From: Shimia aestuarii
Lineage (GTDB): Bacteria; Pseudomonadota; Alphaproteobacteria; Rhodobacterales; Rhodobacteraceae
DNA length: 64,000 nt
NCBI RefSeq assembly: GCF_022814865.1
Contig: NZ_JAKVRD010000003.1
Location: forward strand, 94,001 to 158,000
Reading direction: 5' to 3'
The notes under the pieces are model-generated. The model did no database searches and was not told the origin of the DNA. It saw nothing but the letters and a program-made list of their open reading frames with translations. Shown here one piece after another: positions 1 through 64,000 of this stretch (its first letter is position 1; each line of letters begins with the position of its first letter). A program made the translations under genes and the position numbers.

Positions 1-633
1 AACCTCTTCCATCGGTGAGGTGAGGCTCGCCCCCACGTCCCCGGCTCCGTCGAGGTATGACACAAGCTGCTGGGTGCTCTCGGCAAGACGGCGACTGTCC
101 TCGTTGAGGTTGCGCTGAAACCGCTTCTCCCATTCGGGTTCGATTTCCTGCGTTTCGGCAAGGATCGACGCGGTTGACCGGATTGCCGTCACCATCGTCA
201 GAACCTCATGCATCGAGGTCGCAAGATGAGGGTCATGCGTAAGCCGGTCGGTCAGCGTCGCCGCCACCCGCTCCAGCGAAGCAATCCGCCGATGGTTCTC
301 GACCACCAACTCCGCCCAGCCCGGAAACCGCCCCGCGAATTCGTCGATCCGGTCAAGCTCGGGCTGCGCGCGCCCCGTGCCCGCTGCCGCCTCACGCAGC
401 GTCGCGATCATCGCCGCTTCCGCGCCTTCGCTGAGCAAAGAAGGCTCGACACCCAATACCTGCGCAATATCTACAAGGAGTTTGCCGCCGATTCTGCGCC
501 GGTTGTGCTCGATCAGGTTGAGGTAGGACGCCGAGATCCCGACCTCCCGCGCCAGTTCCGATTGACGCATTCCCGACATCGCGCGGCGCTCGCGGATACG
601 GCTTCCGGTCAAGGTGTCACGAGCCAAGGGCAT
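1..633 (-). CDS. XRE-family transcriptional regulator (ScfR/RamB-like), 3' part outside the window
   Basis: The N-terminal 211 residues are present and the gene runs off the left edge. Residues about 8-62 form a lambda-repressor-type helix-turn-helix (SGMRQSELAREVGISASYLN followed by IEHNRRR), the arrangement seen in the short-chain acyl regulators that carry a DUF2083/IrrE-like C-terminal half; that half is not visible here. The ATG at 633 is the first residue of the helix-turn-helix reading frame and faces the ABC importer operator region. Divergent placement suggests that it controls the importer at 845, which is inference. The exact subfamily is uncertain because the C-terminus is missing. 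Confidence 0.8.
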   Translation of the reverse strand, partial: MPLARDTLTGSRIRERRAMSGMRQSELAREVGISASYLNLIEHNRRRIGGKLLVDIAQVLGVEPSLLSEGAEAAMIATLREAAAGTGRAQPELDRIDEFAGRFPGWAELVVENHRRIASLERVAATLTDRLTHDPHLATSMHEVLTMVTAIRSTASILAETQEIEPEWEKRFQRNLNEDSRRLAESTQQLVSYLDGAGDVGASLTSPMEEV

Positions 634-674
634 TTCTCCGTTATTTCAACAGCTTTCCGCAACGCAGAATAATT

Positions 675-782
675 TCTTTACAATGCATACCATGGTATTG
701 TGGATTACTTTACAAAAAAATTGTTGCTTTGAAAGCAGTTGTTGCGAAATTTTCCATCCCTCCCTGATAATGACTTTGCACA
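675..782. promoter_or_regulatory. Divergent control region with three CTTTRCA repeats
   Basis: The region between the regulator and the importer is AT-rich and holds three related strings: TCTTTACAA at 675-683, ACTTTACAAA at 707-716 and ACTTTGCACA at 773-782. They resemble the ACTTTGCAAA core reported for RamB-type regulators. A 12-bp palindrome ATACCATGGTAT lies at 687-698 and GCACATCTGTGC at 778-789. The assignment as operators is inference from position and repetition. Confidence 0.4.
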
Positions 783-844
783 TCTGTGCGTTTGGCCTGC
801 GGAAGAGGAGCCGCGTGCCAAGATTTACAAAATGGGAGGATTAC

Positions 845-2197
845 ATGTCCAAAACCACTATGACACGTCGCGGCGTGCTCAAGACCGGTGCCGTTGCTGA
901 CGCGGGTGTTGCGCTGCCGACCATCTTCACCGCCAGCTCGGCGGCTGCCTATACCAACGAACCGACCGGCTCGACCGTGAAATTCGGCTTCAACGTGCCC
1001 CAGACCGGCCCCTATGCCGACGAAGGCATGGACGAGCTGCGCGCTCAGGAGCTCGCCATCGAGCACATCAACGGCATGGGTGACGGCGGCGCGCTGAACA
1101 CCTTCAGCTCCAAGGCTCTTGGCGGCGACGGTGTTCTCGGCAAGAAGGTCGAGTTCGTCACCGGCGACACGCAGACGAAATCGGACGCAGCCCGCGCATC
1201 GGCCAAGTCGATGATCGAAAAAGACGGCGTCGTGATGATCAACGGCGGTTCGTCCTCGGGCGTGGCCGTGGCTGTTCAGGGTCTCTGCCAAGAGGCAGGC
1301 ATCATCTTCATGGCTGGCCTGACCCACTCCAACGACACCACCGGTAAGGACCGCAAGGCCAACGGTTTCCGTCACTTCTTCAACGCCTACATGTCCGCTG
1401 CCGCTCTGGCACCGGTGCTGGCGAAAGAATACGGCAAGGACCGTCGCGCCTATCACCTGACCGCCGACTACACCTGGGGCTGGACCCAGCAGGAGTCGAT
1501 CGCGGCCGCAACCGAAGCCATGGGCTGGGAAACCGTCAACAACGTGCTGACCCCGCTCGCCGCAACCGACTTCTCGTCCTACATCGCCCCGGTTCTGAAC
1601 TCCGGCGCGGACGTGCTGGTTCTGAACCACTACGGCGGCAACATGGTCAACTCGCTCACCAACGCGATTCAGTTCGGCCTGCGTGACAAGATGGTCAACG
1701 GCAAACAGTTCGAGATCGTCGTTCCGCTCTACTCCGAGCTGATGGCGGCTGGTGCCGGTGAGAACATCAAAGGCGTTTACGGTTCGATGAACTGGAACTG
1801 GCAGCTTCAGGACGAAGGCACCAAGGCATTCGTGCAGTCCTTCGGCAAGAAGTATGGCCGTCCGCCGTCCAACTCGGCTCAGACCTGCTATGCCCAGACC
1901 CTGCTCTATGCAGACGCCGTGGCACGCGCCGGTTCGTTCAACCCCTGCGCCGTCGCAGAAGCCCTCGAAGGCTTCGAATTCGATGGTCTCGGCAACGGTC
2001 CGACCCTCTACCGCGCAGAAGACCACCAGTGCTTCAAAGACGTGCTGGTCATGAAAGGCCGCGACAACCCGACCAACGAGTACGATACGCTCGAAGTGGT
2101 CGAGAAGACGCCGGTCGATCAGGTCACCTACGCACCGGATCACGCAATGTTCGGCGGCGCCGAAGCATCGCTCGGCACCTGCAACCCGGGCGCCTGA
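845..2197 (+). CDS. ABC importer substrate-binding protein, branched-chain amino acid (HAAT) type
   Basis: 450 residues. Residues 6-11 read MTRRGV followed by LK, a twin-arginine signal, with a hydrophobic stretch ending near the AAA at about 30, so Tat export to the periplasm is likely. The mature part is a Leu/Ile/Val-binding fold (GFNVPQTGPYADEGMDELRA; later FSSYIAPVLNSGADVLVLN). The ATG at 845 is preceded by GGGAGGATTAC, a strong ribosome site; longer in-frame starts lack one. It is the first gene of a five-gene importer operon ending at 6082. The substrate cannot be read from sequence; LivK-like proteins also bind amides and aromatic acids. Confidence 0.9.
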   Translation: MSKTTMTRRGVLKTGAVADAGVALPTIFTASSAAAYTNEPTGSTVKFGFNVPQTGPYADEGMDELRAQELAIEHINGMGDGGALNTFSSKALGGDGVLGKKVEFVTGDTQTKSDAARASAKSMIEKDGVVMINGGSSSGVAVAVQGLCQEAGIIFMAGLTHSNDTTGKDRKANGFRHFFNAYMSAAALAPVLAKEYGKDRRAYHLTADYTWGWTQQESIAAATEAMGWETVNNVLTPLAATDFSSYIAPVLNSGADVLVLNHYGGNMVNSLTNAIQFGLRDKMVNGKQFEIVVPLYSELMAAGAGENIKGVYGSMNWNWQLQDEGTKAFVQSFGKKYGRPPSNSAQTCYAQTLLYADAVARAGSFNPCAVAEALEGFEFDGLGNGPTLYRAEDHQCFKDVLVMKGRDNPTNEYDTLEVVEKTPVDQVTYAPDHAMFGGAEASLGTCNPGA

Positions 2198-2325
2198 TCC
2201 TAGCGACACGCGGAGTGGCGGGCGGGGTTTCCGCCCGCCACTTTCCGGCAAGCGCCAACGCCGCGACAGGGACGCAACAGATGTCCCAATGAGGCGCCTT
2301 TCCCAATAGTCAAATGGTGGGGACC

Positions 2326-3357
2326 ATGGACGCAATCATCCTTCAGATTCTGAACGGGCTCGACAAGGGCTCGGCCTATGCGCTGATCGCGCTGGGGCTC
2401 ACACTTATTTTCGGCACGCTCGGTGTTGTGAACTTCGCACACGGCGCGCTGTTCATGATCGGCGCGTTCTGTGCCGTCACCCTCTCGAAAATCCTGACCA
2501 TCAGCTTCGAGACCATCGACCCGACGCAAAAGGACTTCCTCGGCAATCCGCTGGTTGTGAAGACCCCTTATGTCGAGGCTTGGTTCGGCCCCGAGTTCGG
2601 CGCCTCGTTGATCGACTGGGCGGTGCCGCTCTCGATCCTGTTCTCGATCCCGATCATGATCGCCATCGGCTTCATCATGGAGCGCGGCCTGATCAAACAT
2701 TTCTACAAGCGCGAGCACGCCGACCAGATCCTCGTGACCTTCGGCCTCGCCATCGTCCTGCAGGAAGTGGTCAAATATTTCTTCGGCGCGAACCCGATCC
2801 CCACCGGTGCGCCCGACGCTCTGACCGGCGCGTTCGATTTCGGCACGCTGCTCGGCTTTGATCCCAACACGGTGATCTACCCCTACTGGCGTCTCGTCTA
2901 TTTCTTCTTCGCAGCCGCCGTCATCGGCGGGGTCTTTGCCTTCCTTCAGTTCACCACCTTCGGCATGGTGGTGCGGGCCGGTATGGCAGACCGCGAAACC
3001 GTCGGCCTTCTCGGCATCAACATCGACCGCCGCTTTACCATCATGTTCGGCATCGCCGCCGCCGTGGCGGGACTTGCGGGCGTCATGTATGCGCCGATCA
3101 ACTCGCCAAACTATCACATGGGCATGGACTTCCTCGTCCTTTCCTTCGTCGTGGTGGTTGTTGGCGGCATGGGCTCGCTTCCGGGCGCCGTGGCCGCAGG
3201 CTTCCTCCTTGGCGTGCTCGAGAGTTTCGCTTCGATGAACGAAGTGAAATCCATCCTACCCGGTATCGACCAGATCATCATCTACCTGGTTGCAATCATC
3301 ATCCTGCTCACCCGTCCGCGGGGTCTCATGGGCCGCAAAGGCGTGATGGAGGAATAA
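2326..3357 (+). CDS. livH: ABC importer permease, LivH type
   Basis: 343 residues with about eight hydrophobic segments. The family signature GLTLIFGTLGVVNFAHGALF lies near residues 22-41, and the coupling loop is seen in GMVVRAGMADRETVGLLGIN. The ATG at 2326 was preferred to the in-frame ATG at 2314 because GGTGGGG sits just in front of it and MDAIILQILNGLDKG is the usual family N-terminus. It partners LivM at 3361, 3 bp downstream. The Liv name is by family; the transported solute is unknown. Confidence 0.9.
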   Translation: MDAIILQILNGLDKGSAYALIALGLTLIFGTLGVVNFAHGALFMIGAFCAVTLSKILTISFETIDPTQKDFLGNPLVVKTPYVEAWFGPEFGASLIDWAVPLSILFSIPIMIAIGFIMERGLIKHFYKREHADQILVTFGLAIVLQEVVKYFFGANPIPTGAPDALTGAFDFGTLLGFDPNTVIYPYWRLVYFFFAAAVIGGVFAFLQFTTFGMVVRAGMADRETVGLLGINIDRRFTIMFGIAAAVAGLAGVMYAPINSPNYHMGMDFLVLSFVVVVVGGMGSLPGAVAAGFLLGVLESFASMNEVKSILPGIDQIIIYLVAIIILLTRPRGLMGRKGVMEE

Positions 3358-3360
3358 GCC

Positions 3361-4545
3361 ATGCTCGGAATGAACAAAAAAGACACCAGCCTTATGATCG
3401 TGGTGGCGATCCTCGCCCTCGGCGCGCCGATCCTGCTCAACCCGTTCCCCGTCGACAGCGCCATGGCGCAGTTCAACGCGGGCTATCCTGACCTGATGCA
3501 GCGTTTCGCGATCTTCGGCATCTTCGCCATCGGCTTCAACATCCTGTTCGGCCTGACCGGCTACCTCTCCTTCGGCCACGCGGCCTTCCTCGGAGTGGGC
3601 TCTTACTCGGTCGTCTGGATGTACAAGCTGCTCGACTATAACGTTATCTGGGGCCTGCCCCTGGCCGTCGCGACGGCGGGCGTCTTCGCGCTCCTGATCG
3701 GCTATGTCTCCCTGCGTCGCTCGGGCATCTACTTCTCGATCCTGACGCTGGCCTTTGCGCAGATGTCCTTCAACCTCGCCTACTCGGTCCTGACCCCGAT
3801 CACCAACGGCGAGACCGGCCTTCAGGTCTATACCGAAGACCCGCAGGTTCTCTTGGGGGCCACGGAAGCCAACTCGCCGCATCTCTTCGGTCTGGTGATG
3901 AACCAGTCAAGCAAGCTGACCATGGGCGGTTGGGAGTTCACCTTCAACAATGGCTATTACTTCTGTGCCGTGGTCCTGATGGTGATGTTCTACCTCGCGA
4001 TCCGCATCTTCCGCTCGCCCTTCGGCATGATGCTGCGCGCGATCAAGTCCAACAACACCCGCATGGCCTACACAGGCCTCAACCCGCGCCCCTATGCGCT
4101 TGCGGCCTTCGTGATCTCGGGCATGTATGCCGGCCTTGCCGGTGGCCTGATGGCCGCAATGGACCCGCTCGCTGGTGCGGAACGGATGCAGTGGACCGCT
4201 TCTGGCGAAGTCGTGCTGATGACCATCCTCGGCGGCACCGGAACCCTGATCGGACCGGTCCTCGGTGCAGGCTTCATCAAGTATTTCGAGAACATCTTCT
4301 CGAAGATCAACGACAACATCCTGCACGGCTGGTTCAGCTTCCTGCCCGATGGTCTCGAAGACTTCGTTGTCTTCATCATCCACCCCTTCATCGGCAAGGG
4401 CTGGCACCTGACCCTCGGCATCCTGTTCATGCTCGTCGTGATCTTCCTGCCCGGTGGCCTCGTGGAAGGCGGTCAGCGCCTCAAGAAGCTCGTGAGCAAG
4501 AAAGACGACAACAGCAACACCGCCAAGACCGAACCGGCAGAATAA
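3361..4545 (+). CDS. livM: ABC importer permease, LivM type
   Basis: 394 residues with many membrane segments. The signature [20 protein letters not shown] at about residues 59-78 and the coupling region [20 protein letters not shown] identify a LivM-family permease that pairs with LivH. The C-terminal tail ([20 protein letters not shown]) is polar and probably cytoplasmic. The start follows GGAGGAATAAGCC. Residues 133-190 contain a longer periplasmic loop than a minimal LivM. Confidence 0.9.
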
Positions 4546-4558
4546 GGAGAATTGACCG

Positions 4559-5314
4559 ATGGGTATTCTTGAAGTCAAAGACGTTGGCAAACGGTTCGGC
4601 GGCCTCCAGGCGCTCTCCGAAGTCAACCTGAGCGTGAAGGAAAACACCGTTCACGCCATCATCGGCCCCAACGGTGCCGGCAAATCGACCCTGCTCAACT
4701 GCCTCGTGGGCAAGCTTATCCCGGATACCGGCTCCGTCATGTTCGACGGCCAGTCCGTGCTCGGCCGCAAGCCCTACGAGATCAACCAGATGGGCATTTC
4801 CCGCGTGTTCCAGACGCCCGAGATCTTCGGCGAACTGACCGTCATGGAAAACATGCTGATCCCCTGCTTCGCCAAGCGCGACGGATCGTTCCGCATGCAT
4901 GCGATCGAAAGCATGATGAACGAGAAGGATGTGGTCGAAAAAGCCGAAGCCATGCTTGTTGATATGAACATGGCCGACAAGAAGGACATGCACTCTGCCT
5001 CGATGTCGCGCGGCGACAAGCGCCGCCTCGAGATCGGCATGTGCCTTGCGCAAGAACCGCGCCTGCTCTTACTTGATGAACCGACCGCCGGTATGGCGCG
5101 CGCCGATACCAACAACACGATCGACCTACTCAAGCAGATCAGCGACGAGCGCGACATCACCATCGCCATCATCGAACACGACATGCACGTGGTGTTCTCG
5201 CTGGCCGACCGGATCACCGTCCTCGCCCAAGGCACGCCCCTTGTCGAAGACGACCCGGAAAACATCCGCGGCAACCCGAAGGTGCGCGAAGCGTATCTCG
5301 GCGAGACGGCATAA
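4559..5314 (+). CDS. livG: ABC importer ATPase, LivG type
   Basis: 251 residues. Walker A GPNGAGKST is at 36-44, the Q-loop region SRVFQTPEIF at 81-90, and Walker B LLLLDEPTAG near 169-178, with the switch histidine in IIEHDMHVVF. The signature region reads SMSRGDKRRLEIG at about 148-160 in place of the LSYGEQ usually found in LivG, so the ABC signature is divergent but Arg-Arg-Leu-Glu is kept. It lies 13 bp after livM with a GGAG site. It supplies ATP hydrolysis with LivF. Confidence 0.9.
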   Translation: MGILEVKDVGKRFGGLQALSEVNLSVKENTVHAIIGPNGAGKSTLLNCLVGKLIPDTGSVMFDGQSVLGRKPYEINQMGISRVFQTPEIFGELTVMENMLIPCFAKRDGSFRMHAIESMMNEKDVVEKAEAMLVDMNMADKKDMHSASMSRGDKRRLEIGMCLAQEPRLLLLDEPTAGMARADTNNTIDLLKQISDERDITIAIIEHDMHVVFSLADRITVLAQGTPLVEDDPENIRGNPKVREAYLGETA

Positions 5315-5326
5315 GGAGACCCTGCC

Positions 5327-6082
5327 ATGAACGTCAAACCCGACTTCTCCAAGGGCCACAACCTGGCCGAAACCGCCCCCGCCTACCTCTCTGTGTGGAA
5401 CATGGAGAGCTACTACGGCGAGAGCTACATCGTGCAGAACATCTCGTTCAACGTGCACGAGGGCGAGATCCTTGCCCTCCTTGGCCGCAACGGCGCGGGC
5501 AAGACCTCGACCTTGCGCTCTATCGCCCGCATGGATAGCCCGCAGGTCACGCATGGTGAAATCTGGCTCGACCACAAGCCGCTGCACCTGATGAAAAGCC
5601 ATGAGGCCTCGGCGGCCGGGATCGGCCTTGTGCCCGAAGATCGCTGCATCATCCCCGGCCTCACGGTCGAGGAAAACCTGCAACTGGCCCAGATCGCCCC
5701 GCCCATCGGCTGGTCACTGGATCGTCTTTACGAACTCTTCCCGCGCCTCGGTGAACGCCGCAAGCAGGAAGGCGTGACGCTCTCGGGCGGCGAACAGCAG
5801 ATGCTCGCCATTGCCCGCGCGCTGGCCCGTGACATCAAGGTGCTGCTGCTCGACGAACCCTACGAAGGCCTCGCCCCGGTGATCGTTGACGAGATCGAAA
5901 AGACCCTGCGCATCATCAAGGAACAAGGCATCACCACCGTCATCGTCGAACAGAACGCCGTGCGCGCGCTCGAACTGGCGGACCGTTCGGTGATCCTCGA
6001 CACGGGCGGCATCGTCTTTGACGGCTCTGCCGACGAAGTGCTCGCCAACGAAGAGCTGCGCTCCGAATATCTGGCCATCTAA
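5327..6082 (+). CDS. livF: ABC importer ATPase, LivF type
   Basis: 251 residues. Walker A GRNGAGKTS is at about 53-61, a canonical LSGGEQQ signature and Walker B LLLDEPYEGLAP follow, then the switch histidine is replaced in the usual LivF manner by VEQNAV. The N-terminus is about 20 residues longer than typical LivF, with the ATP-binding fold starting at YLSVWNMESY. The ATG follows AAGGAGACCCTGCC. It is the last gene of the importer operon; a terminator follows at 6210. Confidence 0.9.
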   Translation: MNVKPDFSKGHNLAETAPAYLSVWNMESYYGESYIVQNISFNVHEGEILALLGRNGAGKTSTLRSIARMDSPQVTHGEIWLDHKPLHLMKSHEASAAGIGLVPEDRCIIPGLTVEENLQLAQIAPPIGWSLDRLYELFPRLGERRKQEGVTLSGGEQQMLAIARALARDIKVLLLDEPYEGLAPVIVDEIEKTLRIIKEQGITTVIVEQNAVRALELADRSVILDTGGIVFDGSADEVLANEELRSEYLAI

Positions 6083-6209
6083 GGTCGGATGTCCCGCTCC
6101 CTCCACCTGTTGCTTGCATTCGGAGGGGGCGGGTTCCTACTCCCGGAAACGTCCCAAGGACCTTCCCCGATGTTCGGCTATTGTGTATCCGCCGAACTCG
6201 CTCCCTGTC

Positions 6210-6238
6210 GGGCCGGTCTTGTACCGGCCCGCTTTTTT
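6210..6238 (+). terminator. Rho-independent terminator of the liv-type operon
   Basis: An 8-bp perfect stem GGGCCGGT (6210-6217) and ACCGGCCC (6223-6230) with loop CTTGT is followed by GCTTTTTT. It ends over the stop codon of the convergent gene. Confidence 0.85.
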
Positions 6239-6923
6239 AGCGGGTCCAGCCCGCCTCGGTCTCCAATAGCGCCGCCACCACAAGATCAAGACAGGCGCGC
6301 GGCACCATCACAAGCATCTTTGCCGCCGTCATCTCAAGGACCACCGGCCCGTCCGCCACGTTCGACGTGCCAATCCGGCCATCCGGCGCAAACCGAAGCC
6401 CCTCAATCGGCCAACGCAAGCCGTCTGAGCGCCCCTGCACCTCCCCCATCGGGAAAAGCGACACCCGCGTGCCCGCCGCAAGCGGTAGCGTGATATGCGG
6501 AGGCGCCAGGAACACAAGATCCTCGCCCCCGATTAAGAGACACCGTCGCTCTGCATGGCGCACCAACGCATTATAGCACGCCAACTCATGATCGATCCGC
6601 GCCCCTGAAAACCCGACGCCAATCACCAACGGCGACCGGATATGGCGCAGCGCCTTGTCGAAATCCGTACTGTCCTGTTCGTCGATCCGAAGGATCCGCG
6701 CTGCGCCGGTGTCACGCCCTTCAAGGCCCGCACTACTGTCCATATCTCCGATGATAAGCTCCGGCTCGATGCCCGCATCGAGACAGGTAATCCCGCCACC
6801 ATCTGCCGCCACAACACGTGGCGCATGCCCCCGCGCGAGCGCAATGTCGCCCAGATCGAGACGCCCGGCCCCGACCAGTGTAATTGGTTCCAAATCTTCA
6901 ACAATCTCGGAGGATACAGTCAA
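6237..6923 (-). CDS. Thiamine pyrophosphokinase (thiamine diphosphokinase)
   Basis: 228 residues, close to the bacterial family length. It transfers pyrophosphate from ATP to thiamine, making the cofactor used by, for example, the transketolase and the TPP enzyme encoded elsewhere in this window. Seen: ADGGG and IIGDMDS in the N-terminal half, then DSTDFDKALRHI, and SGARIDHELACYN, all catalytic-domain motifs; the C-terminal half is the beta-rich thiamine-binding part (SLFPMGEVQG, GTSNVA). The start is taken as TTG at 6923 because AAAGGG precedes it at proper spacing and no ATG occurs before the conserved region. Convergent with livF. Confidence 0.85.
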   Translation of the reverse strand: MTVSSEIVEDLEPITLVGAGRLDLGDIALARGHAPRVVAADGGGITCLDAGIEPELIIGDMDSSAGLEGRDTGAARILRIDEQDSTDFDKALRHIRSPLVIGVGFSGARIDHELACYNALVRHAERRCLLIGGEDLVFLAPPHITLPLAAGTRVSLFPMGEVQGRSDGLRWPIEGLRFAPDGRIGTSNVADGPVVLEMTAAKMLVMVPRACLDLVVAALLETEAGWTR

Positions 6924-7055
6924 TTCTTACCCTTTATTAGCAAGTTCGCCACAAATTGGCCCAGAAATGATACGCTGCATTGCACAGAATCGGTCAGCTT
7001 TCGTCTTGCCTTACGTGGTAAACAGAACGCCGAGTAGTTCAAAGGACCCGCTTCT

Positions 7056-8960
7056 ATGGTTACGAATAACAAAGTTTTGACGGTCTCGTATGGGACTTTT
7101 TCATGCACCCTCGAAGGGTTCGACGACTCATTTGATACGATGAAGGCGATTGCCGAGTATTTCCGCGATCTTGCCGCCGACGACCGCTATTTCGGGGCTG
7201 AACCGCCCACACCTGATGCCGAGATGCTCGCTCGTATTGCCGAGCGCGAGATCGAACGCCGTGTCAGCGCGCGCACCGAAGCGGGTGCCATCTATCTGAG
7301 CGCGAACAATAAAGGCGTCGCAGAGGCCGCTGTCGACGTGGCGGCGGACACTCCGCAGCCCGACCTCGAGACGCCCGAAGAACCGCAAGCCGAGGCACCC
7401 GCCGACGCACCGGAGGAAACGCCACTCGAAGAGCAGGCCGAGGCAACGCCCGACGTCGCAGAGGTCGAGGGCGCGCCCGAGGTCGAAGCCGAGCCCGAGG
7501 TCGAAGTCGAGGACGTGACCGAAGAAATCCTCGAAGCTGTGCAGGCCCAAGCCCCCATGGACGAAGCCGGTGCACCTGAGGACGACATCGAAGACACCGC
7601 CGAAGGTGAAATCGCTGCCGACGTCGTCGTCGAAGCGGTCGAAGAGACGGCCGAGGTCATCACAGAAGACGAGGCCGACTTCGCAGACGCCGAAATCGTT
7701 GAACCGGAAGAGAATTTCGAGGCCGAAGACGATAGCATCGCAGCCAAGCTTCAGCGCATTCGCGCCGTTGTCTCCAAATCCGCACAAGAGCCGGACGAAG
7801 AGGACTTTTCCGAGGATGAGCACGCCGAGAGCTTCTTGGCCGACACCCGCCGGGAAATCGAATCCGTTCTGAAGCTGGACGACGAAATGGCCGCCGCCGC
7901 GGTTGAGGACGATGTGGAAAGCGTCGCCGAAGACGCCATGCCGGACGCCGACCCCGCCCCGCGCGAGGTGCGTGCCCGCGTGCTGCGTCTCAAAAAGTCC
8001 GATTTCGAAGCCGCCGTCTCAGACGGTCTTCTCGAGGCCGAGCCAGAAGAAGAAGACACCGACGAAATCGCCGAGGCCGACGCGACCCAAGCCGCCGACG
8101 CGCAGGACATGCCGACAAGCCTCTCTCCGGAGGACGAGGCCGAGCTTCTGGCAGAACTGGCGCAGGTCGAGGCCGAACTGAACCGGAGCGACGCCGCCGC
8201 CGCTGAGGAAGAGGCCGCCCCCGTCGCGCCGAAACGTCCCAAAGCGCTCTCGGAAGCTGGCACTGACATGTCGCGCCTGATGCGCGAAACCGACAACCAT
8301 ATGGACGAACCTGAAGGCAACCGCCGTCGCCAGGCCATCGCCCATCTGCGCGCCGCCGTCGCGGCCACCAAGGCCGAAAAGAAAGCCGGGGACGCCAAAG
8401 ACGCCGCGGACGAGACCGAAGCCTATCGCGAAGATCTTGCCTCGGTGGTCGGTGAGACGCCCAAGCGCCCCGCCGGTCAGCGCCCTGCCCCGCTCAAGCT
8501 CGTCGCCGAGCAACGTGTCGATGACAGCCCCCAAGAGGAGGACGCCGCCCCGCAAGAGGCCGCGGAAGCGCCGCGCGCGCCCGTGCGTCCGCGCCGCGTC
8601 TCCGCAACAGAACGCAAGGAGGCCGACCCCGCGCCGCGCAGCACTGCGCCGGTCGCTGCGGCAGCCGCCAGCGCGCAAGACTTTGCCGACTTCGCCGAGA
8701 ACATGGGGGCCACACGTTTGCCCGACGTGCTCGAGGCGGCCGCGGCCTACCTGACATTCGTCGAGGGCCGGGAGAAATTCTCGCGCCCGCAGGTGATCCG
8801 CATGGCCCGCAATGTCGACGAGGACAATTGTTCGCGCGAGGACACGCTGCGTTCCTTTGGCCAACTGCTGCGCGAAAAGAAGATCGCCAAGCTCGAGGGC
8901 GGCCGCTTTACCGCCTCCGACTCCATCGCCTTCAAACCCGAAGAGCGCGCGGCCGGCTGA
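7056..8960 (+). CDS. Large acidic protein with conserved ends, function unknown
   Basis: 634 residues. Residues 1-80 form an ordered N-terminal domain (VLTVSYGTFSCTLEGFDDSF) and roughly the last 90 residues form a second ordered domain (SRPQVIRMARN then SREDTLRSFGQLLREKKIAK) that reads like a small winged-helix fold. The roughly 450 residues between are rich in Glu, Asp, Ala, Pro and Val and are predicted disordered. No signal peptide or membrane segment. The ATG follows AAAGGA. A terminator follows directly, so it is monocistronic. I do not recognise a function; similar proteins in Rhodobacterales are, to my knowledge, usually left as hypothetical. Confidence 0.8.
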   Translation: MVTNNKVLTVSYGTFSCTLEGFDDSFDTMKAIAEYFRDLAADDRYFGAEPPTPDAEMLARIAEREIERRVSARTEAGAIYLSANNKGVAEAAVDVAADTPQPDLETPEEPQAEAPADAPEETPLEEQAEATPDVAEVEGAPEVEAEPEVEVEDVTEEILEAVQAQAPMDEAGAPEDDIEDTAEGEIAADVVVEAVEETAEVITEDEADFADAEIVEPEENFEAEDDSIAAKLQRIRAVVSKSAQEPDEEDFSEDEHAESFLADTRREIESVLKLDDEMAAAAVEDDVESVAEDAMPDADPAPREVRARVLRLKKSDFEAAVSDGLLEAEPEEEDTDEIAEADATQAADAQDMPTSLSPEDEAELLAELAQVEAELNRSDAAAAEEEAAPVAPKRPKALSEAGTDMSRLMRETDNHMDEPEGNRRRQAIAHLRAAVAATKAEKKAGDAKDAADETEAYREDLASVVGETPKRPAGQRPAPLKLVAEQRVDDSPQEEDAAPQEAAEAPRAPVRPRRVSATERKEADPAPRSTAPVAAAAASAQDFADFAENMGATRLPDVLEAAAAYLTFVEGREKFSRPQVIRMARNVDEDNCSREDTLRSFGQLLREKKIAKLEGGRFTASDSIAFKPEERAAG

Positions 8961-8981
8961 TCGCCCGCCCCGGCGGAAACC

Positions 8982-9011
8982 AAAAAGGCCTCCCAAGCGG
9001 GAGGCCTTTTT
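8982..9011. terminator. Bidirectional rho-independent terminator
   Basis: A 13-bp perfect inverted repeat, AAAAAGGCCTCCC (8982-8994) and GGGAGGCCTTTTT (8999-9011) around AAGC, gives T runs on both strands. It separates the acidic-protein gene from the convergent DUF2842 gene. Confidence 0.92.
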
Positions 9012-9023
9012 ATTTGGTCGCGA

Positions 9024-9263
9024 TCACGACAGGTCCTGATCCGGATCTTCCGGATCGGGCTGTCCGATCCCCTTGAAGATCGGCTTGAGCGGAAAGACCC
9101 AGATCACGCCAAAGAAGACGTAGATCGCGAACTCAAGCATCACCGGCAACTGCCAGAGTGACAACCGGCTCAGCACGCCCCAAGCGACCCCGAGATAGAC
9201 CGGAATCCCCACCAGCAGGATCAACAATGCCCAGCGTTTGCGCGCCTTGTAGCTCAGTGCCAT
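9024..9263 (-). CDS. DUF2842 family small membrane protein
   Basis: 79 residues with two hydrophobic segments (about 11-30 and 40-60). The pattern YKARKRWALLILLVGIPVYL with the later FGVIWVFPLKPIFKGIG matches the alphaproteobacterial DUF2842 family. It lies 13 bp downstream of purA on the same strand and is probably co-transcribed. The function is not known. Confidence 0.8.
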   Translation of the reverse strand: MALSYKARKRWALLILLVGIPVYLGVAWGVLSRLSLWQLPVMLEFAIYVFFGVIWVFPLKPIFKGIGQPDPEDPDQDLS

Positions 9264-9276
9264 GATCGCCCTTTCC

Positions 9277-10572
9277 TCAATCCGCGAACGGGTCGGTGAC
9301 GAGAATCGTATCCTCGCGCTCCGGCGATGTGGAAAGTAGGGCCACAGGGCACTGAATCAACTCCTCGACGCGGCGCACGTATTTGATCGCGTTCGCCGGA
9401 AGCTCGGCCCAGCTGCGCGCACCTTCCGTCGATTCGCTCCAGCCCGGCATTTCTTCGTAGATCGGCTGGCAGCGCGCCTGCTGATCTGCCGCCGTCGGCA
9501 GATAGTCGAGGCGCTCACCATCGAGATCATACCCGACACAGATCTTCAGCGTCTCGAACCCGTCGAGCACGTCAAGCTTGGTCAGCGAAATACCGTTGAT
9601 GCCGGAGATCGCACAGGTCTGCCGCACCAGCGCCGCATCGAACCACCCACAGCGCCGCTTGCGCCCGGTGGTGGTGCCGAATTCATGCCCGCGTTCGCCA
9701 AGGCGCTGCCCGTCATCATCGTCAAGCTCGGTCGGGAACGGCCCTTCTCCCACGCGGGTGGTGTAGGCCTTCACGATACCAAGCACGTAATCAATCGAGT
9801 TCGGCCCGATGCCGACGCCCGTTGCCGCCTGCCCCGAAATCACATTCGACGAGGTGACAAAGGGATAGGTGCCAAAATCAATGTCGAGAAGCGCGCCCTG
9901 CGCCCCTTCGAACAGGATCCGCTTCCCCGCCTTGCGCTTTTCGTTAAGCGCCTTCCAGACCGGTGCCGCGAAAGGCAGGATTTTCGGTGCAATTTCCTTG
10001 AGTTGCGCCAAAAGCGCGTCGCGATCCACAGCCTCGATCCCAAGCCCCTTGCGAAGCGGATCATGATGCTGAAGGGCGCGGTCGACGCGCGCCTCGAGCG
10101 TCGCATCATCGGCGAGATCGGCAACCCGGATTGCCCGGCGACCGACCTTGTCCTCATAGCACGGACCGATGCCGCGCCCGGTGGTGCCGATCTTCGTGCC
10201 CTTCGAGGCCGCTTCTTCGCGCGCCCGGTCCAATTCGCCGTGAATCGGCAGGATCAGCGGCGTATTCTCCGCGATCATCAATGTCTCGGGGCTGATCTCG
10301 ACCCCTTGCGCACGCACGGTCTCGATCTCGTTCATGAGATGCCACGGATCAAGCACGACGCCATTGCCGATCACCGAAAGCTTGCCGCCCCGCACCACGC
10401 CAGACGGCAGCGCATGCAGCTTGTAAACCTTCCCGTCGATCACGAGCGTATGGCCCGCATTGTGACCGCCTTGAAAACGCGCGATCACATCGGCACGCTC
10501 GCTCAGCCAATCCACAATCTTGCCCTTGCCTTCATCGCCCCACTGGGCGCCCACGACGACAACGTTAGCCAT
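9277..10572 (-). CDS. purA: Adenylosuccinate synthetase
   Basis: 431 residues, full length. It joins IMP and aspartate using GTP, the first committed step to AMP. Seen: QWGDEGKGK at residues 10-18 with the catalytic Asp, GHNAGHT near 38-44 with the catalytic His, the GTRGIGP-like [12 protein letters not shown] segment, [23 protein letters not shown] in the centre, and [12 protein letters not shown] near 300. The ATG at 10572 is the only sensible start. Intact active site. Confidence 0.97.
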
Positions 10573-10705
10573 ATCCGGTCCTTTCAGAGGTCAAACCCGC
10601 GCCCTTTTAGCTGCGTTGTTCGGCGCGCGAAACCGCAAATGTGCCATGGCACTGGACAGCGGGCGCAAATTTTAGCAAACCATTGTAAAAGCATTTGGAG
10701 AGACA

Positions 10706-11101
10706 ATGGGCTTGTTCCTGCGTTGGGTCTTTGCATTCATTCTGCTGGCCCTCACCTACAATCCCACCCAATGGAATTACGTCCGTTGGAGCCGGGGCAA
10801 CTATCTTGAGGAGACGCCGCTGACGGTCCTTCTGGGGCTGCTCCTTGCGATTGGCTATATCATCTATCTGCGCGCCACCCTGCGCTCGATCGGTGGCTTT
10901 GGCATGTTCCTCGTGCTGTCTGTGGTCGGGGCACTGATCTGGGTGCTCTATGATTGGGAGATGCTCTCGCTGCAAAACCCTGACCTCAACACATGGCTCG
11001 GCATCTTCGCGCTGTCGGCGGTGCTCGGGATCGGTCTCGGCTGGTCGATCGTGCGCCGGATGCTCTCGGGGCAGTTCGATACCGACGACGTCGAACACTG
11101 A
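10706..11101 (+). CDS. Four-helix membrane protein (DUF6524-like)
   Basis: 131 residues with four predicted membrane helices (about 3-20, 36-55, 63-82 and 95-115). The conserved NPTQWNYVRW after the first helix and the WEMLSLQNPDL loop match a family of small Rhodobacteraceae membrane proteins that I associate with DUF6524; the family number is from memory. The ATG follows TTTGGAGAGACA. It sits between purA, divergent from it, and secG. The function is unknown. Confidence 0.7.
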   Translation: MGLFLRWVFAFILLALTYNPTQWNYVRWSRGNYLEETPLTVLLGLLLAIGYIIYLRATLRSIGGFGMFLVLSVVGALIWVLYDWEMLSLQNPDLNTWLGIFALSAVLGIGLGWSIVRRMLSGQFDTDDVEH

Positions 11102-11206
11102 GCACGCACGGACCGCGCGCGCCAGATTCCTTTCGGAAACCCGCTTGCCCCGCGCGGCAAACTTGCCTACATAGCGCGCTGAACCAACCGAACGCTGACA
11201 GGTCCC

Positions 11207-11569
11207 ATGGAAAACGTCGTCCTTACAATCCATCTCCTCCTCGCGCTGGCGCTGATCGGCGCCGTGCTGATGCAACGCTCGGAAGGCGGTGGCCTTGGTA
11301 TGGGTGGCGGGGGCGGCGGTGCCGTATCCGGCCGTGGCGCGGCAACCGCGCTTGGCAAACTGACCTGGATTCTTGCCATTGGTTTTATCGCGACCTCGAT
11401 CACCCTGACCATTCTTGCCGCGCAAAACGCTTCCGGCAGCTCGGTGCTCGATCGTCTGAGCGATCAGCCCGCCGCGGTCGAAGAGACCGAGGACGCACCG
11501 GCAAGCGATACGCTTCTGCCGCCGAGCGGCGATGACGCAGACGCGCCGCTGGTGCCGCGCGCCGACTGA
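11207..11569 (+). CDS. secG: Protein translocase subunit SecG
   Basis: 120 residues. Two membrane helices (about 3-20 and 52-72) flank the family's conserved cytoplasmic loop with LMQRSEGGGLGMGGGGGG. The charged C-terminal tail of about 45 residues (EETEDAPASD) is longer than in E. coli SecG, as is common in Alphaproteobacteria. SecG stimulates the SecYE channel. It precedes pyrG, a common neighbour in Rhodobacterales, but 220 bp separate them. Confidence 0.92.
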   Translation: MENVVLTIHLLLALALIGAVLMQRSEGGGLGMGGGGGGAVSGRGAATALGKLTWILAIGFIATSITLTILAAQNASGSSVLDRLSDQPAAVEETEDAPASDTLLPPSGDDADAPLVPRAD

Positions 11570-11789
11570 TCGGCACGTCCCGACCGGTTCATTCGGGTGC
11601 GCCTTGCTGTGCACCCTCCCCACCACTGCTTGATTAATCCCTCTGAATCGCAACAGCATCTTGCGGTTCGGTTGCCAAGCCTGTGCGAATCCTGATACAC
11701 TTAAGTCCCGTGATGCTGCGACAGATTCTGTTTGGAAACTCCTGTCGTGGGCACCTCAGAAAGTTTGAAATCACGGGAGTTGCCGACCC

Positions 11790-13433
11790 ATGGCAAGGTA
11801 TATTTTCATCACCGGTGGTGTTGTGTCGTCTCTGGGCAAGGGCCTTGCCTCTGCCGCGCTCGGCGCATTGCTTCAGGCCCGCGGCTACACCGTGCGCCTG
11901 CGCAAGCTGGACCCCTACCTCAACGTTGACCCCGGCACGATGTCTCCCTTTGAACATGGCGAAGTGTTCGTGACCGATGACGGCGCCGAAACCGATCTCG
12001 ACCTTGGCCATTACGAACGCTTTACCGGCGTCCCCGCCCGCATGACGGATTCCGTCTCTTCGGGCCGCATCTATTCCAACGTGCTCGAGAAAGAGCGCCG
12101 CGGCGATTACCTCGGCAAGACAATCCAGGTCGTTCCGCATGTCACCAACGAAATCAAAGAGTTCATTGATATCGGCGATGACGAGGTCGACTTCATGCTC
12201 TGCGAAATCGGCGGGACGGTCGGCGACATCGAGGGCCTGCCCTTCTTCGAAGCGATCCGCCAGTTTTCGCATGACAAACCGCGCGGCCAGTGCATCTTCA
12301 TGCACCTGACACTTCTGCCATGGCTTGCGGCCTCGGGCGAACTGAAGACCAAGCCGACCCAGCACTCCGTGAAAGAGCTGCAATCCATCGGGATCGCCCC
12401 CGACATCCTCGTGTGCCGCTCGGAACAGCCGATCCCCGAAAAGGAACGCGAGAAAATCGCCCTGTTCTGTAACGTGCGCAAAGAGGCCGTGGTCGCTGCC
12501 TATGACCTGAACTCGATCTACGAAGCGCCGCTGGCCTATCATCGTGAAGGCCTCGACCAAGCGGTGCTCGACGCTTTCAACATCGCGCCTGCGCCAAAAC
12601 CGGACCTGCGCACTTGGGAAGACGTCAACGACCGCATCCACAAGACCGATGGCGAGGTCAATGTCGCCATCGTCGGCAAATATACCCAACTCGAAGACGC
12701 CTATAAGTCGATCAAAGAGGCCCTGATCCACGGCGGAATGCACAACCGGGTCAAGGTCAATGTCAAATGGGTCGACGCCGAGGTGTTCGACAAGGAAGAC
12801 GCCGCGCCTTATCTCGAAGGCTTCGACGCCATCCTCGTACCCGGCGGCTTTGGCGAGCGCGGCACCGAAGGCAAGATCAAGGCGGCGCAATTCGCCCGCG
12901 AGCGTAAGGTGCCTTACCTCGGCATTTGTCTTGGCATGCAGATGGCCGTCATCGAGGCCGCCCGCAATATGGCCGGCATCAAAGACGCAGGCTCTGAGGA
13001 GTTTGACCACGAGGCCGGGAAAAAACGTTTCGAACCCGTGGTCTATCACCTCAAGGAATGGGTGCAGGGCAACGCCAAGGTCACCCGCAAGGCCAGCGAC
13101 GACAAGGGCGGGACGATGCGCCTCGGCGCCTATGACGCCGTGCTCGAAGGCGGGTCCAAAGTGGCCGAGGTCTATGGCAACACCGCCATCGAGGAACGCC
13201 ACCGCCACCGCTACGAGGTCGACACGACCTACCGCGAAAAGCTCGAAGAGGTCGGTCTCAAGTTCTCCGGCATGAGCCCCGACGGCCGCCTTCCCGAGAT
13301 CGTCGAATGGCAGGATCACCCGTGGTTCATCGGCGTGCAGTTCCACCCGGAACTGAAATCGAAACCCTTCGATCCGCATCCGCTGTTCAAGGATTTCATC
13401 CGCGCTGCCAAGGACAATTCGCGCCTCGTCTGA
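11790..13433 (+). CDS. pyrG: CTP synthase
   Basis: 547 residues, full length. It makes CTP from UTP, ATP and glutamine. The N-terminal synthetase domain has [13 protein letters not shown] and [20 protein letters not shown]; the C-terminal class I glutamine amidotransferase domain has GGFGERG, the nucleophile in GICLGMQ, and the His-Glu pair in VQFHPE. The ATG at 11790 begins [11 protein letters not shown] strong hairpin without a T run follows at 13443. Confidence 0.97.
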
Positions 13434-13442
13434 GGCCCGCGC

Positions 13443-13468
13443 ACCAACGCCTTTCAAAAGGCGTTGGT
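13443..13468 (+). terminator. Strong hairpin after pyrG, possible terminator
   Basis: ACCAACGCCTTT (13443-13454) pairs perfectly with AAAGGCGTTGGT (13457-13468). No T run follows on the plus strand, so it may be a processing or stability hairpin instead of an intrinsic terminator. Confidence 0.5.
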
Positions 13469-13497
13469 CCCTTGGCCAAACGCGCTATCCTTTGCCC

Positions 13498-14199
13498 ATG
13501 CGCTTGGCCCTCTTCATCGCCTTCTGCCTCTCGGCCCTTCCCTTGCGGGCCGAGATTCGGCCTGTGCCCTACGCTGAGCTCGCCGCGACACTGGGCGCGA
13601 GGCAGGATTTCGAGACCCTGCCGCTCCGGCCAGAGCCGGGCTTCAACCTCAATCAGAACATACGCACCCCCGGCCTCACCATCGGCAGCCATTTCGCGGG
13701 GCAGCCCCTGATCACGCGCCAAGGCCCCCCCGGCGCCTCTCATGACGCCCCTGGCCCCGGCACGCCGCCCCGCCCCCTCCCGCTGCGCACCGATGCGCCC
13801 GGCCAAACCCTCCCCGTGGCCTTTCCCCGCGGTTTTGGCTCCAACGCGCTTCTGCCACTCGGCCCTGACGGCTTTGCCCGCCTCTCCGGACGTGGCGAAG
13901 GCGCGGTGGCGCTCCTCTTCGATAGCGACCAATCCGCCTTTGGCCTGCGGCTTCATACCGACTACGCCGCCCCCCTCGGTCGCGCCCGCCCCCAAGGCGT
14001 CGTCACCCTCCATATCTACGACCGTTCCGGCAAGCAGCTTGCCCGCAACACCCTCCGCCCCGGCCCCGGCATCACCGAGATCGGCTTGCGCACCTCCGAT
14101 GACCTGCCCCGCATCGCAGGCGTGCTCGTGACAAATCTCGATCCGGGAGGGATTGCCTTGGACGACATCCTCTTCCAAGTTACCCAAAGACTTTACTGA
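13498..14199 (+). CDS. Secreted beta-rich protein of unknown function
   Basis: 233 residues with a Sec signal peptide (MRLALFIAFCLSALPLRA). The remainder is rich in beta-forming segments: DFETLP, a TIGSHFAG stretch, SGRGEGAVALLFDSDQSAFG, VVTLHIYDRSGKQLARNTL and a terminal GIALDDILF. This resembles jelly-roll or PEP-CTERM-associated secreted domains, without a sorting motif at the C-terminus. The ATG at 13498 was chosen over TTG at 13492 because the signal peptide begins there. Two genes of unrelated families follow; no partner is evident. Confidence 0.65.
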   Translation: MRLALFIAFCLSALPLRAEIRPVPYAELAATLGARQDFETLPLRPEPGFNLNQNIRTPGLTIGSHFAGQPLITRQGPPGASHDAPGPGTPPRPLPLRTDAPGQTLPVAFPRGFGSNALLPLGPDGFARLSGRGEGAVALLFDSDQSAFGLRLHTDYAAPLGRARPQGVVTLHIYDRSGKQLARNTLRPGPGITEIGLRTSDDLPRIAGVLVTNLDPGGIALDDILFQVTQRLY

Positions 14200-14227
14200 G
14201 ATTTCTAAAAACGAAGGGAAGACCGCA

Positions 14228-14521
14228 ATGGCCAAGGGGTATTGGATCGGGCGCATCGAAGTGGACGACATCGACACCTACAAGGAGTATGTCAAAGCCA
14301 ACGCCGCCCCCTTTGCCGAATATGGTGCGCGCTTTCTCGTGCGTGGCGGCACCTATGAGGCCGTCGAGGGCGCGGCCCGGTCGCGCAACGTGGTGATCGA
14401 ATTTCCCTCTTACAAGGCTGCGCTCGACTGCTACCATTCCGCTGGCTATCAGGCTGCGAAAGCCCTTCGCGACCCGGTGAGCACTGGTGAACTCGTGATC
14501 GTGGAAGGGTATGACGCCTGA
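14228..14521 (+). CDS. DUF1330 family protein
   Basis: 97 residues. GYWIGRIEVDDIDTYKEYVK at the N-terminus, then GARFLVRGGTYEAVEG and VVIEFPSYKAALDCYHSAGY, are the pattern of DUF1330, a dimeric ferredoxin-like alpha/beta barrel family. The substrate is unknown. The stop codon overlaps the start of the TerB-like gene at 14521, which implies translational coupling. Preceded by GAAGGGAAGACCGCA. Confidence 0.85.
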   Translation: MAKGYWIGRIEVDDIDTYKEYVKANAAPFAEYGARFLVRGGTYEAVEGAARSRNVVIEFPSYKAALDCYHSAGYQAAKALRDPVSTGELVIVEGYDA

Positions 14522-14940
14522 TGTTTGAGAACCTGATTAAGCGCCTGACCGGCACACCGTCGACGCCGCCCCTGCCCGAGCCGGACGAACACCTCGCCCT
14601 TGGCGCACTTCTGGTACGGATCGCAAAATCCGATTCGCACTACCACATTCAGGAAATCTCCGAGATCGACCATATCCTGCAGGAAAGTTTTGATCTGAAC
14701 GCGGTCGAGGCCGCCAAGATGCGCGCCACCTGCGAACGTCTCGAGGCACAGGCCCCCGGCACGCCGGATTTTGCCCTCTTGATCCGCCAGAACATCGACT
14801 ATGCCCACCGGCTTTCGATCCTGCCCGCCTTTCGTCGCGTGGTGATCGCAGATGGCGTGCACGTGCAGGCCGAAGAGGACACTGTGCTTGAAATCGAGGA
14901 TATGCTCGGTATCAAACCCGAAGACCGGATCACGCTTTGA
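14521..14940 (+). CDS. TerB-like (tellurite resistance TerB fold) protein, copy 1
   Basis: 139 residues, all alpha-helical. The core ALGALLVRIAKSDSHYHIQE, then EISEIDHILQESF, and RRVVIADGVHVQAEED are the metal-binding TerB helices with acidic residues after each turn. The start overlaps the DUF1330 stop (TGATG). There is no terACDEF set, so tellurite resistance should not be assumed; standalone TerB proteins are common in Rhodobacteraceae. Confidence 0.8.
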   Translation: MFENLIKRLTGTPSTPPLPEPDEHLALGALLVRIAKSDSHYHIQEISEIDHILQESFDLNAVEAAKMRATCERLEAQAPGTPDFALLIRQNIDYAHRLSILPAFRRVVIADGVHVQAEEDTVLEIEDMLGIKPEDRITL

Positions 14941-14984
14941 GGAGGTGCCTTGCGCCCATCCGGGCCGGGACGTAAATCAAGACC

Positions 14985-15425
14985 ATGCTTGCAGAGTTCT
15001 TCAAACGCCTGACACAGGCCAGCCCCGAAACCGTTTCCCATGACGATGCCCGCCTTGCCCTGACCGCGCTTCTGGTGCGGATCGCGCGCGCCGATGGCGA
15101 ATATGCCCACGAAGAGGCCGACCAGATCGACCGCGTTTCGCGCGACCGCTACGGCCTGTCCCCCTTTGAGGCGACCGAACTGCGCAAACAGGCCGAAGAG
15201 GTCGAGGCCAGCGCCCCCGACACCGTCCGCTTTACCCGCGCCATCAAGGACGCCGTGCCCTACGACGACCGGATTGGCGTGATCGAGGCGCTTTGGAAAG
15301 TCGTCCTTGCCGATGGCATCCGCGACGCCGAAGAAGACGCGCTGGTGCGCCTCGCCTCAAACCTGCTTGGCATCAATGACCGCGATTCGGCGCTCGCTCG
15401 CCAACGCGTGACGCCTGACACATGA
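14985..15425 (+). CDS. TerB-like protein, copy 2
   Basis: 146 residues, homologous to the preceding gene along its length: compare LALTALLVRIARADGEYAHE and WKVVLADGIRDAEEDALVRL. The acidic residues after each ADG turn, typical of TerB calcium-binding helices, are kept better here than in copy 1. The stop overlaps the ATG of the next gene (ACATGA). The pair probably arose by tandem duplication followed by divergence. Confidence 0.82.
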   Translation: MLAEFFKRLTQASPETVSHDDARLALTALLVRIARADGEYAHEEADQIDRVSRDRYGLSPFEATELRKQAEEVEASAPDTVRFTRAIKDAVPYDDRIGVIEALWKVVLADGIRDAEEDALVRLASNLLGINDRDSALARQRVTPDT

Positions 15426-16168
15426 TCGTTCTGCTCGGGATGTATGACCGCCCCGAGACGGCGGCGGCCAATGATCGGTTCTGGACGGCGATCCGCGCCC
15501 GTCTCGGCTATGGCCCCGAGGCTCTGAGCCGAGGCTGCGATTTCTGGGAGGCATGGCAATCGCCCGACCTCCTGCTCGCCCAGACCTGTGGCTTGCCCTA
15601 TCGCGCCCGCCTGCATGACAAGGTGACGCTCGTGGCGACTCCTGATTACGGCCTGCCCGGCTGTCCGCCCGGTCATTACAATAGTGTCTTTGTCGCCCAT
15701 CGCGACGATGCGGGCGCCTCCCTCGCAGAACTCGCCACCGGCGCGCTCGCCTATAACGAACCGCTCTCACAATCAGGTTGGGCCGCGCCCGAGGCGCATC
15801 TGTCGGGTCTCGGTCTTGTGCCTGCCGCACTGGTACAAACCGGCGGCCACCGCGCTTCCGCCGAGGCCGTTGCCAACCGCACTGCCCGCTTTGCCGCGCT
15901 CGACGCCCTGACATGGGAATTGATCCGGCGCTATGACGCCTTCGCCGCCGATCTGGTCGAGGTGACACGCACCGCGCCGACGCCCGCCCTGCCCTTCATC
16001 ACCGCCTCCGCCCGCGACGCCAAAGCTCTTGCCGCCGCGCTTGAGGGGGCCATTGCCGATCTCTCGGACGAAGATCGCGCCACGCTCGGCCTGCGCGGCC
16101 TCTGCCGCCTGCCCGCCGCCGACTACCTTGCCCAGCCGATCCCGCCCGCGCCTGTGCATCGCGACTGA
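15422..16168 (+). CDS. PhnD-like phosphate/phosphonate-binding-fold protein, cytoplasmic
   Basis: 248 residues with no signal peptide. The N-terminal LLGMYDRPETAAANDRFWTA, then QTCGLPYRARLHDKVTLVATP and YNSVFVAHRDDAGASLAELA, match the PhnD-type periplasmic-binding-protein fold. The gene overlaps the TerB stop by ATGA, so it is coupled to it. Lack of a signal peptide argues against a transport role; a cytoplasmic sensor or an inactive relative is possible. The ligand is unknown. Confidence 0.7.
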   Translation: MIVLLGMYDRPETAAANDRFWTAIRARLGYGPEALSRGCDFWEAWQSPDLLLAQTCGLPYRARLHDKVTLVATPDYGLPGCPPGHYNSVFVAHRDDAGASLAELATGALAYNEPLSQSGWAAPEAHLSGLGLVPAALVQTGGHRASAEAVANRTARFAALDALTWELIRRYDAFAADLVEVTRTAPTPALPFITASARDAKALAAALEGAIADLSDEDRATLGLRGLCRLPAADYLAQPIPPAPVHRD

Positions 16169-16213
16169 CCATTCGCACAGCCAAACGCCCATTTCGCCGG
16201 AATTCCCCCTGCG

Positions 16214-16246
16214 TCAGCCGTTTTGCGCATTGCAATCAGCCGTTTT
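16214..16246 (+). promoter_or_regulatory. Direct repeat TCAGCCGTTTT upstream of the amino-acid importer
   Basis: The 11-mer TCAGCCGTTTT occurs at 16214-16224 and again at 16236-16246, 22 bp apart start to start, which is two helical turns. A possible -10 box CCTATTGT follows at about 16253. The spacing fits a dimeric or tandem regulator site; the regulator is unknown. Confidence 0.45.
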
Positions 16247-16295
16247 TTCCGTCCTATTGTTCCCCTGAAACTGCCACTGACCCCTGGGATTGCCC

Positions 16296-17069
16296 TTGCC
16301 TGACGACACGCCCGTTCTCGACATCCGTGACCTGCACAAAGCCTATGGTGACCTCGAAGTCATCAAGGGCGTCGACATCACGGCACGCCGTGGCGATGTC
16401 GTTTCCCTGATCGGGTCGTCCGGCTCCGGCAAGTCGACCATTCTGCGCTGCGCCAACCTTCTTGAGGATAGCCAAAAGGGCGACATCCTGTTCAAGGGCG
16501 AACCGGTGACTTGGAAAGGCACTGGCCATGGCCGCCACCCGGCCGACCCGAAACAGGTTCTGCGCATCCGCACCAATCTTTCCATGGTGTTCCAGCAATT
16601 CAATCTCTGGGCCCACATGACGATCCTGCAAAACGTCATGGAAGCACCGCTGACCGTGCTGGGCCGCGACCGCGCCGAGGTCGAACAGGCCGCACGGGGT
16701 TATCTCGACAAGGTGGGGATCGGCGACAAATGCGATGTCTACCCGGCCCAGCTTTCGGGCGGCCAGCAACAGCGCGCCGCCATCGCCCGTGCACTGTGCA
16801 TGGAGCCTGAGGCGCTCTTGTTTGACGAGCCAACCTCGGCGCTCGACCCCGAGCTCGAGCAAGAGGTGATCCGCGTCATTAAGGATCTCGCCGCCGAAGG
16901 GCGCACCATGATGATCGTCACCCATGATATGAAGATGGCCCATGACGTGTCTGATCACGTCGTGTTCCTGCACCAAGGCAAAATCGAAGAAGAAGGGGCA
17001 CCGGAAGAGCTGTTCGGAAACCCCAAGACAGAACGCCTGCGCGGGTTCCTTTCCGCAACGGCCCATTAA
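16296..17069 (+). CDS. Polar amino acid ABC importer ATPase (HisP/GlnQ type)
   Basis: 257 residues. Walker A GSSGSGKST lies near residue 40, the Q-loop is in SMVFQQFNLWAHMT, the signature is LSGGQQQR and Walker B LLFDEPTSALD, with the switch His in VTHDM. Length and the LWAHMTILQNVMEAP segment match HisP/OccP. No ATG is available: TTG at 16296 is chosen since GGGA lies 6 bp upstream; TTG at 16290 is the alternative. It leads the importer 16296-19583. Confidence 0.92.
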   Translation: MPDDTPVLDIRDLHKAYGDLEVIKGVDITARRGDVVSLIGSSGSGKSTILRCANLLEDSQKGDILFKGEPVTWKGTGHGRHPADPKQVLRIRTNLSMVFQQFNLWAHMTILQNVMEAPLTVLGRDRAEVEQAARGYLDKVGIGDKCDVYPAQLSGGQQQRAAIARALCMEPEALLFDEPTSALDPELEQEVIRVIKDLAAEGRTMMIVTHDMKMAHDVSDHVVFLHQGKIEEEGAPEELFGNPKTERLRGFLSATAH

Positions 17070-17094
17070 CAACCAACCAAACGGGAGTGTATCA

Positions 17095-17805
17095 ATGAAA
17101 AAACTGATCCTGACCACCGCCGCACTGGCGCTGACCGCAGGCTTCGCCGCGGCAGACACCGTGCGCATGGGCACCGAAGGCGCCTATGCACCGTGGAACT
17201 TCGTCAACGACGCTGGCGAAATCGACGGCTTCGAGCGTGAACTGGGCGACGAGCTCTGCAAACGCGCCGATCTGACCTGCGAATGGGTCAAGAACGACTG
17301 GGATTCGATCATTCCGAACCTCGTCTCGGGCAACTACGACACCATCATCGCCGGCATGTCGATCACCGCCGAGCGCGATGAAGTCATCGACTTCACCCAA
17401 GCCTACACCCCGCCGGATCCGTCCGCTTATGTCGCCATGTCGGCTGACGTGGATGTCGAAGGCGGCGTGATCGCGGCACAAGCGACCACCATCCAGGCGG
17501 CCTTCATCGCCGAAAAAGGCTGGACGCTGGTCGAATTCGCAACCCCCGATGAAACCGTTGCCGCCGTCAAGAACGGCGAAGCAGACGCGGTTCTCGCCGA
17601 CAAAAGCTTCCTCGACACCGTGGCAGGCACCGACGGTCTCGTCATGCTCGAACGCATGGAGCAGATCGGTGGCGGCGTCGGCATGGGCGTGCGCGAATCC
17701 GATCAAAAGCTCAAAGCCAAGTTTGACGCGGCCATCCAGTCGATGAAAGACGACGGCACGCTCAACGCGCTGATCGCCAAATGGGAAGTCGCTTCCCAGT
17801 GGTAA
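17095..17805 (+). CDS. Periplasmic substrate-binding protein of a Lys/Arg/Orn/His-type importer
   Basis: 236 residues with a Sec signal (MKKLILTTAALALTAGFAAA). The mature part has the SBP family 3 signature: GTEGAYAPWNFVNDAGEIDG, then FERELGDELCKR, WDSIIPNLVSGNYDTIIAGM and ITAERDEVIDFTQAY. It belongs to the LAO/HisJ branch, so a basic amino acid or opine-like amine is the likely ligand. The ATG follows CGGGAGTGTATCA. The gene is 25 bp after the ATPase. Confidence 0.92.
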   Translation: MKKLILTTAALALTAGFAAADTVRMGTEGAYAPWNFVNDAGEIDGFERELGDELCKRADLTCEWVKNDWDSIIPNLVSGNYDTIIAGMSITAERDEVIDFTQAYTPPDPSAYVAMSADVDVEGGVIAAQATTIQAAFIAEKGWTLVEFATPDETVAAVKNGEADAVLADKSFLDTVAGTDGLVMLERMEQIGGGVGMGVRESDQKLKAKFDAAIQSMKDDGTLNALIAKWEVASQW

Positions 17806-17828
17806 ACTGATCCCGCAAAGGGACACCC

Positions 17829-17857
17829 GGGTCCGCGGCCCCAAAGGCTGCGGACCC
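17829..17857 (+). terminator. Intercistronic hairpin after the binding-protein gene
   Basis: GGGTCCGC (17829-17836) pairs with GCGGACCC (17850-17857), followed by TTCTGT. Such hairpins commonly stabilise or partly terminate transcripts after the binding-protein gene, giving more binding protein than permease. Full termination is unlikely since the permease genes follow in the same direction. Confidence 0.6.
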
Positions 17858-17895
17858 TTCTGTCACTGACAGGACCAGACCGGACAGACCCAAGC

Positions 17896-18780
17896 ATGTT
17901 TTCCTACTGCGCAGATCCATCGACGCTAGACGGGCTCACGTGGCTGAGTTGCTACCTGACCACGGGCAAGCATATGGGCCTCTATATCTCGGTCGTGACC
18001 GTGCTTGTGCTGCTGGCCATCACGGCGCCTGTCGCGCTCCTGTTCGGATTTGCCGGGGCGACCGCGGCCCGCTCGCATATCGCGCCGCTGCGCTGGCTTG
18101 GCAAAGGGTACTCCGCAATCGTGCGCGGCGTGCCGGACATCGCCTTCTTCTTGTTTTTCGTCATCGCCCTTGATCAGGGCTTTGAATGGCTGCGCCACAA
18201 GGTGCTTTGCTCAGACTGGGATCAACCCGTCCGCCAAGGCAATGACTTCGTGGTCTGCGCCGCGGCCAAGCTGCCGCTCTCGACCTCGCCGCAATGGGTG
18301 CATGAGACCTACGGCTTCTTCCTCGCGGTGCTGACCTTCGCCATCGTTTTCGGCGCCTTTGCCGCCAACGTCCTCTTCGGCGCCATGCGCGCCGTGCCAC
18401 GCGCCCAGATGGAAACCGCCGAAGCCTATGGCATGTCCCAACGCCAGGCGTTCTGGCGCATCATGGTGCCGCAGATGTGGGTCTATGCCCTGCCCGGCCT
18501 GTCGAACCTCTGGATGGTGCTGATCAAGGCGACACCGCTCCTCTTCCTCCTCGGAGTCGAAGACATCGTTTATTGGGCGCGTGAACTCGGCGGCACCAAG
18601 AACGCCCGCTTTACCGATTACCCGCATGGCGACTGGCGCATGTGGTATTTCCTCGCGCTCCTCGTCTTCTACCTCGCCTTTACCAAGGTCTCCGAAATCG
18701 CCCTCGACCGGATCATGAAGAAACTCACCCACGGTCAGGCCACGGCCGCTGGCGAAGCCCAGAGAAAGGCCGCCGCATGA
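17896..18780 (+). CDS. Polar amino acid ABC importer permease (HisQ type)
   Basis: 294 residues with about five to six membrane segments. The coupling motif EAYGMSQRQAFWRIMVPQMW lies near residues 175-195, and RGVPDIAFFLFF is the typical HisQ start of the core. It carries an insert of about 40 residues (CSDWDQPVRQGNDFVVCAAA) between the first core helices, so it is longer than E. coli HisQ. It overlaps the second permease by ATGA. Confidence 0.9.
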   Translation: MFSYCADPSTLDGLTWLSCYLTTGKHMGLYISVVTVLVLLAITAPVALLFGFAGATAARSHIAPLRWLGKGYSAIVRGVPDIAFFLFFVIALDQGFEWLRHKVLCSDWDQPVRQGNDFVVCAAAKLPLSTSPQWVHETYGFFLAVLTFAIVFGAFAANVLFGAMRAVPRAQMETAEAYGMSQRQAFWRIMVPQMWVYALPGLSNLWMVLIKATPLLFLLGVEDIVYWARELGGTKNARFTDYPHGDWRMWYFLALLVFYLAFTKVSEIALDRIMKKLTHGQATAAGEAQRKAAA

Positions 18781-19583
18781 GCTGTTGGGACACGATCGCA
18801 GATTACGCGTTTCGCTCGGTCGGCATTGGCGAACGCCTGCTGCCGAAAGAAGACTTTACCCTCTGCCAACAGTTTACCCTGATCGGTTCGGGGATGATCT
18901 GGAATATCTACTTCGGCGCGCTCGCGCTCATGGCCGGGTTCTTCTTTGCCACCGCACTGGCGGTCGGGAAATCCTCCGGCAACCGTTGGATCCGCAAACC
19001 GGCGGAATGGTTCATCTTCATCTTTCGCGGCTCGCCGCTGTTCATCCAGTTCTTCTTTGCCTACTTCCTGTTCCTCTCCCTGAAACAGGTGGTGCCGTTC
19101 TTCTCACCACTGACCTCCGCTTGGCTCGGCGCGCTGGTGGTGCTGTTCTTCAACACCGCCGCCTATTCCGGCGAGATCTTCTATGGCGCGCTTCTGTCGA
19201 TCCCCAAGGGCGACCTTGAAGCCGCCGACGCCTACGGCATGTCCGGCTGGGCGCGCTTCCGGCGCATCACCTTCCCCACCATGCTGCGCCTCGCATGGCC
19301 CGCCTACACCAACGAAGCGATCTTCCTCTTCCACGCGACGACGCTGGTGTTCTTCTCTGGCTTCCCGGCATGGCGGCAAAAGGGCGACGCGCTCTACTAC
19401 GCGAATTACTTCGCCGACAAGACGTTCAACCCCTTCATCCCCTACCCGATCCTCGCAGGCTATTTCATCCTGCTGACGCTCTGCATCGTCGGCCTGTTCG
19501 GTCTCGCCAATCGGCACCTGAACCGCCACCTGCCCTCGAACGCTCGCCGGCGGGTCAAGCTGCGCCCGAACCTCATCCGCTGA
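18777..19583 (+). CDS. Polar amino acid ABC importer permease (HisM type)
   Basis: 268 residues. FRGSPLFIQFFFAYFLFLSL and the coupling motif DAYGMSGWARFRRITFPTM identify a HisM-type permease, which would form the heterodimer with the preceding HisQ-type protein. The start ATG overlaps the HisQ stop. The basic tail (NARRRVKLRPNLIR) is cytoplasmic. The next gene starts 190 bp later and has its own control region. Confidence 0.9.
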   Translation: MSCWDTIADYAFRSVGIGERLLPKEDFTLCQQFTLIGSGMIWNIYFGALALMAGFFFATALAVGKSSGNRWIRKPAEWFIFIFRGSPLFIQFFFAYFLFLSLKQVVPFFSPLTSAWLGALVVLFFNTAAYSGEIFYGALLSIPKGDLEAADAYGMSGWARFRRITFPTMLRLAWPAYTNEAIFLFHATTLVFFSGFPAWRQKGDALYYANYFADKTFNPFIPYPILAGYFILLTLCIVGLFGLANRHLNRHLPSNARRRVKLRPNLIR

Positions 19584-19642
19584 GGCGTTGCCCCCCGGTT
19601 TCCGTGAAATTTTCGGGCGGAATTATTTCAAAGCGATCGCGC

Positions 19643-19675
19643 ACCGACGCAATACCGACGTGATACCGACGCGAT
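19643..19675 (+). repeat. 11-bp tandem repeat, ACCGACG units, copy A
   Basis: Three contiguous 11-bp units, ACCGACGCAAT, ACCGACGTGAT and ACCGACGCGAT, fill 19643-19675; a degenerate fourth unit GCAGATGTGCC may follow. The same 33 bases, plus the preceding C, occur at 54901-54934 between unrelated genes. The 11-bp period keeps each ACCGACG on nearly the same face of the helix. Confidence 0.85.
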
Positions 19676-19741
19676 GCAGATGTGCCATTTTCGGCCCTCT
19701 CGACACAAAGGGCTGGACAATTGCAGGCATGACGGGAATAT

Positions 19742-19751
19742 TTTGATCAAA
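19742..19751. promoter_or_regulatory. Palindrome TTTGATCAAA, possible operator
   Basis: The 10-bp palindrome lies in an AT-rich patch 22 bp before the ATG of the first glutamine-synthetase-family gene. The identical palindrome occurs at 21189-21198 before the amidotransferase gene, suggesting one shared regulator. No regulator gene is present in the cluster. Confidence 0.5.
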
Positions 19752-19773
19752 TTTTCCGACCCACGGGTGACCA

Positions 19774-21090
19774 ATGGATCTGGACCAGTTCCCAACGCTG
19801 CGCGTCGGCGCGGCTGATCTCAACGGACAGTTGCGCGGCAAGCGCATCCCCGCGTCCAACGCGGACAAGCTCGCCAAGGGCGCAGTGCGCATGCCCCTTT
19901 CCGCCCTCAACGTCGATATCTGGGGCGCCGATATCGAGGACTCGCCGCTTGTCTTCGAGACCGGTGATGCCGATGGCATCCTCGTCCCGACCGAGCGCGG
20001 CCCCGTCCGCATGCCGTGGCTGAACTCCCCCTCGGCCCTTGTTCTCATGACCATGAAGACCGACGATGGCGCGCCGTTCCTCGGCGATCCCCGCGCCGCT
20101 CTGGCCGATGTGCTGTCGCGCTATAGCGCCCGTGGCTGGACCGTCATGGCCGCGACCGAGATGGAGTTCTCCCTCGTCGACGATAGCGACAAGGTGCTGC
20201 GCCCGCCCCGTGATCCGCGCTCCAAACGCCGCCTCTTCGGCCCCGACATCCTCTCGATTGACGAACTGGACGCCTTCGAGGACTTCTTCACCGACCTCTA
20301 CGAGGGCTGCCGCAAGATGTCCCTCGCGGTGCAGACGATCACCAACGAGGCGGGCCTTGGACAGTTCGAAGTGACCCTCACCCATCAAGAGGCCATGCGC
20401 GCCGCCGACGACGCGCTCTTGTTCAAACTCCTCGTGCGCGGCCTTGCGCGTAAGCACAACATGGCCGCGACCTTCATGGCCAAACCCTATGCCGAAGACG
20501 CGGGGAACGGCATGCATGTGCATTTTTCGGTGGTCGATGAGGACGGCAAGAACGTCTTTGACAATGGCGGCCCTGAAGGCACCGAGACGCTGATGCAGGC
20601 GGTCGCGGGCTGCGTCGCCGCCATGCCCGCCTCGACCCTGATCTTCGCGCCCCACGGGCCAAGCTATGACCGCCTCGTACCCGGCTCCCACGCGCCCACC
20701 GGCGCGGCATGGGCCTATGAGAACCGCACCGTGGCGATCCGTATTCCCGGCGGCCCACCCGCCGCGCGCCGCATCGAACACCGCGTCGCGGGCGGCGATA
20801 TCAACCCCTACCTGATGCTCGCCGCCGTGCTTGGCGCAGCGATGGAAGGCATCGAAGAAGGCCTGACCCCGCCGCCGCCCATCGACGGCAACGCCTATGA
20901 ACACGACCTGCCGCAACTTGCCCCGACATGGGCCGAGGCGATCGACCTCTTCGAGAGCGATCCCTTCATCGCCCGCTGTCTGCCGCGTATGTTGATCCGC
21001 AACCTCGTGATGACCAAGCGGCAGGAGTTGCGCAACCTCGCCGACGTGCCGCGCCGGGATCGCTGGAAGCTCTACCTCGAAAGGGTCTGA
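19774..21090 (+). CDS. Glutamine-synthetase-family ligase (gamma-glutamyl-amine synthetase type), copy 1
   Basis: 438 residues. It keeps the GS metal and ATP motifs: ATEMEFSLV, NEAGLGQFEVTL, FMAKPYAEDAGNGMHVHFS, NRTVAIRIP and RRIEHRVAGGDINPYL. The family of stand-alone class III-like GS with this pattern includes PuuA-type gamma-glutamylputrescine synthetases, so ATP-dependent ligation of glutamate to an amine is likely; ammonia assimilation is unlikely. The start at 19774 follows ACGGGTGACCA. It heads the metabolic half of the island. Confidence 0.85.
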   Translation: MDLDQFPTLRVGAADLNGQLRGKRIPASNADKLAKGAVRMPLSALNVDIWGADIEDSPLVFETGDADGILVPTERGPVRMPWLNSPSALVLMTMKTDDGAPFLGDPRAALADVLSRYSARGWTVMAATEMEFSLVDDSDKVLRPPRDPRSKRRLFGPDILSIDELDAFEDFFTDLYEGCRKMSLAVQTITNEAGLGQFEVTLTHQEAMRAADDALLFKLLVRGLARKHNMAATFMAKPYAEDAGNGMHVHFSVVDEDGKNVFDNGGPEGTETLMQAVAGCVAAMPASTLIFAPHGPSYDRLVPGSHAPTGAAWAYENRTVAIRIPGGPPAARRIEHRVAGGDINPYLMLAAVLGAAMEGIEEGLTPPPPIDGNAYEHDLPQLAPTWAEAIDLFESDPFIARCLPRMLIRNLVMTKRQELRNLADVPRRDRWKLYLERV

Positions 21091-21188
21091 GCGCCCCACG
21101 CGGCCCACGCAGGGCTGCGTGCGGGACACGGCTAGCGGCGGGACAAGCGGTCCCCCTTGCCGGAAACGATTCGCTCGGCTACCTTCAA

Positions 21189-21198
21189 TTTGATCAAA
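21189..21198. promoter_or_regulatory. Palindrome TTTGATCAAA, second copy
   Basis: Identical to the palindrome at 19742 and located 14 bp before the ATG of the amidotransferase gene, in a similar AT-rich context. It indicates a second control point inside the island, probably a separate promoter for the genes from 21213 on. Confidence 0.5.
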
Positions 21199-21212
21199 AA
21201 ATCGGTGACGTC

Positions 21213-21896
21213 ATGAAAATCGGCATCCTCCAAACCGGCCATGCCCCCGACGACCTCAAACCCGTCCTCGGCGACTACACAGACATGTTCCAAGATTTGC
21301 TGCATGGACAAGGGTTTAGCTTCGAAACCTATAGTGTTGTAGACAACGATTTTCCTGAAAACGCACTTGCCGCGGATGGCTGGCTCATCACTGGCTCCAA
21401 ACACGGCGCCTACGAGGATCACCCTTGGATTCCCCCCCTCGAAGACCTCATCCGCGAGATCGCGGAATCAGGCCGCCCCTTGATCGGTGTCTGCTTCGGC
21501 CATCAGATCATCGCCCAAGCGCTTGGCGGCAAGGTCGAGAAATACCCCGGCGGCTGGGCCGTGGGCTACCAGACCTATGACTTCGGCGGCGCACCGCTCG
21601 CCTTTAACGCCTGGCATCAGGATCAGGTCACCGAACGCCCCGAAGGCGCCATCGTGTTGGCCTCCAACGACTTTTGCGAGAACGCCGCCCTGCTCTATGG
21701 CGACCAGATCCTCACAGTGCAGCCCCACCCCGAGTTCGACGCCGCCTTTATCGCCGGCCTGATCGAGACTCGTGGACGCGGCAATGTGCCCGACGACCTA
21801 CTCGACGCCGCAGCGAACAACCTCGACAAACCCACGGCAAGCGAAAGCTTTGCCGACCAGATGGCGGATTTCTTCCGCAAGGAGCGCACAGCATGA
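21213..21896 (+). CDS. Class I glutamine amidotransferase domain protein, probable gamma-glutamyl hydrolase or transferase
   Basis: 227 residues, a lone class I GATase domain. The nucleophile is Cys94 in GVCFGHQ and the His-Glu pair is in VQPHPEF near residue 172. GSKHGAYEDHPWIPPLEDLI is typical of the YfeJ/GMP-synthase-like stand-alone group, different from the C26-peptidase PuuD. Lying between two gamma-glutamyl ligases, it could release the amine product from the gamma-glutamyl carrier. Its ATG at 21213 follows a weak GGTGACGTC site; the stop overlaps the next ATG. Confidence 0.8.
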   Translation: MKIGILQTGHAPDDLKPVLGDYTDMFQDLLHGQGFSFETYSVVDNDFPENALAADGWLITGSKHGAYEDHPWIPPLEDLIREIAESGRPLIGVCFGHQIIAQALGGKVEKYPGGWAVGYQTYDFGGAPLAFNAWHQDQVTERPEGAIVLASNDFCENAALLYGDQILTVQPHPEFDAAFIAGLIETRGRGNVPDDLLDAAANNLDKPTASESFADQMADFFRKERTA

Positions 21897-23251
21897 GTGA
21901 CTGGCTCAAGACCGCCCCCGAGGCCGCCCGAGAATATCTCGAAGGCCGCCGGCTCGACGAGGTGGAGTGCATCATCGGTGATCTTCCCGGCATTGCACGC
22001 GGCAAGGCCGTTCCGGCCAAGAAATTCGAACGTCAGGACTATTTCCACCTGCCCGACTCGATCTTCTACCAAACGATCACCGGCGGCTGGGGCGAGGCTG
22101 CGGGCGATGACGGGTTCATCGAGAAAGACATGGTGCTGCGCCCCGATATGGACACGACAACCGCCGCACCGTGGACCGGCGACTGGACGCTTCAGGTCAT
22201 CCATGACGCCTATGATACCAAGGGCGATCCGATCCCCTATAGCCCGCGCAACGTTCTCAAACGCGTAGTCGATCTCTACCGCGCCAAGGGCTGGGAACCT
22301 GTCGTCGCACCAGAGATGGAGTTCTACCTCGTCGCGCGCAACATCGACCCCGCCAAGGCGATCGAGCCGATGATGGGACGCTCCGGCCGCCCCGCCGCCG
22401 CGCGTCAGGCCTATTCCATGACCGCCGTGGACGAATTCGGCCCGGTGATCGACGACATCTATGATTTCGCCGAAGCGCAGGGTTTCGAGATCGACGGCAT
22501 CACCCAGGAAGGCGGCGCCGGTCAGCTCGAGATCAATCTCCTGCACGGCGACCCGGTGAAGCTCGCCGACGAGGTGTTCTACTTCAAACGCCTGATCCGC
22601 GAAGCCGCGCTGCGCCATGATTGCTATGCGACCTTCATGGCCAAGCCGATCGAGGACGAACCCGGCAGTGCCATGCACGTGCACCATTCGATCCTCGATA
22701 TCGAGACCGGCGAGAATATCTTCTCCGGTCCGCAAGGTGGCGAAACGGACGCGTTTTTCCATTTCATCGCCGGCCTGCAAAATCACCTGCCCTCGGCCAT
22801 CGCAATGCTCGCGCCCTATGTGAACTCCTATCGCCGCTATGTGCGCGACCACGCCGCGCCGATCAATCTCGAATGGGCGCGCGACAACCGCACGACGGGT
22901 ATCCGCATTCCAATCTCCTCGCCCAAGGCGCGCCGCGTCGAGAACCGCCTCGCAGGCATGGACTGCAACCCTTATCTCGGTATCGCGGCCTCCCTCGCCT
23001 GTGGCTATCTCGGCCTCATCGAACAGGAACGCCCGACCGCCCAATTCAAGGGCGACGCCTATGACGGCGAAGAGGCGATTCCGCGTATCCTTGGTGGCGC
23101 GCTTGATGTCTTTGACGAGGCCGAAAAGCTGCACGAGGTGCTCGGCCCGGAATTCGCCCGAGTCTATTCCATCGTGAAACGCACGGAGTATGAGGAATTC
23201 CTCTCCGTGATCTCACCGTGGGAACGTGAGCACCTGTTGCTCAACGTCTGA
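21893..23251 (+). CDS. Glutamine-synthetase-family ligase (gamma-glutamyl-amine synthetase type), copy 2
   Basis: 452 residues. All GS active-site motifs are present: APEMEFYLV, QEGGAGQLEINL, FMAKPIEDEPGSAMHVHHS, NRTTGIRIP and RRVENRLAGMDCNPYL. It differs from copy 1 throughout, including GSAMHVH for GNGMHVH, so the two probably use different amines or different ends of one polyamine. ATGA overlap with the amidotransferase gene shows coupling. The second half closely fits the PuuA family. Confidence 0.87.
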   Translation: MSDWLKTAPEAAREYLEGRRLDEVECIIGDLPGIARGKAVPAKKFERQDYFHLPDSIFYQTITGGWGEAAGDDGFIEKDMVLRPDMDTTTAAPWTGDWTLQVIHDAYDTKGDPIPYSPRNVLKRVVDLYRAKGWEPVVAPEMEFYLVARNIDPAKAIEPMMGRSGRPAAARQAYSMTAVDEFGPVIDDIYDFAEAQGFEIDGITQEGGAGQLEINLLHGDPVKLADEVFYFKRLIREAALRHDCYATFMAKPIEDEPGSAMHVHHSILDIETGENIFSGPQGGETDAFFHFIAGLQNHLPSAIAMLAPYVNSYRRYVRDHAAPINLEWARDNRTTGIRIPISSPKARRVENRLAGMDCNPYLGIAASLACGYLGLIEQERPTAQFKGDAYDGEEAIPRILGGALDVFDEAEKLHEVLGPEFARVYSIVKRTEYEEFLSVISPWEREHLLLNV

Positions 23252-23259
23252 CCTCGGCC

Positions 23260-23298
23260 GGGCGCGGCCTGCGCCCGCTGCCTTCGGCACGAGTATTT
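23260..23298 (+). repeat. GC hairpin followed by GAGTATTT element
   Basis: GGGCGC (23260-23265) pairs with GCGCCC (23271-23276) and is followed by GAGTATTTGGCCAAGATGAA from 23291. A related hairpin plus GAGTATTT occurs at 47960-48025. It looks like a dispersed intergenic element of this genome group and may act as a weak terminator. Confidence 0.45.
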
Positions 23299-23325
23299 GG
23301 CCAAGATGAAGACGAAAGCGCCGCA

Positions 23326-24633
23326 ATGAACCTCCTTTATGCCAATGATAAGAAAGGGGAATATCCCCAAAGCTGGTACGCGGCGACCGTTGATCCGCTC
23401 GCCCCATTCGAAGAGCTGCGCGGCGAGACAAAGGCTGATGTCTGTGTCATCGGCGCGGGCTATACCGGGCTTTCGACGGCGCTCCATCTGGCCGAGCGCG
23501 GCTATGATGTCGCCCTGCTCGAGGCGCATCGCGTCGGCTTTGGCGCCTCGGGGCGCAATGGCGGCCAGCTTGGCTCGGGCCAGCGCATGGAACAGGACGG
23601 TCTCGAAACGCTCGTCGGCAAGGACGACGCGCTCAAGCTCTGGCAGCTCGCAGAAGAGGCCAAGGACGTCACCAAGGGCCTCATCGCCAAGCACGACATC
23701 GCCTGCCACCTGAAGCCGGGCGTCGCGCATGCCTGTTTCAACGCCCGCGAAGTTCGGCATGAACACGCCTATGTCGACCATCTTCAGGACCGATATGGCT
23801 ATGACCAGATCGAGGCGCTCGACCATGACGCGCTTCAGGCGATCTGCCCCTCGCCGAAATATGTCGGCGGCTCGCTCGATATGGGCGCAGGCCACCTGCA
23901 CCCACTCACCTATGCGCTCGGTCTTGCCCGCGCCGCCAAGGCCGCCGGGGTGCGCATCTATGAGAACACCCATGTCCACCATATCGACAAGGGCCCCCGC
24001 CCGACCGTGCGCACCGACAAGGGCCGGGTGAGCGCCGAGCACGTCGTGCTTGCCTGCAACGGCTATCTCGGCACGCTTGATCGCAAGGTCGCGGCGCGAG
24101 TCATGCCGATCAACAACTATATCGCCGCGACCCGACCACTTACCGAAGACGAGCTGCAAACCGTGCTGCGCCGGGACGTGGCCATCGCCGATTCCAAATT
24201 TGTTATCAACTACTTCCGCCTCAGCCACGACAACCGCCTCTTGTTTGGTGGCGGCGAGAGCTATGGCTATCGCTTCCCCTCGGACATCGCCGCGCTGGTG
24301 CGCAAACCGATGACCGAGATCTACCCCCAGCTCGCCAATATCGAGATCGACTATGCCTGGGGCGGCACCCTCGGGATCACCATGAAGCGGATGCCGGTCT
24401 TTGCCCGGCTCGCCCCGAATATCCTCTCGGCTTCAGGCTATTCCGGCCATGGCGTCGGCACCGCAACCCATGCGGGCCGTCTTGTGGCCGAGGCCATCGC
24501 CGGGCAGAGCGAAGGCTTTGACACCATGTCCCGCGTCCCGGCGCCGCCCTTCCCCGGTGGCGGCATGTTCCGTACCCCACTTCTCGCCATGGCGATGACA
24601 TGGTTTGCCCTGCGCGACCGCCTCGGCATCTGA
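23326..24633 (+). CDS. FAD-dependent amine oxidoreductase (PuuB/OrdL type)
   Basis: 435 residues of the DAO family. The FAD dinucleotide-binding motif is VIGAGYTGLSTALHLAERGY at about residues 41-60, preceded by the family's PQSWYAATV and followed by GASGRNGGQLGSGQ, where flavin contacts are expected. The C-terminal GYSGHGVGTATHAGRLVAEA is also typical. PuuB oxidises gamma-glutamylputrescine; here the substrate is probably the product of one of the adjacent ligases, which is inference. No aldehyde dehydrogenase gene follows. Confidence 0.88.
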   Translation: MNLLYANDKKGEYPQSWYAATVDPLAPFEELRGETKADVCVIGAGYTGLSTALHLAERGYDVALLEAHRVGFGASGRNGGQLGSGQRMEQDGLETLVGKDDALKLWQLAEEAKDVTKGLIAKHDIACHLKPGVAHACFNAREVRHEHAYVDHLQDRYGYDQIEALDHDALQAICPSPKYVGGSLDMGAGHLHPLTYALGLARAAKAAGVRIYENTHVHHIDKGPRPTVRTDKGRVSAEHVVLACNGYLGTLDRKVAARVMPINNYIAATRPLTEDELQTVLRRDVAIADSKFVINYFRLSHDNRLLFGGGESYGYRFPSDIAALVRKPMTEIYPQLANIEIDYAWGGTLGITMKRMPVFARLAPNILSASGYSGHGVGTATHAGRLVAEAIAGQSEGFDTMSRVPAPPFPGGGMFRTPLLAMAMTWFALRDRLGI

Positions 24634-24734
24634 TCTGTTACCGAAAATTCACGAAGAGGTGCCCCTCGGCCACTGGCTTTATTTCGGCTTTTGTTTTATA
24701 AATTTCACAACTCGAATTAAGAAATGTGAAAACT

Positions 24735-25955
24735 ATGACCCTGCCGCCGAACGTATATGACGCCGAACCCATCCCGCCTTCCGCGCGCGAAGAGATCGAC
24801 CGCCTTCTGCAATCGGGCGACCTGTTCCGCTATACCGCGCCGGAAAACGCGCCTGTTTCGCTTCTCGAGGCAGAGTTTGCCAAGATGATGGGCACCAAAT
24901 ACGCGCTCGCTGTGTCTTCCTGTTCCGCCGCGCTTTTCCTGTCGCTCAAGGCGCTGAACCTTCCGCGCGATGCCCGCGTGCTGATCCCCGGCTTTACCTT
25001 CGCCGCCGTGCCGTCCTCGGTCGTACATGCCGATTGCACACCGGTACTCTGCGAAGTGGGCGAGAATTACCGCATCGACATCGCCGATTTCGAACGCCGC
25101 CTCGACGACGACATTTCCGCCGTCATCATCAGTCATATGCGCGGCCATACCTCGGACATGGACGCGATCATGGCGCTCTGCAACGCGCGCGATATCCCCG
25201 TGATCGAAGACGCCGCCCATAGCCTCGGCACCGAATGGCACGGCCAGAAGATTGGCACCATCGGCGCCATCGGCTGTTTCTCGTTTCAATCCTACAAGCT
25301 GGTGAATGCGGGCGAAGGCGGCATCCTGATCACCGACGACGCCGATCTCGTGGCACGCGCCGTCATCATGTCGGGCGCCTACGAACACACCTGGCAGAAG
25401 CATAAAGCCCCGGAAGGCGACAACACCGGCGCGCTCGAATTGGCCTTTGCCCGTTGGCAGAACATGCTGCCGCTTTACAACCTGCGCCTCAACAACATGT
25501 CGGCAGCGATGATCCGTCCGCAGCTTCTCGAGGTGCCGCGCCGCGTGCGCGATGGCCGTGCCAATCATGACTACGTGGCGGGCCTCTTGAACGCCTCGCC
25601 CTGGCTCACCGTGCCGGAAAAGCTCGCCCCGGAAGAGCGCGCGCCAGATTCGATCCAATTCAATATCGTCAACATGGATGACGATCAGGTTCTCGCCTTC
25701 CAAGCCGCCGCCAACGCGCGTGGCGTCAAGGTGCAGGTCTTTGGTCGCTCAACCGACAACGCCCGCGCCTTCTGGAATTGGCAATTCATCAAGGATCTGC
25801 CGGAATTGCCAAAGACCCGCGCCATGCTGATGAACGCTTGTGACGTGCGCCTGCCCGCGCGGCTTACGAAAGACGAGCTCGACATTATCGCGGGCGCCCT
25901 GACCGGTGCTGCCGAAGACGTCATGACCCCGCAACAGGCCGCCTACGGCACCTGA
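24735..25955 (+). CDS. DegT/DnrJ/EryC1/StrS family PLP-dependent aminotransferase
   Basis: 406 residues. The PLP lysine is in FSFQSYKLVNAGEGG and the PLP-contacting Asp in IEDAAHSLGTEWHG; SSCSAALFLSLKAL binds phosphate. DegT enzymes usually aminate sugars, but the island carries no sugar genes, so a role in amine catabolism is likely, with the aldehyde made by the oxidase as a possible acceptor or donor. Start ATG at 24735 is chosen; GTG at 24726 is the alternative. A terminator follows. Confidence 0.85.
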   Translation: MTLPPNVYDAEPIPPSAREEIDRLLQSGDLFRYTAPENAPVSLLEAEFAKMMGTKYALAVSSCSAALFLSLKALNLPRDARVLIPGFTFAAVPSSVVHADCTPVLCEVGENYRIDIADFERRLDDDISAVIISHMRGHTSDMDAIMALCNARDIPVIEDAAHSLGTEWHGQKIGTIGAIGCFSFQSYKLVNAGEGGILITDDADLVARAVIMSGAYEHTWQKHKAPEGDNTGALELAFARWQNMLPLYNLRLNNMSAAMIRPQLLEVPRRVRDGRANHDYVAGLLNASPWLTVPEKLAPEERAPDSIQFNIVNMDDDQVLAFQAAANARGVKVQVFGRSTDNARAFWNWQFIKDLPELPKTRAMLMNACDVRLPARLTKDELDIIAGALTGAAEDVMTPQQAAYGT

Positions 25956-25975
25956 GCCATTGCCAAACCAAAGAG

Positions 25976-26009
25976 AAAAGGCGCCCGCATCCGCGAGGCG
26001 CCTTTTTTT
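25976..26009. terminator. Bidirectional rho-independent terminator
   Basis: AAAAGGCGCC (25976-25985) and GGCGCCTTTT (25997-26006) flank an 11-nt loop; seven T follow on the plus strand and TTTTCTCTTT on the minus strand. It ends the amine island and the convergent phaR. Confidence 0.88.
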
Positions 26010-26037
26010 CTGCGGTCCGACCCTTTCGGGCCAAAGA

Positions 26038-26589
26038 TCACTTCATCTTGTTGAGCTTCGATTGCAACTCCGCGAGTTGCTTCTTGATCTCGTCGAGATC
26101 CTCGCCCTCTTCGGACGCATCCTCGCTCTCGCCGGGCGTCGTGCTACCCGCGGTCCAGGGGTTGATACCTCCGGTCATCGCCTTGAGGAATGCCTCTTGC
26201 TGGGCCTGCATGGCCTCGAGCCCGGGCACTTTCATACCACCGCCCATGCTCTCCATGACCTTCTCCTGGCTCTCGCGCAGCATGTCAAAGGAGGTCTGAA
26301 GGAACTGCGGCACCATGCTGGTGGCCTGCGTCGTGTAGGCGCGCACCAGATCGTTGAGCACATTGACTGGAAGCACGTTTTCACCGCGGCTCTCATGCTC
26401 GGCGATGATCTGCAGCAGGTATTGCCGCGTCAGGTCATCCCCGGTCTTCAGGTCCACGATCTGAACCTCGCGCCCATCGCGGATGAAATTCGCGATATCC
26501 TCAAGCGTGACGTAATCGCTGGTCTCGGTGTTGTAGAGCCGGCGGCTCGCATATCGTTTGATAAGAAGCGGTTTCTTGTCGTCGGCCAC
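26038..26589 (-). CDS. phaR: PHA synthesis repressor PhaR
   Basis: 183 residues. The N-terminal DNA-binding domain LLIKRYASRRLYNTETSDYV and the following LEDIANFIRDGREVQIVD are diagnostic; the PHB-accumulation-regulatory region follows, and the C-terminus is an acidic, coiled-coil-prone tail (EIKKQLAELQSKLNKMK). PhaR represses phasin and its own gene and is titrated off by PHA granules. GTG at 26589 is preferred because GGGGAG lies six bases upstream; the ATG at 26595 touches that site directly. Downstream of phaP on the same strand. Confidence 0.93.
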   Translation of the reverse strand: MADDKKPLLIKRYASRRLYNTETSDYVTLEDIANFIRDGREVQIVDLKTGDDLTRQYLLQIIAEHESRGENVLPVNVLNDLVRAYTTQATSMVPQFLQTSFDMLRESQEKVMESMGGGMKVPGLEAMQAQQEAFLKAMTGGINPWTAGSTTPGESEDASEEGEDLDEIKKQLAELQSKLNKMK

Positions 26590-26693
26590 AATCATCTCCC
26601 CAATTTCTTGCGCGATGCAGAAAACCTTATGCGACTGCAGCGAAAACACAAACAAAAACACGCAAGGCGTTGGCCCATAGGGCGCGCAATTCC

Positions 26694-26723
26694 AAAAAAA
26701 TAGGGCGAGCCAATGGCTCGCCC
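26694..26723 (-). terminator. Terminator after phaP
   Basis: On the minus strand GGGCGAGCC (26723-26715) pairs with GGCTCGCCC (26711-26703) around ATT, followed by TATTTTTTT. It separates phaP from phaR and would let phasin be made in excess. Confidence 0.85.
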
Positions 26724-26776
26724 TCGCGCTCGGCACCGGACAGGGAGGAGAGTGGTGCCGATATATTCGCGCGCGA

Positions 26777-27220
26777 TTACTTCGCGGTTGCCTTCTTGGC
26801 AGCCGAAGTCACCTCGTCGGTGGCTTTCTTGACAGCGGCGGTTGCCTCTTCGGTGGCGTCTTTGCCGGCAGCCATCAGAAGTTCGACGGTTTCCATCTGA
26901 ACTTTCTTCGCGACTTCAGCGAAAGCGGCCATGTTCTCGGCGGCAACTTCTGCCTGAGCCGAAGCGAAATCGGTCATTGCCTTGGCGTAGTCGGCCGGCT
27001 CGTCCTTGGCTTTCGCCATGTCGGAGAGCTTGGAAATGGTTTCTTTGGTCCACTTCGAGGAGATTTCCGAAGATTTCTCTGCAGCTTCGAGAGCGACCGA
27101 GGTCAGCTTTTCGTTCATGGACGCGGTGTTCTTGAACGCGTCTTCCATTGCCGAAGTGTCGACCGGGAATGCGCCCATCATGTCTTTGAGCATCGTGTTG
27201 AGATCTTGAGTCTTAGCCAT
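26777..27220 (-). CDS. phaP: Phasin PhaP, PHA granule surface protein
   Basis: 147 residues, predicted almost fully helical and amphipathic, rich in Ala, Lys, Glu and Met, with no Cys. Segments such as MNEKLTSVALEAAEKSSEIS and ADYAKAMTDFASAQAEVAAE are typical phasin_2 helices; the C-terminus is a Lys/Ala-rich tail (VKKATDEVTSAAKKATAK) that may mediate granule or DNA contact. The ATG at 27220 follows GAAAGGAACTGTAAG. A PhaR-type operator lies 65 bp upstream, so granule-responsive repression is likely. Confidence 0.9.
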   Translation of the reverse strand: MAKTQDLNTMLKDMMGAFPVDTSAMEDAFKNTASMNEKLTSVALEAAEKSSEISSKWTKETISKLSDMAKAKDEPADYAKAMTDFASAQAEVAAENMAAFAEVAKKVQMETVELLMAAGKDATEEATAAVKKATDEVTSAAKKATAK

Positions 27221-27284
27221 CTTACAGTTCCTTTCGGATGTGCGGGCCAACCCCGCGTTTCATCTTCTGGGAACAATATGCTTT

Positions 27285-27324
27285 CTGCGGTGCAGCATTT
27301 CAAGTATTTTTTGCTGCACCGCAG
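27285..27324. promoter_or_regulatory. PhaR-type operator: 13-bp TGC-rich inverted repeat
   Basis: CTGCGGTGCAGCA (27285-27297) and TGCTGCACCGCAG (27312-27324) form a perfect inverted repeat with a 14-bp spacer in the phaP promoter region. PhaR of Paracoccus denitrificans is known to bind TGC-rich sequences upstream of phaP and phaR, which this matches closely. Confidence 0.75.
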
Positions 27325-27349
27325 CATATTTTCAGATTATCTCGTGATT

Positions 27350-29143
27350 TCAGCGCGTTGCCGTGACCTTCACGTAGGTTCCGGGGGCATCGCAGAGCAC
27401 GGGATGCTCCGAATCACCTGGATTTCGCGCTGGAACCATCTTGCCAGAGCGAGATGACAGCCACGTGTCCCACCGCGGCCACCAAGAGCCTTCAGTGAAT
27501 TTCGCGCCGTCCATCCATTCCTCTGCCGTGCCGCTCACATCCTTATTGGTGTAGTGGCCGTATTTCTTCTTGCTCGGCGGATTGACGATCCCGGCGATAT
27601 GCCCGGATTGCGAAACGATGAAGGTGCGGTTCTTGCTGCCGGTCTGCTGGAAGCCGCGATAACAATCCTTCCAGCGCGCGATGTGATCGGTCTCACAGGT
27701 GACTGAACAGAGCGGCAATTCCACATCCGAAATATGCAGCCGTTCGCCGCAAAGCTCGATCCCGTCGGTGACGAATTGGTTCTGCTGGCAAAGCTGGCGG
27801 AGGTATTCATGCGCCATACGCCCCGGCAAGCCTGATCCATCGCCGTTCCAATAAAGAAGATCGAATGCGGGCGGCGCTTCGCCCATCATGTAGCTCTTGA
27901 TCGCCGGGCCATAGATCAGGTCATTGGAACGCAGGAACGAAAACGTCCGCTGCATGATAAAAGACCGCAGTATGCCCTCTTCCGAAATCTCCTCGTCGAT
28001 CCCGTCGATGAAGTCGTCCTGCAGGAACGGCGTAAATTCCCCCTGATCCGAGAAATCGGTGAGCGTCGTGAAAAAGGTCGCCGATTTGACCGACTTGTCC
28101 TTGCGATGCTTCATCAGCGAAAGCGTCAGGTGAAGCGTCGTGCCCGCGATGCAATAGCCCACCGCGTTGACCTGCTTCTCGCCGGTGATCTTCTTCACCT
28201 CGTCGATCGCGGTAAGGAACCCGTCCTCGATATAGTCTTCCATCCCGACATCCGAATAAGACCGGTCCGGGTTGATCCAACTGACGATGAACACGGTATA
28301 GCCCTGCTCCACCAGCCATTTGATCATGCTGTTCTGCGCCTTGAGATCGAGGATGTAATACTTGTTGATCCACGGCGGGAAGATAATGAGCGGCGTCGCG
28401 TGGACCTCGTCGGTCGTCGGCGTGAACTGCAAGAGCTCGAACATGCGATTGCGGAAGACGACCTTGCCGGGCGTCGTGGCGATATTGCCGCCAATCTCGA
28501 ACGCGTTCTCGTCCGAGAGCCGCACCAGTAGTTCGCCATTATTCGCCTCGAGATCGGTAATCAGGTTCTCGAGACCGCGCACAAGCGATTCGCCGTCCGT
28601 CTCGATCGCCTTCTCGATCACATCCGGGTTGAGGCCGAGGAAATTGGTCGGCGACATCATGTCGATGATCTGCTGCGAGAAATACTCGAGCCGATGCCGG
28701 TCCTTGTCGGCAAGCCCCTCCACATCCTTGACCGCGGTGCGAATGGCCTCGGCGTTGCGCATGTATTGCTGCTTGATGAAATTGAAATAGGGATGCGTCT
28801 GCCAAAGCGGATTGGAAAAACGCCGGTCCGACGGCGTTTCATCCGGGGCCGCCTCGAGCTTGCCCTGAAGCAACATATGCTGCGCTTCAACGAAATGTTT
28901 GACGGATTTCGTCCAGAAATCGAGCTGATGCTCAATCAACTGGCCGGGATTGTGGTTCAACGATTGCATATAAGCGTTGGCGGCATTGACGAAGACTTCT
29001 TCGTCCGGGGCGTTGAGATCGCGGCGCAGCGGTTTGTGGTGCGACATGACCTCGGAAAGTCGTTTCGACAACTCCTCCACGCGCGCCAGGTTCTCGTTCA
29101 GCGCGTCCAGATTGGCGTCTGAGTTATTCTCTTTTGTTGTCAT
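27350..29143 (-). CDS. phaC: Class I poly(3-hydroxyalkanoate) synthase
   Basis: 597 residues, class I length. It polymerises 3-hydroxyacyl-CoA on the PHA granule. The lipase-like box is GYCIAG with nucleophile Cys331; the catalytic His is in SQSGHIAGIVNPP and the PHA synthase N-domain contains PLWQTHPYFNFIKQQY and PPWINKYYILDLK. The start ATG at 29143 has no strong ribosome site; TTG at 29149 is a less likely alternative. Upstream of phaP on the same strand and divergent from phaZ across a short region with a TGC-box. Confidence 0.96.
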   Translation of the reverse strand: MTTKENNSDANLDALNENLARVEELSKRLSEVMSHHKPLRRDLNAPDEEVFVNAANAYMQSLNHNPGQLIEHQLDFWTKSVKHFVEAQHMLLQGKLEAAPDETPSDRRFSNPLWQTHPYFNFIKQQYMRNAEAIRTAVKDVEGLADKDRHRLEYFSQQIIDMMSPTNFLGLNPDVIEKAIETDGESLVRGLENLITDLEANNGELLVRLSDENAFEIGGNIATTPGKVVFRNRMFELLQFTPTTDEVHATPLIIFPPWINKYYILDLKAQNSMIKWLVEQGYTVFIVSWINPDRSYSDVGMEDYIEDGFLTAIDEVKKITGEKQVNAVGYCIAGTTLHLTLSLMKHRKDKSVKSATFFTTLTDFSDQGEFTPFLQDDFIDGIDEEISEEGILRSFIMQRTFSFLRSNDLIYGPAIKSYMMGEAPPAFDLLYWNGDGSGLPGRMAHEYLRQLCQQNQFVTDGIELCGERLHISDVELPLCSVTCETDHIARWKDCYRGFQQTGSKNRTFIVSQSGHIAGIVNPPSKKKYGHYTNKDVSGTAEEWMDGAKFTEGSWWPRWDTWLSSRSGKMVPARNPGDSEHPVLCDAPGTYVKVTATR

Positions 29144-29166
29144 ATTCAAAAAATAGCCCTATCCTC

Positions 29167-29179
29167 GCTGCTACGCAGC
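29167..29179. promoter_or_regulatory. Second PhaR-like box in the phaC/phaZ divergent region
   Basis: GCTGC and GCAGC flank TAC at 29167-29179, sharing the TGC/GCA arms of the phaP operator. It lies 24 bp from the phaC start and 72 bp from phaZ, where it could affect both promoters. Shorter than the phaP site, so the call is tentative. Confidence 0.45.
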
Positions 29180-29251
29180 ATAACAAAGGCCCTCCTCAGG
29201 GCTCCCCGCTCCCGCATCAATTACCGTAGACGGGATAATCAGGAGACGCAA

Positions 29252-30535
29252 ATGCGCTATATGGCGACGTACGACTTGATGGAAACGGCTCGGAACACGA
29301 ACCAATGGTTGGGCGCGTCCGCCGCCGCCATGGCCTCTTACCCGGCCTTCGCGCTTGTGCCCAATCCCGCGCTTCAATGGATGCGCGCATGGGGCGAAGT
29401 GACCGAGCGCACGTTCCAACGCATGGTCGTCAAACCCGACTGGGGCATTCACTCTGTGACGTGTGAGGATGGCCGCGACCACCTCGTGCAGATCGAAACC
29501 GTGGTCGAACGTGACTTTGGCGACCTGATCCATTTCGCCGTTCAGGGCCGCAAACGCCGCAAGCGTCAGGTGCTCCTCGTGGCACCGATGTCCGGCCACT
29601 ACGCAACATTGCTGCGCTCTACGGTCCTGTCGCTCCTGCCCGATTGCGAGGTCTACATCACCGACTGGCATAACGCGCGCGACATCCCCGTTTCCGCTGG
29701 CAAGTTCGATGTCGAAGACTACACGCTCTACCTTGTCGATTTCATGAAAGAGCTTGGCCCCGACACCCATGTGATCGCCGTGTGCCAGCCAGCGCCGCTG
29801 ACCCTTGCCGCAACGGCCTATCTCGCCGAGGAAGATCCCGAGGCGCAGCCGCGCTCTCTGACGCTCATCGGCGGCCCGATCAACCCCGATGCCGTCGCCA
29901 CCGAAGTGACGGATTTCGGCAACCGCGTCACCATGGGCCAGCTCGAGGAAACCGCAATTCAGCGGGTCGGCTTCAAATACCCTGGCGTCGGACGCCTCGT
30001 CTATCCCGGCCTGCTACAGCTTTCGTCCTTCATGTCGATGAATGCCGACCGCCACGGCAAAGCCTTCCGCGACCAGATCATGCGCGTGACTCGCGGCGAG
30101 GCCTCTGATCATGACGCCCACAACCGTTTCTACGACGAATACCTCGCCGTGATGGATATGACGGCGGAATTCTACCTCACAACCGTCGACCGCATTTTCA
30201 AGAAGTGTGAGATTGCCAAGAACGAATTCATCGTCGCGGGCCGCAAGGTCGATATCGGCAAGATCACGACCGTCGCAGTCAAGACCGTCGAAGGCGATAA
30301 GGACGACATCACGGCCCCCGGTCAGTGTATCGCCGCGCTCGACCTCTGCACCGGCCTGCCGGACGAGAAAAAGGCGAGCCACGTGGAACCGGGCGCAGGC
30401 CACTACGGCATCTTCGCTGGCAAAAGCTGGCGCAACAATATCCGTCCGCTGGTGCTCGAATTCATTGACGCCAACGCCGAGGCCCCCAAGGCCAAAGCCG
30501 CCGCGAAACCGGCCAACAAGAATAGCGCCGCCTGA
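29252..30535 (+). CDS. phaZ: Intracellular poly(3-hydroxybutyrate) depolymerase
   Basis: 427 residues. It hydrolyses stored polymer in the cytoplasm. The family's catalytic Cys box is VCQPAPLTLAATAYLAEE, and AFALVPNPALQWMRAWGEVT with VTCEDGRDHLVQIETVV are typical of the Paracoccus/Ralstonia PhaZ1 group. No signal peptide. The C-terminus ends in an Ala/Lys-rich tail (KAKAAAKPANKNSAA). The ATG follows CAGGAGACGCAA. Divergent from phaC; a terminator follows at 30561. Confidence 0.93.
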   Translation: MRYMATYDLMETARNTNQWLGASAAAMASYPAFALVPNPALQWMRAWGEVTERTFQRMVVKPDWGIHSVTCEDGRDHLVQIETVVERDFGDLIHFAVQGRKRRKRQVLLVAPMSGHYATLLRSTVLSLLPDCEVYITDWHNARDIPVSAGKFDVEDYTLYLVDFMKELGPDTHVIAVCQPAPLTLAATAYLAEEDPEAQPRSLTLIGGPINPDAVATEVTDFGNRVTMGQLEETAIQRVGFKYPGVGRLVYPGLLQLSSFMSMNADRHGKAFRDQIMRVTRGEASDHDAHNRFYDEYLAVMDMTAEFYLTTVDRIFKKCEIAKNEFIVAGRKVDIGKITTVAVKTVEGDKDDITAPGQCIAALDLCTGLPDEKKASHVEPGAGHYGIFAGKSWRNNIRPLVLEFIDANAEAPKAKAAAKPANKNSAA

Positions 30536-30560
30536 TTGCACCGCACGCTTTCATGATGAA

Positions 30561-30590
30561 ACGGAGCCTTTCGGGGCTCCGTTCTTCTTT
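30561..30590 (+). terminator. Rho-independent terminator after phaZ
   Basis: ACGGAGCC (30561-30568) pairs with GGCTCCGT (30575-30582) and is followed by TCTTCTTT. Confidence 0.8.
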
Positions 30591-30593
30591 GGA

Positions 30594-31310
30594 CTACTGA
30601 AGAACGTAAGGCTGTCGCATCCAATCACGAAGCGCCGCCGTCGTCGCCGCCGGTTGCTCGAGCGTCGGAAGATGCCCCGCCCCCTCAATCACCTTCAATT
30701 CCGCATAGGGGATCAACTCGGCCATGAACGTGTGGCGCTTGACCGGCGTCAGCGTGTCATGCTCACCGCACATCACCAGCGCAGGCACCTTACACTTGCG
30801 CAACGTGCTTTGTTGGTCCCTTCGACGTTGCAACGCCCGCACCTGACGGATGAACACATCCGGCCCAAGGTAAAGACCCATCTCTTTCACGATCCCAAGA
30901 ATCTCCGCCCGCTGCGGTCCGGGGGCAAGATAGTCGGGTTGCATAAACGTCTCGATCACCTTGCCAAGCTGTCCCGCCTTCGCGCTCACGATGAGCGGCT
31001 CATACGCGGCCGAGCTTTGCGGCGTCTCTGCAAGCGGGTTGGTATCCAAAAGCGCGATGCGCGTGACACGATCCGGCGCACGCCGCAGGATTTCCATCGC
31101 TACGATCCCGCCAAAGCTCAACCCCGCCAAAGCGAATTTCTGCGGCAAGAGCGGCAACAACCCCGACGCGATCTCTGATACGCGCTCCCCGCCCGTCACG
31201 GGCGCAGTCATCACCGGCATCTCCGACGACAATTCCGCGATCTGCGGCCCAAACAGGCGCGCATCGCACATCATTCCGGGAAGCAGAACCAAGGGTTCCG
31301 ACATGCTCAT
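30594..31310 (-). CDS. Alpha/beta hydrolase
   Basis: 238 residues. LVLLPGMMCDARLFGPQI carries the oxyanion region, the nucleophile elbow is GLSFGG, the acid is in CGEHDTLTP and the catalytic His in EGAGHLPTLEQP. The fold is that of the 3-oxoadipate enol-lactonase/esterase group, but the substrate cannot be read. Start ATG at 31310 follows AGAGGCGAG; a second ATG lies two codons on. Last of a minus-strand group of hydrolases and a VOC protein. Confidence 0.85.
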   Translation of the reverse strand: MSMSEPLVLLPGMMCDARLFGPQIAELSSEMPVMTAPVTGGERVSEIASGLLPLLPQKFALAGLSFGGIVAMEILRRAPDRVTRIALLDTNPLAETPQSSAAYEPLIVSAKAGQLGKVIETFMQPDYLAPGPQRAEILGIVKEMGLYLGPDVFIRQVRALQRRRDQQSTLRKCKVPALVMCGEHDTLTPVKRHTFMAELIPYAELKVIEGAGHLPTLEQPAATTAALRDWMRQPYVLQ

Positions 31311-31383
31311 CTCGCCTCTCTTGAACCGCAACTTCTGACGTTTGCAACTCTACTTTCCGCCCATGCGCGATCTAGGTCAACAC

Positions 31384-31830
31384 TTACCCGTATCCGTTCC
31401 AGCGAAACGCCCCATCCGGCCCAAGCGGCGAGAACGGGTTATGCGCCACCTCCCAGATATGTCCGTCCGGGTCTTCGAAATACCCGTGATGCCCGCCCCA
31501 AAACACATCCTGCGCGGGCTTCAACAACCGCGCGCCCGCGCCCACCGCCCGCGCGAGCAGTGTCGCAACATCTTCCTTCTCGCGCACGTTATACGCCAAG
31601 GTCATGCCGCCCGATCCGCGAAGCGCCTCTTCCGGCAAACCGGTTTCCTCGGCCAAGGCAGCGCGGGAATAAAGACCGAGCGTCTGCCCGATGAGGTCAA
31701 ATGCGATGACGCCATCCGGGCTTTCGACACGGCACCACCCAAGCGCTTCATAGAAGGCCGCTGCCCGTTGCATATCGCCTACAGCAAGGGTGATGAGGCT
31801 CACCCGCTGCTCGAAAATCGCCTCATCCAT
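31384..31830 (-). CDS. VOC (glyoxalase/bleomycin-resistance fold) family protein
   Basis: 148 residues. SLITLAVGDMQRAAAFYEAL opens the first beta-alpha-beta module and GYFEDPDGHIWEVAHNP, with the second metal-ligand Glu, closes the last; this is the signature of VOC lyases of the PhnB/glyoxalase group. No His is seen at the usual first ligand position, so metal binding is uncertain. It starts 15 bp after the stop of the interrupted hydrolase and is probably co-transcribed with it. Confidence 0.85.
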   Translation of the reverse strand: MDEAIFEQRVSLITLAVGDMQRAAAFYEALGWCRVESPDGVIAFDLIGQTLGLYSRAALAEETGLPEEALRGSGGMTLAYNVREKEDVATLLARAVGAGARLLKPAQDVFWGGHHGYFEDPDGHIWEVAHNPFSPLGPDGAFRWNGYG

Positions 31831-31845
31831 GACTTGACCTTTCCA

Positions 31846-32826
31846 TCACAACGCATTGATCCAATTTACGAAAGCCGTGACCGCATCCTGCGTCTGACCG
31901 GGGGACATGATATCGCCTGCAATAACGTGGGATGAAGGATCATCGCCTTCGGCCATCTGCACCGCCTGAACCGTCACAGGCCCGCCCCAAGCATCCACGA
32001 CCGCGCGCGTGGCGCGGTGGTCGACGACCTGATCCGCGTCTGAAAAACGGAACAGCGCCGGGATTGTGACGGCGCCATAGTCCTGCCCCCGCGCGTGTTT
32101 CACCAATGCCGCCATCTGGAAAAGCGCCTGCGTCGGATAGCGATGGGTCCAATAGGTCGCATGGCCTTCGTTCCCCGGCTCCCAGCTGCGCGTTTGACCG
32201 GCGACTGTCGGCACCCAATATCGTGCGGCAGGCAAGGTCAGCACAACAGAGGCGGGATCAGCAATCGCAAAGTTCGGCGAGACGAGGATGATCCCCGCCA
32301 CACCCTGCATCATCTCCGGCTGCAACGCCGCCTCGGCAACAAGCGTCGCCCCTGTCGATGTCGCAATGATGATAACATCATTTCCAATTTTATGAGCAAC
32401 AGCAATAGCTTCCGCGACATCGCTCATCCACTCCGAGGCGCGCGCCTCCGCCAATGCCGCACCTCCAAGCCCGTGCCCGGCAAGCCGCGTATAGACAAGG
32501 TTCGCGCCTAGCTCGGCCGCGACAAGATCCGGCACCGGGCGGATTTCCTCACTGGTCGCCGAGAAGCCGTGCACATAGACAATCGCCTGGTCCGTGGCCT
32601 CTCAGGTCGTCCCGGCCCAGACAACGCGCTTCTCCACACCCGGCGTGAGCCCCGAATACCCGGCTTCTCGCGCGGCGAGATAGGCGTCTACATCCGGACC
32701 AATCGTGGCAGGGTCAAACTCAGGAACAAGCGAAACCGTCTCACGCGGACCAAAAAACCAGAGCCCGCCAAGCAGCAGACCCACAAGAAGAAGCAGCCGC
32801 CCCAAGAAACGCCCAAATGTTCGCAT
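31846..32826 (-). pseudogene. Alpha/beta hydrolase interrupted by an in-frame TGA
   Basis: Residues 1-74 (from ATG 32826: membrane anchor MRTFGRFLGRLLLLVGLLLG, then FFGPRETVSLVP) and the rest of the protein (VYVHGFSATSEEIRPVPDLV, nucleophile elbow ATSTGATL, FRFSDADQVVDH, SSHVI) lie in the same frame, separated only by TGA at 32604-32602. Codons on both sides fit (VVWAGTT, stop, EATDQAIVYVHGF). One base change explains it. The start overlaps the stop of the upstream hydrolase (TAATG). Either a recent nonsense mutation, a sequencing error, or readthrough. Confidence 0.8.
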
Positions 32827-33581
32827 TAGACAGATTCCTTGACGTCTATAACCGAAATAACACATTCTTCGATCAGTTTAAGACAAGCCTCATCCGAGAA
32901 CCTGTGGTCCGCCCCCTTCACAAAGATGAGACGGATATCCTCTGCTTCCGCATGATCGAGCAGGCGCAGCGCCACCTCACGGCTCACGGCCTCGTCTTCC
33001 GTTCCCTGCACCATCCGTACCGGGAACGGTAACTTCAAAGGCGCGCGCAACACGAGGTTCTTGCGCCCATCTTCGATCATGCGGCGCGTCACGATATAGG
33101 GGTCCATGTAATCCGACGGCAATTCTACCTGTCCCACGGTCTCGATCGCCTCTTTCTGCGCCTCCGAGAAGCCTGCCCAATAGCTGTCCTCGGTGAAATC
33201 CGGCGCAGCGGCGATGGTGACAAGGCCGGCAATCCGTTCAGGGATCGCACGGGCCAGCAAGAGCGCCTGCCAGCCGCCCATGGACGAACCCACAAGCACC
33301 AGCGGCCCGGAGGTCAGCGCCGTGACCGCCGCGAGCGCATCCTCGTGCCAATCCCCGATACATCCCTCCTCGAATGTGCCAGAGCTTTCTCCATGCCCCG
33401 AGTAATCAAAGCGCAGAAAACTCTGCCCCCGCGCCTTGGCCCACGCCTCAAGGTAAAGCGCCTTGGTGCCTTCCATGTCGGATTTGAGGCCACCAAGGAA
33501 CACCACCGTCGGCCCGGTCTTCCCGCTCTTGTGATAGGCGATCCGCCGTCCTTGTGGCGTGTCCAGATATTGGGCATGCAT
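32826..33581 (-). CDS. Alpha/beta hydrolase (short esterase/acyl hydrolase)
   Basis: 251 residues. FDYSGHGESSG, nucleophile elbow GSSMGGWQALLLA, the acid in QGTEDEAV and the catalytic His in GADHRFSD form a complete triad. RFDYSGHGES with VFLGGLKSDMEGTKAL is typical of the ABHD10-like palmitoyl-protein or acyl esterases. The ATG at 33581 follows GGGAGACAGAGC; longer upstream frames lack a site. Coupled to the interrupted hydrolase by a TAATG overlap. Confidence 0.87.
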   Translation of the reverse strand: MHAQYLDTPQGRRIAYHKSGKTGPTVVFLGGLKSDMEGTKALYLEAWAKARGQSFLRFDYSGHGESSGTFEEGCIGDWHEDALAAVTALTSGPLVLVGSSMGGWQALLLARAIPERIAGLVTIAAAPDFTEDSYWAGFSEAQKEAIETVGQVELPSDYMDPYIVTRRMIEDGRKNLVLRAPLKLPFPVRMVQGTEDEAVSREVALRLLDHAEAEDIRLIFVKGADHRFSDEACLKLIEECVISVIDVKESV

Positions 33582-33814
33582 GCTCTGTCTCCCGTTGGTC
33601 TTGCCCGCATCATGCCGGGGGACGGCGTGCTCCACAACTCCCGCGTCTCGAATTCGCCAAAGCGCATATCCACCCGCCTTGACGCGCATTTCACGCATTG
33701 AATTACACAAAAAAGGCAAGACACCGCATAGATCACCTTACAAACGCGCGAGATTACGCACACCCCGCATCGCTCCTCCTCTATCAAGGACAAAACGCAA
33801 CAGGAGACACCCCC

Positions 33815-35440
33815 ATGAGCCAGGAAATCCACGTCCACCAATCCATCGCCCGCGCCCTTGCCGATCAAGGCGTAGAGACCCTCTTTGGTCTGATGGGCGA
33901 TGCCAACCTGTTCATGGTCGATGCTTACGTGCGCGAATGCGAAGGCCGCTTCGTCCCCGCCGCCCATGAGGGTAGCACCGTCCTGATGGCGATGGCCTAT
34001 CATCATGTCGCGGGCAAGGTCGGCGTCGCAACCGTGACCCACGGCCCGGCGCTCACCAACTGCATGACCGCCCTGACCGAGGGGCTGCGCGGCCACGTCC
34101 CGCTTGTTCTTCTCGCGGGCGATACCCCCGTCGACAACCCGCGCCACCTGCAAGGCATTGACCAGCGCGAGGTGGTGAAAGCCGCCGGCGCAGGCTTCGA
34201 ACAACTGCGCAGCCCGGCCACCGCCGCCAAGGACTTGGCCCGCGCCTTCTACCGCGCCCAGGTCGAACGCCGCCCCATCGTCCTCAACATGCCTGCTGAT
34301 TTCATGTGGGAAAAGACGACCCACGAAACCCATGTGCTCGACGTCTTCACGGCCCCCGGCGGCGTCGCCGAGGGTGATACGCTCGACAATGCCATCGGCA
34401 TGATCGCCTCCGCTCGCCGCCCCCTGATCCTTGCCGGATTGGGTGCTGTCGCCGCGCGCGAGCAACTCATCAAGCTTGCCGACCGCCTCGAGGCACCGCT
34501 CGCCACCACGCTCAAGGCCAAGGGGCTGTTCAATGATCACCCCTACAATATCGACATCTTCGGCACGCTGAGCACACCCGCCGCCTATGATCTCATCGCC
34601 AAGGCCGACTGCATCGTCTGTTTCGGCACCGGCCTGCATGATTTCACCACCGACAAGGGCAAGCTGATGTCGGGCAAACGCATCGTGCAGATCGATATCG
34701 CCCCGTCGCAGATCGGCGGCGGGTTGCACCCCGATGCCGCACTCGTGGCCGATGCGGGCCTCACTGCAGAGACCATCCTCTATTGGCTCGATGAGGCCGA
34801 AATCCCCGGCAGCGGCTTTACCCGCGACCTCGAGACCAGCGAACTGACCCATCACCCGGTCGGCCCCAACAAGACCGCCGAAGGGTGCGTGAACTTCGTG
34901 CACGCGCTGGAACACCTCGAAGAGCTCTTCCCCAAGGACCGCATCCTCGTCACTGACGGCGGCCGCTTCATGACCGAGGTCTGGTGCCGCCTCTCCGTGC
35001 CGAACCCGCATAGCTTTGTGCCGACGGTGAATTTCGGCTCCATCGGCCTTGGCCTTCAGGAAGCCATCGGCGCCGCCGTGGCCGATCCGGACCGCCCCAC
35101 CGTTCTCTTTACCGGCGATGGCGGCTTCATGATGGGTGGCATCAACGAGTTCAACACCGCCGTGCGTATGGGGCTGAACCTGACGGTGATCGTGGCCAAC
35201 GATGCCGCTTATGGCGCCGAACATATTCAGTTCCTAGACCGCCAGATGGATCCATCTCTGTCGGAATTCCAATGGCCCTCTTTCGCCGCCACGGCAAACG
35301 CCCTTGGCGGAATCGGGGTCGAGGTGCGCTCGGATGCGGATCTTGAAAAGGCGCTCGACATGCTGCGCGGCCATAAATCCGGTCCGGCCCTGATCGAGCT
35401 GCACCTTGATCCCCATGACGTGCCACGCATGCGCGCTTGA
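33815..35440 (+). CDS. Thiamine-diphosphate enzyme, acetolactate-synthase-large-subunit-like
   Basis: 541 residues with the three ThDP-enzyme domains. The catalytic Glu is in AAHEGSTVLMAMAY, the flavin/ADP-type middle domain in RRPLILAGLGAVAA, and the ThDP/Mg motif is GDGGFMMGGINEFNTAVR with VIVANDAAYG. No small regulatory subunit gene and no ilvC are adjacent, so valine synthesis is unlikely; oxo-acid decarboxylases and carboligases of this family are alternatives. The ATG follows CAGGAGACACCCCC. Divergent from the hydrolase at 33581 over 233 bp. Confidence 0.85.
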   Translation: MSQEIHVHQSIARALADQGVETLFGLMGDANLFMVDAYVRECEGRFVPAAHEGSTVLMAMAYHHVAGKVGVATVTHGPALTNCMTALTEGLRGHVPLVLLAGDTPVDNPRHLQGIDQREVVKAAGAGFEQLRSPATAAKDLARAFYRAQVERRPIVLNMPADFMWEKTTHETHVLDVFTAPGGVAEGDTLDNAIGMIASARRPLILAGLGAVAAREQLIKLADRLEAPLATTLKAKGLFNDHPYNIDIFGTLSTPAAYDLIAKADCIVCFGTGLHDFTTDKGKLMSGKRIVQIDIAPSQIGGGLHPDAALVADAGLTAETILYWLDEAEIPGSGFTRDLETSELTHHPVGPNKTAEGCVNFVHALEHLEELFPKDRILVTDGGRFMTEVWCRLSVPNPHSFVPTVNFGSIGLGLQEAIGAAVADPDRPTVLFTGDGGFMMGGINEFNTAVRMGLNLTVIVANDAAYGAEHIQFLDRQMDPSLSEFQWPSFAATANALGGIGVEVRSDADLEKALDMLRGHKSGPALIELHLDPHDVPRMRA

Positions 35441-35466
35441 CCATCTGGCGCGACATTTGATCTTTG

Positions 35467-35494
35467 CAACCGGGCGGCGCGTGCTGCCCGGTTG
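35467..35494 (+). terminator. Hairpin between the ThDP enzyme gene and thrS
   Basis: CAACCGGGC (35467-35475) pairs with GCCCGGTTG (35486-35494). No T run follows. It may end the upstream transcript or sit in the thrS leader. Confidence 0.45.
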
Positions 35495-35587
35495 ACATGT
35501 CTGCGCATCCGGCGCAAATAGTCCCCGAACCATATACCCGCAACCGGGCGTTCCGTGGGCGCCAAACTGACGAGGAGCTTGAGGCTG

Positions 35588-37537
35588 ATGGCCGATATTT
35601 CCCTGACTTTTCCTGATGGTAATGCACGCTCTTACGGCAAAGGCGTAACGCCTGCCGAAGTCGCGTCTTCCATTTCTTCCTCCCTTGCCAAGAAAGCGAT
35701 CTCCGCGACCGTCGATGGCCAGCATTGGGATCTGCAATGGCCGATCGAGGCCGACGCCTCTATTGCCATCAACACCATGAAGGACAACGACGCCGAGGCG
35801 CTCGAACTGATCCGCCACGACCTCGCTCATATCATGGCCCGCGCCGTGCAAGAGATCTGGCCTGACGTGAAGGTCACCATCGGCCCGGTGATCGACAATG
35901 GCTGGTATTACGATTTCGACCGCGAAGAGCCCTTCACTCCCGAAGATCTCGGCGCCATCGAGAAGAAGATGAAGGAAATCATCAACCGTCGCGATCCCGT
36001 CACCACCGAAATCTGGGAGCGCGACCGCGCGGTGGCTTTCTATGAGGCCAACAACGAGCCCTATAAGGTCGAGCTGATCGAAGCGATCCCCGGCAACGAA
36101 CCGCTGCGCATGTATTGGCACGGCCATTGGCAAGATCTCTGCCGCGGCCCGCACCTTCAGCACACCGGCCAAGTGCCCGCAGATGCCTTCAAACTGATGA
36201 GCGTCGCCGGGGCTTATTGGCGCGGCGATAGTGACCGCGCCATGCTTCAGCGCATCTACGGTGTCGCCTTCAAGAACAAGGAAGACCTCAAGGCGCATCT
36301 CCACATGCTCGAAGAGGCCGCCAAGCGCGACCACCGCAAGCTCGGCCGCGAGATGGACCTCTTCCACATGCAGGAAGAAGCCCCCGGTCAGATCTTCTGG
36401 CACCCGAACGGCTGGACGATCTACACCATGCTGCAAGACTACATGCGCCGCCAGCAGACCCGTGGCGGCTATGTCGAGGTCAACACACCGCAGGTTGTCG
36501 ATCGCAAGCTCTGGGAAGCCTCGGGCCACTGGGACAAGTATCAGGAAAACATGTTCATCGTCGAAGTGGACGAGGAACATGCGCGCGAAAAGGCGATCAA
36601 CGCCCTGAAGCCGATGAACTGTCCCTGCCACGTGCAGATCTTCAATCAAGGCCTCAAGTCCTACCGCGACCTGCCCCTGCGCATGGCCGAGTTCGGTTCG
36701 TGTAACCGCTACGAGCCTTCGGGCGCGCTGCACGGCATCATGCGCGTGCGCGGCTTTACGCAGGACGATGCGCATATCTTCTGCACCGAAGCTCAGATCG
36801 AAGACGAAACCAAGAAGTTTATCGACTTCCTGTCGCGCATCTATCGCGACCTTGGCTTCGAGACGTTCTCGATCAAGTTCTCCGATCGCCCCGATACCCG
36901 TGCGGGCTCGGACGAGGTCTGGGACAAATCCGAAGAGGCACTCAAGGCCGCGACCATCGCGGCGGGCTGTGATTTCGATCTGAACCCCGGTGAAGGCGCC
37001 TTTTATGGGCCGAAGCTCGAATTCGTGCTGACCGACGCCATTGGGCGTGATTGGCAATGTGGCACGCTGCAGGTCGATTTCGTCCTGCCCGAACGCCTCG
37101 ACGCGACCTATATCGGCGAGGACGGGGCGAAACACCGCCCGGTCATGCTGCACCGCGCGACGCTCGGCTCGTTCGAACGCTTCATCGGTATCCTGATCGA
37201 GGAACACGCAGGCAAGCTGCCTTTCTGGATTGCCCCCCGTCAGGTTGTCGTGGCCTCCATTGTCTCCGAGGCCGATGACTACGTGTACGAGGTCGTAGAC
37301 GCCCTGCGCGCCAAGGGTGTGCGTGCCGAGGCCGATACGCGGAACGAGAAAATCAACTACAAGGTCCGCGAACATTCGGTCGGTAAGGTGCCCGTCATCC
37401 TCGCCATCGGACGCAAGGAAGTCGAAGAGCGCACTGTCTCGACCCGCCGCCTTGGCGAGAAGCAAAGCAAGGTCCAGAGCCTTGATGAGATTGTAACCGA
37501 ACTCGCGAAAGAGGCACTGCCGCCCGATCTCGCCTAG
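35588..37537 (+). CDS. thrS: Threonyl-tRNA synthetase
   Basis: 649 residues, full length. It charges tRNA-Thr. An N-terminal TGS domain ([20 protein letters not shown]), the editing domain with [20 protein letters not shown] and GPHLQHTGQ, the class II catalytic core with the zinc cysteine in [12 protein letters not shown] and [19 protein letters not shown], and the anticodon-binding domain ([19 protein letters not shown]) are all present. The ATG at 35588 follows GAGGCTG. A terminator follows. Confidence 0.97.
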
Positions 37538-37569
37538 CGCAGTTGGCCGAAATTGCAACAAAATCGCAG

Positions 37570-37605
37570 ACGCGCCTCGGAAAACCGGGGCGCGTTTCGC
37601 GTTTT
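37570..37605 (+). terminator. Terminator after thrS
   Basis: ACGCGCC (37570-37576) pairs with GGCGCGT (37589-37595), with extra CGG/CCG pairs inside, followed by TTCGCGTTTT. Confidence 0.7.
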
Positions 37606-37646
37606 GAAACAAAACCGCCCGATCCAACGTGGATTTCTCACGCTTT

Positions 37647-37700
37647 TGTCACGTCCCCTGACGGACGCGTGACACACGGCCCCGTGATTGGTCCGTGACA
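37647..37700. promoter_or_regulatory. TGTCACG / CGTGACA repeats upstream of the bufferin operon
   Basis: TGTCACGTCC (37647-37656) faces GGAC..GTGACA (37663-37674), and a third CGTGACA lies at 37694-37700. The set lies 76-129 bp before the precursor ATG. In Caulobacter the bufferin operon is under the ECF sigma factor SigF; I cannot match a SigF promoter here with certainty, so the repeats are reported as a candidate control site only. Confidence 0.4.
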
Positions 37701-37775
37701 GGCTGCCACACCTAAGTTCTTCCCATGCCGCCCAATCGGGTCGGCCAGTTTTCTAAACCAAAGGGAAGAGAAACT

Positions 37776-38078
37776 ATGTCCAAGACCGTCAAAACCCTCG
37801 CCGTCGCAAGCGCCGTCGCTGCTGCCCTCACCGCAACCACCCAAGCGGCCTCCGCGATGGAAAAGGAAAAGTGCTACGGTGTTTCGCTCGCAGGTGAAAA
37901 CGACTGCGCCGCAGGCGCTGGCACGACCTGCGCAGGCACCTCGACCGTTGACTACCAAGGCAACGCCTGGACCCTCGTCGACGCGGGCACCTGCATGGAT
38001 ATCGAACTGCCCGACATGGCAGACGGCTCCAAGCGTATGGGCTCGCTCGAAGAACTCGACCGCGACCTGCCGGCATAA
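37776..38078 (+). CDS. bufA1: Bufferin-type RiPP precursor (DUF2282, BufA1)
   Basis: 100 residues. Residues 1-27 are a Sec signal peptide ending QAASA. The remainder carries four cysteines at 33, 44, 52 and 73 in the DUF2282 pattern [23 protein letters not shown] and DAGTC. In described bufferins the two central cysteines are converted to thiooxazole-type rings by the MNIO enzyme and the exported product binds copper. The acidic C-terminal extension (residues 74-100) is a further feature. The ATG follows AAAGGGAAGAGAAACT. First gene of bufA-bufB-bufC-doxX. Confidence 0.88.
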
Positions 38079-38139
38079 GCCACCCCCGGCGTCCCGTCCC
38101 TCGGCGGGGCGCCACATTCTCTGACGAAAGGTGCCTCCG

Positions 38140-38997
38140 ATGCTCGATGCAAGCTCCCGTTTTCCTGCCCTGCCCGCAACGCCGGGTGTCGGCTACAAGC
38201 CACAGCACTTCAACGACATCGTAGAAAACCCCGGCACCGTCGGCTGGCTCGAAATCCATGCCGAAAATTACATGGGGGATGGCGGCCGCCCGCTTGCACA
38301 GCTGCGTGCGCTGGCCGAACGCTTCCCGATCTCCGTGCACGGTGTCGGCCTTTCGATCGGCGGCGAAACCCCGCTTGATCCCGATCACCTCGCGCGCCTG
38401 AAACACCTTATTGGATGGCTCAACCCCGCCTCCTTCTCCGAACATCTCGCATGGTCCACCCATGAAAGCGCCTTCCTGAACGACCTGCTGCCCCTGCCCT
38501 ACACAGAAGATACCCTGGCCCGCGTCTGCGCCCATATCGATCAGGTGCAAGAGGCCCTCGACCGCCCCATGCTGCTCGAGAACCCGTCAAGCTACCTCGC
38601 CTTTGCCGAAAGCACATGGTCCGAACCCGATTTCTTGCGCGAAGTGAGCCGCCGCACCGGCTGTGGCCTGCTCCTTGACGTCAACAACGTCTTCGTCTCC
38701 GCCACCAACCTCGCCTATGATCCGCGCAGCTATATCAACGATTTCCCCCTCGACGCCGTGGGCGAGATTCATCTCGGCGGCCATGATGAGGACGAAGACG
38801 AACACGGCGCACCGCTCCTCATCGACAGCCACGGCGCGCCCATCGTCGATCCCGTCTGGGCGCTTCTGGACCACACGCTTGCCCTCTCCGGCCCGCGCCC
38901 TGTGCTCATCGAGTGGGACAATGATGTGCCCGCCTGGCCCGAGCTAGAATCCGAAGCCGCCCGCGCAGCAGACGCCCTCTCCAAGGTGCCCGCATGA
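38140..38997 (+). CDS. bufB1: MNIO-family RiPP maturase (DUF692, BufB)
   Basis: 285 residues, TIM-barrel DUF692 family of multinuclear non-heme iron oxidative enzymes that modify cysteines in the precursor. Candidate metal ligands: [47 protein letters not shown] and IEWDND. ATG at 38140 with GAAAGG upstream; GTG at 38131 is a longer alternative. It follows the precursor by 61 bp and overlaps the next gene by ATGA. Cytoplasmic, so modification would precede export. Confidence 0.92.
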
Positions 38998-39740
38998 GCC
39001 GTCAAAGCGCCTTTCGCGCCGCAATCCTTGACGCCGAGCGCCCCGCGCCGCCCGATCTTCAGGACGGGCTGGGCCGCAGTGCGACCAAACGCTTCAACGT
39101 CTATCGCAACAACGTCGCGGTTTCCCTGACCGAGGCGCTCGAGGCAAGCTTTCCTGCCACGGCACGCCTTCTCGGGGACGAGAATTTCCGCTCTGTCGCG
39201 GGCCGCTTCCTGCGCAGCTCGCCGCCGGAAAGCCCCCTGATGATGCATTACGGCGCCGGGTTTCCCGATTTCCTCGCCTCGCTCGACGCGCTGGCCGCAA
39301 AGGGCTACCTCGCTGACGTGGCGCACCTCGAGCAGGCCCTGCGCGCTGCATATCACGCCGCCGACCACGCGCCGATTGCGCCCGACGCGCTGGCCCATAT
39401 CGCGCCCGAAGACCTGCCCGAGACGCGCTTTGGCTTTGCCCCGGCGGTTTGCCTTCTGGGCTCCGAGTGGCCGCTTCTCTCGATCTACCGCCTTGCCCTT
39501 GATCCCAAGGCGCCCAAGCCTCGCGCCGAGACACAGTCCGTCCTCGTCGCGCGCACCGGCTATGATCCCCTGCCGCATCTCCTGCCGCCCGGCGGGCTCA
39601 CCTTTGCAACGGCCCTCATGGCGGGCCAAACCCTCGGCGACGCCGCCGAGACCGCCGCCGAGGCCAGCCCCGATTTCGATCTGTCCACCTGTCTCGCGTG
39701 CCTCCTCTCTGCCGAGGCCATCACCGCGATCCTACCCTGA
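38994..39740 (+). CDS. bufC1: MNIO partner protein (DUF2063, HvfC/BufC type)
   Basis: 248 residues. The N-terminal DUF2063 domain is recognised by [20 protein letters not shown] followed by [20 protein letters not shown]. Partner proteins of this type bind the precursor and present it to the DUF692 enzyme. The C-terminal half (residues about 150-248) is more variable. The ATG overlaps the stop of the maturase gene, consistent with a stoichiometric complex. Confidence 0.88.
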
Positions 39741-39749
39741 GGTCTTCCC

Positions 39750-40310
39750 ATGTCGTCCTTGATCCAGCTCTACACCGCCGTCACCGCCCGCGTGTCCCGC
39801 CTTGATGCCCTCCTGCCGCTTCTTGCGCGGCTGATCTTCGCTGCCGTTCTGCTTGGCTATTTCTGGGCCTCCGGCCTGACCAAGCTCGGCGATGGCGTGT
39901 CCGGGCTTTTCTCTCCCTCGACAGGCGCATACGTGCAAATCTTCCCGCGCGCCTTCGAAGCCGCAGGTTATGACAGTTCGCAAATGTCGCTGCTGCAATA
40001 CCTCGTCGTGCTCGCCGGAACTTGGGCCGAGTTCATCCTCCCCGCCCTAATCGTTCTCGGCCTCGCAACCCGCCTCGCCGCGCTTGGCATGATCGGCTTC
40101 GTCACTGTGCAATCCCTGACCGATCTCTATGGCCACGGCGGTATCGAACACGCCGAAACCCTCGGCGCATGGTTCGACCGCATCCCCGATGCCGTGATCC
40201 TCGATCAACGCGCCTTCTGGGTGTTTCTCTTGCTGGTTCTGGTCATCAAGGGCGCAGGCCCGGTCGCTCTCGACCGCCTGCTTGCGCCCCGCCGCGCCTT
40301 AGAAATGTGA
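39750..40310 (+). CDS. DoxX family membrane protein of the bufferin operon
   Basis: 186 residues with four membrane helices (about 24-46, 80-100, 106-125 and 155-175). LLARLIFAAVLLGYFWASGL followed by TKLGDG is the DoxX start. In bufferin operons a DoxX protein is the usual fourth gene (BufD) and is thought to act in export or redox handling, which is not settled. It starts 9 bp after bufC. Its last 12 bp overlap the convergent gene at 40299. Confidence 0.87.
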   Translation: MSSLIQLYTAVTARVSRLDALLPLLARLIFAAVLLGYFWASGLTKLGDGVSGLFSPSTGAYVQIFPRAFEAAGYDSSQMSLLQYLVVLAGTWAEFILPALIVLGLATRLAALGMIGFVTVQSLTDLYGHGGIEHAETLGAWFDRIPDAVILDQRAFWVFLLLVLVIKGAGPVALDRLLAPRRALEM

Positions 40311-40667
40311 TTTCGGCTCATCCGGCTTCCCGGCGGCAATCGCCAGCACACCGCCCAGAAGGGCAAAGCTGATCGGGAACATGGTGAAGGCATTGAAATC
40401 AAACGCCACATACATGCCTAGCGCCGACAGAAGCATCAGAACACCGCCCCAAAGCGCCCGCGCCCGCGCCATCGCACCCCCGGCAATCGCCAGCATTGGC
40501 GCAAACAGCCCGCCAAAACGCACAAGCTGCACGTTCTGCACCTGCTCAAACAGGTCCGGCACCTCGCCATAGCGATCAATGAGGTCCGTATAGCCCCAGC
40601 TGAAAAAGCCGATCAGCATTCCGCCGAGCCCGGCAATAATTCCAAGGGTCAAAGCCGCGTTGCGCAT
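40299..40667 (-). CDS. Small four-helix membrane protein, unknown
   Basis: 122 residues with about four hydrophobic segments (residues 5-25, 50-68, 75-92 and 98-115). Gly-rich helices LTLGIIAGLGGMLIGFFSWG begin the protein; a short polar loop (YGEVPDLFEQVQNVQLV) follows. The ATG at 40667 follows AACAGGAGGCCTC, a strong site. It is convergent with doxX and overlaps its 3' end by 12 bp. I do not recognise the family. Confidence 0.7.
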   Translation of the reverse strand: MRNAALTLGIIAGLGGMLIGFFSWGYTDLIDRYGEVPDLFEQVQNVQLVRFGGLFAPMLAIAGGAMARARALWGGVLMLLSALGMYVAFDFNAFTMFPISFALLGGVLAIAAGKPDEPKSHF

Positions 40668-40717
40668 GAGGCCTCCTGTTGTCGTGTCAGACCGTCTACA
40701 TAAGAGCGCCCGCGCCC

Positions 40718-41029
40718 TTAGCCAAGAGCCGCCTGCACATCCTTGCCCCAGCCAAGATAGAGCGCCCCATCGACCTCGATCAGCGGTCGTTTCATCAGAG
40801 TCGGATGCTTCTGCAAAAGGGAAATCGGTGCTTCTTGGCGTTCTGCCGGGCTCAAACCGCGCCATGTCGTTGACCGTGTATTGACCAAAGCGTCGCCAAA
40901 TTCCGCATATGCCCGATTGAGAAGCGCCTCCGGAACGCCCTCTGCCCGCACATCCACGAACTCTGCATTTCCTAGAACCTTCAACGCCTTACGGCACGTA
41001 TCGCATGTCTTAAGACCATAGAGTCGCAT
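40718..41029 (-). CDS. ArsC/Spx-family reductase-like protein
   Basis: 103 residues, thioredoxin fold of the ArsC/YffB group. The N-terminal GLKTCDTCRKALKVL has a CXXC pair at Cys9-Cys12, STTWRGLS holds a conserved Arg, and LMKRPLIEVDGALYLGWG is the family's cis-Pro region. YffB-like proteins reduce glutathione-linked substrates; arsenate reduction is not implied. No ars genes are nearby. Divergent from the cold shock gene across a 200-bp leader. Confidence 0.85.
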   Translation of the reverse strand: MRLYGLKTCDTCRKALKVLGNAEFVDVRAEGVPEALLNRAYAEFGDALVNTRSTTWRGLSPAERQEAPISLLQKHPTLMKRPLIEVDGALYLGWGKDVQAALG

Positions 41030-41230
41030 GGATTACCCCTCTTTTGCGCCAAGACCTGACGCCAAGACGCCTGTTTTTCAAGTCGTTTTGCTTGCTTTTT
41101 ACAATCGCCGTGCAATCCTCGGTGTAGCATTTCCGTTCGTCTCGCGGCGCCATGGCCCGGGGTGCGCGGCTGAATGCGGTCGTCGGGCCGGAACTCCGGC
41201 GGCAAGCAAGGCAATAGAAGGAGACACGGT

Positions 41231-41437
41231 ATGCCGGTCGGCACCGTTAAATGGTTCAACACCACCAAGGGATACGGCTTTATTGAGCCGGAAGATGGCG
41301 GCAAGGACATTTTTGTCCATATCTCCGCCGTGGAACGTTCGGGTATGACCGGACTTGCGGACAATCAGAAGATTTCATTCGAACTGATTGAAGGCCGCGA
41401 CGGACGACAGATGGCAGGCGATCTCAAGGCGCTTTGA
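41231..41437 (+). CDS. Cold shock domain protein
   Basis: 68 residues. TVKWFNTTKGYGFIEPEDGG with the RNP1 KGYGFI, and KDIFVHISAVE with RNP2, define a single cold shock domain that binds single-stranded RNA or DNA. The ATG follows AGAAGGAGACACGGT. The 200-bp upstream region contains GC-rich inverted segments and probably gives a long structured leader as in cspA genes, which is inference. A terminator follows. Confidence 0.94.
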   Translation: MPVGTVKWFNTTKGYGFIEPEDGGKDIFVHISAVERSGMTGLADNQKISFELIEGRDGRQMAGDLKAL

Positions 41438-41452
41438 CGCCCGCTGTGGGCC

Positions 41453-41481
41453 GGGGCGCCGGATCAGCGCCCCGCTCTTTC
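41453..41481 (+). terminator. Terminator after the cold shock gene
   Basis: GGGGCGC (41453-41459) pairs with GCGCCCC (41467-41473) around CGGATCA, followed by GCTCTTT. Confidence 0.75.
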
Positions 41482-41494
41482 GGCGAGATTTGCC

Positions 41495-41803
41495 TCAATC
41501 ACACCCTTTGACACCAGCCGGGCAATCGTAGCCGCCATAGCTGCGGCGATACGAGGCGCGGTTATAATAGGTTTCGCCCGTGTTCGGCGTGCCGCAACAG
41601 ATCACACCCCCCATCGTGATCGGCTGAAGCCCGCTCGGACAGTAGTTGCCCGAGGCCGGATAGGGGTGGATCATCAGGCCTTCTGGCTTGTTCACTTGGC
41701 CAATCTGCGGCGCGTTGCTGCTCCAGGTCTGGGCCATGGCCGGCGCCGCCATTAACACGAGCGCCGCAGACAGCTTGGAAATCGTCTTGAGAACCGTCGT
41801 CAT
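41495..41803 (-). CDS. Small secreted cysteine-containing protein, unknown
   Basis: 102 residues with a Sec signal peptide (ISKLSAALVLMAAPAMA then Q). The mature part of about 77 residues has five cysteines, in NYCPSGLQP, GVICCGTP, GYDCPAG and a terminal GCD, and is rich in Tyr, Gly, Ser and Asn. A disulfide-stabilised periplasmic or surface protein is likely. I do not recognise a function. Monocistronic, convergent with the cold shock gene. Confidence 0.75.
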   Translation of the reverse strand: MTTVLKTISKLSAALVLMAAPAMAQTWSSNAPQIGQVNKPEGLMIHPYPASGNYCPSGLQPITMGGVICCGTPNTGETYYNRASYRRSYGGYDCPAGVKGCD

Positions 41804-41923
41804 CGGGAATCCTTCCCATCGAAGAGAATATGCATGTTGAATGCCGCGATCCTACGGGCGCGCTGGCCGCGCTGTCAATTTCCCTAGTGGAAACAAGGTG
41901 TTTTCCGGAGCGCCCTCACGGGC

Positions 41924-42400
41924 TTAGCGCCGCAGGTACTCATGCAGGATACAAGTCGGGTCTTGCGCCCGCAGATCATACGTCCCAACCCGCCGCCAAT
42001 CTTCTTCCGAAAAGTCCGGGAAAAACGTATCTGCATCCTCGATGGCAAGATCCACTTCCGTCACCAATAGACGTTCGGCCAGCGGCATCATCGCACGATA
42101 GATCCCCGCGCCACCAATGCCATAGACCCGCCGATACCCCGCCGCATAGGCGATTGCGATCGCCTCCTCGACCGAGCCCGCCTGATGCTCTGTGAGCCCC
42201 AGCTGCCGTGTCACCACGATGTTCATCCGGTTCTTGAGCGGCTTCACGGGCAGGCTATCCCAAGTGTTGCGGCCCATGATGATCGCACCGCCGAGGGTTT
42301 CGCGCTGAAACGCCTTGAGGTCTTCCGGCACGTGCCACGGGATATCGTTGTCCTTGCCGATCGCGCCGTTACGATCCCGACCAACCATCAATGAAATCAT
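41924..42400 (-). CDS. folA: Dihydrofolate reductase
   Basis: 158 residues. It reduces dihydrofolate made by the adjacent thymidylate synthase. Seen: GAIGKDNDIPWHVPEDLKAF with the Met20-loop Trp and the substrate Asp/Glu region, GAIIMGRNTWDSLP for NADPH, and GIGGAGIYRAMMP. ATG at 42400 chosen (MISLMVGRDRNG). It lies 4 bp after thyA on the same strand, so the two are one operon. Confidence 0.95.
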   Translation of the reverse strand: MISLMVGRDRNGAIGKDNDIPWHVPEDLKAFQRETLGGAIIMGRNTWDSLPVKPLKNRMNIVVTRQLGLTEHQAGSVEEAIAIAYAAGYRRVYGIGGAGIYRAMMPLAERLLVTEVDLAIEDADTFFPDFSEEDWRRVGTYDLRAQDPTCILHEYLRR

Positions 42401-42404
42401 AGAG

Positions 42405-43196
42405 TTACACCGCAACCGGAGCCGAAATCGCCGGGTCCGGATCATAGTTGAGGATTTCGAAATCCTCGTATTTGAAATCAAAAAGCGATGGCACATCCCG
42501 CGTGATCCGCAACTGCGGCAGGGGTTTCGGGCGGCGCGCAAGCTGTGTTTGAACCTGTTCCATATGGTTGGAATAGATATGCGCGTCGCCGATCGTGTGG
42601 ATGAAATCGCCCGGTTCATAGCCCGTCACATGCGCCAACATCACCTGCAGCAACGCATAAGAGGCGATGTTGAACGGCACGCCAAGGAACATGTCCGCCG
42701 ACCGCTGATATAGCTGCAGATGCAGCTTGTTGCCCGCGATCCGCACTTGCCAGAGCGTGTGACACGGCGGCAGCGCCATATCCGGCACATCCGCCGGGTT
42801 CCATGCCGACACGATGAGACGGCGGCTATCCGGCGTCGTCTTGATCGCCTCGACAAGATCGGCCACCTGGTCGATCTCACCCAAATGCCCCGGCCAATGG
42901 CGCCATTGATGGCCGTAAACGGGGCCAAGGTCGCCGTTCTCATCGGCCCATTCATCCCAAATCGAGACGCCATTGTCCTTGAGATAGCCGATGTTGGTAT
43001 CGCCCGCGAGGAACCACAGCAGTTCATGGATGATCGAGCGCAGGTGCAGTTTCTTCGTCGTCACCAACGGAAACCCATCCGCCAGCGGATAGCGCGCCTG
43101 CATCCCAAAATACGAAAGCGTGCCGGTGCCGGTGCGGTCCGAGGACTCCACCCCGTGATCCAGAATCGTCCTCAGCGCGTCGTGATATTGCTGCAC
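42405..43196 (-). CDS. thyA: Thymidylate synthase
   Basis: 263 residues, one shorter than the E. coli enzyme. It methylates dUMP with methylenetetrahydrofolate. Catalytic Cys145 is in [30 protein letters not shown] binds phosphate and [11 protein letters not shown] with the later GDAHIYSNH are standard. GTG at 43196 is the start since GGGAGA precedes it by six bases and [12 protein letters not shown] is the family N-terminus; an ATG 13 codons upstream includes that ribosome site. Confidence 0.95.
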
Positions 43197-43342
43197 GGGC
43201 GGTCTCCCTGATCCAAAATCCCTCCCTTCTCTCATAAAGACTTCGTGATCGCGTTGGAAGGCGGATTACACTGGCCATGGCGGCGCGGGTTTGCTTTCAT
43301 CGGGGCAACGACGAACAAGAGCGACGACAAGGGAAACCGCAC

Positions 43343-43771
43343 ATGCATCTGAAATACCTGCACACCATGGTCCGCGTGAAAGACCTCGAGGCCTCGATGG
43401 CCTTCTATGCCCTGCTCGGCCTCAAGGAAACGCGCCGCTACGATAGCGAGGCGGGCCGCTTTTCGCTGATCTTCATGGCGCCAGAGGGGCAGGAAGACTG
43501 CCCGGTCGAACTCACCTATAACTGGGACGGCGATGACGAGCTGCCTTCGGATTCGCGTCATTTCGGCCATCTGGCCTATGAGGTCGGCAATATCTACGAG
43601 ATGTGTCAGCACCTGATGGACAACGGCGTCACCATCAATCGCCCGCCGCGTGATGGGCGCATGGCCTTCGTGCGCTCGCCCGACAATATCTCCATCGAAC
43701 TTCTGCAAGAGGGCGAGGCCCTGCCTGCCGCCGAGCCCTGGCTCAGCATGGAAAGCACGGGCCACTGGTGA
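43343..43771 (+). CDS. gloA: Lactoylglutathione lyase (glyoxalase I)
   Basis: 142 residues. It converts the methylglyoxal-glutathione adduct to lactoylglutathione. LKYLHTMVRVKDLEASMAFY carries the first metal His, PVELTYNWD the first Glu, FGHLAYEVGNIYEMC the second His and SIELLQ the last Glu. The ATG follows AAGGGAAACCGCAC. Its stop overlaps the GTG start of the next gene. Confidence 0.92.
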   Translation: MHLKYLHTMVRVKDLEASMAFYALLGLKETRRYDSEAGRFSLIFMAPEGQEDCPVELTYNWDGDDELPSDSRHFGHLAYEVGNIYEMCQHLMDNGVTINRPPRDGRMAFVRSPDNISIELLQEGEALPAAEPWLSMESTGHW

Positions 43772-44520
43772 TCGCGATGCGCGGTCGCGCTTTCCGCACT
43801 GTGCGGCGGCTGGGATATGCCGCTGCCGGGCTTGCGCTTCTTGCGGCCGGGCCTGCGCGTGCGGTCGAGTGTCGTCTGGCGCTGCTGCTGGCGCTCGATG
43901 TGTCCAGTTCGGTCAATGCAACAGAGGACGCGCTGCAACGGCGCGGCCTTGCCCGCGCGCTCTTGTCGCCAGATGTGGAACGCGCCTTCTTCATCGCGCC
44001 GCAGCATGTGGCGCTGGCGGTCTATGAATGGAGCGGGCGCTACAATCAGAAGATCCTCCTTAACTGGACCCTGATTGAGAGCCCTGCCGCGCTTTATGAG
44101 GCGGCGGCGACACTGGCGTCCTCCGAGCGCAGCACCACGAAATTCCCCACCGCGCTTGGCTATGCGCTTGGCTATGGCGCGACGATGTTCCAATCCGCGC
44201 CACGCTGTCTTTACAATACGATCGATGTCTCCGGCGACGGCAAGAACAACGAAGGCTTCGGCCCGGAAGAGGCCTACAACGCCTTTGCCTTCCGTGACAT
44301 CGTGGTCAACGGTCTGGCGATCAATGCTGCTGAGTTCGAGGCCGAAACCGATCTCATCCCATATTACAAGAACGAAGTCCTGCACGGCCCCGGCGCCTTT
44401 CTCGAGATCGCCACAGGCTATGCCGATTTCGAACGCGCCATGAAGCGCAAGTTGGAGCGCGAACTAAGCCCGCCGACGCTCGGCCTGCTGCCCCCTGTGG
44501 AAGACACCCGCACTCGTTAA
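43768..44520 (+). CDS. DUF1194 protein, secreted von Willebrand A-like
   Basis: 250 residues with a signal peptide of about 35 residues (GYAAAGLALLAAGPARA). LLLALDVSSSVNATEDAL carries the MIDAS-like DxSxS motif, RSTTKFPTALGYA the Thr and IDVSGDGKNNEG the Asp, so a metal-dependent adhesion-type VWA fold is complete. DUF1194 proteins are common in Rhodobacteraceae and have no assigned role. The GTG at 43768 overlaps the gloA stop (GTGA); ATG at 43777 is an alternative. Confidence 0.85.
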   Translation: MIAMRGRAFRTVRRLGYAAAGLALLAAGPARAVECRLALLLALDVSSSVNATEDALQRRGLARALLSPDVERAFFIAPQHVALAVYEWSGRYNQKILLNWTLIESPAALYEAAATLASSERSTTKFPTALGYALGYGATMFQSAPRCLYNTIDVSGDGKNNEGFGPEEAYNAFAFRDIVVNGLAINAAEFEAETDLIPYYKNEVLHGPGAFLEIATGYADFERAMKRKLERELSPPTLGLLPPVEDTRTR

Positions 44521-44561
44521 CCAAGGACTGTGCAAAACGCGCGGGGTCCGGGATGCACAGC

Positions 44562-45059
44562 CTAGTAAATGTAGCGGATCTGATCGGCCCAATAGCGTTC
44601 GACCCGGCGCAGCGCAAAGGTGATCTCCTCGATCCCCTCCGCCCCAAGCACGCCCTTGTCGCGCAAGCCATCCGCATGGCGCTCAAACAGGGCGGCGACC
44701 ACATCGCGGATTTCGCGCCCCTTCTGCGTCAGCCGGACCCGCACCGAGCGGCGGTCAATCTCACAGCGTTGATGGTGCATAAACCCCATCTCGACGAGTT
44801 TCTTGAGGTTATAGCTGACATTGCTGCCTTGGTAGTAGCCGCGCGATTTCAACTCGCCCGCCGTAACCTCGTTGTCGCCGATGTTGAACAAAAGAAGCGC
44901 CTGAACCGCGTTGATCTCTGGCACCCCGACTCGCTCGAATTCGTCCTTGATGACGTCGAGCAAGAGCCGATGCAGCCGCTCGACAAGCGCCAGCGCATCA
45001 AGATAGGAGGCCATGAACCCCTGATCGAGGCGCGTCTCAAGCTGTGTGTGAATGCTCAT
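44562..45059 (-). CDS. ldtR: MarR-family regulator LdtR
   Basis: 165 residues. The winged helix contains PEINAVQALLLFNIGDNEVT, the recognition helix SRGYYQGSNVSYNLKKLVEM and wing DRRSVRVRLTQKG, matching the LdtR group that controls L,D-transpeptidases and stress genes in Rhizobiales. The ATG at 45059 has GGAG six bases upstream; ATG at 45065 is less well placed. The ribosome site is inside a perfect inverted repeat (45064-45095). Confidence 0.87.
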   Translation of the reverse strand: MSIHTQLETRLDQGFMASYLDALALVERLHRLLLDVIKDEFERVGVPEINAVQALLLFNIGDNEVTAGELKSRGYYQGSNVSYNLKKLVEMGFMHHQRCEIDRRSVRVRLTQKGREIRDVVAALFERHADGLRDKGVLGAEGIEEITFALRRVERYWADQIRYIY

Positions 45060-45063
45060 CTGC

Positions 45064-45095
45064 ATCTCCGACTCGTCCGTGTTGAGGTCGGAGAT
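45064..45095 (-). promoter_or_regulatory. 9-bp inverted repeat masking the ldtR ribosome site
   Basis: On the minus strand ATCTCCGAC (45095-45087) pairs with GTCGGAGAT (45072-45064) across 14 nt. The second arm contains the GGAG of ldtR. In RNA it would hide the ribosome site; in DNA it could be a MarR operator for self-control. Confidence 0.55.
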
Positions 45096-45163
45096 TGCGC
45101 GACAAAGCCCAACAATCGGTTAAACCGCGTCGAGAATAGATAAAATGCAAAGTGAAAGCTGCG

Positions 45164-45421
45164 CTAGCCGCTGATGGCGCGCGAGATATTCCCGATCAGC
45201 CCCTGAAACCGGTCGGGTGCGGGCTGTTGGCCCGTCACCCATTGATAGAGGTCTTGATCGTTTTCGTGCAGCAGATCCTCGTAAAGATCGAGAGCCGCTG
45301 CATCCATCCCCGCGAGGTTATCATCCGCATAGCGCTCGAGGATGATATCCATTTCCTTGATGCCCCGGCGCATAGAGCGCATCTTGAGGCGTTTCAGGCG
45401 GGTCTCGCGGGGTTCTGTCAT
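45164..45421 (-). CDS. sdhE: FAD assembly factor SdhE (succinate dehydrogenase assembly factor 2)
   Basis: 85 residues, all helical. RLKRLKMRSMRRGIKEMDII contains the RGxxE motif needed for flavinylation of SdhA, and LYEDLLHENDQDLYQWVTGQ is the usual second half. It starts 1 bp after the XRE gene stop, so the two are coupled. Small but a clear family member. Confidence 0.93.
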   Translation of the reverse strand: MTEPRETRLKRLKMRSMRRGIKEMDIILERYADDNLAGMDAAALDLYEDLLHENDQDLYQWVTGQQPAPDRFQGLIGNISRAISG

Positions 45422-45422
45422 C

Positions 45423-45833
45423 TTAGCCGATATCCTTCAGTTTCAACCGAAGCTTCTTTTCCAGCCGCGCCATCTGGTCAAGCTTCAATTTGAGATCAGT
45501 GCGCAAATCACGCATCTCGACGAGGATCGCATCAAGACCGGGGACCGCTTCTTCCTCTGGGGTGAGGTCGACGCCTTCGCCTTCCCCGATCAGGAGCCAG
45601 CCAACCGACACGTTCAAAAGGCCGGCCATCATCTGAAGCTTGTTGGCGCGCGGCTCGGAAATATCGTCCTCCCAGCCTTTCACGGTCGTCAGCTTGACAC
45701 CCAGACGGCGGGCAAGTTGGCCTTGCGTCATCGAGGCGTTGTTGCGGGCCGCGGCAAGACGATCTCCGAACGTTGCCACGTCCTCCCCGAACCAGTTGTC
45801 GTCCGTCTGGTCCAAGATGGTTTCTTCCGTCAT
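45423..45833 (-). CDS. XRE-family helix-turn-helix regulator
   Basis: 136 residues. FGDRLAAARNNASMTQGQLA and RRLGVKLTTVKGWEDDISEP form the Cro-type helix-turn-helix at about residues 22-80; the C-terminal third is an acidic linker then a basic coiled coil (RDLRTDLKLKLDQMARLEKK). The ATG follows GGAGACCGATAA. Operon with sdhE suggests a link to respiratory-chain assembly, but the target genes are unknown. Confidence 0.87.
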   Translation of the reverse strand: MTEETILDQTDDNWFGEDVATFGDRLAAARNNASMTQGQLARRLGVKLTTVKGWEDDISEPRANKLQMMAGLLNVSVGWLLIGEGEGVDLTPEEEAVPGLDAILVEMRDLRTDLKLKLDQMARLEKKLRLKLKDIG

Positions 45834-45884
45834 TTATCGGTCTCCTCTGCCTAACCGCTTGATCGGGTCCCGGGCGCACCCTAA

Positions 45885-47490
<1,606 letters not shown>

Positions 47491-47494
<4 letters not shown>

Positions 47495-47895
47495 GCGCAG
47501 ACCTGCCAGAGTATTATTTCCGCGTCCGCGAGAACGGCGCCGTGGTGTTCCGCGTCGATAGCGACAACCGCCAGCGCCGGATCGAGATGGACCAGATCGC
47601 CGTGGTCAATATCCGCAACGGCGAGATCAAGCCGCATGGCGATCGCGCGCTGTCGGAAGAAGATGTCGCGGTCATCCGCGACTGGATGAGCGAACGCCAG
47701 GGCGTCCTCGCCGCCCGTGACATCGACGATATCCTGCGCACAGTGGATCACCTCAACCTGACGACGCAATGGGCCCAATCCCGCGCCTCGGAAGACCAGC
47801 TCGAAGAGGTTACGGATGCGCTTCTTCTGGCGATGCATGACCTGCGCTCGGTGCTTGTGCGCAAGAAGGCCGACCGGTTGATGAAAGAGGATTGA
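47491..47895 (+). CDS. Conserved hypothetical protein of Rhodobacteraceae type
   Basis: 134 residues, soluble, no signal peptide. The N-terminal part is beta-rich (YYFRVRENGAVVFRVDSDNR, then RRIEMDQIAVVNIRNGEI) and the C-terminal part helical (WMSERQGVLAARDIDDILR, LLLAMHDLRSVLVRKKADRL). I do not recognise a named family. The ATG overlaps the VOC stop, so it is the third gene of the aminotransferase operon. Confidence 0.72.
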
Positions 47896-47920
47896 GGGGG
47901 AGGCTCCCGCCTCTTTGAGA

Positions 47921-48025
47921 CGCAGGCCAAGGCCTGCGCCGTCAAAGCGTTGGGCGTGGCTGGGGGCGCAGCCCCCAGACCCCATTTGCAACTGGGGGCC
48001 CTGCCCCCAGACCCCCGGAGTATTT
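47921..48025 (+). repeat. Hairpin cluster with a duplicated CTGGGGGC/GCCCCCAG unit and GAGTATTT
   Basis: CGCAGGCC/GGCCTGCG (47921-47938) is followed by two copies of the same hairpin, CTGGGGGC-GCA-GCCCCCAG (47960-47978) and CTGGGGGC-CCT-GCCCCCAG (47992-48010), each followed by ACCCC, then GAGTATTT (48018-48025). It lies between convergent genes and would terminate or protect both transcripts. No T run is present. Confidence 0.7.
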
Positions 48026-48040
48026 CCACAAAGGGGAAGA

Positions 48041-49426
48041 TCAGGAGCGCGCGAAATGGCTGCGGAGCGCAGGCAGTTTGCCACGCCAGAAGCGCAGCAT
48101 CAGCAGGACCGCCGCCACGCTCAGCCCCATGACGAGGCCGAACCACACACCCGGCCCCTCCCAGCCCAGTACGAAGCCGAAGACATAGGCAAAGGGCGCG
48201 CCCACAATCCAATAGCTCACCGTGGCGATGATCATCGGCGCTCGTGTATCCTTGACCCCGCGCAGCAGCCCCAGCGCCATGACCTGCGCCGCATCCACCA
48301 CCTGGAACAGTGCCGCCATCATCAAGAGCATCACCCCGGTGGCGATGATCAGGCTGCGGTCCGGGTCTTCCGGCGCAAGGAACAGACCCAAAAGCACGTC
48401 GGGAACGGTCAGGAAAACCGCCACCGTCGCCACGGCGACCCCCATCGAGAGCGCGATGACGATCCATGCCCCGCGCGCAAGATGATCCGCGTCCCGCCGC
48501 CCAAGCGCATTGCCCGCACGCACCGTCGCCGCGTTGGAGAGGCCCAAGTGCACCATAAAGCTCACACTGGCCAGTTGTAGCGCGATCCCATGCGCCGCAA
48601 GCGCCACCGTCCCCAGCCAGCCCATCATCACGCTCGAGGCTGCAAAAAGCCCGACCTCAGCAAGGTTGGTGACCCCGATTGGCACACCAAGCCGGAACAC
48701 ATGCGCAAACGCATCCCAGTCGGGCCGCCAGAGCCGGGCAAAAAGATCATGCTCAGGCAAGGCGCACGCCGCATATAGCGCGATCCCCAAGAGCGACACC
48801 GCCTGCACACCGAGCGAGGCAATGGCCGCGCCACGCAGGCCGAGTTCTGGTGCCCCCCAGTTGCCGAAGATCAGCGCGTAGTTGATCACCGCATTGAACA
48901 CCGCCGCGCCGACCGTGACCCAGAACACCACCCGCGTGCGCTCGAGCGCCGCAAGATAGGACTTGAGCACCATCACGAGAAGCGCCGGAATAAGCCCCAC
49001 CCCCGCAATCCGCAGATACACCTGCGCATCCGCCGCCAGCGCCGGTGCTTGCCCGAGTCCACGCAGGATCGGCCCGGAGAACCACATTACCGGCAAAGTC
49101 AGAAGTGCCGCGATCACCGAGAGCCACATGCCCATCCGCGTCGCACGGCGCAATGCCGTCTCGTCATCCTCGGCCGCCGCCTCGGCCACCAGCGGCATCA
49201 CCGCGATGGCAAAGCCCGATTCAAGGATGAACAGGACAAAGAAAAAACTCGACCCAAGCACCACTGCCGCAAGCGCCTCGACCGAATACCAGCCCAGCAT
49301 GACCGTATCTGTCAGATGGATGGCAAATTGCGCCACGTGGCCCCCGATCAGGGGCACGCCAAGGCCGAGAATCGCGGCCAGATGGCCCCGAGGGGTCATC
49401 GCAGAAGGTAGGGTTCGCGTCGTCAT
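48041..49426 (-). CDS. MATE-family multidrug/toxin extrusion transporter
   Basis: 461 residues with twelve predicted membrane helices arranged as two repeats (GVPLIGGHVAQFAIHLTDTV opens the first and GVPIGVTNLAEVGLFAASSV the second). NorM-type residues are kept in MLGWYSVEALAAVVLGSSFF. It probably exports cationic compounds in exchange for Na+ or H+. The ATG at 49426 lacks a clear ribosome site; ATG at 49399 is an alternative. Convergent with the aminotransferase operon. Confidence 0.92.
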   Translation of the reverse strand: MTTRTLPSAMTPRGHLAAILGLGVPLIGGHVAQFAIHLTDTVMLGWYSVEALAAVVLGSSFFFVLFILESGFAIAVMPLVAEAAAEDDETALRRATRMGMWLSVIAALLTLPVMWFSGPILRGLGQAPALAADAQVYLRIAGVGLIPALLVMVLKSYLAALERTRVVFWVTVGAAVFNAVINYALIFGNWGAPELGLRGAAIASLGVQAVSLLGIALYAACALPEHDLFARLWRPDWDAFAHVFRLGVPIGVTNLAEVGLFAASSVMMGWLGTVALAAHGIALQLASVSFMVHLGLSNAATVRAGNALGRRDADHLARGAWIVIALSMGVAVATVAVFLTVPDVLLGLFLAPEDPDRSLIIATGVMLLMMAALFQVVDAAQVMALGLLRGVKDTRAPMIIATVSYWIVGAPFAYVFGFVLGWEGPGVWFGLVMGLSVAAVLLMLRFWRGKLPALRSHFARS

Positions 49427-49567
49427 GGCAAAAGCAGTAGAAGCGGATTTCGGGATTGGCAAGACACGCTATGCGCGATCCAGCAGCCCCCCGCGACACA
49501 AATGACACAGGCGTATCTCTGCGACGAGACCGGCCCAGCGCGGGCGGGCTTGGCCTCGAAAGACGAA

Positions 49568-49600
49568 GACGGCCCTGATCGCCCATCGATCAGAGCCGTC
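49568..49600 (-). terminator. Strong hairpin downstream of ppk2
   Basis: On the minus strand GACGGC-T-CTGATCG (49600-49587) pairs with CGATCAG-G-GCCGTC (49581-49568), broken only by one mismatch, and is followed by TTCGTCTTTCG. Probable terminator of the ppk2 transcript. Confidence 0.65.
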
Positions 49601-49664
49601 CAGTAAGGACCATTCGACGTTCAGACAGCACCGCGCCCCTCCTGCGACAGTGCTACGAAGGCCC

Positions 49665-50618
49665 TTATCCCTTGCGTGTATCGGGATGCAGCGCCGTGCC
49701 GAGGATATGCTCGGAGCGGTGGATCACATGGTGAGCCGAAGACACAATGAGCGGGTCCGGCGCATGGGCAATCTTGAGGTTCTTGCCCGGATAGTCGAGC
49801 GAATCGAGGAAATGCAGCATGCAGTTCAGGCGCGCGCGTTTCTTGTCGTTCGATTTGATCACCGTCCAAGGCGCATCCGCCGTGTCAGTATAGAAGAACA
49901 TCGCCTCTTTCGCCTCGGTATAGTCGTCCCACTTGTCGAGAGACGCCTTATCGATCGGCGACAGCTTCCACTGTTTGAGCGGGTCTGTAGCCCGGCTCTC
50001 AAAACGGGCGCGCTGTTCATCCTGCGTCACCGAGAACCAGTATTTGTAGAGCCGGATACCCGAGCGCACGAGCATCTGTTCAAGGTCCGGTGTCTGGCGC
50101 ATGAATTCGAGATATTCGTTCGGCTCGCAAAAGCCCATCACCCGCTCAACACCGGCGCGGTTGTACCAAGAGCGGTCGTAGAACACCATTTCGCCCACTG
50201 TCGGAAGCTCTTGGATATAGCGTTGGAAATACCACTGGCCCTTTTCCTCCCAAGTCGGCTTGTTCAGCGCGACAACGCGGGCCTGTCGCGGATTAAGGTG
50301 CTCGGTAAAGCGTTTGATCGTGCCGCCCTTGCCGGCCGCATCCCGGCCCTCGAACAGAAGCACGAATTTCTGCCCGGTCTCCTGTGCCCAAATCTGCACC
50401 TTGAGAAGCTCGGCCTGAATCTGCGCCTTCTGACGCTCATAGACGCGGCGCGAGAGCTTGGTGTCATAAGGGTACTCGCCCGTCTCAAAGGCGCGGCGCA
50501 CCTCTTCGGCGGTCGGCTGCACCTTGCGGTTGGCACTGGATTTTTTCACCGAGGCAACCTTGATCTCCTCTTCGGCTTTCGTGATCGCAGCAGGGGCATT
50601 CGCAGGGGATGCGGTCAT
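49665..50618 (-). CDS. ppk2: Polyphosphate kinase 2
   Basis: 317 residues. It moves phosphate between polyphosphate and nucleotides. Walker A is FEGRDAAGKGGTIKRF, the lid-arginine region NPRQARVVALNKPTW, and Walker B with the family signature is FYDRSWYNRAGVERVMGF; CEPNEYLEFMRQTPDLEQML follows. The first about 45 residues are a low-complexity extension. The ATG at 50618 follows AAAAAGGAGACACGA. Class I PPK2 by length and motif order; direction of reaction cannot be told. Confidence 0.93.
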   Translation of the reverse strand: MTASPANAPAAITKAEEEIKVASVKKSSANRKVQPTAEEVRRAFETGEYPYDTKLSRRVYERQKAQIQAELLKVQIWAQETGQKFVLLFEGRDAAGKGGTIKRFTEHLNPRQARVVALNKPTWEEKGQWYFQRYIQELPTVGEMVFYDRSWYNRAGVERVMGFCEPNEYLEFMRQTPDLEQMLVRSGIRLYKYWFSVTQDEQRARFESRATDPLKQWKLSPIDKASLDKWDDYTEAKEAMFFYTDTADAPWTVIKSNDKKRARLNCMLHFLDSLDYPGKNLKIAHAPDPLIVSSAHHVIHRSEHILGTALHPDTRKG

Positions 50619-50664
50619 TCGTGTCTCCTTTTTCTGAACTTGTGCGAAGACTACTGCATCCTGC

Positions 50665-50689
50665 TTGACGTGGCCTTGATACACGTCAA
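50665..50689. promoter_or_regulatory. Inverted repeat TTGACGTG-N9-CACGTCAA between ppk2 and DUF2218
   Basis: Perfect 8-bp arms at 50665-50672 and 50682-50689 lie in the divergent region, 47 bp from the ppk2 start. The symmetry and two-turn centre spacing fit a dimeric regulator. No candidate regulator is adjacent. Confidence 0.5.
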
Positions 50690-50803
50690 CAAATCGCGCC
50701 TTTGTCGGGCCTGTTTTTGCGCACAGAGGCGGTGCGCTCCTGTGCGTTGCACAGAACCGCGCCAACGCCGATATCTTGGGCAACACAACATAGGACACCC
50801 CCC

Positions 50804-51088
50804 ATGACCCAGACAGCAACCGCCACAGCGCAAACCGCGCACGCCTCGCGCTACCTGCAACAACTCGGCAAACACTGGTCGCACAAGGCCGAGGTCTCCA
50901 TGACCCCCGAAGCCGCGACCATCGCTTTTCCCAATGGCAACACGCTGGCGATGCAGGCCGCGCCCGATCACCTCGCCATGCAGGCCACGACCCCGGATAC
51001 AGCCGACCTCGCAACCTTCCGCGACGTGGTCGACCGCCACATCCTGCGCTTCGCCTTCCGCGAAGAGCTCGTGATCGACTGGAGCTGA
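50804..51088 (+). CDS. DUF2218 family protein
   Basis: 94 residues. ASRYLQQLGKHWSHKAEVSM at the start and VVDRHILRFAFREELVIDWS at the end are the DUF2218 pattern, with conserved His-Trp-X-His and terminal Trp. DUF2218 proteins are often found with siderophore or iron genes; none is present here. The ATG follows ATAGGACACCCCCC. The role is unknown. Confidence 0.87.
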   Translation: MTQTATATAQTAHASRYLQQLGKHWSHKAEVSMTPEAATIAFPNGNTLAMQAAPDHLAMQATTPDTADLATFRDVVDRHILRFAFREELVIDWS

Positions 51089-51187
51089 TCTCCAAGTTCG
51101 GCCCCGATTGACTCTCGATCTGCTTGCGACGTCAGCGGCTCAATTCCGCATACCCAGACGCAGGGCAAAACCCTTTCTCAATGCATT

Positions 51188-51610
51188 TCAGGTCGAAGGA
51201 ATCGCTCTGCGTCCCGCCGCTTCCTCTCGAAACTCTGCCCAGCGGTTTCTCAGGTAAAACACATTGATAATCATCCAGAGCGGGTTCAGCGAAAGCAGCG
51301 TCACCACGATCAAAGCCCATCTACGGCGCTTCACGGCCATAAATGATGCCACCACTATCACAACCAGAAGCACCGCTAGGGGGGCTGCGAACTCGAAATC
51401 AACGCCTTTCGGGCTCCCAACAACAGCCGCAAGCAATCCGCCCAACGGAAAGACATAAAAAAATGCCGTGCTATAGGCGATGAAGTATCCCCAATTAAAG
51501 CCAAGCTTCTCTGGATGTCTCTGCTTCCATTTGTAGCCATGCCAAAAGGTCGGCACCAATGATACCAACAGTGCAAGCACTGAAATTCCCTGAATAACTG
51601 GTCCGAGCAT
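51188..51610 (-). CDS. Small membrane protein, lower GC, unknown
   Basis: 140 residues with about four hydrophobic segments (VIQGISVLALLVSLVPTFWH, YFIAYSTAFFYVFPLGGLLA, LAVLLVVIVVASFMAV and WALIVVTLLSLNPLWMIINV). Base composition is visibly more AT-rich than the flanking genes, and the upstream 200 bp are also AT-rich. ATG at 51610 is chosen; GTG at 51625 is possible and neither has a good ribosome site. I do not recognise the family. Possibly acquired. Confidence 0.6.
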   Translation of the reverse strand: MLGPVIQGISVLALLVSLVPTFWHGYKWKQRHPEKLGFNWGYFIAYSTAFFYVFPLGGLLAAVVGSPKGVDFEFAAPLAVLLVVIVVASFMAVKRRRWALIVVTLLSLNPLWMIINVFYLRNRWAEFREEAAGRRAIPST

Positions 51611-51862
51611 AGTAAGGATAACCACCCAAATGATTGAAGTCGCTTAAAGAGTTTCTTCTAGAGGTAGCAAAAAGAATTGGCAACACTCCTTGCCTGCACT
51701 CTTCCCCTACATCACCCCCAAATGCCGCAGCGGAACAAAGACCTTCCCACCGCCCAATGACCTAATCTGCGGGGATCGCACAGCGCGAAACCGCTCTTTC
51801 CCCTGCCCCGCTCCCCTGCCATAATGCGTGCCAATCAACACCAAGAAGAGCAGCGCACCCGC

Positions 51863-53821
51863 ATGGCAAACGATCTCCTGACCGAGACCCAATCGCAAAC
51901 CTATGACGCCTCCTCCATCGAGGTTCTCGAGGGGCTTGAACCGGTGCGCAAACGCCCCGGCATGTATATCGGCGGCACCGATGAGCGCGCGCTGCACCAT
52001 ATGGTCGCCGAAGTCCTCGACAACTCAATGGACGAGGCCGTTGCAGGCCATGCCAACCGGATTGAGGTCGAACTGCACGAGGACTACTCGATCACCATCC
52101 GCGACAACGGCCGCGGTATCCCTGTCGATCCGCACCCCAAGTTCCCGGACAAATCCGCGCTCGAGGTGATCCTGTGCACCCTTCACGCGGGCGGGAAATT
52201 CTCCGGCAAGGCGTATCAGACCTCGGGCGGCCTCCACGGTGTCGGCGCCTCCGTGGTCAACGCGCTTTCCGATTCCATGATCGTTCAGGTCGCCCGCAAC
52301 AAAGAGCTTTACGAGCAACGCTTCTCGCGTGGCCTGCCGCAAGGCCCGGTGGAAAAAGTCGGCGCTGCCCCCAACCGGCGCGGCACGACCGTCACCTTCC
52401 ACGCCGACCCCGATATCTTCGGCTCGCACCGTTTCAAACCCGCGCGCCTGTTCAAATCCATCCGCTCCAAGGCCTATCTCTTCTCCGGTGTCGAGATCCG
52501 CTGGAAATCCGCCATCGACGACAAGGAAACGCCCACCGAGGCCACCTTCCACTTCCCCGGCGGCCTCTCGGACTACCTTAAGGAGACGATGAACGGCTCC
52601 TCGACCTATGCCGACCAGCCCTTCGCCGGCACCGTCGATTTTCAGGAACGCTTCGGCACCGCGGGCAAGGTCGAATGGGCGATCAACTGGACCCCCTCGC
52701 GCGACGGTTTCATCCAGTCCTACTGTAACACCGTCCCCACTCCCGAAGGCGGCACCCATGTCGCGGGCTTCTGGGCGGCGATCCTCAAGGGGATCAAGGC
52801 CTATGGCGAGTTGGTCAACAACCGCAAGGCCAAGGAGATCACCCGCGAAGACCTCATCACGGGGGGCTGCGCCCTCGTCTCCTGCTTCATCCGCGAACCG
52901 GAATTCGTCGGCCAAACCAAGGACCGCCTCGCCACCGTCGAGGCCCAACGCCTTGTTGAAAACGCCGTGCGCGACCATTTCGACAACTGGCTCGCCGCCG
53001 ATACCAAATCCGCTGGCGCCATCCTCGATTTCCTCATCCTGCGCGCCGAGGAACGCCTGCGCCGCCGTCAGGAAAAAGAAACGCAGCGCAAATCCGCGAC
53101 CAAGCGCCTGCGCCTGCCGGGTAAGCTCGTGGACTGCACCGCGACCAACCGCGAAGGCACCGAGCTTTTCATCGTCGAGGGCGACTCGGCGGGCGGCTCG
53201 GCCAAGATGGGCCGCGACCGCAAGACCCAAGCCCTCCTGCCCCTGCGCGGCAAGATCCTCAACGTCCTTGGCGCCGCGTCCTCCAAACTCGGCTCCAACC
53301 AGGAGATCAACGACCTGACCCAGGCGCTCGGCGTCGGGCTGGGCTCGAAATTCAACGTCGACGACCTGCGCTATGATAAGGTCATCATCATGACCGACGC
53401 CGACGTGGACGGCGCGCATATCGCCTCGCTCCTGATGACGTTTTTCTTCACTCAGATGCGTCCGATGATCGACGCAGGCCACCTCTACCTCGCCTGCCCG
53501 CCCCTCTTCCGCGTCACCCAAGGCGCGCGCCGTGTCTATTGCCTCGACGAGGCCGAAAAAGACGCCGTCCTCGCCAAAGGTCTCGGCGGCAAAGGCAAAA
53601 TGGACGTGAGCCGCTTCAAGGGCCTGGGCGAAATGGACGCCAAAGACCTCAAAGAAACCACCATGGACCCCGCCTCACGCAAGCTCATCCGCGTCACCAT
53701 CGACGAGGACGAGCCCGGCGAAACCGGCGATCTGGTGGAGCGTCTGATGGGCAAAAAGCCGGAACTGCGCTTCCAGTATATTCAGGAAAACGCGCGGTTC
53801 GTGGAGGAGTTGGATGTTTGA
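51863..53821 (+). CDS. parE: DNA topoisomerase IV subunit B
   Basis: 652 residues. GHKL ATPase domain with [29 protein letters not shown] and [15 protein letters not shown]; transducer domain; TOPRIM domain with [20 protein letters not shown] and the metal Asp pair in [11 protein letters not shown]-terminal [17 protein letters not shown]. The length of about 650, shorter than GyrB, identifies ParE. ATG at 51863 follows AAGAAGAGCAGCGCACCCGC weakly. It works with ParC, encoded elsewhere, in decatenation. Confidence 0.96.
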
Positions 53822-53837
53822 GGGGAAGGCGTTTGCA

Positions 53838-54677
53838 CTATTTGGCTAGAACCGACTCCGCAAACCGATTTCCCACTTCGGTAGTCAGAATGCAGTTTCT
53901 CTTCAATTCTATCGCCCTGCTTTCTTTCTTCGGTAGTTCCGTAAAGGCTTTGAACCAATCGCTTTCCTCAAACGAGTTGTAGTCTTTGACTTTCTCTGGA
54001 GACGTCAGGGTTGCATCAGCTCTAGGGTGAACTAGCCCCAGCCCTGATAGGGTTTCAATGCTAGCCTGCACAGCAAGATATACATCTTTGCCTCTAAATC
54101 CCGCTTGATGTGCAAGCAGTAGAAGGTCCGGGTTGCAGAACTGGTAAAGGTCACTTCGACCGCCGTTGTCTTTGTATACGTCTTGAACAGTAATTGTGCT
54201 TGCAGCCTTCTCATTCGCTAGATAGGCAAACACCTGTGCATCTAGTGAACTCATTGCTTTCACTTTTTCAACGAACGACGGGTGGGTTATTTTAGCTTTC
54301 GCCGTTTGCATAGAAGAGGCTAGTAGGTTCGCGAACATTTCGCTCAATTCCGGATTCTGACCGTAGAACTTCAGCGCTTCAATAGTCGGCCCCGCGATCG
54401 CCAAATCCGGTGTCCGGATTTCCTCTTCAGGAACCCCTTCCAGCTTCTGCGACACGGATTGCTCAACCCATTTCTCGACGAACTCAGCGCTCCAAACCAA
54501 CCCTCGGACCGGCGCAAGCGCAACATTGACCACTTTCCCCACAGTTCCGAGAGCTTTTCCTGTTTCGGTCGCAATTGGTTTAAGAGCATCATCATAGATA
54601 GGAACAGCTTTGGCCAAGTTGGCTGCCGCATTCAAAGCGTCGCTAACCTTGCCGGGCTTTTCTTCATCTGCGCTCAT
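53838..54677 (-). CDS. DUF4393 (Abi-alpha-like) protein, probable acquired gene
   Basis: 279 residues, mainly helical, no signal peptide. KFYGQNPELSEMFANLLASS and HPSFVEKVKAMSSLDAQVFA are the core of the DUF4393/Abi-alpha family, which includes phage abortive-infection proteins. The gene is clearly poorer in GC than its neighbours and uses many A/T-ending codons. It stands alone between parE, convergent, and a repeat-rich region. The ATG follows TGAGGCAGCTAC. A defence role is plausible but not shown. Confidence 0.8.
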   Translation of the reverse strand: MSADEEKPGKVSDALNAAANLAKAVPIYDDALKPIATETGKALGTVGKVVNVALAPVRGLVWSAEFVEKWVEQSVSQKLEGVPEEEIRTPDLAIAGPTIEALKFYGQNPELSEMFANLLASSMQTAKAKITHPSFVEKVKAMSSLDAQVFAYLANEKAASTITVQDVYKDNGGRSDLYQFCNPDLLLLAHQAGFRGKDVYLAVQASIETLSGLGLVHPRADATLTSPEKVKDYNSFEESDWFKAFTELPKKESRAIELKRNCILTTEVGNRFAESVLAK

Positions 54678-54777
54678 GTAGCTGCCTCACTAGTTAACTT
54701 GCCAAAAGCAGTATTGACGTTTCTTAGCATCACGATCAACCGCCATCCAAGCGCCCGATCCCGAGGGTGGGTGCGGA

Positions 54778-54887
54778 ACGCGCCCGCCCATGGGGGCGGG
54801 TCGGGCGCGTGCGGGATGCAGGCATCCCGCATCCTCTGGCAAGGGCGATGACCTAAACACCCCCGTAGGGTGGGTTTCCAACCCACC
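54778..54887. repeat. Cluster of three strong hairpins upstream of the Abi-alpha-like gene
   Basis: ACGCGCCCG/CGGGCGCGT (54778-54810), GCGGGATGC/GCATCCCGC (54811-54830) and GGTGGGTT/AACCCACC (54869-54887) follow one another in 110 bp. The last is preceded by CCCCGTAG. Such GTAGGGTGGG hairpins recur as intergenic elements in many genomes. They lie next to the 11-bp tandem repeat. Confidence 0.75.
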
Positions 54888-54901
54888 ACCCCAAAACCCA
54901 C

Positions 54902-54945
54902 ACCGACGCAATACCGACGTGATACCGACGCGATACCGACGTGGC
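54902..54945. repeat. 11-bp tandem repeat, ACCGACG units, copy B
   Basis: Four units, ACCGACGCAAT, ACCGACGTGAT, ACCGACGCGAT and ACCGACGTGGC, fill 54902-54945. The first three are identical to copy A at 19643. It abuts the stop codon of the cbbY gene at 54947. Confidence 0.88.
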
Positions 54946-54946
54946 C

Positions 54947-55648
54947 TTACCCCACCAAACCCGCCACCAGCGCCCCCGCCAAATCCCCCCCCCGAAGCGA
55001 CGGCACCACCGCCTCCGCCCCGCTGAAATCATCCGCTTCCGTATAAACCGACGGCGTCACGACAACCGGAATCCCCGCCGCACGAGCCGACAAAACCCCG
55101 TTGCGGCTATCCTCCAACGCAAGGCACTCCTCCCCCCGAAGCCCCAACCGCGCGAGCGCCAGCTCATACACATCCCCCGCCGGTTTCTTCGCCGCGACCT
55201 CGTCTCCTGCGGCAATCACGTCGAACACATCCGCCCCCGTCTGCCCCCAGCAACACTGGCACAGCGCCTCGACATTCTCCCGCGAGGTCGTCGTCGCCAC
55301 CGCCACGCGCAGCCCCTTGGCCCGCGCCGTCTCAATCAACGCCCGCACGCCATCCCGTAAGGGCAGTGCCCCCTGCGCCAGAATATCCACGTAATAGCCT
55401 GTTTTCACGCGATGAATCCGCGCAATCTCCGCGTCGGAAAGCGTCACGCCCCCGGCCTCGGGCATCCCGCAAAACGCCCGTATCCGCTCCTTCCCGCCGG
55501 TGGTTTTCAACAGCGCGCGATAGTCCTCAACCGACCAATGCCAGCCCAAGCCCTCTTCGGAAAACACCCGGTTAAACGCCGCGCGATGCGCCTCTTCCGT
55601 CTCCGCCAGCGTCCCGTCCACGTCGAAAATCAACGCCTTGAGCGTCAC
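54947..55648 (-). CDS. cbbY: HAD phosphatase CbbY (xylulose-1,5-bisphosphate phosphatase type)
   Basis: 233 residues. FDVDGTLAETEEAHRAAFNR has the nucleophile Asp pair; TTGGKERI is characteristic of CbbY; VATTTSRENVEAL and AAKKPAGDVYELALARLGL with LALEDSRNG complete the HAD motifs. CbbY removes xylulose-1,5-bisphosphate, an inhibitory side product of RuBisCO. GTG at 55648 overlaps the cbbZ stop. Last gene of the minus-strand cbb operon. Confidence 0.9.
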   Translation of the reverse strand: MTLKALIFDVDGTLAETEEAHRAAFNRVFSEEGLGWHWSVEDYRALLKTTGGKERIRAFCGMPEAGGVTLSDAEIARIHRVKTGYYVDILAQGALPLRDGVRALIETARAKGLRVAVATTTSRENVEALCQCCWGQTGADVFDVIAAGDEVAAKKPAGDVYELALARLGLRGEECLALEDSRNGVLSARAAGIPVVVTPSVYTEADDFSGAEAVVPSLRGGDLAGALVAGLVG

Positions 55649-56292
55649 GCGAAAACCGCTCCCGTGATCTCGGTCAGCTGCCGGAAATCGTCGAACGCAT
55701 GAGCATGGGTCATCTCGTCGATGCCGACCTTGCGATACCCTTCGGTAAAGAGCGCAAACGGCACCCCCGCACGCTCCGCTGTCTCGGCATCAATCTCGCT
55801 ATCACCCACATAAAGCACATCCCCCCCAAGCGCCGCCATCGCCGCTTGCAGGGGCTTGGGATCGGGCTTTTTCGCATCCGTGCTATCGCCCCCGATCACC
55901 ACATCGAAAAACCCCTCAAGCCCCAGATCTTGAAGGATAATCACCGCTGGCTCATGCGGCTTGTTGGTGCAGACGCCAAGCCGATACCCGGCCTCTTTCA
56001 AACCCGCCAGCACCTCCGCCATATGCGGATAGGGCCGCGTCAGATCGGCGGCAGGGGCGTTATAGATCGCCAGCACATCCGCCACGATCCGATCAAACTC
56101 CGCCATATCCATCCCGACCCGCTGCATCACCCGCTCGACAAGCTTCGGAAGCCCGTTGCCGATGAACGCCGTCACCGTGGCAAGGTCCAAAGCGTCCTGC
56201 CCCTCGGCCGCCAGCATCTTGTTCACCGAAGCATGGATATCTGGCGCGCTATCGATAAGCGTCCCGTCGAGGTCAAAGATGATCGCCTTCAT
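55645..56292 (-). CDS. cbbZ: Phosphoglycolate phosphatase
   Basis: 215 residues. HAD motifs: FDLDGTLIDSAPDIHASVNK, GVCTNKP, KKPDPKPLQAAM and YVGDSEIDAETA. FIGNGLPKLVERV is typical of Gph/CbbZ. It dephosphorylates 2-phosphoglycolate made by RuBisCO oxygenation or DNA repair. The ATG at 56292 overlaps the stop of the redoxin gene, and its own stop overlaps cbbY. Confidence 0.93.
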   Translation of the reverse strand: MKAIIFDLDGTLIDSAPDIHASVNKMLAAEGQDALDLATVTAFIGNGLPKLVERVMQRVGMDMAEFDRIVADVLAIYNAPAADLTRPYPHMAEVLAGLKEAGYRLGVCTNKPHEPAVIILQDLGLEGFFDVVIGGDSTDAKKPDPKPLQAAMAALGGDVLYVGDSEIDAETAERAGVPFALFTEGYRKVGIDEMTHAHAFDDFRQLTEITGAVFA

Positions 56293-56834
56293 GCGCTTTC
56301 CTTCCATTTGATCGAACAGCCCATCGAGGGCACCTGGTCTTGCGGCCCCTTGCCCGTCTCGGCCACCTGCCTCATCGCCTCGTAAAGATCGCGGCGCAAA
56401 TCGGGCGGCCCGGCCTCCTTGCGCGACGCATCGAGACGCCCGCGATACTGCAAACCCCCTGTCGCGTCGAAGCCAAAGAAATCCGGCGTGCAAACCGCGT
56501 CAAAGACCCGCGCAACCGATTGATCTTCATCATAAAGATAGGGAAACGGCAGGCCGAGTTTCTTCATCTCGTCAAACCCGTCCTGCGGATAGGCTTCGGC
56601 GTCATTCGAACTGATCGCCGCGACACCGATGCCAAGCTCTTGCAGGTCTTCCGCATCCCGCAGGATCCGGTCCAGCACCGCCATCACATAAGGACAGTGG
56701 TTGCAGATGAACATGATGAGCGTGCCGTTCTCGCCGGCCACATCCCCAAACCCATAGGTCTTGCCATCCGTGGCCGGGAGCCTGAAATCCGGCGCCCGCC
56801 ATCCGAAGTCACAGACAGGAGGGATTGTGGCCAT
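56289..56834 (-). CDS. Thioredoxin-fold redoxin (AhpC/TSA-like)
   Basis: 181 residues, no signal peptide. APDFRLPATDGKTYGFGDVA begins a peroxiredoxin-like fold, and MFICNHCPYVMAVLDRIL carries a CNHC pair where thioredoxin has CGPC. This is the resA-like cytosolic group often annotated as thioredoxin family protein. It is coupled by ATGA to cbbZ. Its presence in a cbb operon may relate to redox control or may be incidental. Confidence 0.85.
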   Translation of the reverse strand: MATIPPVCDFGWRAPDFRLPATDGKTYGFGDVAGENGTLIMFICNHCPYVMAVLDRILRDAEDLQELGIGVAAISSNDAEAYPQDGFDEMKKLGLPFPYLYDEDQSVARVFDAVCTPDFFGFDATGGLQYRGRLDASRKEAGPPDLRRDLYEAMRQVAETGKGPQDQVPSMGCSIKWKESA

Positions 56835-56849
56835 GCGAGCACTCCATGA

Positions 56850-57773
56850 TTATGCGCCTTCCGGCACAAAGCGATAGGCGCCATCCTTGCGCTCGACACG
56901 GCCCATGCCGCCGCCGGGCAGGTGGTAGCCAATGATACGGGTCTGCTCGGCAGCGAGCTGATCCATGAGGCCAAGCCGCGTCTGAGCCGCTGTCTCGCGG
57001 TCCTGATCCGAACCAAGGCCAAGCCCCGGCGCCATGAAGGCCGCGTGGTGGTTGCCGATGCAATCGCCAAGAACCATGACGCTCTCGCTTCCCGAACGCA
57101 CCTCAAAGGCCATGTGCCCCGGCGTGTGACCATAGCTGGCGCGCGCTGCGATGCCGGGCAGGATTTCCTCACCATCGTCAAAGAAGGTGATCGCGTCCTC
57201 AAGCGCCTCCATCCGGCGTTTGGCGCCCACGGCCATGGTCTTGCGCGACTCCTCGATCGTATCGACGGTCTCGGGGTTCCACCAATAGTCCCATTCTTTG
57301 CGCCCCATCATATAGGTCGCCTCGGTAAAGAGCGGATCGTCGAAATCATCAAGCACGCCCCAAAGGTGATCGGGATGCGCATGGGTAAAGACCACGTGGG
57401 TGATATCGTCGACCGAAAGCCCCATCTCGTCGAGCGCATCGGGAAGCCTCCCGACGCTCGGCATGAAAGCGGGGCCAGAACCCGCGTCAAACAGGATCGT
57501 CCGCTCCCCGTCTTGCAAAAGCGTGACGTTGCACTCCGGCTCAAGCATCCCGTCGCCAAAGCCGAACTGCTTGAAGATCGGCGCACGGTCGGCCTCGGAC
57601 ACACCGTTAAAGGTGAAATCGACTGGCAAGACAAGGTTCCCGTCCGAAAGCGTGGTGAGTGTCTTTTCGCCAAGTGTCGCGCTGTCCGAGGCAAAGGCCA
57701 TACGCCCGCCAAGCCCTGCCAATGCTGTTCCGGCCACTGCCCCCTGAAGAAGGGTCCTCCGCGTCAGTGTCAT
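56850..57773 (-). CDS. Tat-exported MBL-fold metallohydrolase
   Basis: 307 residues. The N-terminus MTLTRRTLLQGAVAGTALAG is a twin-arginine signal. The zinc-binding HxHxDH motif is FTHAHPDHLWG, further ligands are in YGHTPGHMAFEV and LGDCIGNHHA. The group is related to quorum-quenching lactonases and SoxH-like hydrolases. Export to the periplasm makes a Calvin-cycle role unlikely although the gene is inside the cbb operon, 15 bp before the redoxin gene. Confidence 0.9.
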   Translation of the reverse strand: MTLTRRTLLQGAVAGTALAGLGGRMAFASDSATLGEKTLTTLSDGNLVLPVDFTFNGVSEADRAPIFKQFGFGDGMLEPECNVTLLQDGERTILFDAGSGPAFMPSVGRLPDALDEMGLSVDDITHVVFTHAHPDHLWGVLDDFDDPLFTEATYMMGRKEWDYWWNPETVDTIEESRKTMAVGAKRRMEALEDAITFFDDGEEILPGIAARASYGHTPGHMAFEVRSGSESVMVLGDCIGNHHAAFMAPGLGLGSDQDRETAAQTRLGLMDQLAAEQTRIIGYHLPGGGMGRVERKDGAYRFVPEGA

Positions 57774-57850
57774 GTGAACATCCTCTTAATCCTGTTTCGA
57801 GATGCTGAACATGCTGACATTCACAGATATGAATAGCAATGGGCTCATGC

Positions 57851-58540
57851 CTACCCCGCCTTCGCCGCTGCCTCGCGCAAGGCACGGATGTTCGCGCCGT
57901 AGACCTCGGGCGTGTCCACTGTGCCGCCCTTGAACACCGCCGAGCCCGCGACAAAGCAATCCGCGCCCGCCTCGACCAAAGCGCCAATCGTCGTCGGATC
58001 GACCCCGCCATCGACCTGAATATGGATCTCCCGATCGCCGATCATCTCGCGGATCTGACGCACTTTCTCGACGCTTGAGGGGATGAATTTCTGCCCGCCA
58101 AAGCCGGGGTTCACGCTCATCACAAGCACCATGTCACACAGGTCAAGCAGATACTCGACCGCCGAAGCTGGCGTGCCGGGATTAAGGCTGATCCCCGCCT
58201 TCGCCCCCGTCGCCTTGATCGCCTGCAACGTGCGGTGCGGATGCGGCCCGGCCTCAAAATGCGCCACGATCATATCGGCGCCCGCATCGGCATAGGCCTG
58301 AATATACGGGTCCACCGGCGCGATCATCAGATGCACGTCCATAAAGGTCTTCACGTGCGGGCGAAACGCCTTCACTGCCGGCGGGCCAAAGGTCAGGTTG
58401 GGCACGAAATGGCCGTCCATCACGTCCACATGCACCCAATCCGCCCCCTGATCCTCAATCGCCCGAATCTCCGCCCCGAAATTGGCGAAATCAGCAGAAA
58501 GGATCGACGGCGCGATCTTGATGTTGCGGTTGAAGGTCAT
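57851..58540 (-). CDS. rpe: Ribulose-phosphate 3-epimerase
   Basis: 229 residues. It interconverts ribulose-5- and xylulose-5-phosphate. [39 protein letters not shown] with metal His and Asp, DVHLMI, and [16 protein letters not shown] plus the second metal Asp in QVDGGVD are all present. It would be cbbE in a Calvin operon. Separated from fba by 97 bp containing two hairpins, the spot where a RuBisCO gene would be expected. Confidence 0.95.
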
Positions 58541-58570
58541 GGGTCAGCCCCCTGATATATTTCCAAAAAC

Positions 58571-58633
58571 GGCGGGGCAGTGGAGGACCGCCCCGCCGGG
58601 CATCTGAGGGGAGGACACGCCTCCGCCCCTCAG
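58571..58633 (-). terminator. Two hairpins in the fba-rpe gap
   Basis: GGCGGGGC/GCCCCGCC (58571-58578 with 58590-58597) and CTGAGGGG/CCCCTCAG (58604-58611 with 58626-58633) lie in tandem. Without T runs they are likely processing or partial-termination structures that lower expression of genes after fba. Confidence 0.6.
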
Positions 58634-58637
58634 AAAC

Positions 58638-59702
58638 TCATGCGGACTTCTGTACCAGCGCCCCGTCGGCATAGCGCGCAGCCATGTCGTCCATGTCGAT
58701 CACGGTGATCTTCGAGGCGTTGCCCGCCGTGCCAAAGCGTTCAAACCGGTCGCGGCAGAGGTCTTCCATCTCGTTCATCGCAGCGGTGAGGAACTTGCGC
58801 GGGTCGAACTGCGTCGGGGTTTCCGTCGCCACCTTGCGGAACTGCCCGGTCATCGCCATCCGGCAATCGGTGTCGATATTGACCTTGCGCACCCCCATCT
58901 TAATGCCCTTCTCGATCTCTTCGACCGGCACACCATAGGTCTGGGGCATCTCGCCGCCATAGGCGTTGATGAGGTCCTGCAATTCCTGCGGCACCGAGGA
59001 CGAGCCATGCATGACAAGATGCACCGAGGGCAGCTTTTCATGGATCGCCGCGATGGTCTTCATCGACAGGATGTCGCCATCGGGCTTGCGGGTGAACTTA
59101 TAGGCACCGTGGCTCGTGCCGCAGGCAATGGCGAGCGCGTCACATTGCGTCTTGGTGACGAAATCGACCGCCTGATCCGGGTCGGTCAAAAGCTGCTCTT
59201 GGCTAAGCTTGCCGGACGCACCGGAGCCGTCCTCTTCTGCCGCCTCGCCAGTCTCGAGCGAGCCAAGAACACCAAGTTCGCCCTCGACCGACGCACCGAC
59301 CCAATGCGCCATGTCGGTGACGCGCTTGGTGATGTCGAGGTTGTACTCATAGGAGGCGGGCGTCTTCATGTCCGCCTCGAGGCTGCCATCCATCATCACG
59401 CTGGTGAACCCGTGGCGAATCGCTGTCATGCAGGTCGCCTCGTTGTTGCCGTGGTCCTGATGCATACAGACCGGGATTTGCGGGAACATCTCGGCCAGCG
59501 CCTGCACCATGTGGCGCAGCATGATATCGCCCGCATAAGAGCGCGCCCCGCGGCTCGCCTGAAGGATCACCGGCGCATCGACCTTCTCGGCCGCCTTCAT
59601 GATAGCAAGGCCCTGTTCCATATTGTTGATGTTGAACGCGGGCACGCCATAGCCCTCTTCGGCGGCGTGATCGAGAAGTTGGCGAAGCGTAATCAAAGCC
59701 AT
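58638..59702 (-). CDS. fba: Fructose-bisphosphate aldolase, class II (Calvin subtype)
   Basis: 354 residues, the size of the CbbA-type enzyme. It makes fructose-1,6- and sedoheptulose-1,7-bisphosphate. Zinc ligands: MHQDHGNN, and Glu/His in HGAYKFT and HGSSSVP; phosphate loop [33 protein letters not shown] with FNINNMEQG is the usual start. ATG at 59702 follows CCTTTAAGGAGACCGCCGAC. It lies 13 bp downstream of gap. Confidence 0.96.
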
Positions 59703-59715
59703 GTCGGCGGTCTCC

Positions 59716-60714
59716 TTAAAGCTGGCCCATGTAAGCGGCGTTGTCGGCCATCCGGCACGAGAACCCCCACTCGTTATCATACCAAGCAAGGACACGCACA
59801 AGCCGTCCGCCCATGACTTTCGTCTGGTCACTGGCAAAATTCGACGAATGGGTGTTGTGGTTATAGTCGACCGAGACTTTCGGCTCGGTCTCATAGGACA
59901 GGACGCCCTGCATCCGGCCCGCCGCCGCCTCTGCGATGATCGCGTTGATATCGGCCTCGGTGACATCCTTGCCTGCCTGAAACGTCAGGTCCACAGCCGA
60001 GACATTCGGCGTCGGCACGCGTATGGCCGACCCGTCGAGCTTCCCGTTCAGCTCCGGCAGCACCTCGCCAATCGCCGCCGCCGCCCCGGTTGAGGTCGGG
60101 ATGAGGCTCATCGCTGCGGCCCGCGCGCGGTAGAGGTCTTTGTGACGCCGGTCGAGCGTCGGCTGATCCCCGGTATAGGAATGCACGGTCGTCATGATCC
60201 CGTTCTCGATCCCCACCGCATCGTTGAGCACCTTGGCAATCGGCGCGAGGCAATTCGTCGTGCAGGATCCGTTCGAGACAACTGCGTGCCCGGCCTCCAT
60301 CTTCTCATGATTCACACCGTAAACCGCTGTCAGATCGGCATTCTTCGCAGGCGCAGAGACAAGCACACGCTTTGCCCCCTGCCCCAGATGCACCGCCGAG
60401 GCCTCGCGCGAATTGAACTGCCCCGAACATTCAAGGACAACATCGACCCCCGACCAATCGAGCTCGGTCGGATCATAGGTCGAGAAGACCTTGATCGGAC
60501 CCTGCCCGACATCCATCGTATCGCTGTCGACGGTTATCTCGCCAGGAAACCGGCCATGCACCGAGTCATATTTGAGCAGGTGGGCGTTGGTCTCGATCGG
60601 GCCGGTGGCGTTCATTTTCACCACCTGAATATCGTCCCGCCCGCTCTCGATGATCGCGCCGAGGGTGCATCGCCCGATGCGCCCCATGCCGTTGATGCCT
60701 ATCTTGATCGTCAT
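59716..60714 (-). CDS. gap: Glyceraldehyde-3-phosphate dehydrogenase, type I
   Basis: 332 residues. Catalytic Cys151 in [13 protein letters not shown] and His in [20 protein letters not shown] binds the dinucleotide. Two positions that favour NAD are changed: the usual NDL is NAT (residues 35-37) and the usual LDGPHKD is LDRRHKD (Arg189-Arg190). Similar changes occur in NADP-using Calvin enzymes, so NADPH use is likely. Flanked by tkt and fba, so a cbbG role fits. ATG at 60714 follows GGGAGAGAACAAGACAC. Confidence 0.95.
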
Positions 60715-60734
60715 GTGTCTTGTTCTCTCCCAGC

Positions 60735-62726
60735 TCAGGCCATCAAGGCGCGGGCTTTGTCGGCGACGGCTTCTGCCGTGATGCCGAAATTGCGATAGAG
60801 GTCTTCCGCCGGGGCCGACGCGCCAAAGCCTGTCATGCCCACGAAACCGCCATTCTCTCCAATGAGTGCGTTCCACGTGCTCTGCACCGCCGCCTCAACG
60901 GCGACGCGTGGCGCAGCGCCAAGAACCTCGGCGCGATAGCCTGCGTCCTGCGCTGCGAAAAGCTCCATACAAGGCACCGAAACCACGGCCGCCCGCACCC
61001 CCTGAGCAGCAAGCAGATCGGCGGCTGTGAGCGCAATTTCAACCTCCGACCCGCTTGCCATCAGGGTCACGTCGCGCGTGCCCTCCGCCGCGCGCAGGAC
61101 ATAGGCCCCACGCTTGGTTCGGTTCTCCTCGTCATGCTCCGTGCGCACCGTGGGCAATCCCTGACGCGAGAGCGCAAGGACCGAAGGTGTGGACGGGTCG
61201 CTGATCGCGATTTCCCAAGCCTCCGCCGTCTCGATCGCATCGGCGGGCCGAAACACGTTTACGTTCGGCATGATCCGCAGGCTCGCCACATGCTCGACCG
61301 GCTGATGCGTCGGCCCATCCTCGCCAAGCCCGATCGAGTCATGCGTCATGACGTAAACCACCGGCTGCTGCATCAGTGCCGAGAGGCGGATCGCCGGGCG
61401 GCAATAGTCCGCAAAGGCCAGGAACGTGCCGCCATAGGGCTTGAGACCCCCATGCAGGCTGATCCCGTTCATCACTGCCGCCATGCCATGCTCGCGAATA
61501 CCGTAATGGATATACTCCCCGCCGTAATTCTCGCGGCTGACCGGGGTCATGCCGCCGGTGCGGGTGTTGTTCGAGCCGGTAAGGTCCGCCGAGCCGCCCA
61601 CGGTGTTCGGCAAGGTCGCATTCACCACCTCAAGCGCCATCTCGCTCGCCTTGCGGGTCGCCACCTTGGGCGCGTCCGCCGAGAGCTTGGCCTTATAGGC
61701 ATTGATCGCCGTGCCGAGCTTGGCCCCATCCACAGGCGCCATCGCTTCCTCAAAAGCGGCCCGCGACGTCGAGGCCTGAAGACGTGCCTCCCAAGCCTCC
61801 CGCGCCCGCTTGCCGCGCGCGGCAATCACCTCCCACGCCTCACGCACCTCCGCCGGGATCACGAACGGATCATGCGGCCAGCCCAAAACCTTCCGCGCCG
61901 CCGCGATCTCCTCTGCCCCAAGCGGCGCGCCATGCGTCGCACTGGTGCCCTGCTTGGTCGGCGCACCAAACCCGATGATCGTCTTGCACGCGATGAGCGA
62001 CGGGCGCGCATCCGCCTTGGCCGCCGCAATCGCCTCGGCCACCGCCTCGCGGTCATGCCCGTCCACCGCCTGCACATGCCAGCCGCTCGCGGCAAACCGG
62101 GCTTTCTGATCCGTCGAGGACGAGAGGCTCACACTGCCGTCAATGGTAATGTCATTGTCGTCCCAAAGCACAACCAACCGCCCAAGCCCCATATGGCCCG
62201 CAAAATCAATCGCTTCGTGGCTGATCCCCTCCATGAGACAGCCATCCCCCGCGATCACATAAGTGTAGTGATCGACCAGCTCATCCCCGAACCGGGCCTG
62301 CATCATCCGCTCGGCAAGCGCCATGCCGACCGCCGTGGTGATCCCTTGGCCCAACGGGCCGGTTGTCGTCTCGATCCCCTTGGCATGGCCATATTCCGGA
62401 TGTCCCGCCGTGCGCGATCCCCATTGGCGAAAGGCGCGGATCTGGTCCATGCCCATATCGTCATAGCCCAAGAGGTTGTTGATCGCGTAGACCAGCATCG
62501 AGCCATGCCCCGCACTCATCACAAAGCGATCCCGGTCCGGCCACGTGTCGGCGCTCGGATCCACAGTCATGAAACGGTTGAACAACACCGTCGCCACATC
62601 CGCCATACCCATCGGCGCACCGGGGTGGCCCGAATTTGCCGCCTGCACCGCGTCCATGCTGAGCGCGCGAATGGCATTGGCCATCTGCGTCTCCATATCG
62701 GTCGAAATTTTGGCCTGCTGGTTCAT
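60735..62726 (-). CDS. tkt: Transketolase
   Basis: 663 residues with the three ThDP-enzyme domains. [40 protein letters not shown] with the Mg-ThDP motif, [15 protein letters not shown] and [19 protein letters not shown] with the catalytic Glu/His are present. It moves two-carbon units between sugar phosphates. The ATG at 62726 follows GAGGAGAGACC. It lies between prk and gap as in Rhodobacter cbbT. Confidence 0.96.
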
Positions 62727-62752
62727 GGTCTCTCCTCCCTCTCGCGCACGCC

Positions 62753-63625
62753 TCAGGCGCGCTTGCTCTCGCTCACCAGACGGTGAACCATCGGCGTGAA
62801 AATAAGCTGCATCGCGAGGTCCATCTTGCCCCCCGGAATGACGATGGAATTCGCCCGGCTCATCCAGCTCCCCTCGATCATCGAGGTGAGATAGGGGAAG
62901 TCGATGCCGCGCGGGTTCTTGAACCGGATCACCACGATGCTTTCATCCGCCGTCGGAATCCAACGCGCACAGAACGGGTTCGAGGTATCGACCACCGGCA
63001 CACGCTGAAAGTTCACGTCCGTTTCGATAAACTGCGGACAGATGCAATGCACATAGGCATGCATCCGGCGCAGGATCGTGTCCGTGACCGCCTCCGTCGT
63101 ATAGCCCCGCTGCGCCTTGTCGCGGTGAATCTTCTGGATCCATTCGAGGTTGATGACCGGCACCACCCCGATCTTGAGATCTGCAAACTTGGCAAGGTTC
63201 ACATCGTCATTGACGACCGCCCCATGCAGCCCCTCGTAGAACAATAGGTCCGATCCCTCCTCGAACTCGGACCAATCGGTGAAAAGCCCCGGCGCCACGC
63301 CATAGCGTTCGGCCTCCATATCGTCATGCACATAGTGCCGTGTGCGGCCCTTGCCGGTCTCGCCATAGTCGCGAAACACCCGCTCCAATTCGCCCAACTC
63401 GTTGGCATCATATGAGAAATGGCTAAACGTCTCGTCGCCCGCCGCCTTGCGCTTTTCCAACTCGGTCTTCATCGCCGCGCGGTCATAGCGGTGAAACGCA
63501 TCGCCCTCGATGCTCACCGCGCTGATCCCCTCGCGGCGGAAAATCTGGTCGAAGGTGGATTTGACCGTCGACGTGCCCGCGCCGGAAGAGCCCGTGACAG
63601 AGATGATAGGGTGTTTCTTGCTCAT
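62753..63625 (-). CDS. prkB: Phosphoribulokinase
   Basis: 290 residues, the bacterial octameric class I size. P-loop [20 protein letters not shown] at residues 10-29, then [12 protein letters not shown] with catalytic Asp, [18 protein letters not shown] with Walker B-like Glu, and [12 protein letters not shown]. It makes ribulose-1,5-bisphosphate, which is used only by RuBisCO in known metabolism. No RuBisCO gene is in this operon. ATG at 63625 follows AAAGGACTCTGACATC. Confidence 0.96.
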
Positions 63626-63648
63626 GATGTCAGAGTCCTTTGCGCGCG

Positions 63649-64000
63649 TCAGTTGCGGAACAGACCACGGCTGCCGAACAGCGCCGAGACCTCGTGGTCG
63701 GGAAGATCGTGATAGGTCGCGACGCGGGCGACCTTCTCGGACGAACCAAATACGAAGGGTGTGCGCTGATGCAGGCGGCTCGCGCCCTTGCCCATGATCG
63801 GGTCACAGCCATCCGTGGCCCGCCCGCCCGCCTGTTCGACGACAAAGGCAATCGGCGCACATTCATAGAGCATCCGCAGCCGCCCCTGCTCATAGCCTTC
63901 ACGCTCGTCCGACGGATAAAGGAACACGCCCCCCCGCGTGATGATCCGATGGGTTTCCGCGACAAGCGACGCGACCCAACGCATGTTGAAATTGCGCCCG
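63649..64000 (-). CDS. fbp: Fructose-1,6-bisphosphatase class I, C-terminal part
   Basis: The C-terminal 116 codons are present; the gene runs off the right edge. [20 protein letters not shown] and [20 protein letters not shown], then [20 protein letters not shown], are the conserved substrate-binding end of class I FBPase. In cbb operons this is cbbF and also cleaves sedoheptulose-bisphosphate. It is 23 bp upstream of prkB and starts the visible operon. A cbbR regulator would be looked for beyond the edge. Confidence 0.93.

Follow-up and report, generated by a model that had tools for sequence, protein, structure and literature searches.

The window, a stretch of 64,000 nucleotides of the Shimia aestuarii genome, ends at its right edge in a Calvin-cycle operon that lacks RuBisCO, and this raises the question of where the organism keeps the enzyme, if it has it at all. 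The first-pass annotation of the locus left three options: RuBisCO was lost, it was moved, or ribulose-1,5-bisphosphate has another use. The genome gives a simpler picture, in which RuBisCO is missing at its usual spot in the operon because its gene lies in a small operon of its own elsewhere.

The genes that had been named in the window, fbp (cbbF), prkB (cbbP), tkt, gap, fba, rpe, cbbZ and cbbY, were confirmed in the order given and on the minus strand, and the products of cbbF, cbbP, cbbT, cbbG, cbbA, rpe and cbbZ each pass the cut-off of a curated, specific NCBIfam model. The operon begins with the class 1 fructose-bisphosphatase gene cbbF (63649..64695; NF006780, 416 bits, cut-off 358), which is cut by the window edge at 64000 with its 3' part inside. 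The phosphoribulokinase gene cbbP (62753..63625; NF011997, 490.6 bits, cut-off 362) follows, and its product matches the phosphoribulokinase of PDB entry 1a7j over 289 of 290 residues (E 3e-163). Next come the transketolase gene cbbT (60735..62726; TIGR00232, 818.8 bits, cut-off 682), the type I glyceraldehyde-3-phosphate dehydrogenase gene cbbG (59716..60714; TIGR01534, 404.7 bits, cut-off 367), the class II fructose-bisphosphate aldolase gene cbbA (58638..59702; TIGR01521, 612.4 bits, cut-off 496) and, beyond a gap, the ribulose-phosphate 3-epimerase gene rpe (cbbE, 57851..58540; TIGR01163, 288 bits, cut-off 212.6). The phosphoglycolate phosphatase gene cbbZ (55645..56295; TIGR01449, 208.3 bits, cut-off 180) and cbbY (54947..55648) close the operon. 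CbbY passes only a generic HAD cut-off in NCBIfam, and its best solved relatives are the 'Protein CbbY' chains 4uar and 4uas (E 1.1e-64), which point to a CbbY-type HAD phosphatase.

Two further minus-strand genes between rpe and cbbZ had been overlooked. The first encodes an MBL-fold hydrolase (56850..57773), for which the best NCBIfam model is an AidB-type lactonase, with 153 bits against a cut-off of 360; homologues occupy the same place in three operons (L018, L040 and G017) and occur in the cbb regions of G201, G248 and G288 as well. The second encodes a thioredoxin/AhpC-like protein (56289..56834) with weak, sub-cut-off NCBIfam matches only, and its homologues recur across many cbb operons, that of R. 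capsulatus among them. RuBisCO just to the right of the window edge was ruled out: the next 11.9 kb (L003) gave no hit to the RuBisCO queries, and there the remainder of cbbF is followed by a divergent cbbR (cbbR2, 64762-65703 in window numbering; 461 bits on the CbbR model, cut-off 450).

The annotation had proposed a genome search for cbbL and cbbM, and had held that a find in another operon would turn the case into relocation; the search placed cbbLS in another operon. The genome is a 70-contig draft of 3,972,025 bases with 99.99% estimated completeness and 1.08% estimated contamination. It holds a single match to PF00016 (C1:398237-399163, 466.8 bits, stop-free) and a single match to PF00101 directly after it. 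The unit reads cbbR1 (a divergent LysR-type gene), cbbL, cbbS, cbbQ and cbbO (L002:6769-12853), the gene order of the form I unit of R. capsulatus. CbbR1 reaches 258 bits on the CbbR model, below the cut-off of 450, and cbbQ and cbbO, with no NCBIfam match over cut-off, were named by position and by homology to copies at other loci. Residues 5-476 of CbbL align with the form I large subunit 7smk at 970 bits, conserved catalytic stretches included. The best solved matches, 7smk and 1svd (both about 970 bits), are Halothiobacillus form IA RuBisCO, and 5nv3, a red-type form IC enzyme, reaches 602 bits. By these alignments the single RuBisCO of the genome is form I and IA-like. It lies on a 409-kb contig, C1, with the end of cbbS about 9 kb from the contig end, and about 111 kb separate the start of cbbF from the closer end of its own contig, C3, so that the two units are at least about 120 kb apart. 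RuBisCO is thus not lost from the genome: cbbLS is intact, together with cbbQ and cbbO, on a contig other than that of the window. Nothing found points to ribulose-1,5-bisphosphate being used in another way, a reading that the presence of RuBisCO leaves unsupported.

The gap between cbbA and rpe was correctly described as 97 bp with two hairpins (58541..58637, minus strand). Its folding energy is −53.9 kcal/mol, against a mean of −39.5 (sd 3.8) for shuffled sequences (z −3.77; 0 of 200 shuffles folded as well). The second hairpin (58598-58570) is shaped like an intrinsic terminator, its stem of 12 pairs leading into TTTTT, in a scan that found 10 terminator-like patterns where 6.2 were expected and that alone proves little. 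A scan for sigma-70 sites from 54800 to 64000 found none. Six cbbM-bearing operons were folded and compared by eye: five show a strong hairpin between cbbM and rpe, and three show another between cbbA and cbbM. The two gap hairpins could, if they are homologous to these, be the pair that once flanked cbbM.

Relatives were compared at the slot after cbbA, as had also been proposed at the outset. The 88 operon loci mapped comprise the best 80 of 583 relatives and 8 from this and other genomes, and most of the mapped relatives hold RuBisCO in the slot: red-type cbbLS in 42, cbbM in 14 (one split, one decayed), cbbLSQO in 2, and cbbM together with red-type cbbLS in 1. The slot is empty in 16 and out of view in 13. 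Three of the empty loci (L041, L057 and L066) have no recognised cbbA and, as other layouts, were left out, and a fourth (L101) comes from the same genome as L013, that of Brevirhabdus pacifica, as its second operon and was not counted as an extra genome. The slot is thus empty in at least 12 genomes (L009, where cbbZ rather than rpe comes next after cbbA, L013, L020, L021, L039, L054, G094, G119, G205, the genome studied here, G000, and its congeners G013 and G017), and RuBisCO was found elsewhere in all 12. The unit is cbbR1-cbbLSQ(O) in eight of them, with cbbO out of view in one, and cbbR1-cbbLS with no cbbQ or cbbO seen in two (L013 and G205); in the last two (L054 and G119) the enzyme is form II-like and accompanied by cbbQ.

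Several loci show other states of the slot and of the separate unit. In G230, a decayed cbbM in three pieces, in different frames or overlapping, lies between cbbA and rpe (L109:11390-12133), and a further RuBisCO, form II-like and accompanied by cbbQ and cbbO, lies on another contig (L124). This unit, that of G119 (L125) and that in the genome of L054 (L144) have the order cbbR1-RuBisCO-cbbQ, with cbbO seen in L124 and L125, and in them a form II-like enzyme takes the place that form I cbbLS has in other genomes. G201 has two phosphoribulokinase operons (L100 and L101) with RuBisCO after cbbA in neither, and a single cbbLS 15 kb from one of them. In Jhaorihella thermophila (G134; L040, L127:4940-6218), the cbbM in the slot is in two overlapping pieces, a frame break that is either real or due to sequencing, and it is the only high-similarity RuBisCO found in that genome.

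The relationships of the operons suggest what the slot once held. In a tree of CbbP and CbbA with 66 rows, in which 19 of 63 inner branches are weak and drawn open, the operons of the window and of the two congeners (G017 and G013) form one group with an SH-aLRT of 99. Their sister is the operon of Thalassobius vesicularis (L007), which has cbbM in the slot; the support of 93 is below the starred level of 95, and the step in which cbbM is lost rests on that single row. On this evidence from sequence, cbbM was probably lost from the slot of the window, and the loss would have left the junction with its hairpins and terminator shape. On the well-supported branches of the same tree, the label 'empty' requires at least four changes. 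Thalassobius vesicularis, the nearest out-of-genus operon, shares cbbF-P-T-G-A followed by rpe, cbbZ and cbbY with the window. It differs in the cbbM of its slot and in that neither an MBL-fold nor a thioredoxin-like gene was seen in it, and its genome has only one RuBisCO match.

The RuBisCO on contig C1 could instead have stood between cbbA and rpe and moved out together with cbbQO. This relocation would have precedents in Thioclava pacifica (L025) and Defluviimonas (L029), in which cbbLSQO lies inside the slot, and in L020 and L039, in which it lies right beside the operon. The CbbL of this genome, however, is nearer by identity to that of free-standing units (90% for L020 and G094, 89% for G153) than to that of units in the slot (82-83%), and the slot of the nearest out-of-genus operon holds cbbM. 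Relocation of the present enzyme is accordingly unlikely, and the idea that RuBisCO was moved comes close but needs refining. Loss of a cbbM is the more likely history of the slot, because the nearest out-of-genus slot holds a form II cbbM and the C1 enzyme is a separately regulated form I.

The pairing of the two enzymes holds beyond this genome. RuBisCO is present in 3 of 25 genomes of the genus and phosphoribulokinase in the same 3; the two congeners, G013 and G017, have both units, with CbbL 97-98% identical. In a family sample of 295 genomes, NF011997 matches in 52 and passes its cut-off in 50. PF00016 matches in 93 of the 295, many at the lower scores typical of RuBisCO-like proteins, and RuBisCO was called above 380 bits (50 genomes), with the addition of the one gene split in two pieces in G134. 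By this measure all 50 genomes with a full-length phosphoribulokinase have RuBisCO, one of them split, and a further genome (G043) has RuBisCO and a phosphoribulokinase truncated by a contig end. Judged by distance alone, 35 of the 50 have both genes less than 9 kb apart on one contig. Among the other 15, five look like contig breaks within a RuBisCO-holding operon (G036, G093, G138, G248 and G268), eight lack an intact RuBisCO after cbbA and carry a RuBisCO unit elsewhere (G000, G094, G119, G153, G201, G205, G230 and G288), and two could not be judged at the slot (G084 and G127). One relative came up as a candidate for phosphoribulokinase truly without RuBisCO. In the metagenome-assembled genome PL36324bin_21 (G324; L057, 1-3600), cbbF-cbbP is followed by an inverted transporter gene, then rpe, and PF00016 finds no match. 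Because transketolase also fails to reach its cut-off there, the genome is probably incomplete, and RuBisCO is more likely absent for lack of sequence.

These counts bear on the reading that the RuBisCO contig is a contaminant and that the organism has a phosphoribulokinase, no RuBisCO and another use for ribulose-1,5-bisphosphate. The draft state of the assembly, its estimated contamination and the lack of RuBisCO in the window operon itself would fit this, but the contig is 409 kb long, the same pair of units occurs in two congeners, and none of the 50 phosphoribulokinase genomes in the family sample lacks RuBisCO, which makes contamination very improbable. That the assembly, in 70 contigs, dropped cbbM or cbbLS from the slot is hardly conceivable, given that the same junction recurs in G017 (80 bp) and G013 (105 bp) and that the gap, with its terminator-like hairpin, reads as ordinary intergenic sequence.

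The window operon and the cbbLSQO unit on the other contig are, with high confidence, the two parts of a split Calvin-cycle regulon that is probably functional. The Calvin-Benson-Bassham set of a phosphoribulokinase gene and bona fide genes for the large and small subunits of RuBisCO is present in one genome. Both gene sets are intact, both are found in each of the two congeners with either of them, and both are under purifying selection. For the 15 genes that were compared between congeners, a set without cbbY, the dN/dS values are 0.02-0.18, and the two halves therefore seem to be in use. The products of the two operons would work together in the cell. As predicted from their sequences, the phosphoribulokinase of the window operon would make ribulose-1,5-bisphosphate, the form IA-like CbbLS of the other operon would carboxylate it, and the rest of the window operon would regenerate the substrate. 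CbbZ and CbbY handle by-products of RuBisCO. CbbQO is a putative activase of the form I enzyme by analogy with Acidithiobacillus, in which this role has been shown (PMC4660213). Two CbbR proteins may control the two operons. Both divergent promoter regions are conserved among the three congeners, and no block common to the two regions was found in them by eye. The genome also encodes SoxB (851 bits, over cut-off), as do 16 of the 25 genomes of the genus, all three RuBisCO genomes included; in 14 control genomes, the SoxB model matches in 10 and passes its cut-off in none. Thiosulfate is, from this gene, a possible energy source.

A comparison with known systems places the arrangement. R. capsulatus has a form I cluster, lysR1-cbbLSQO, and a form II cluster, cbbFPTGAM, 2 Mb apart (PMC5506194). 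In the R. capsulatus SP108 genome both RuBisCOs were found in such surroundings, with cbbO out of view, and cbbM lies between cbbA and rpe. As in R. capsulatus, the form I unit of Shimia aestuarii includes cbbQO and a LysR-type gene of its own and lies far from the cbbFPTGA operon. The window has the cbbF-P-T-G-A order and divergent cbbR of the form II operon; unlike it, it has no cbbM between cbbA and rpe and carries an MBL-fold gene after rpe. Aliiruegeria sabulilitoris (L020) has the same empty slot and a cbbR1-cbbLSQO unit with a CbbL 90% identical, but its cbbLSQO comes right after cbbY and not on a distant contig. Form IC RuBisCO is reported in five of 47 roseobacter genomes (PMC5071866).

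The arrangement is the R. capsulatus plan minus cbbM, an ordinary finding with a published precedent, and the split, with RuBisCO in a separate operon, is common to several related bacteria. A caution follows for annotation: where a single window shows a pathway operon that lacks its signature enzyme, the enzyme is often encoded at another place in the genome. The recurrent turnover after cbbA is the only part of mild interest. We consider it an evenly balanced proposal that this position is a site of RuBisCO turnover in the family, where cbbM, red-type cbbLS, cbbLSQO or two forms at once come and go, and that it empties once a separately regulated cbbR1-RuBisCO-cbbQO unit exists elsewhere. 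In that scheme G230 would be an intermediate, and the end state would be seen in the window and its two congeners. The placement of RuBisCO in the family is fluid, yet phosphoribulokinase and RuBisCO stay together in each genome.
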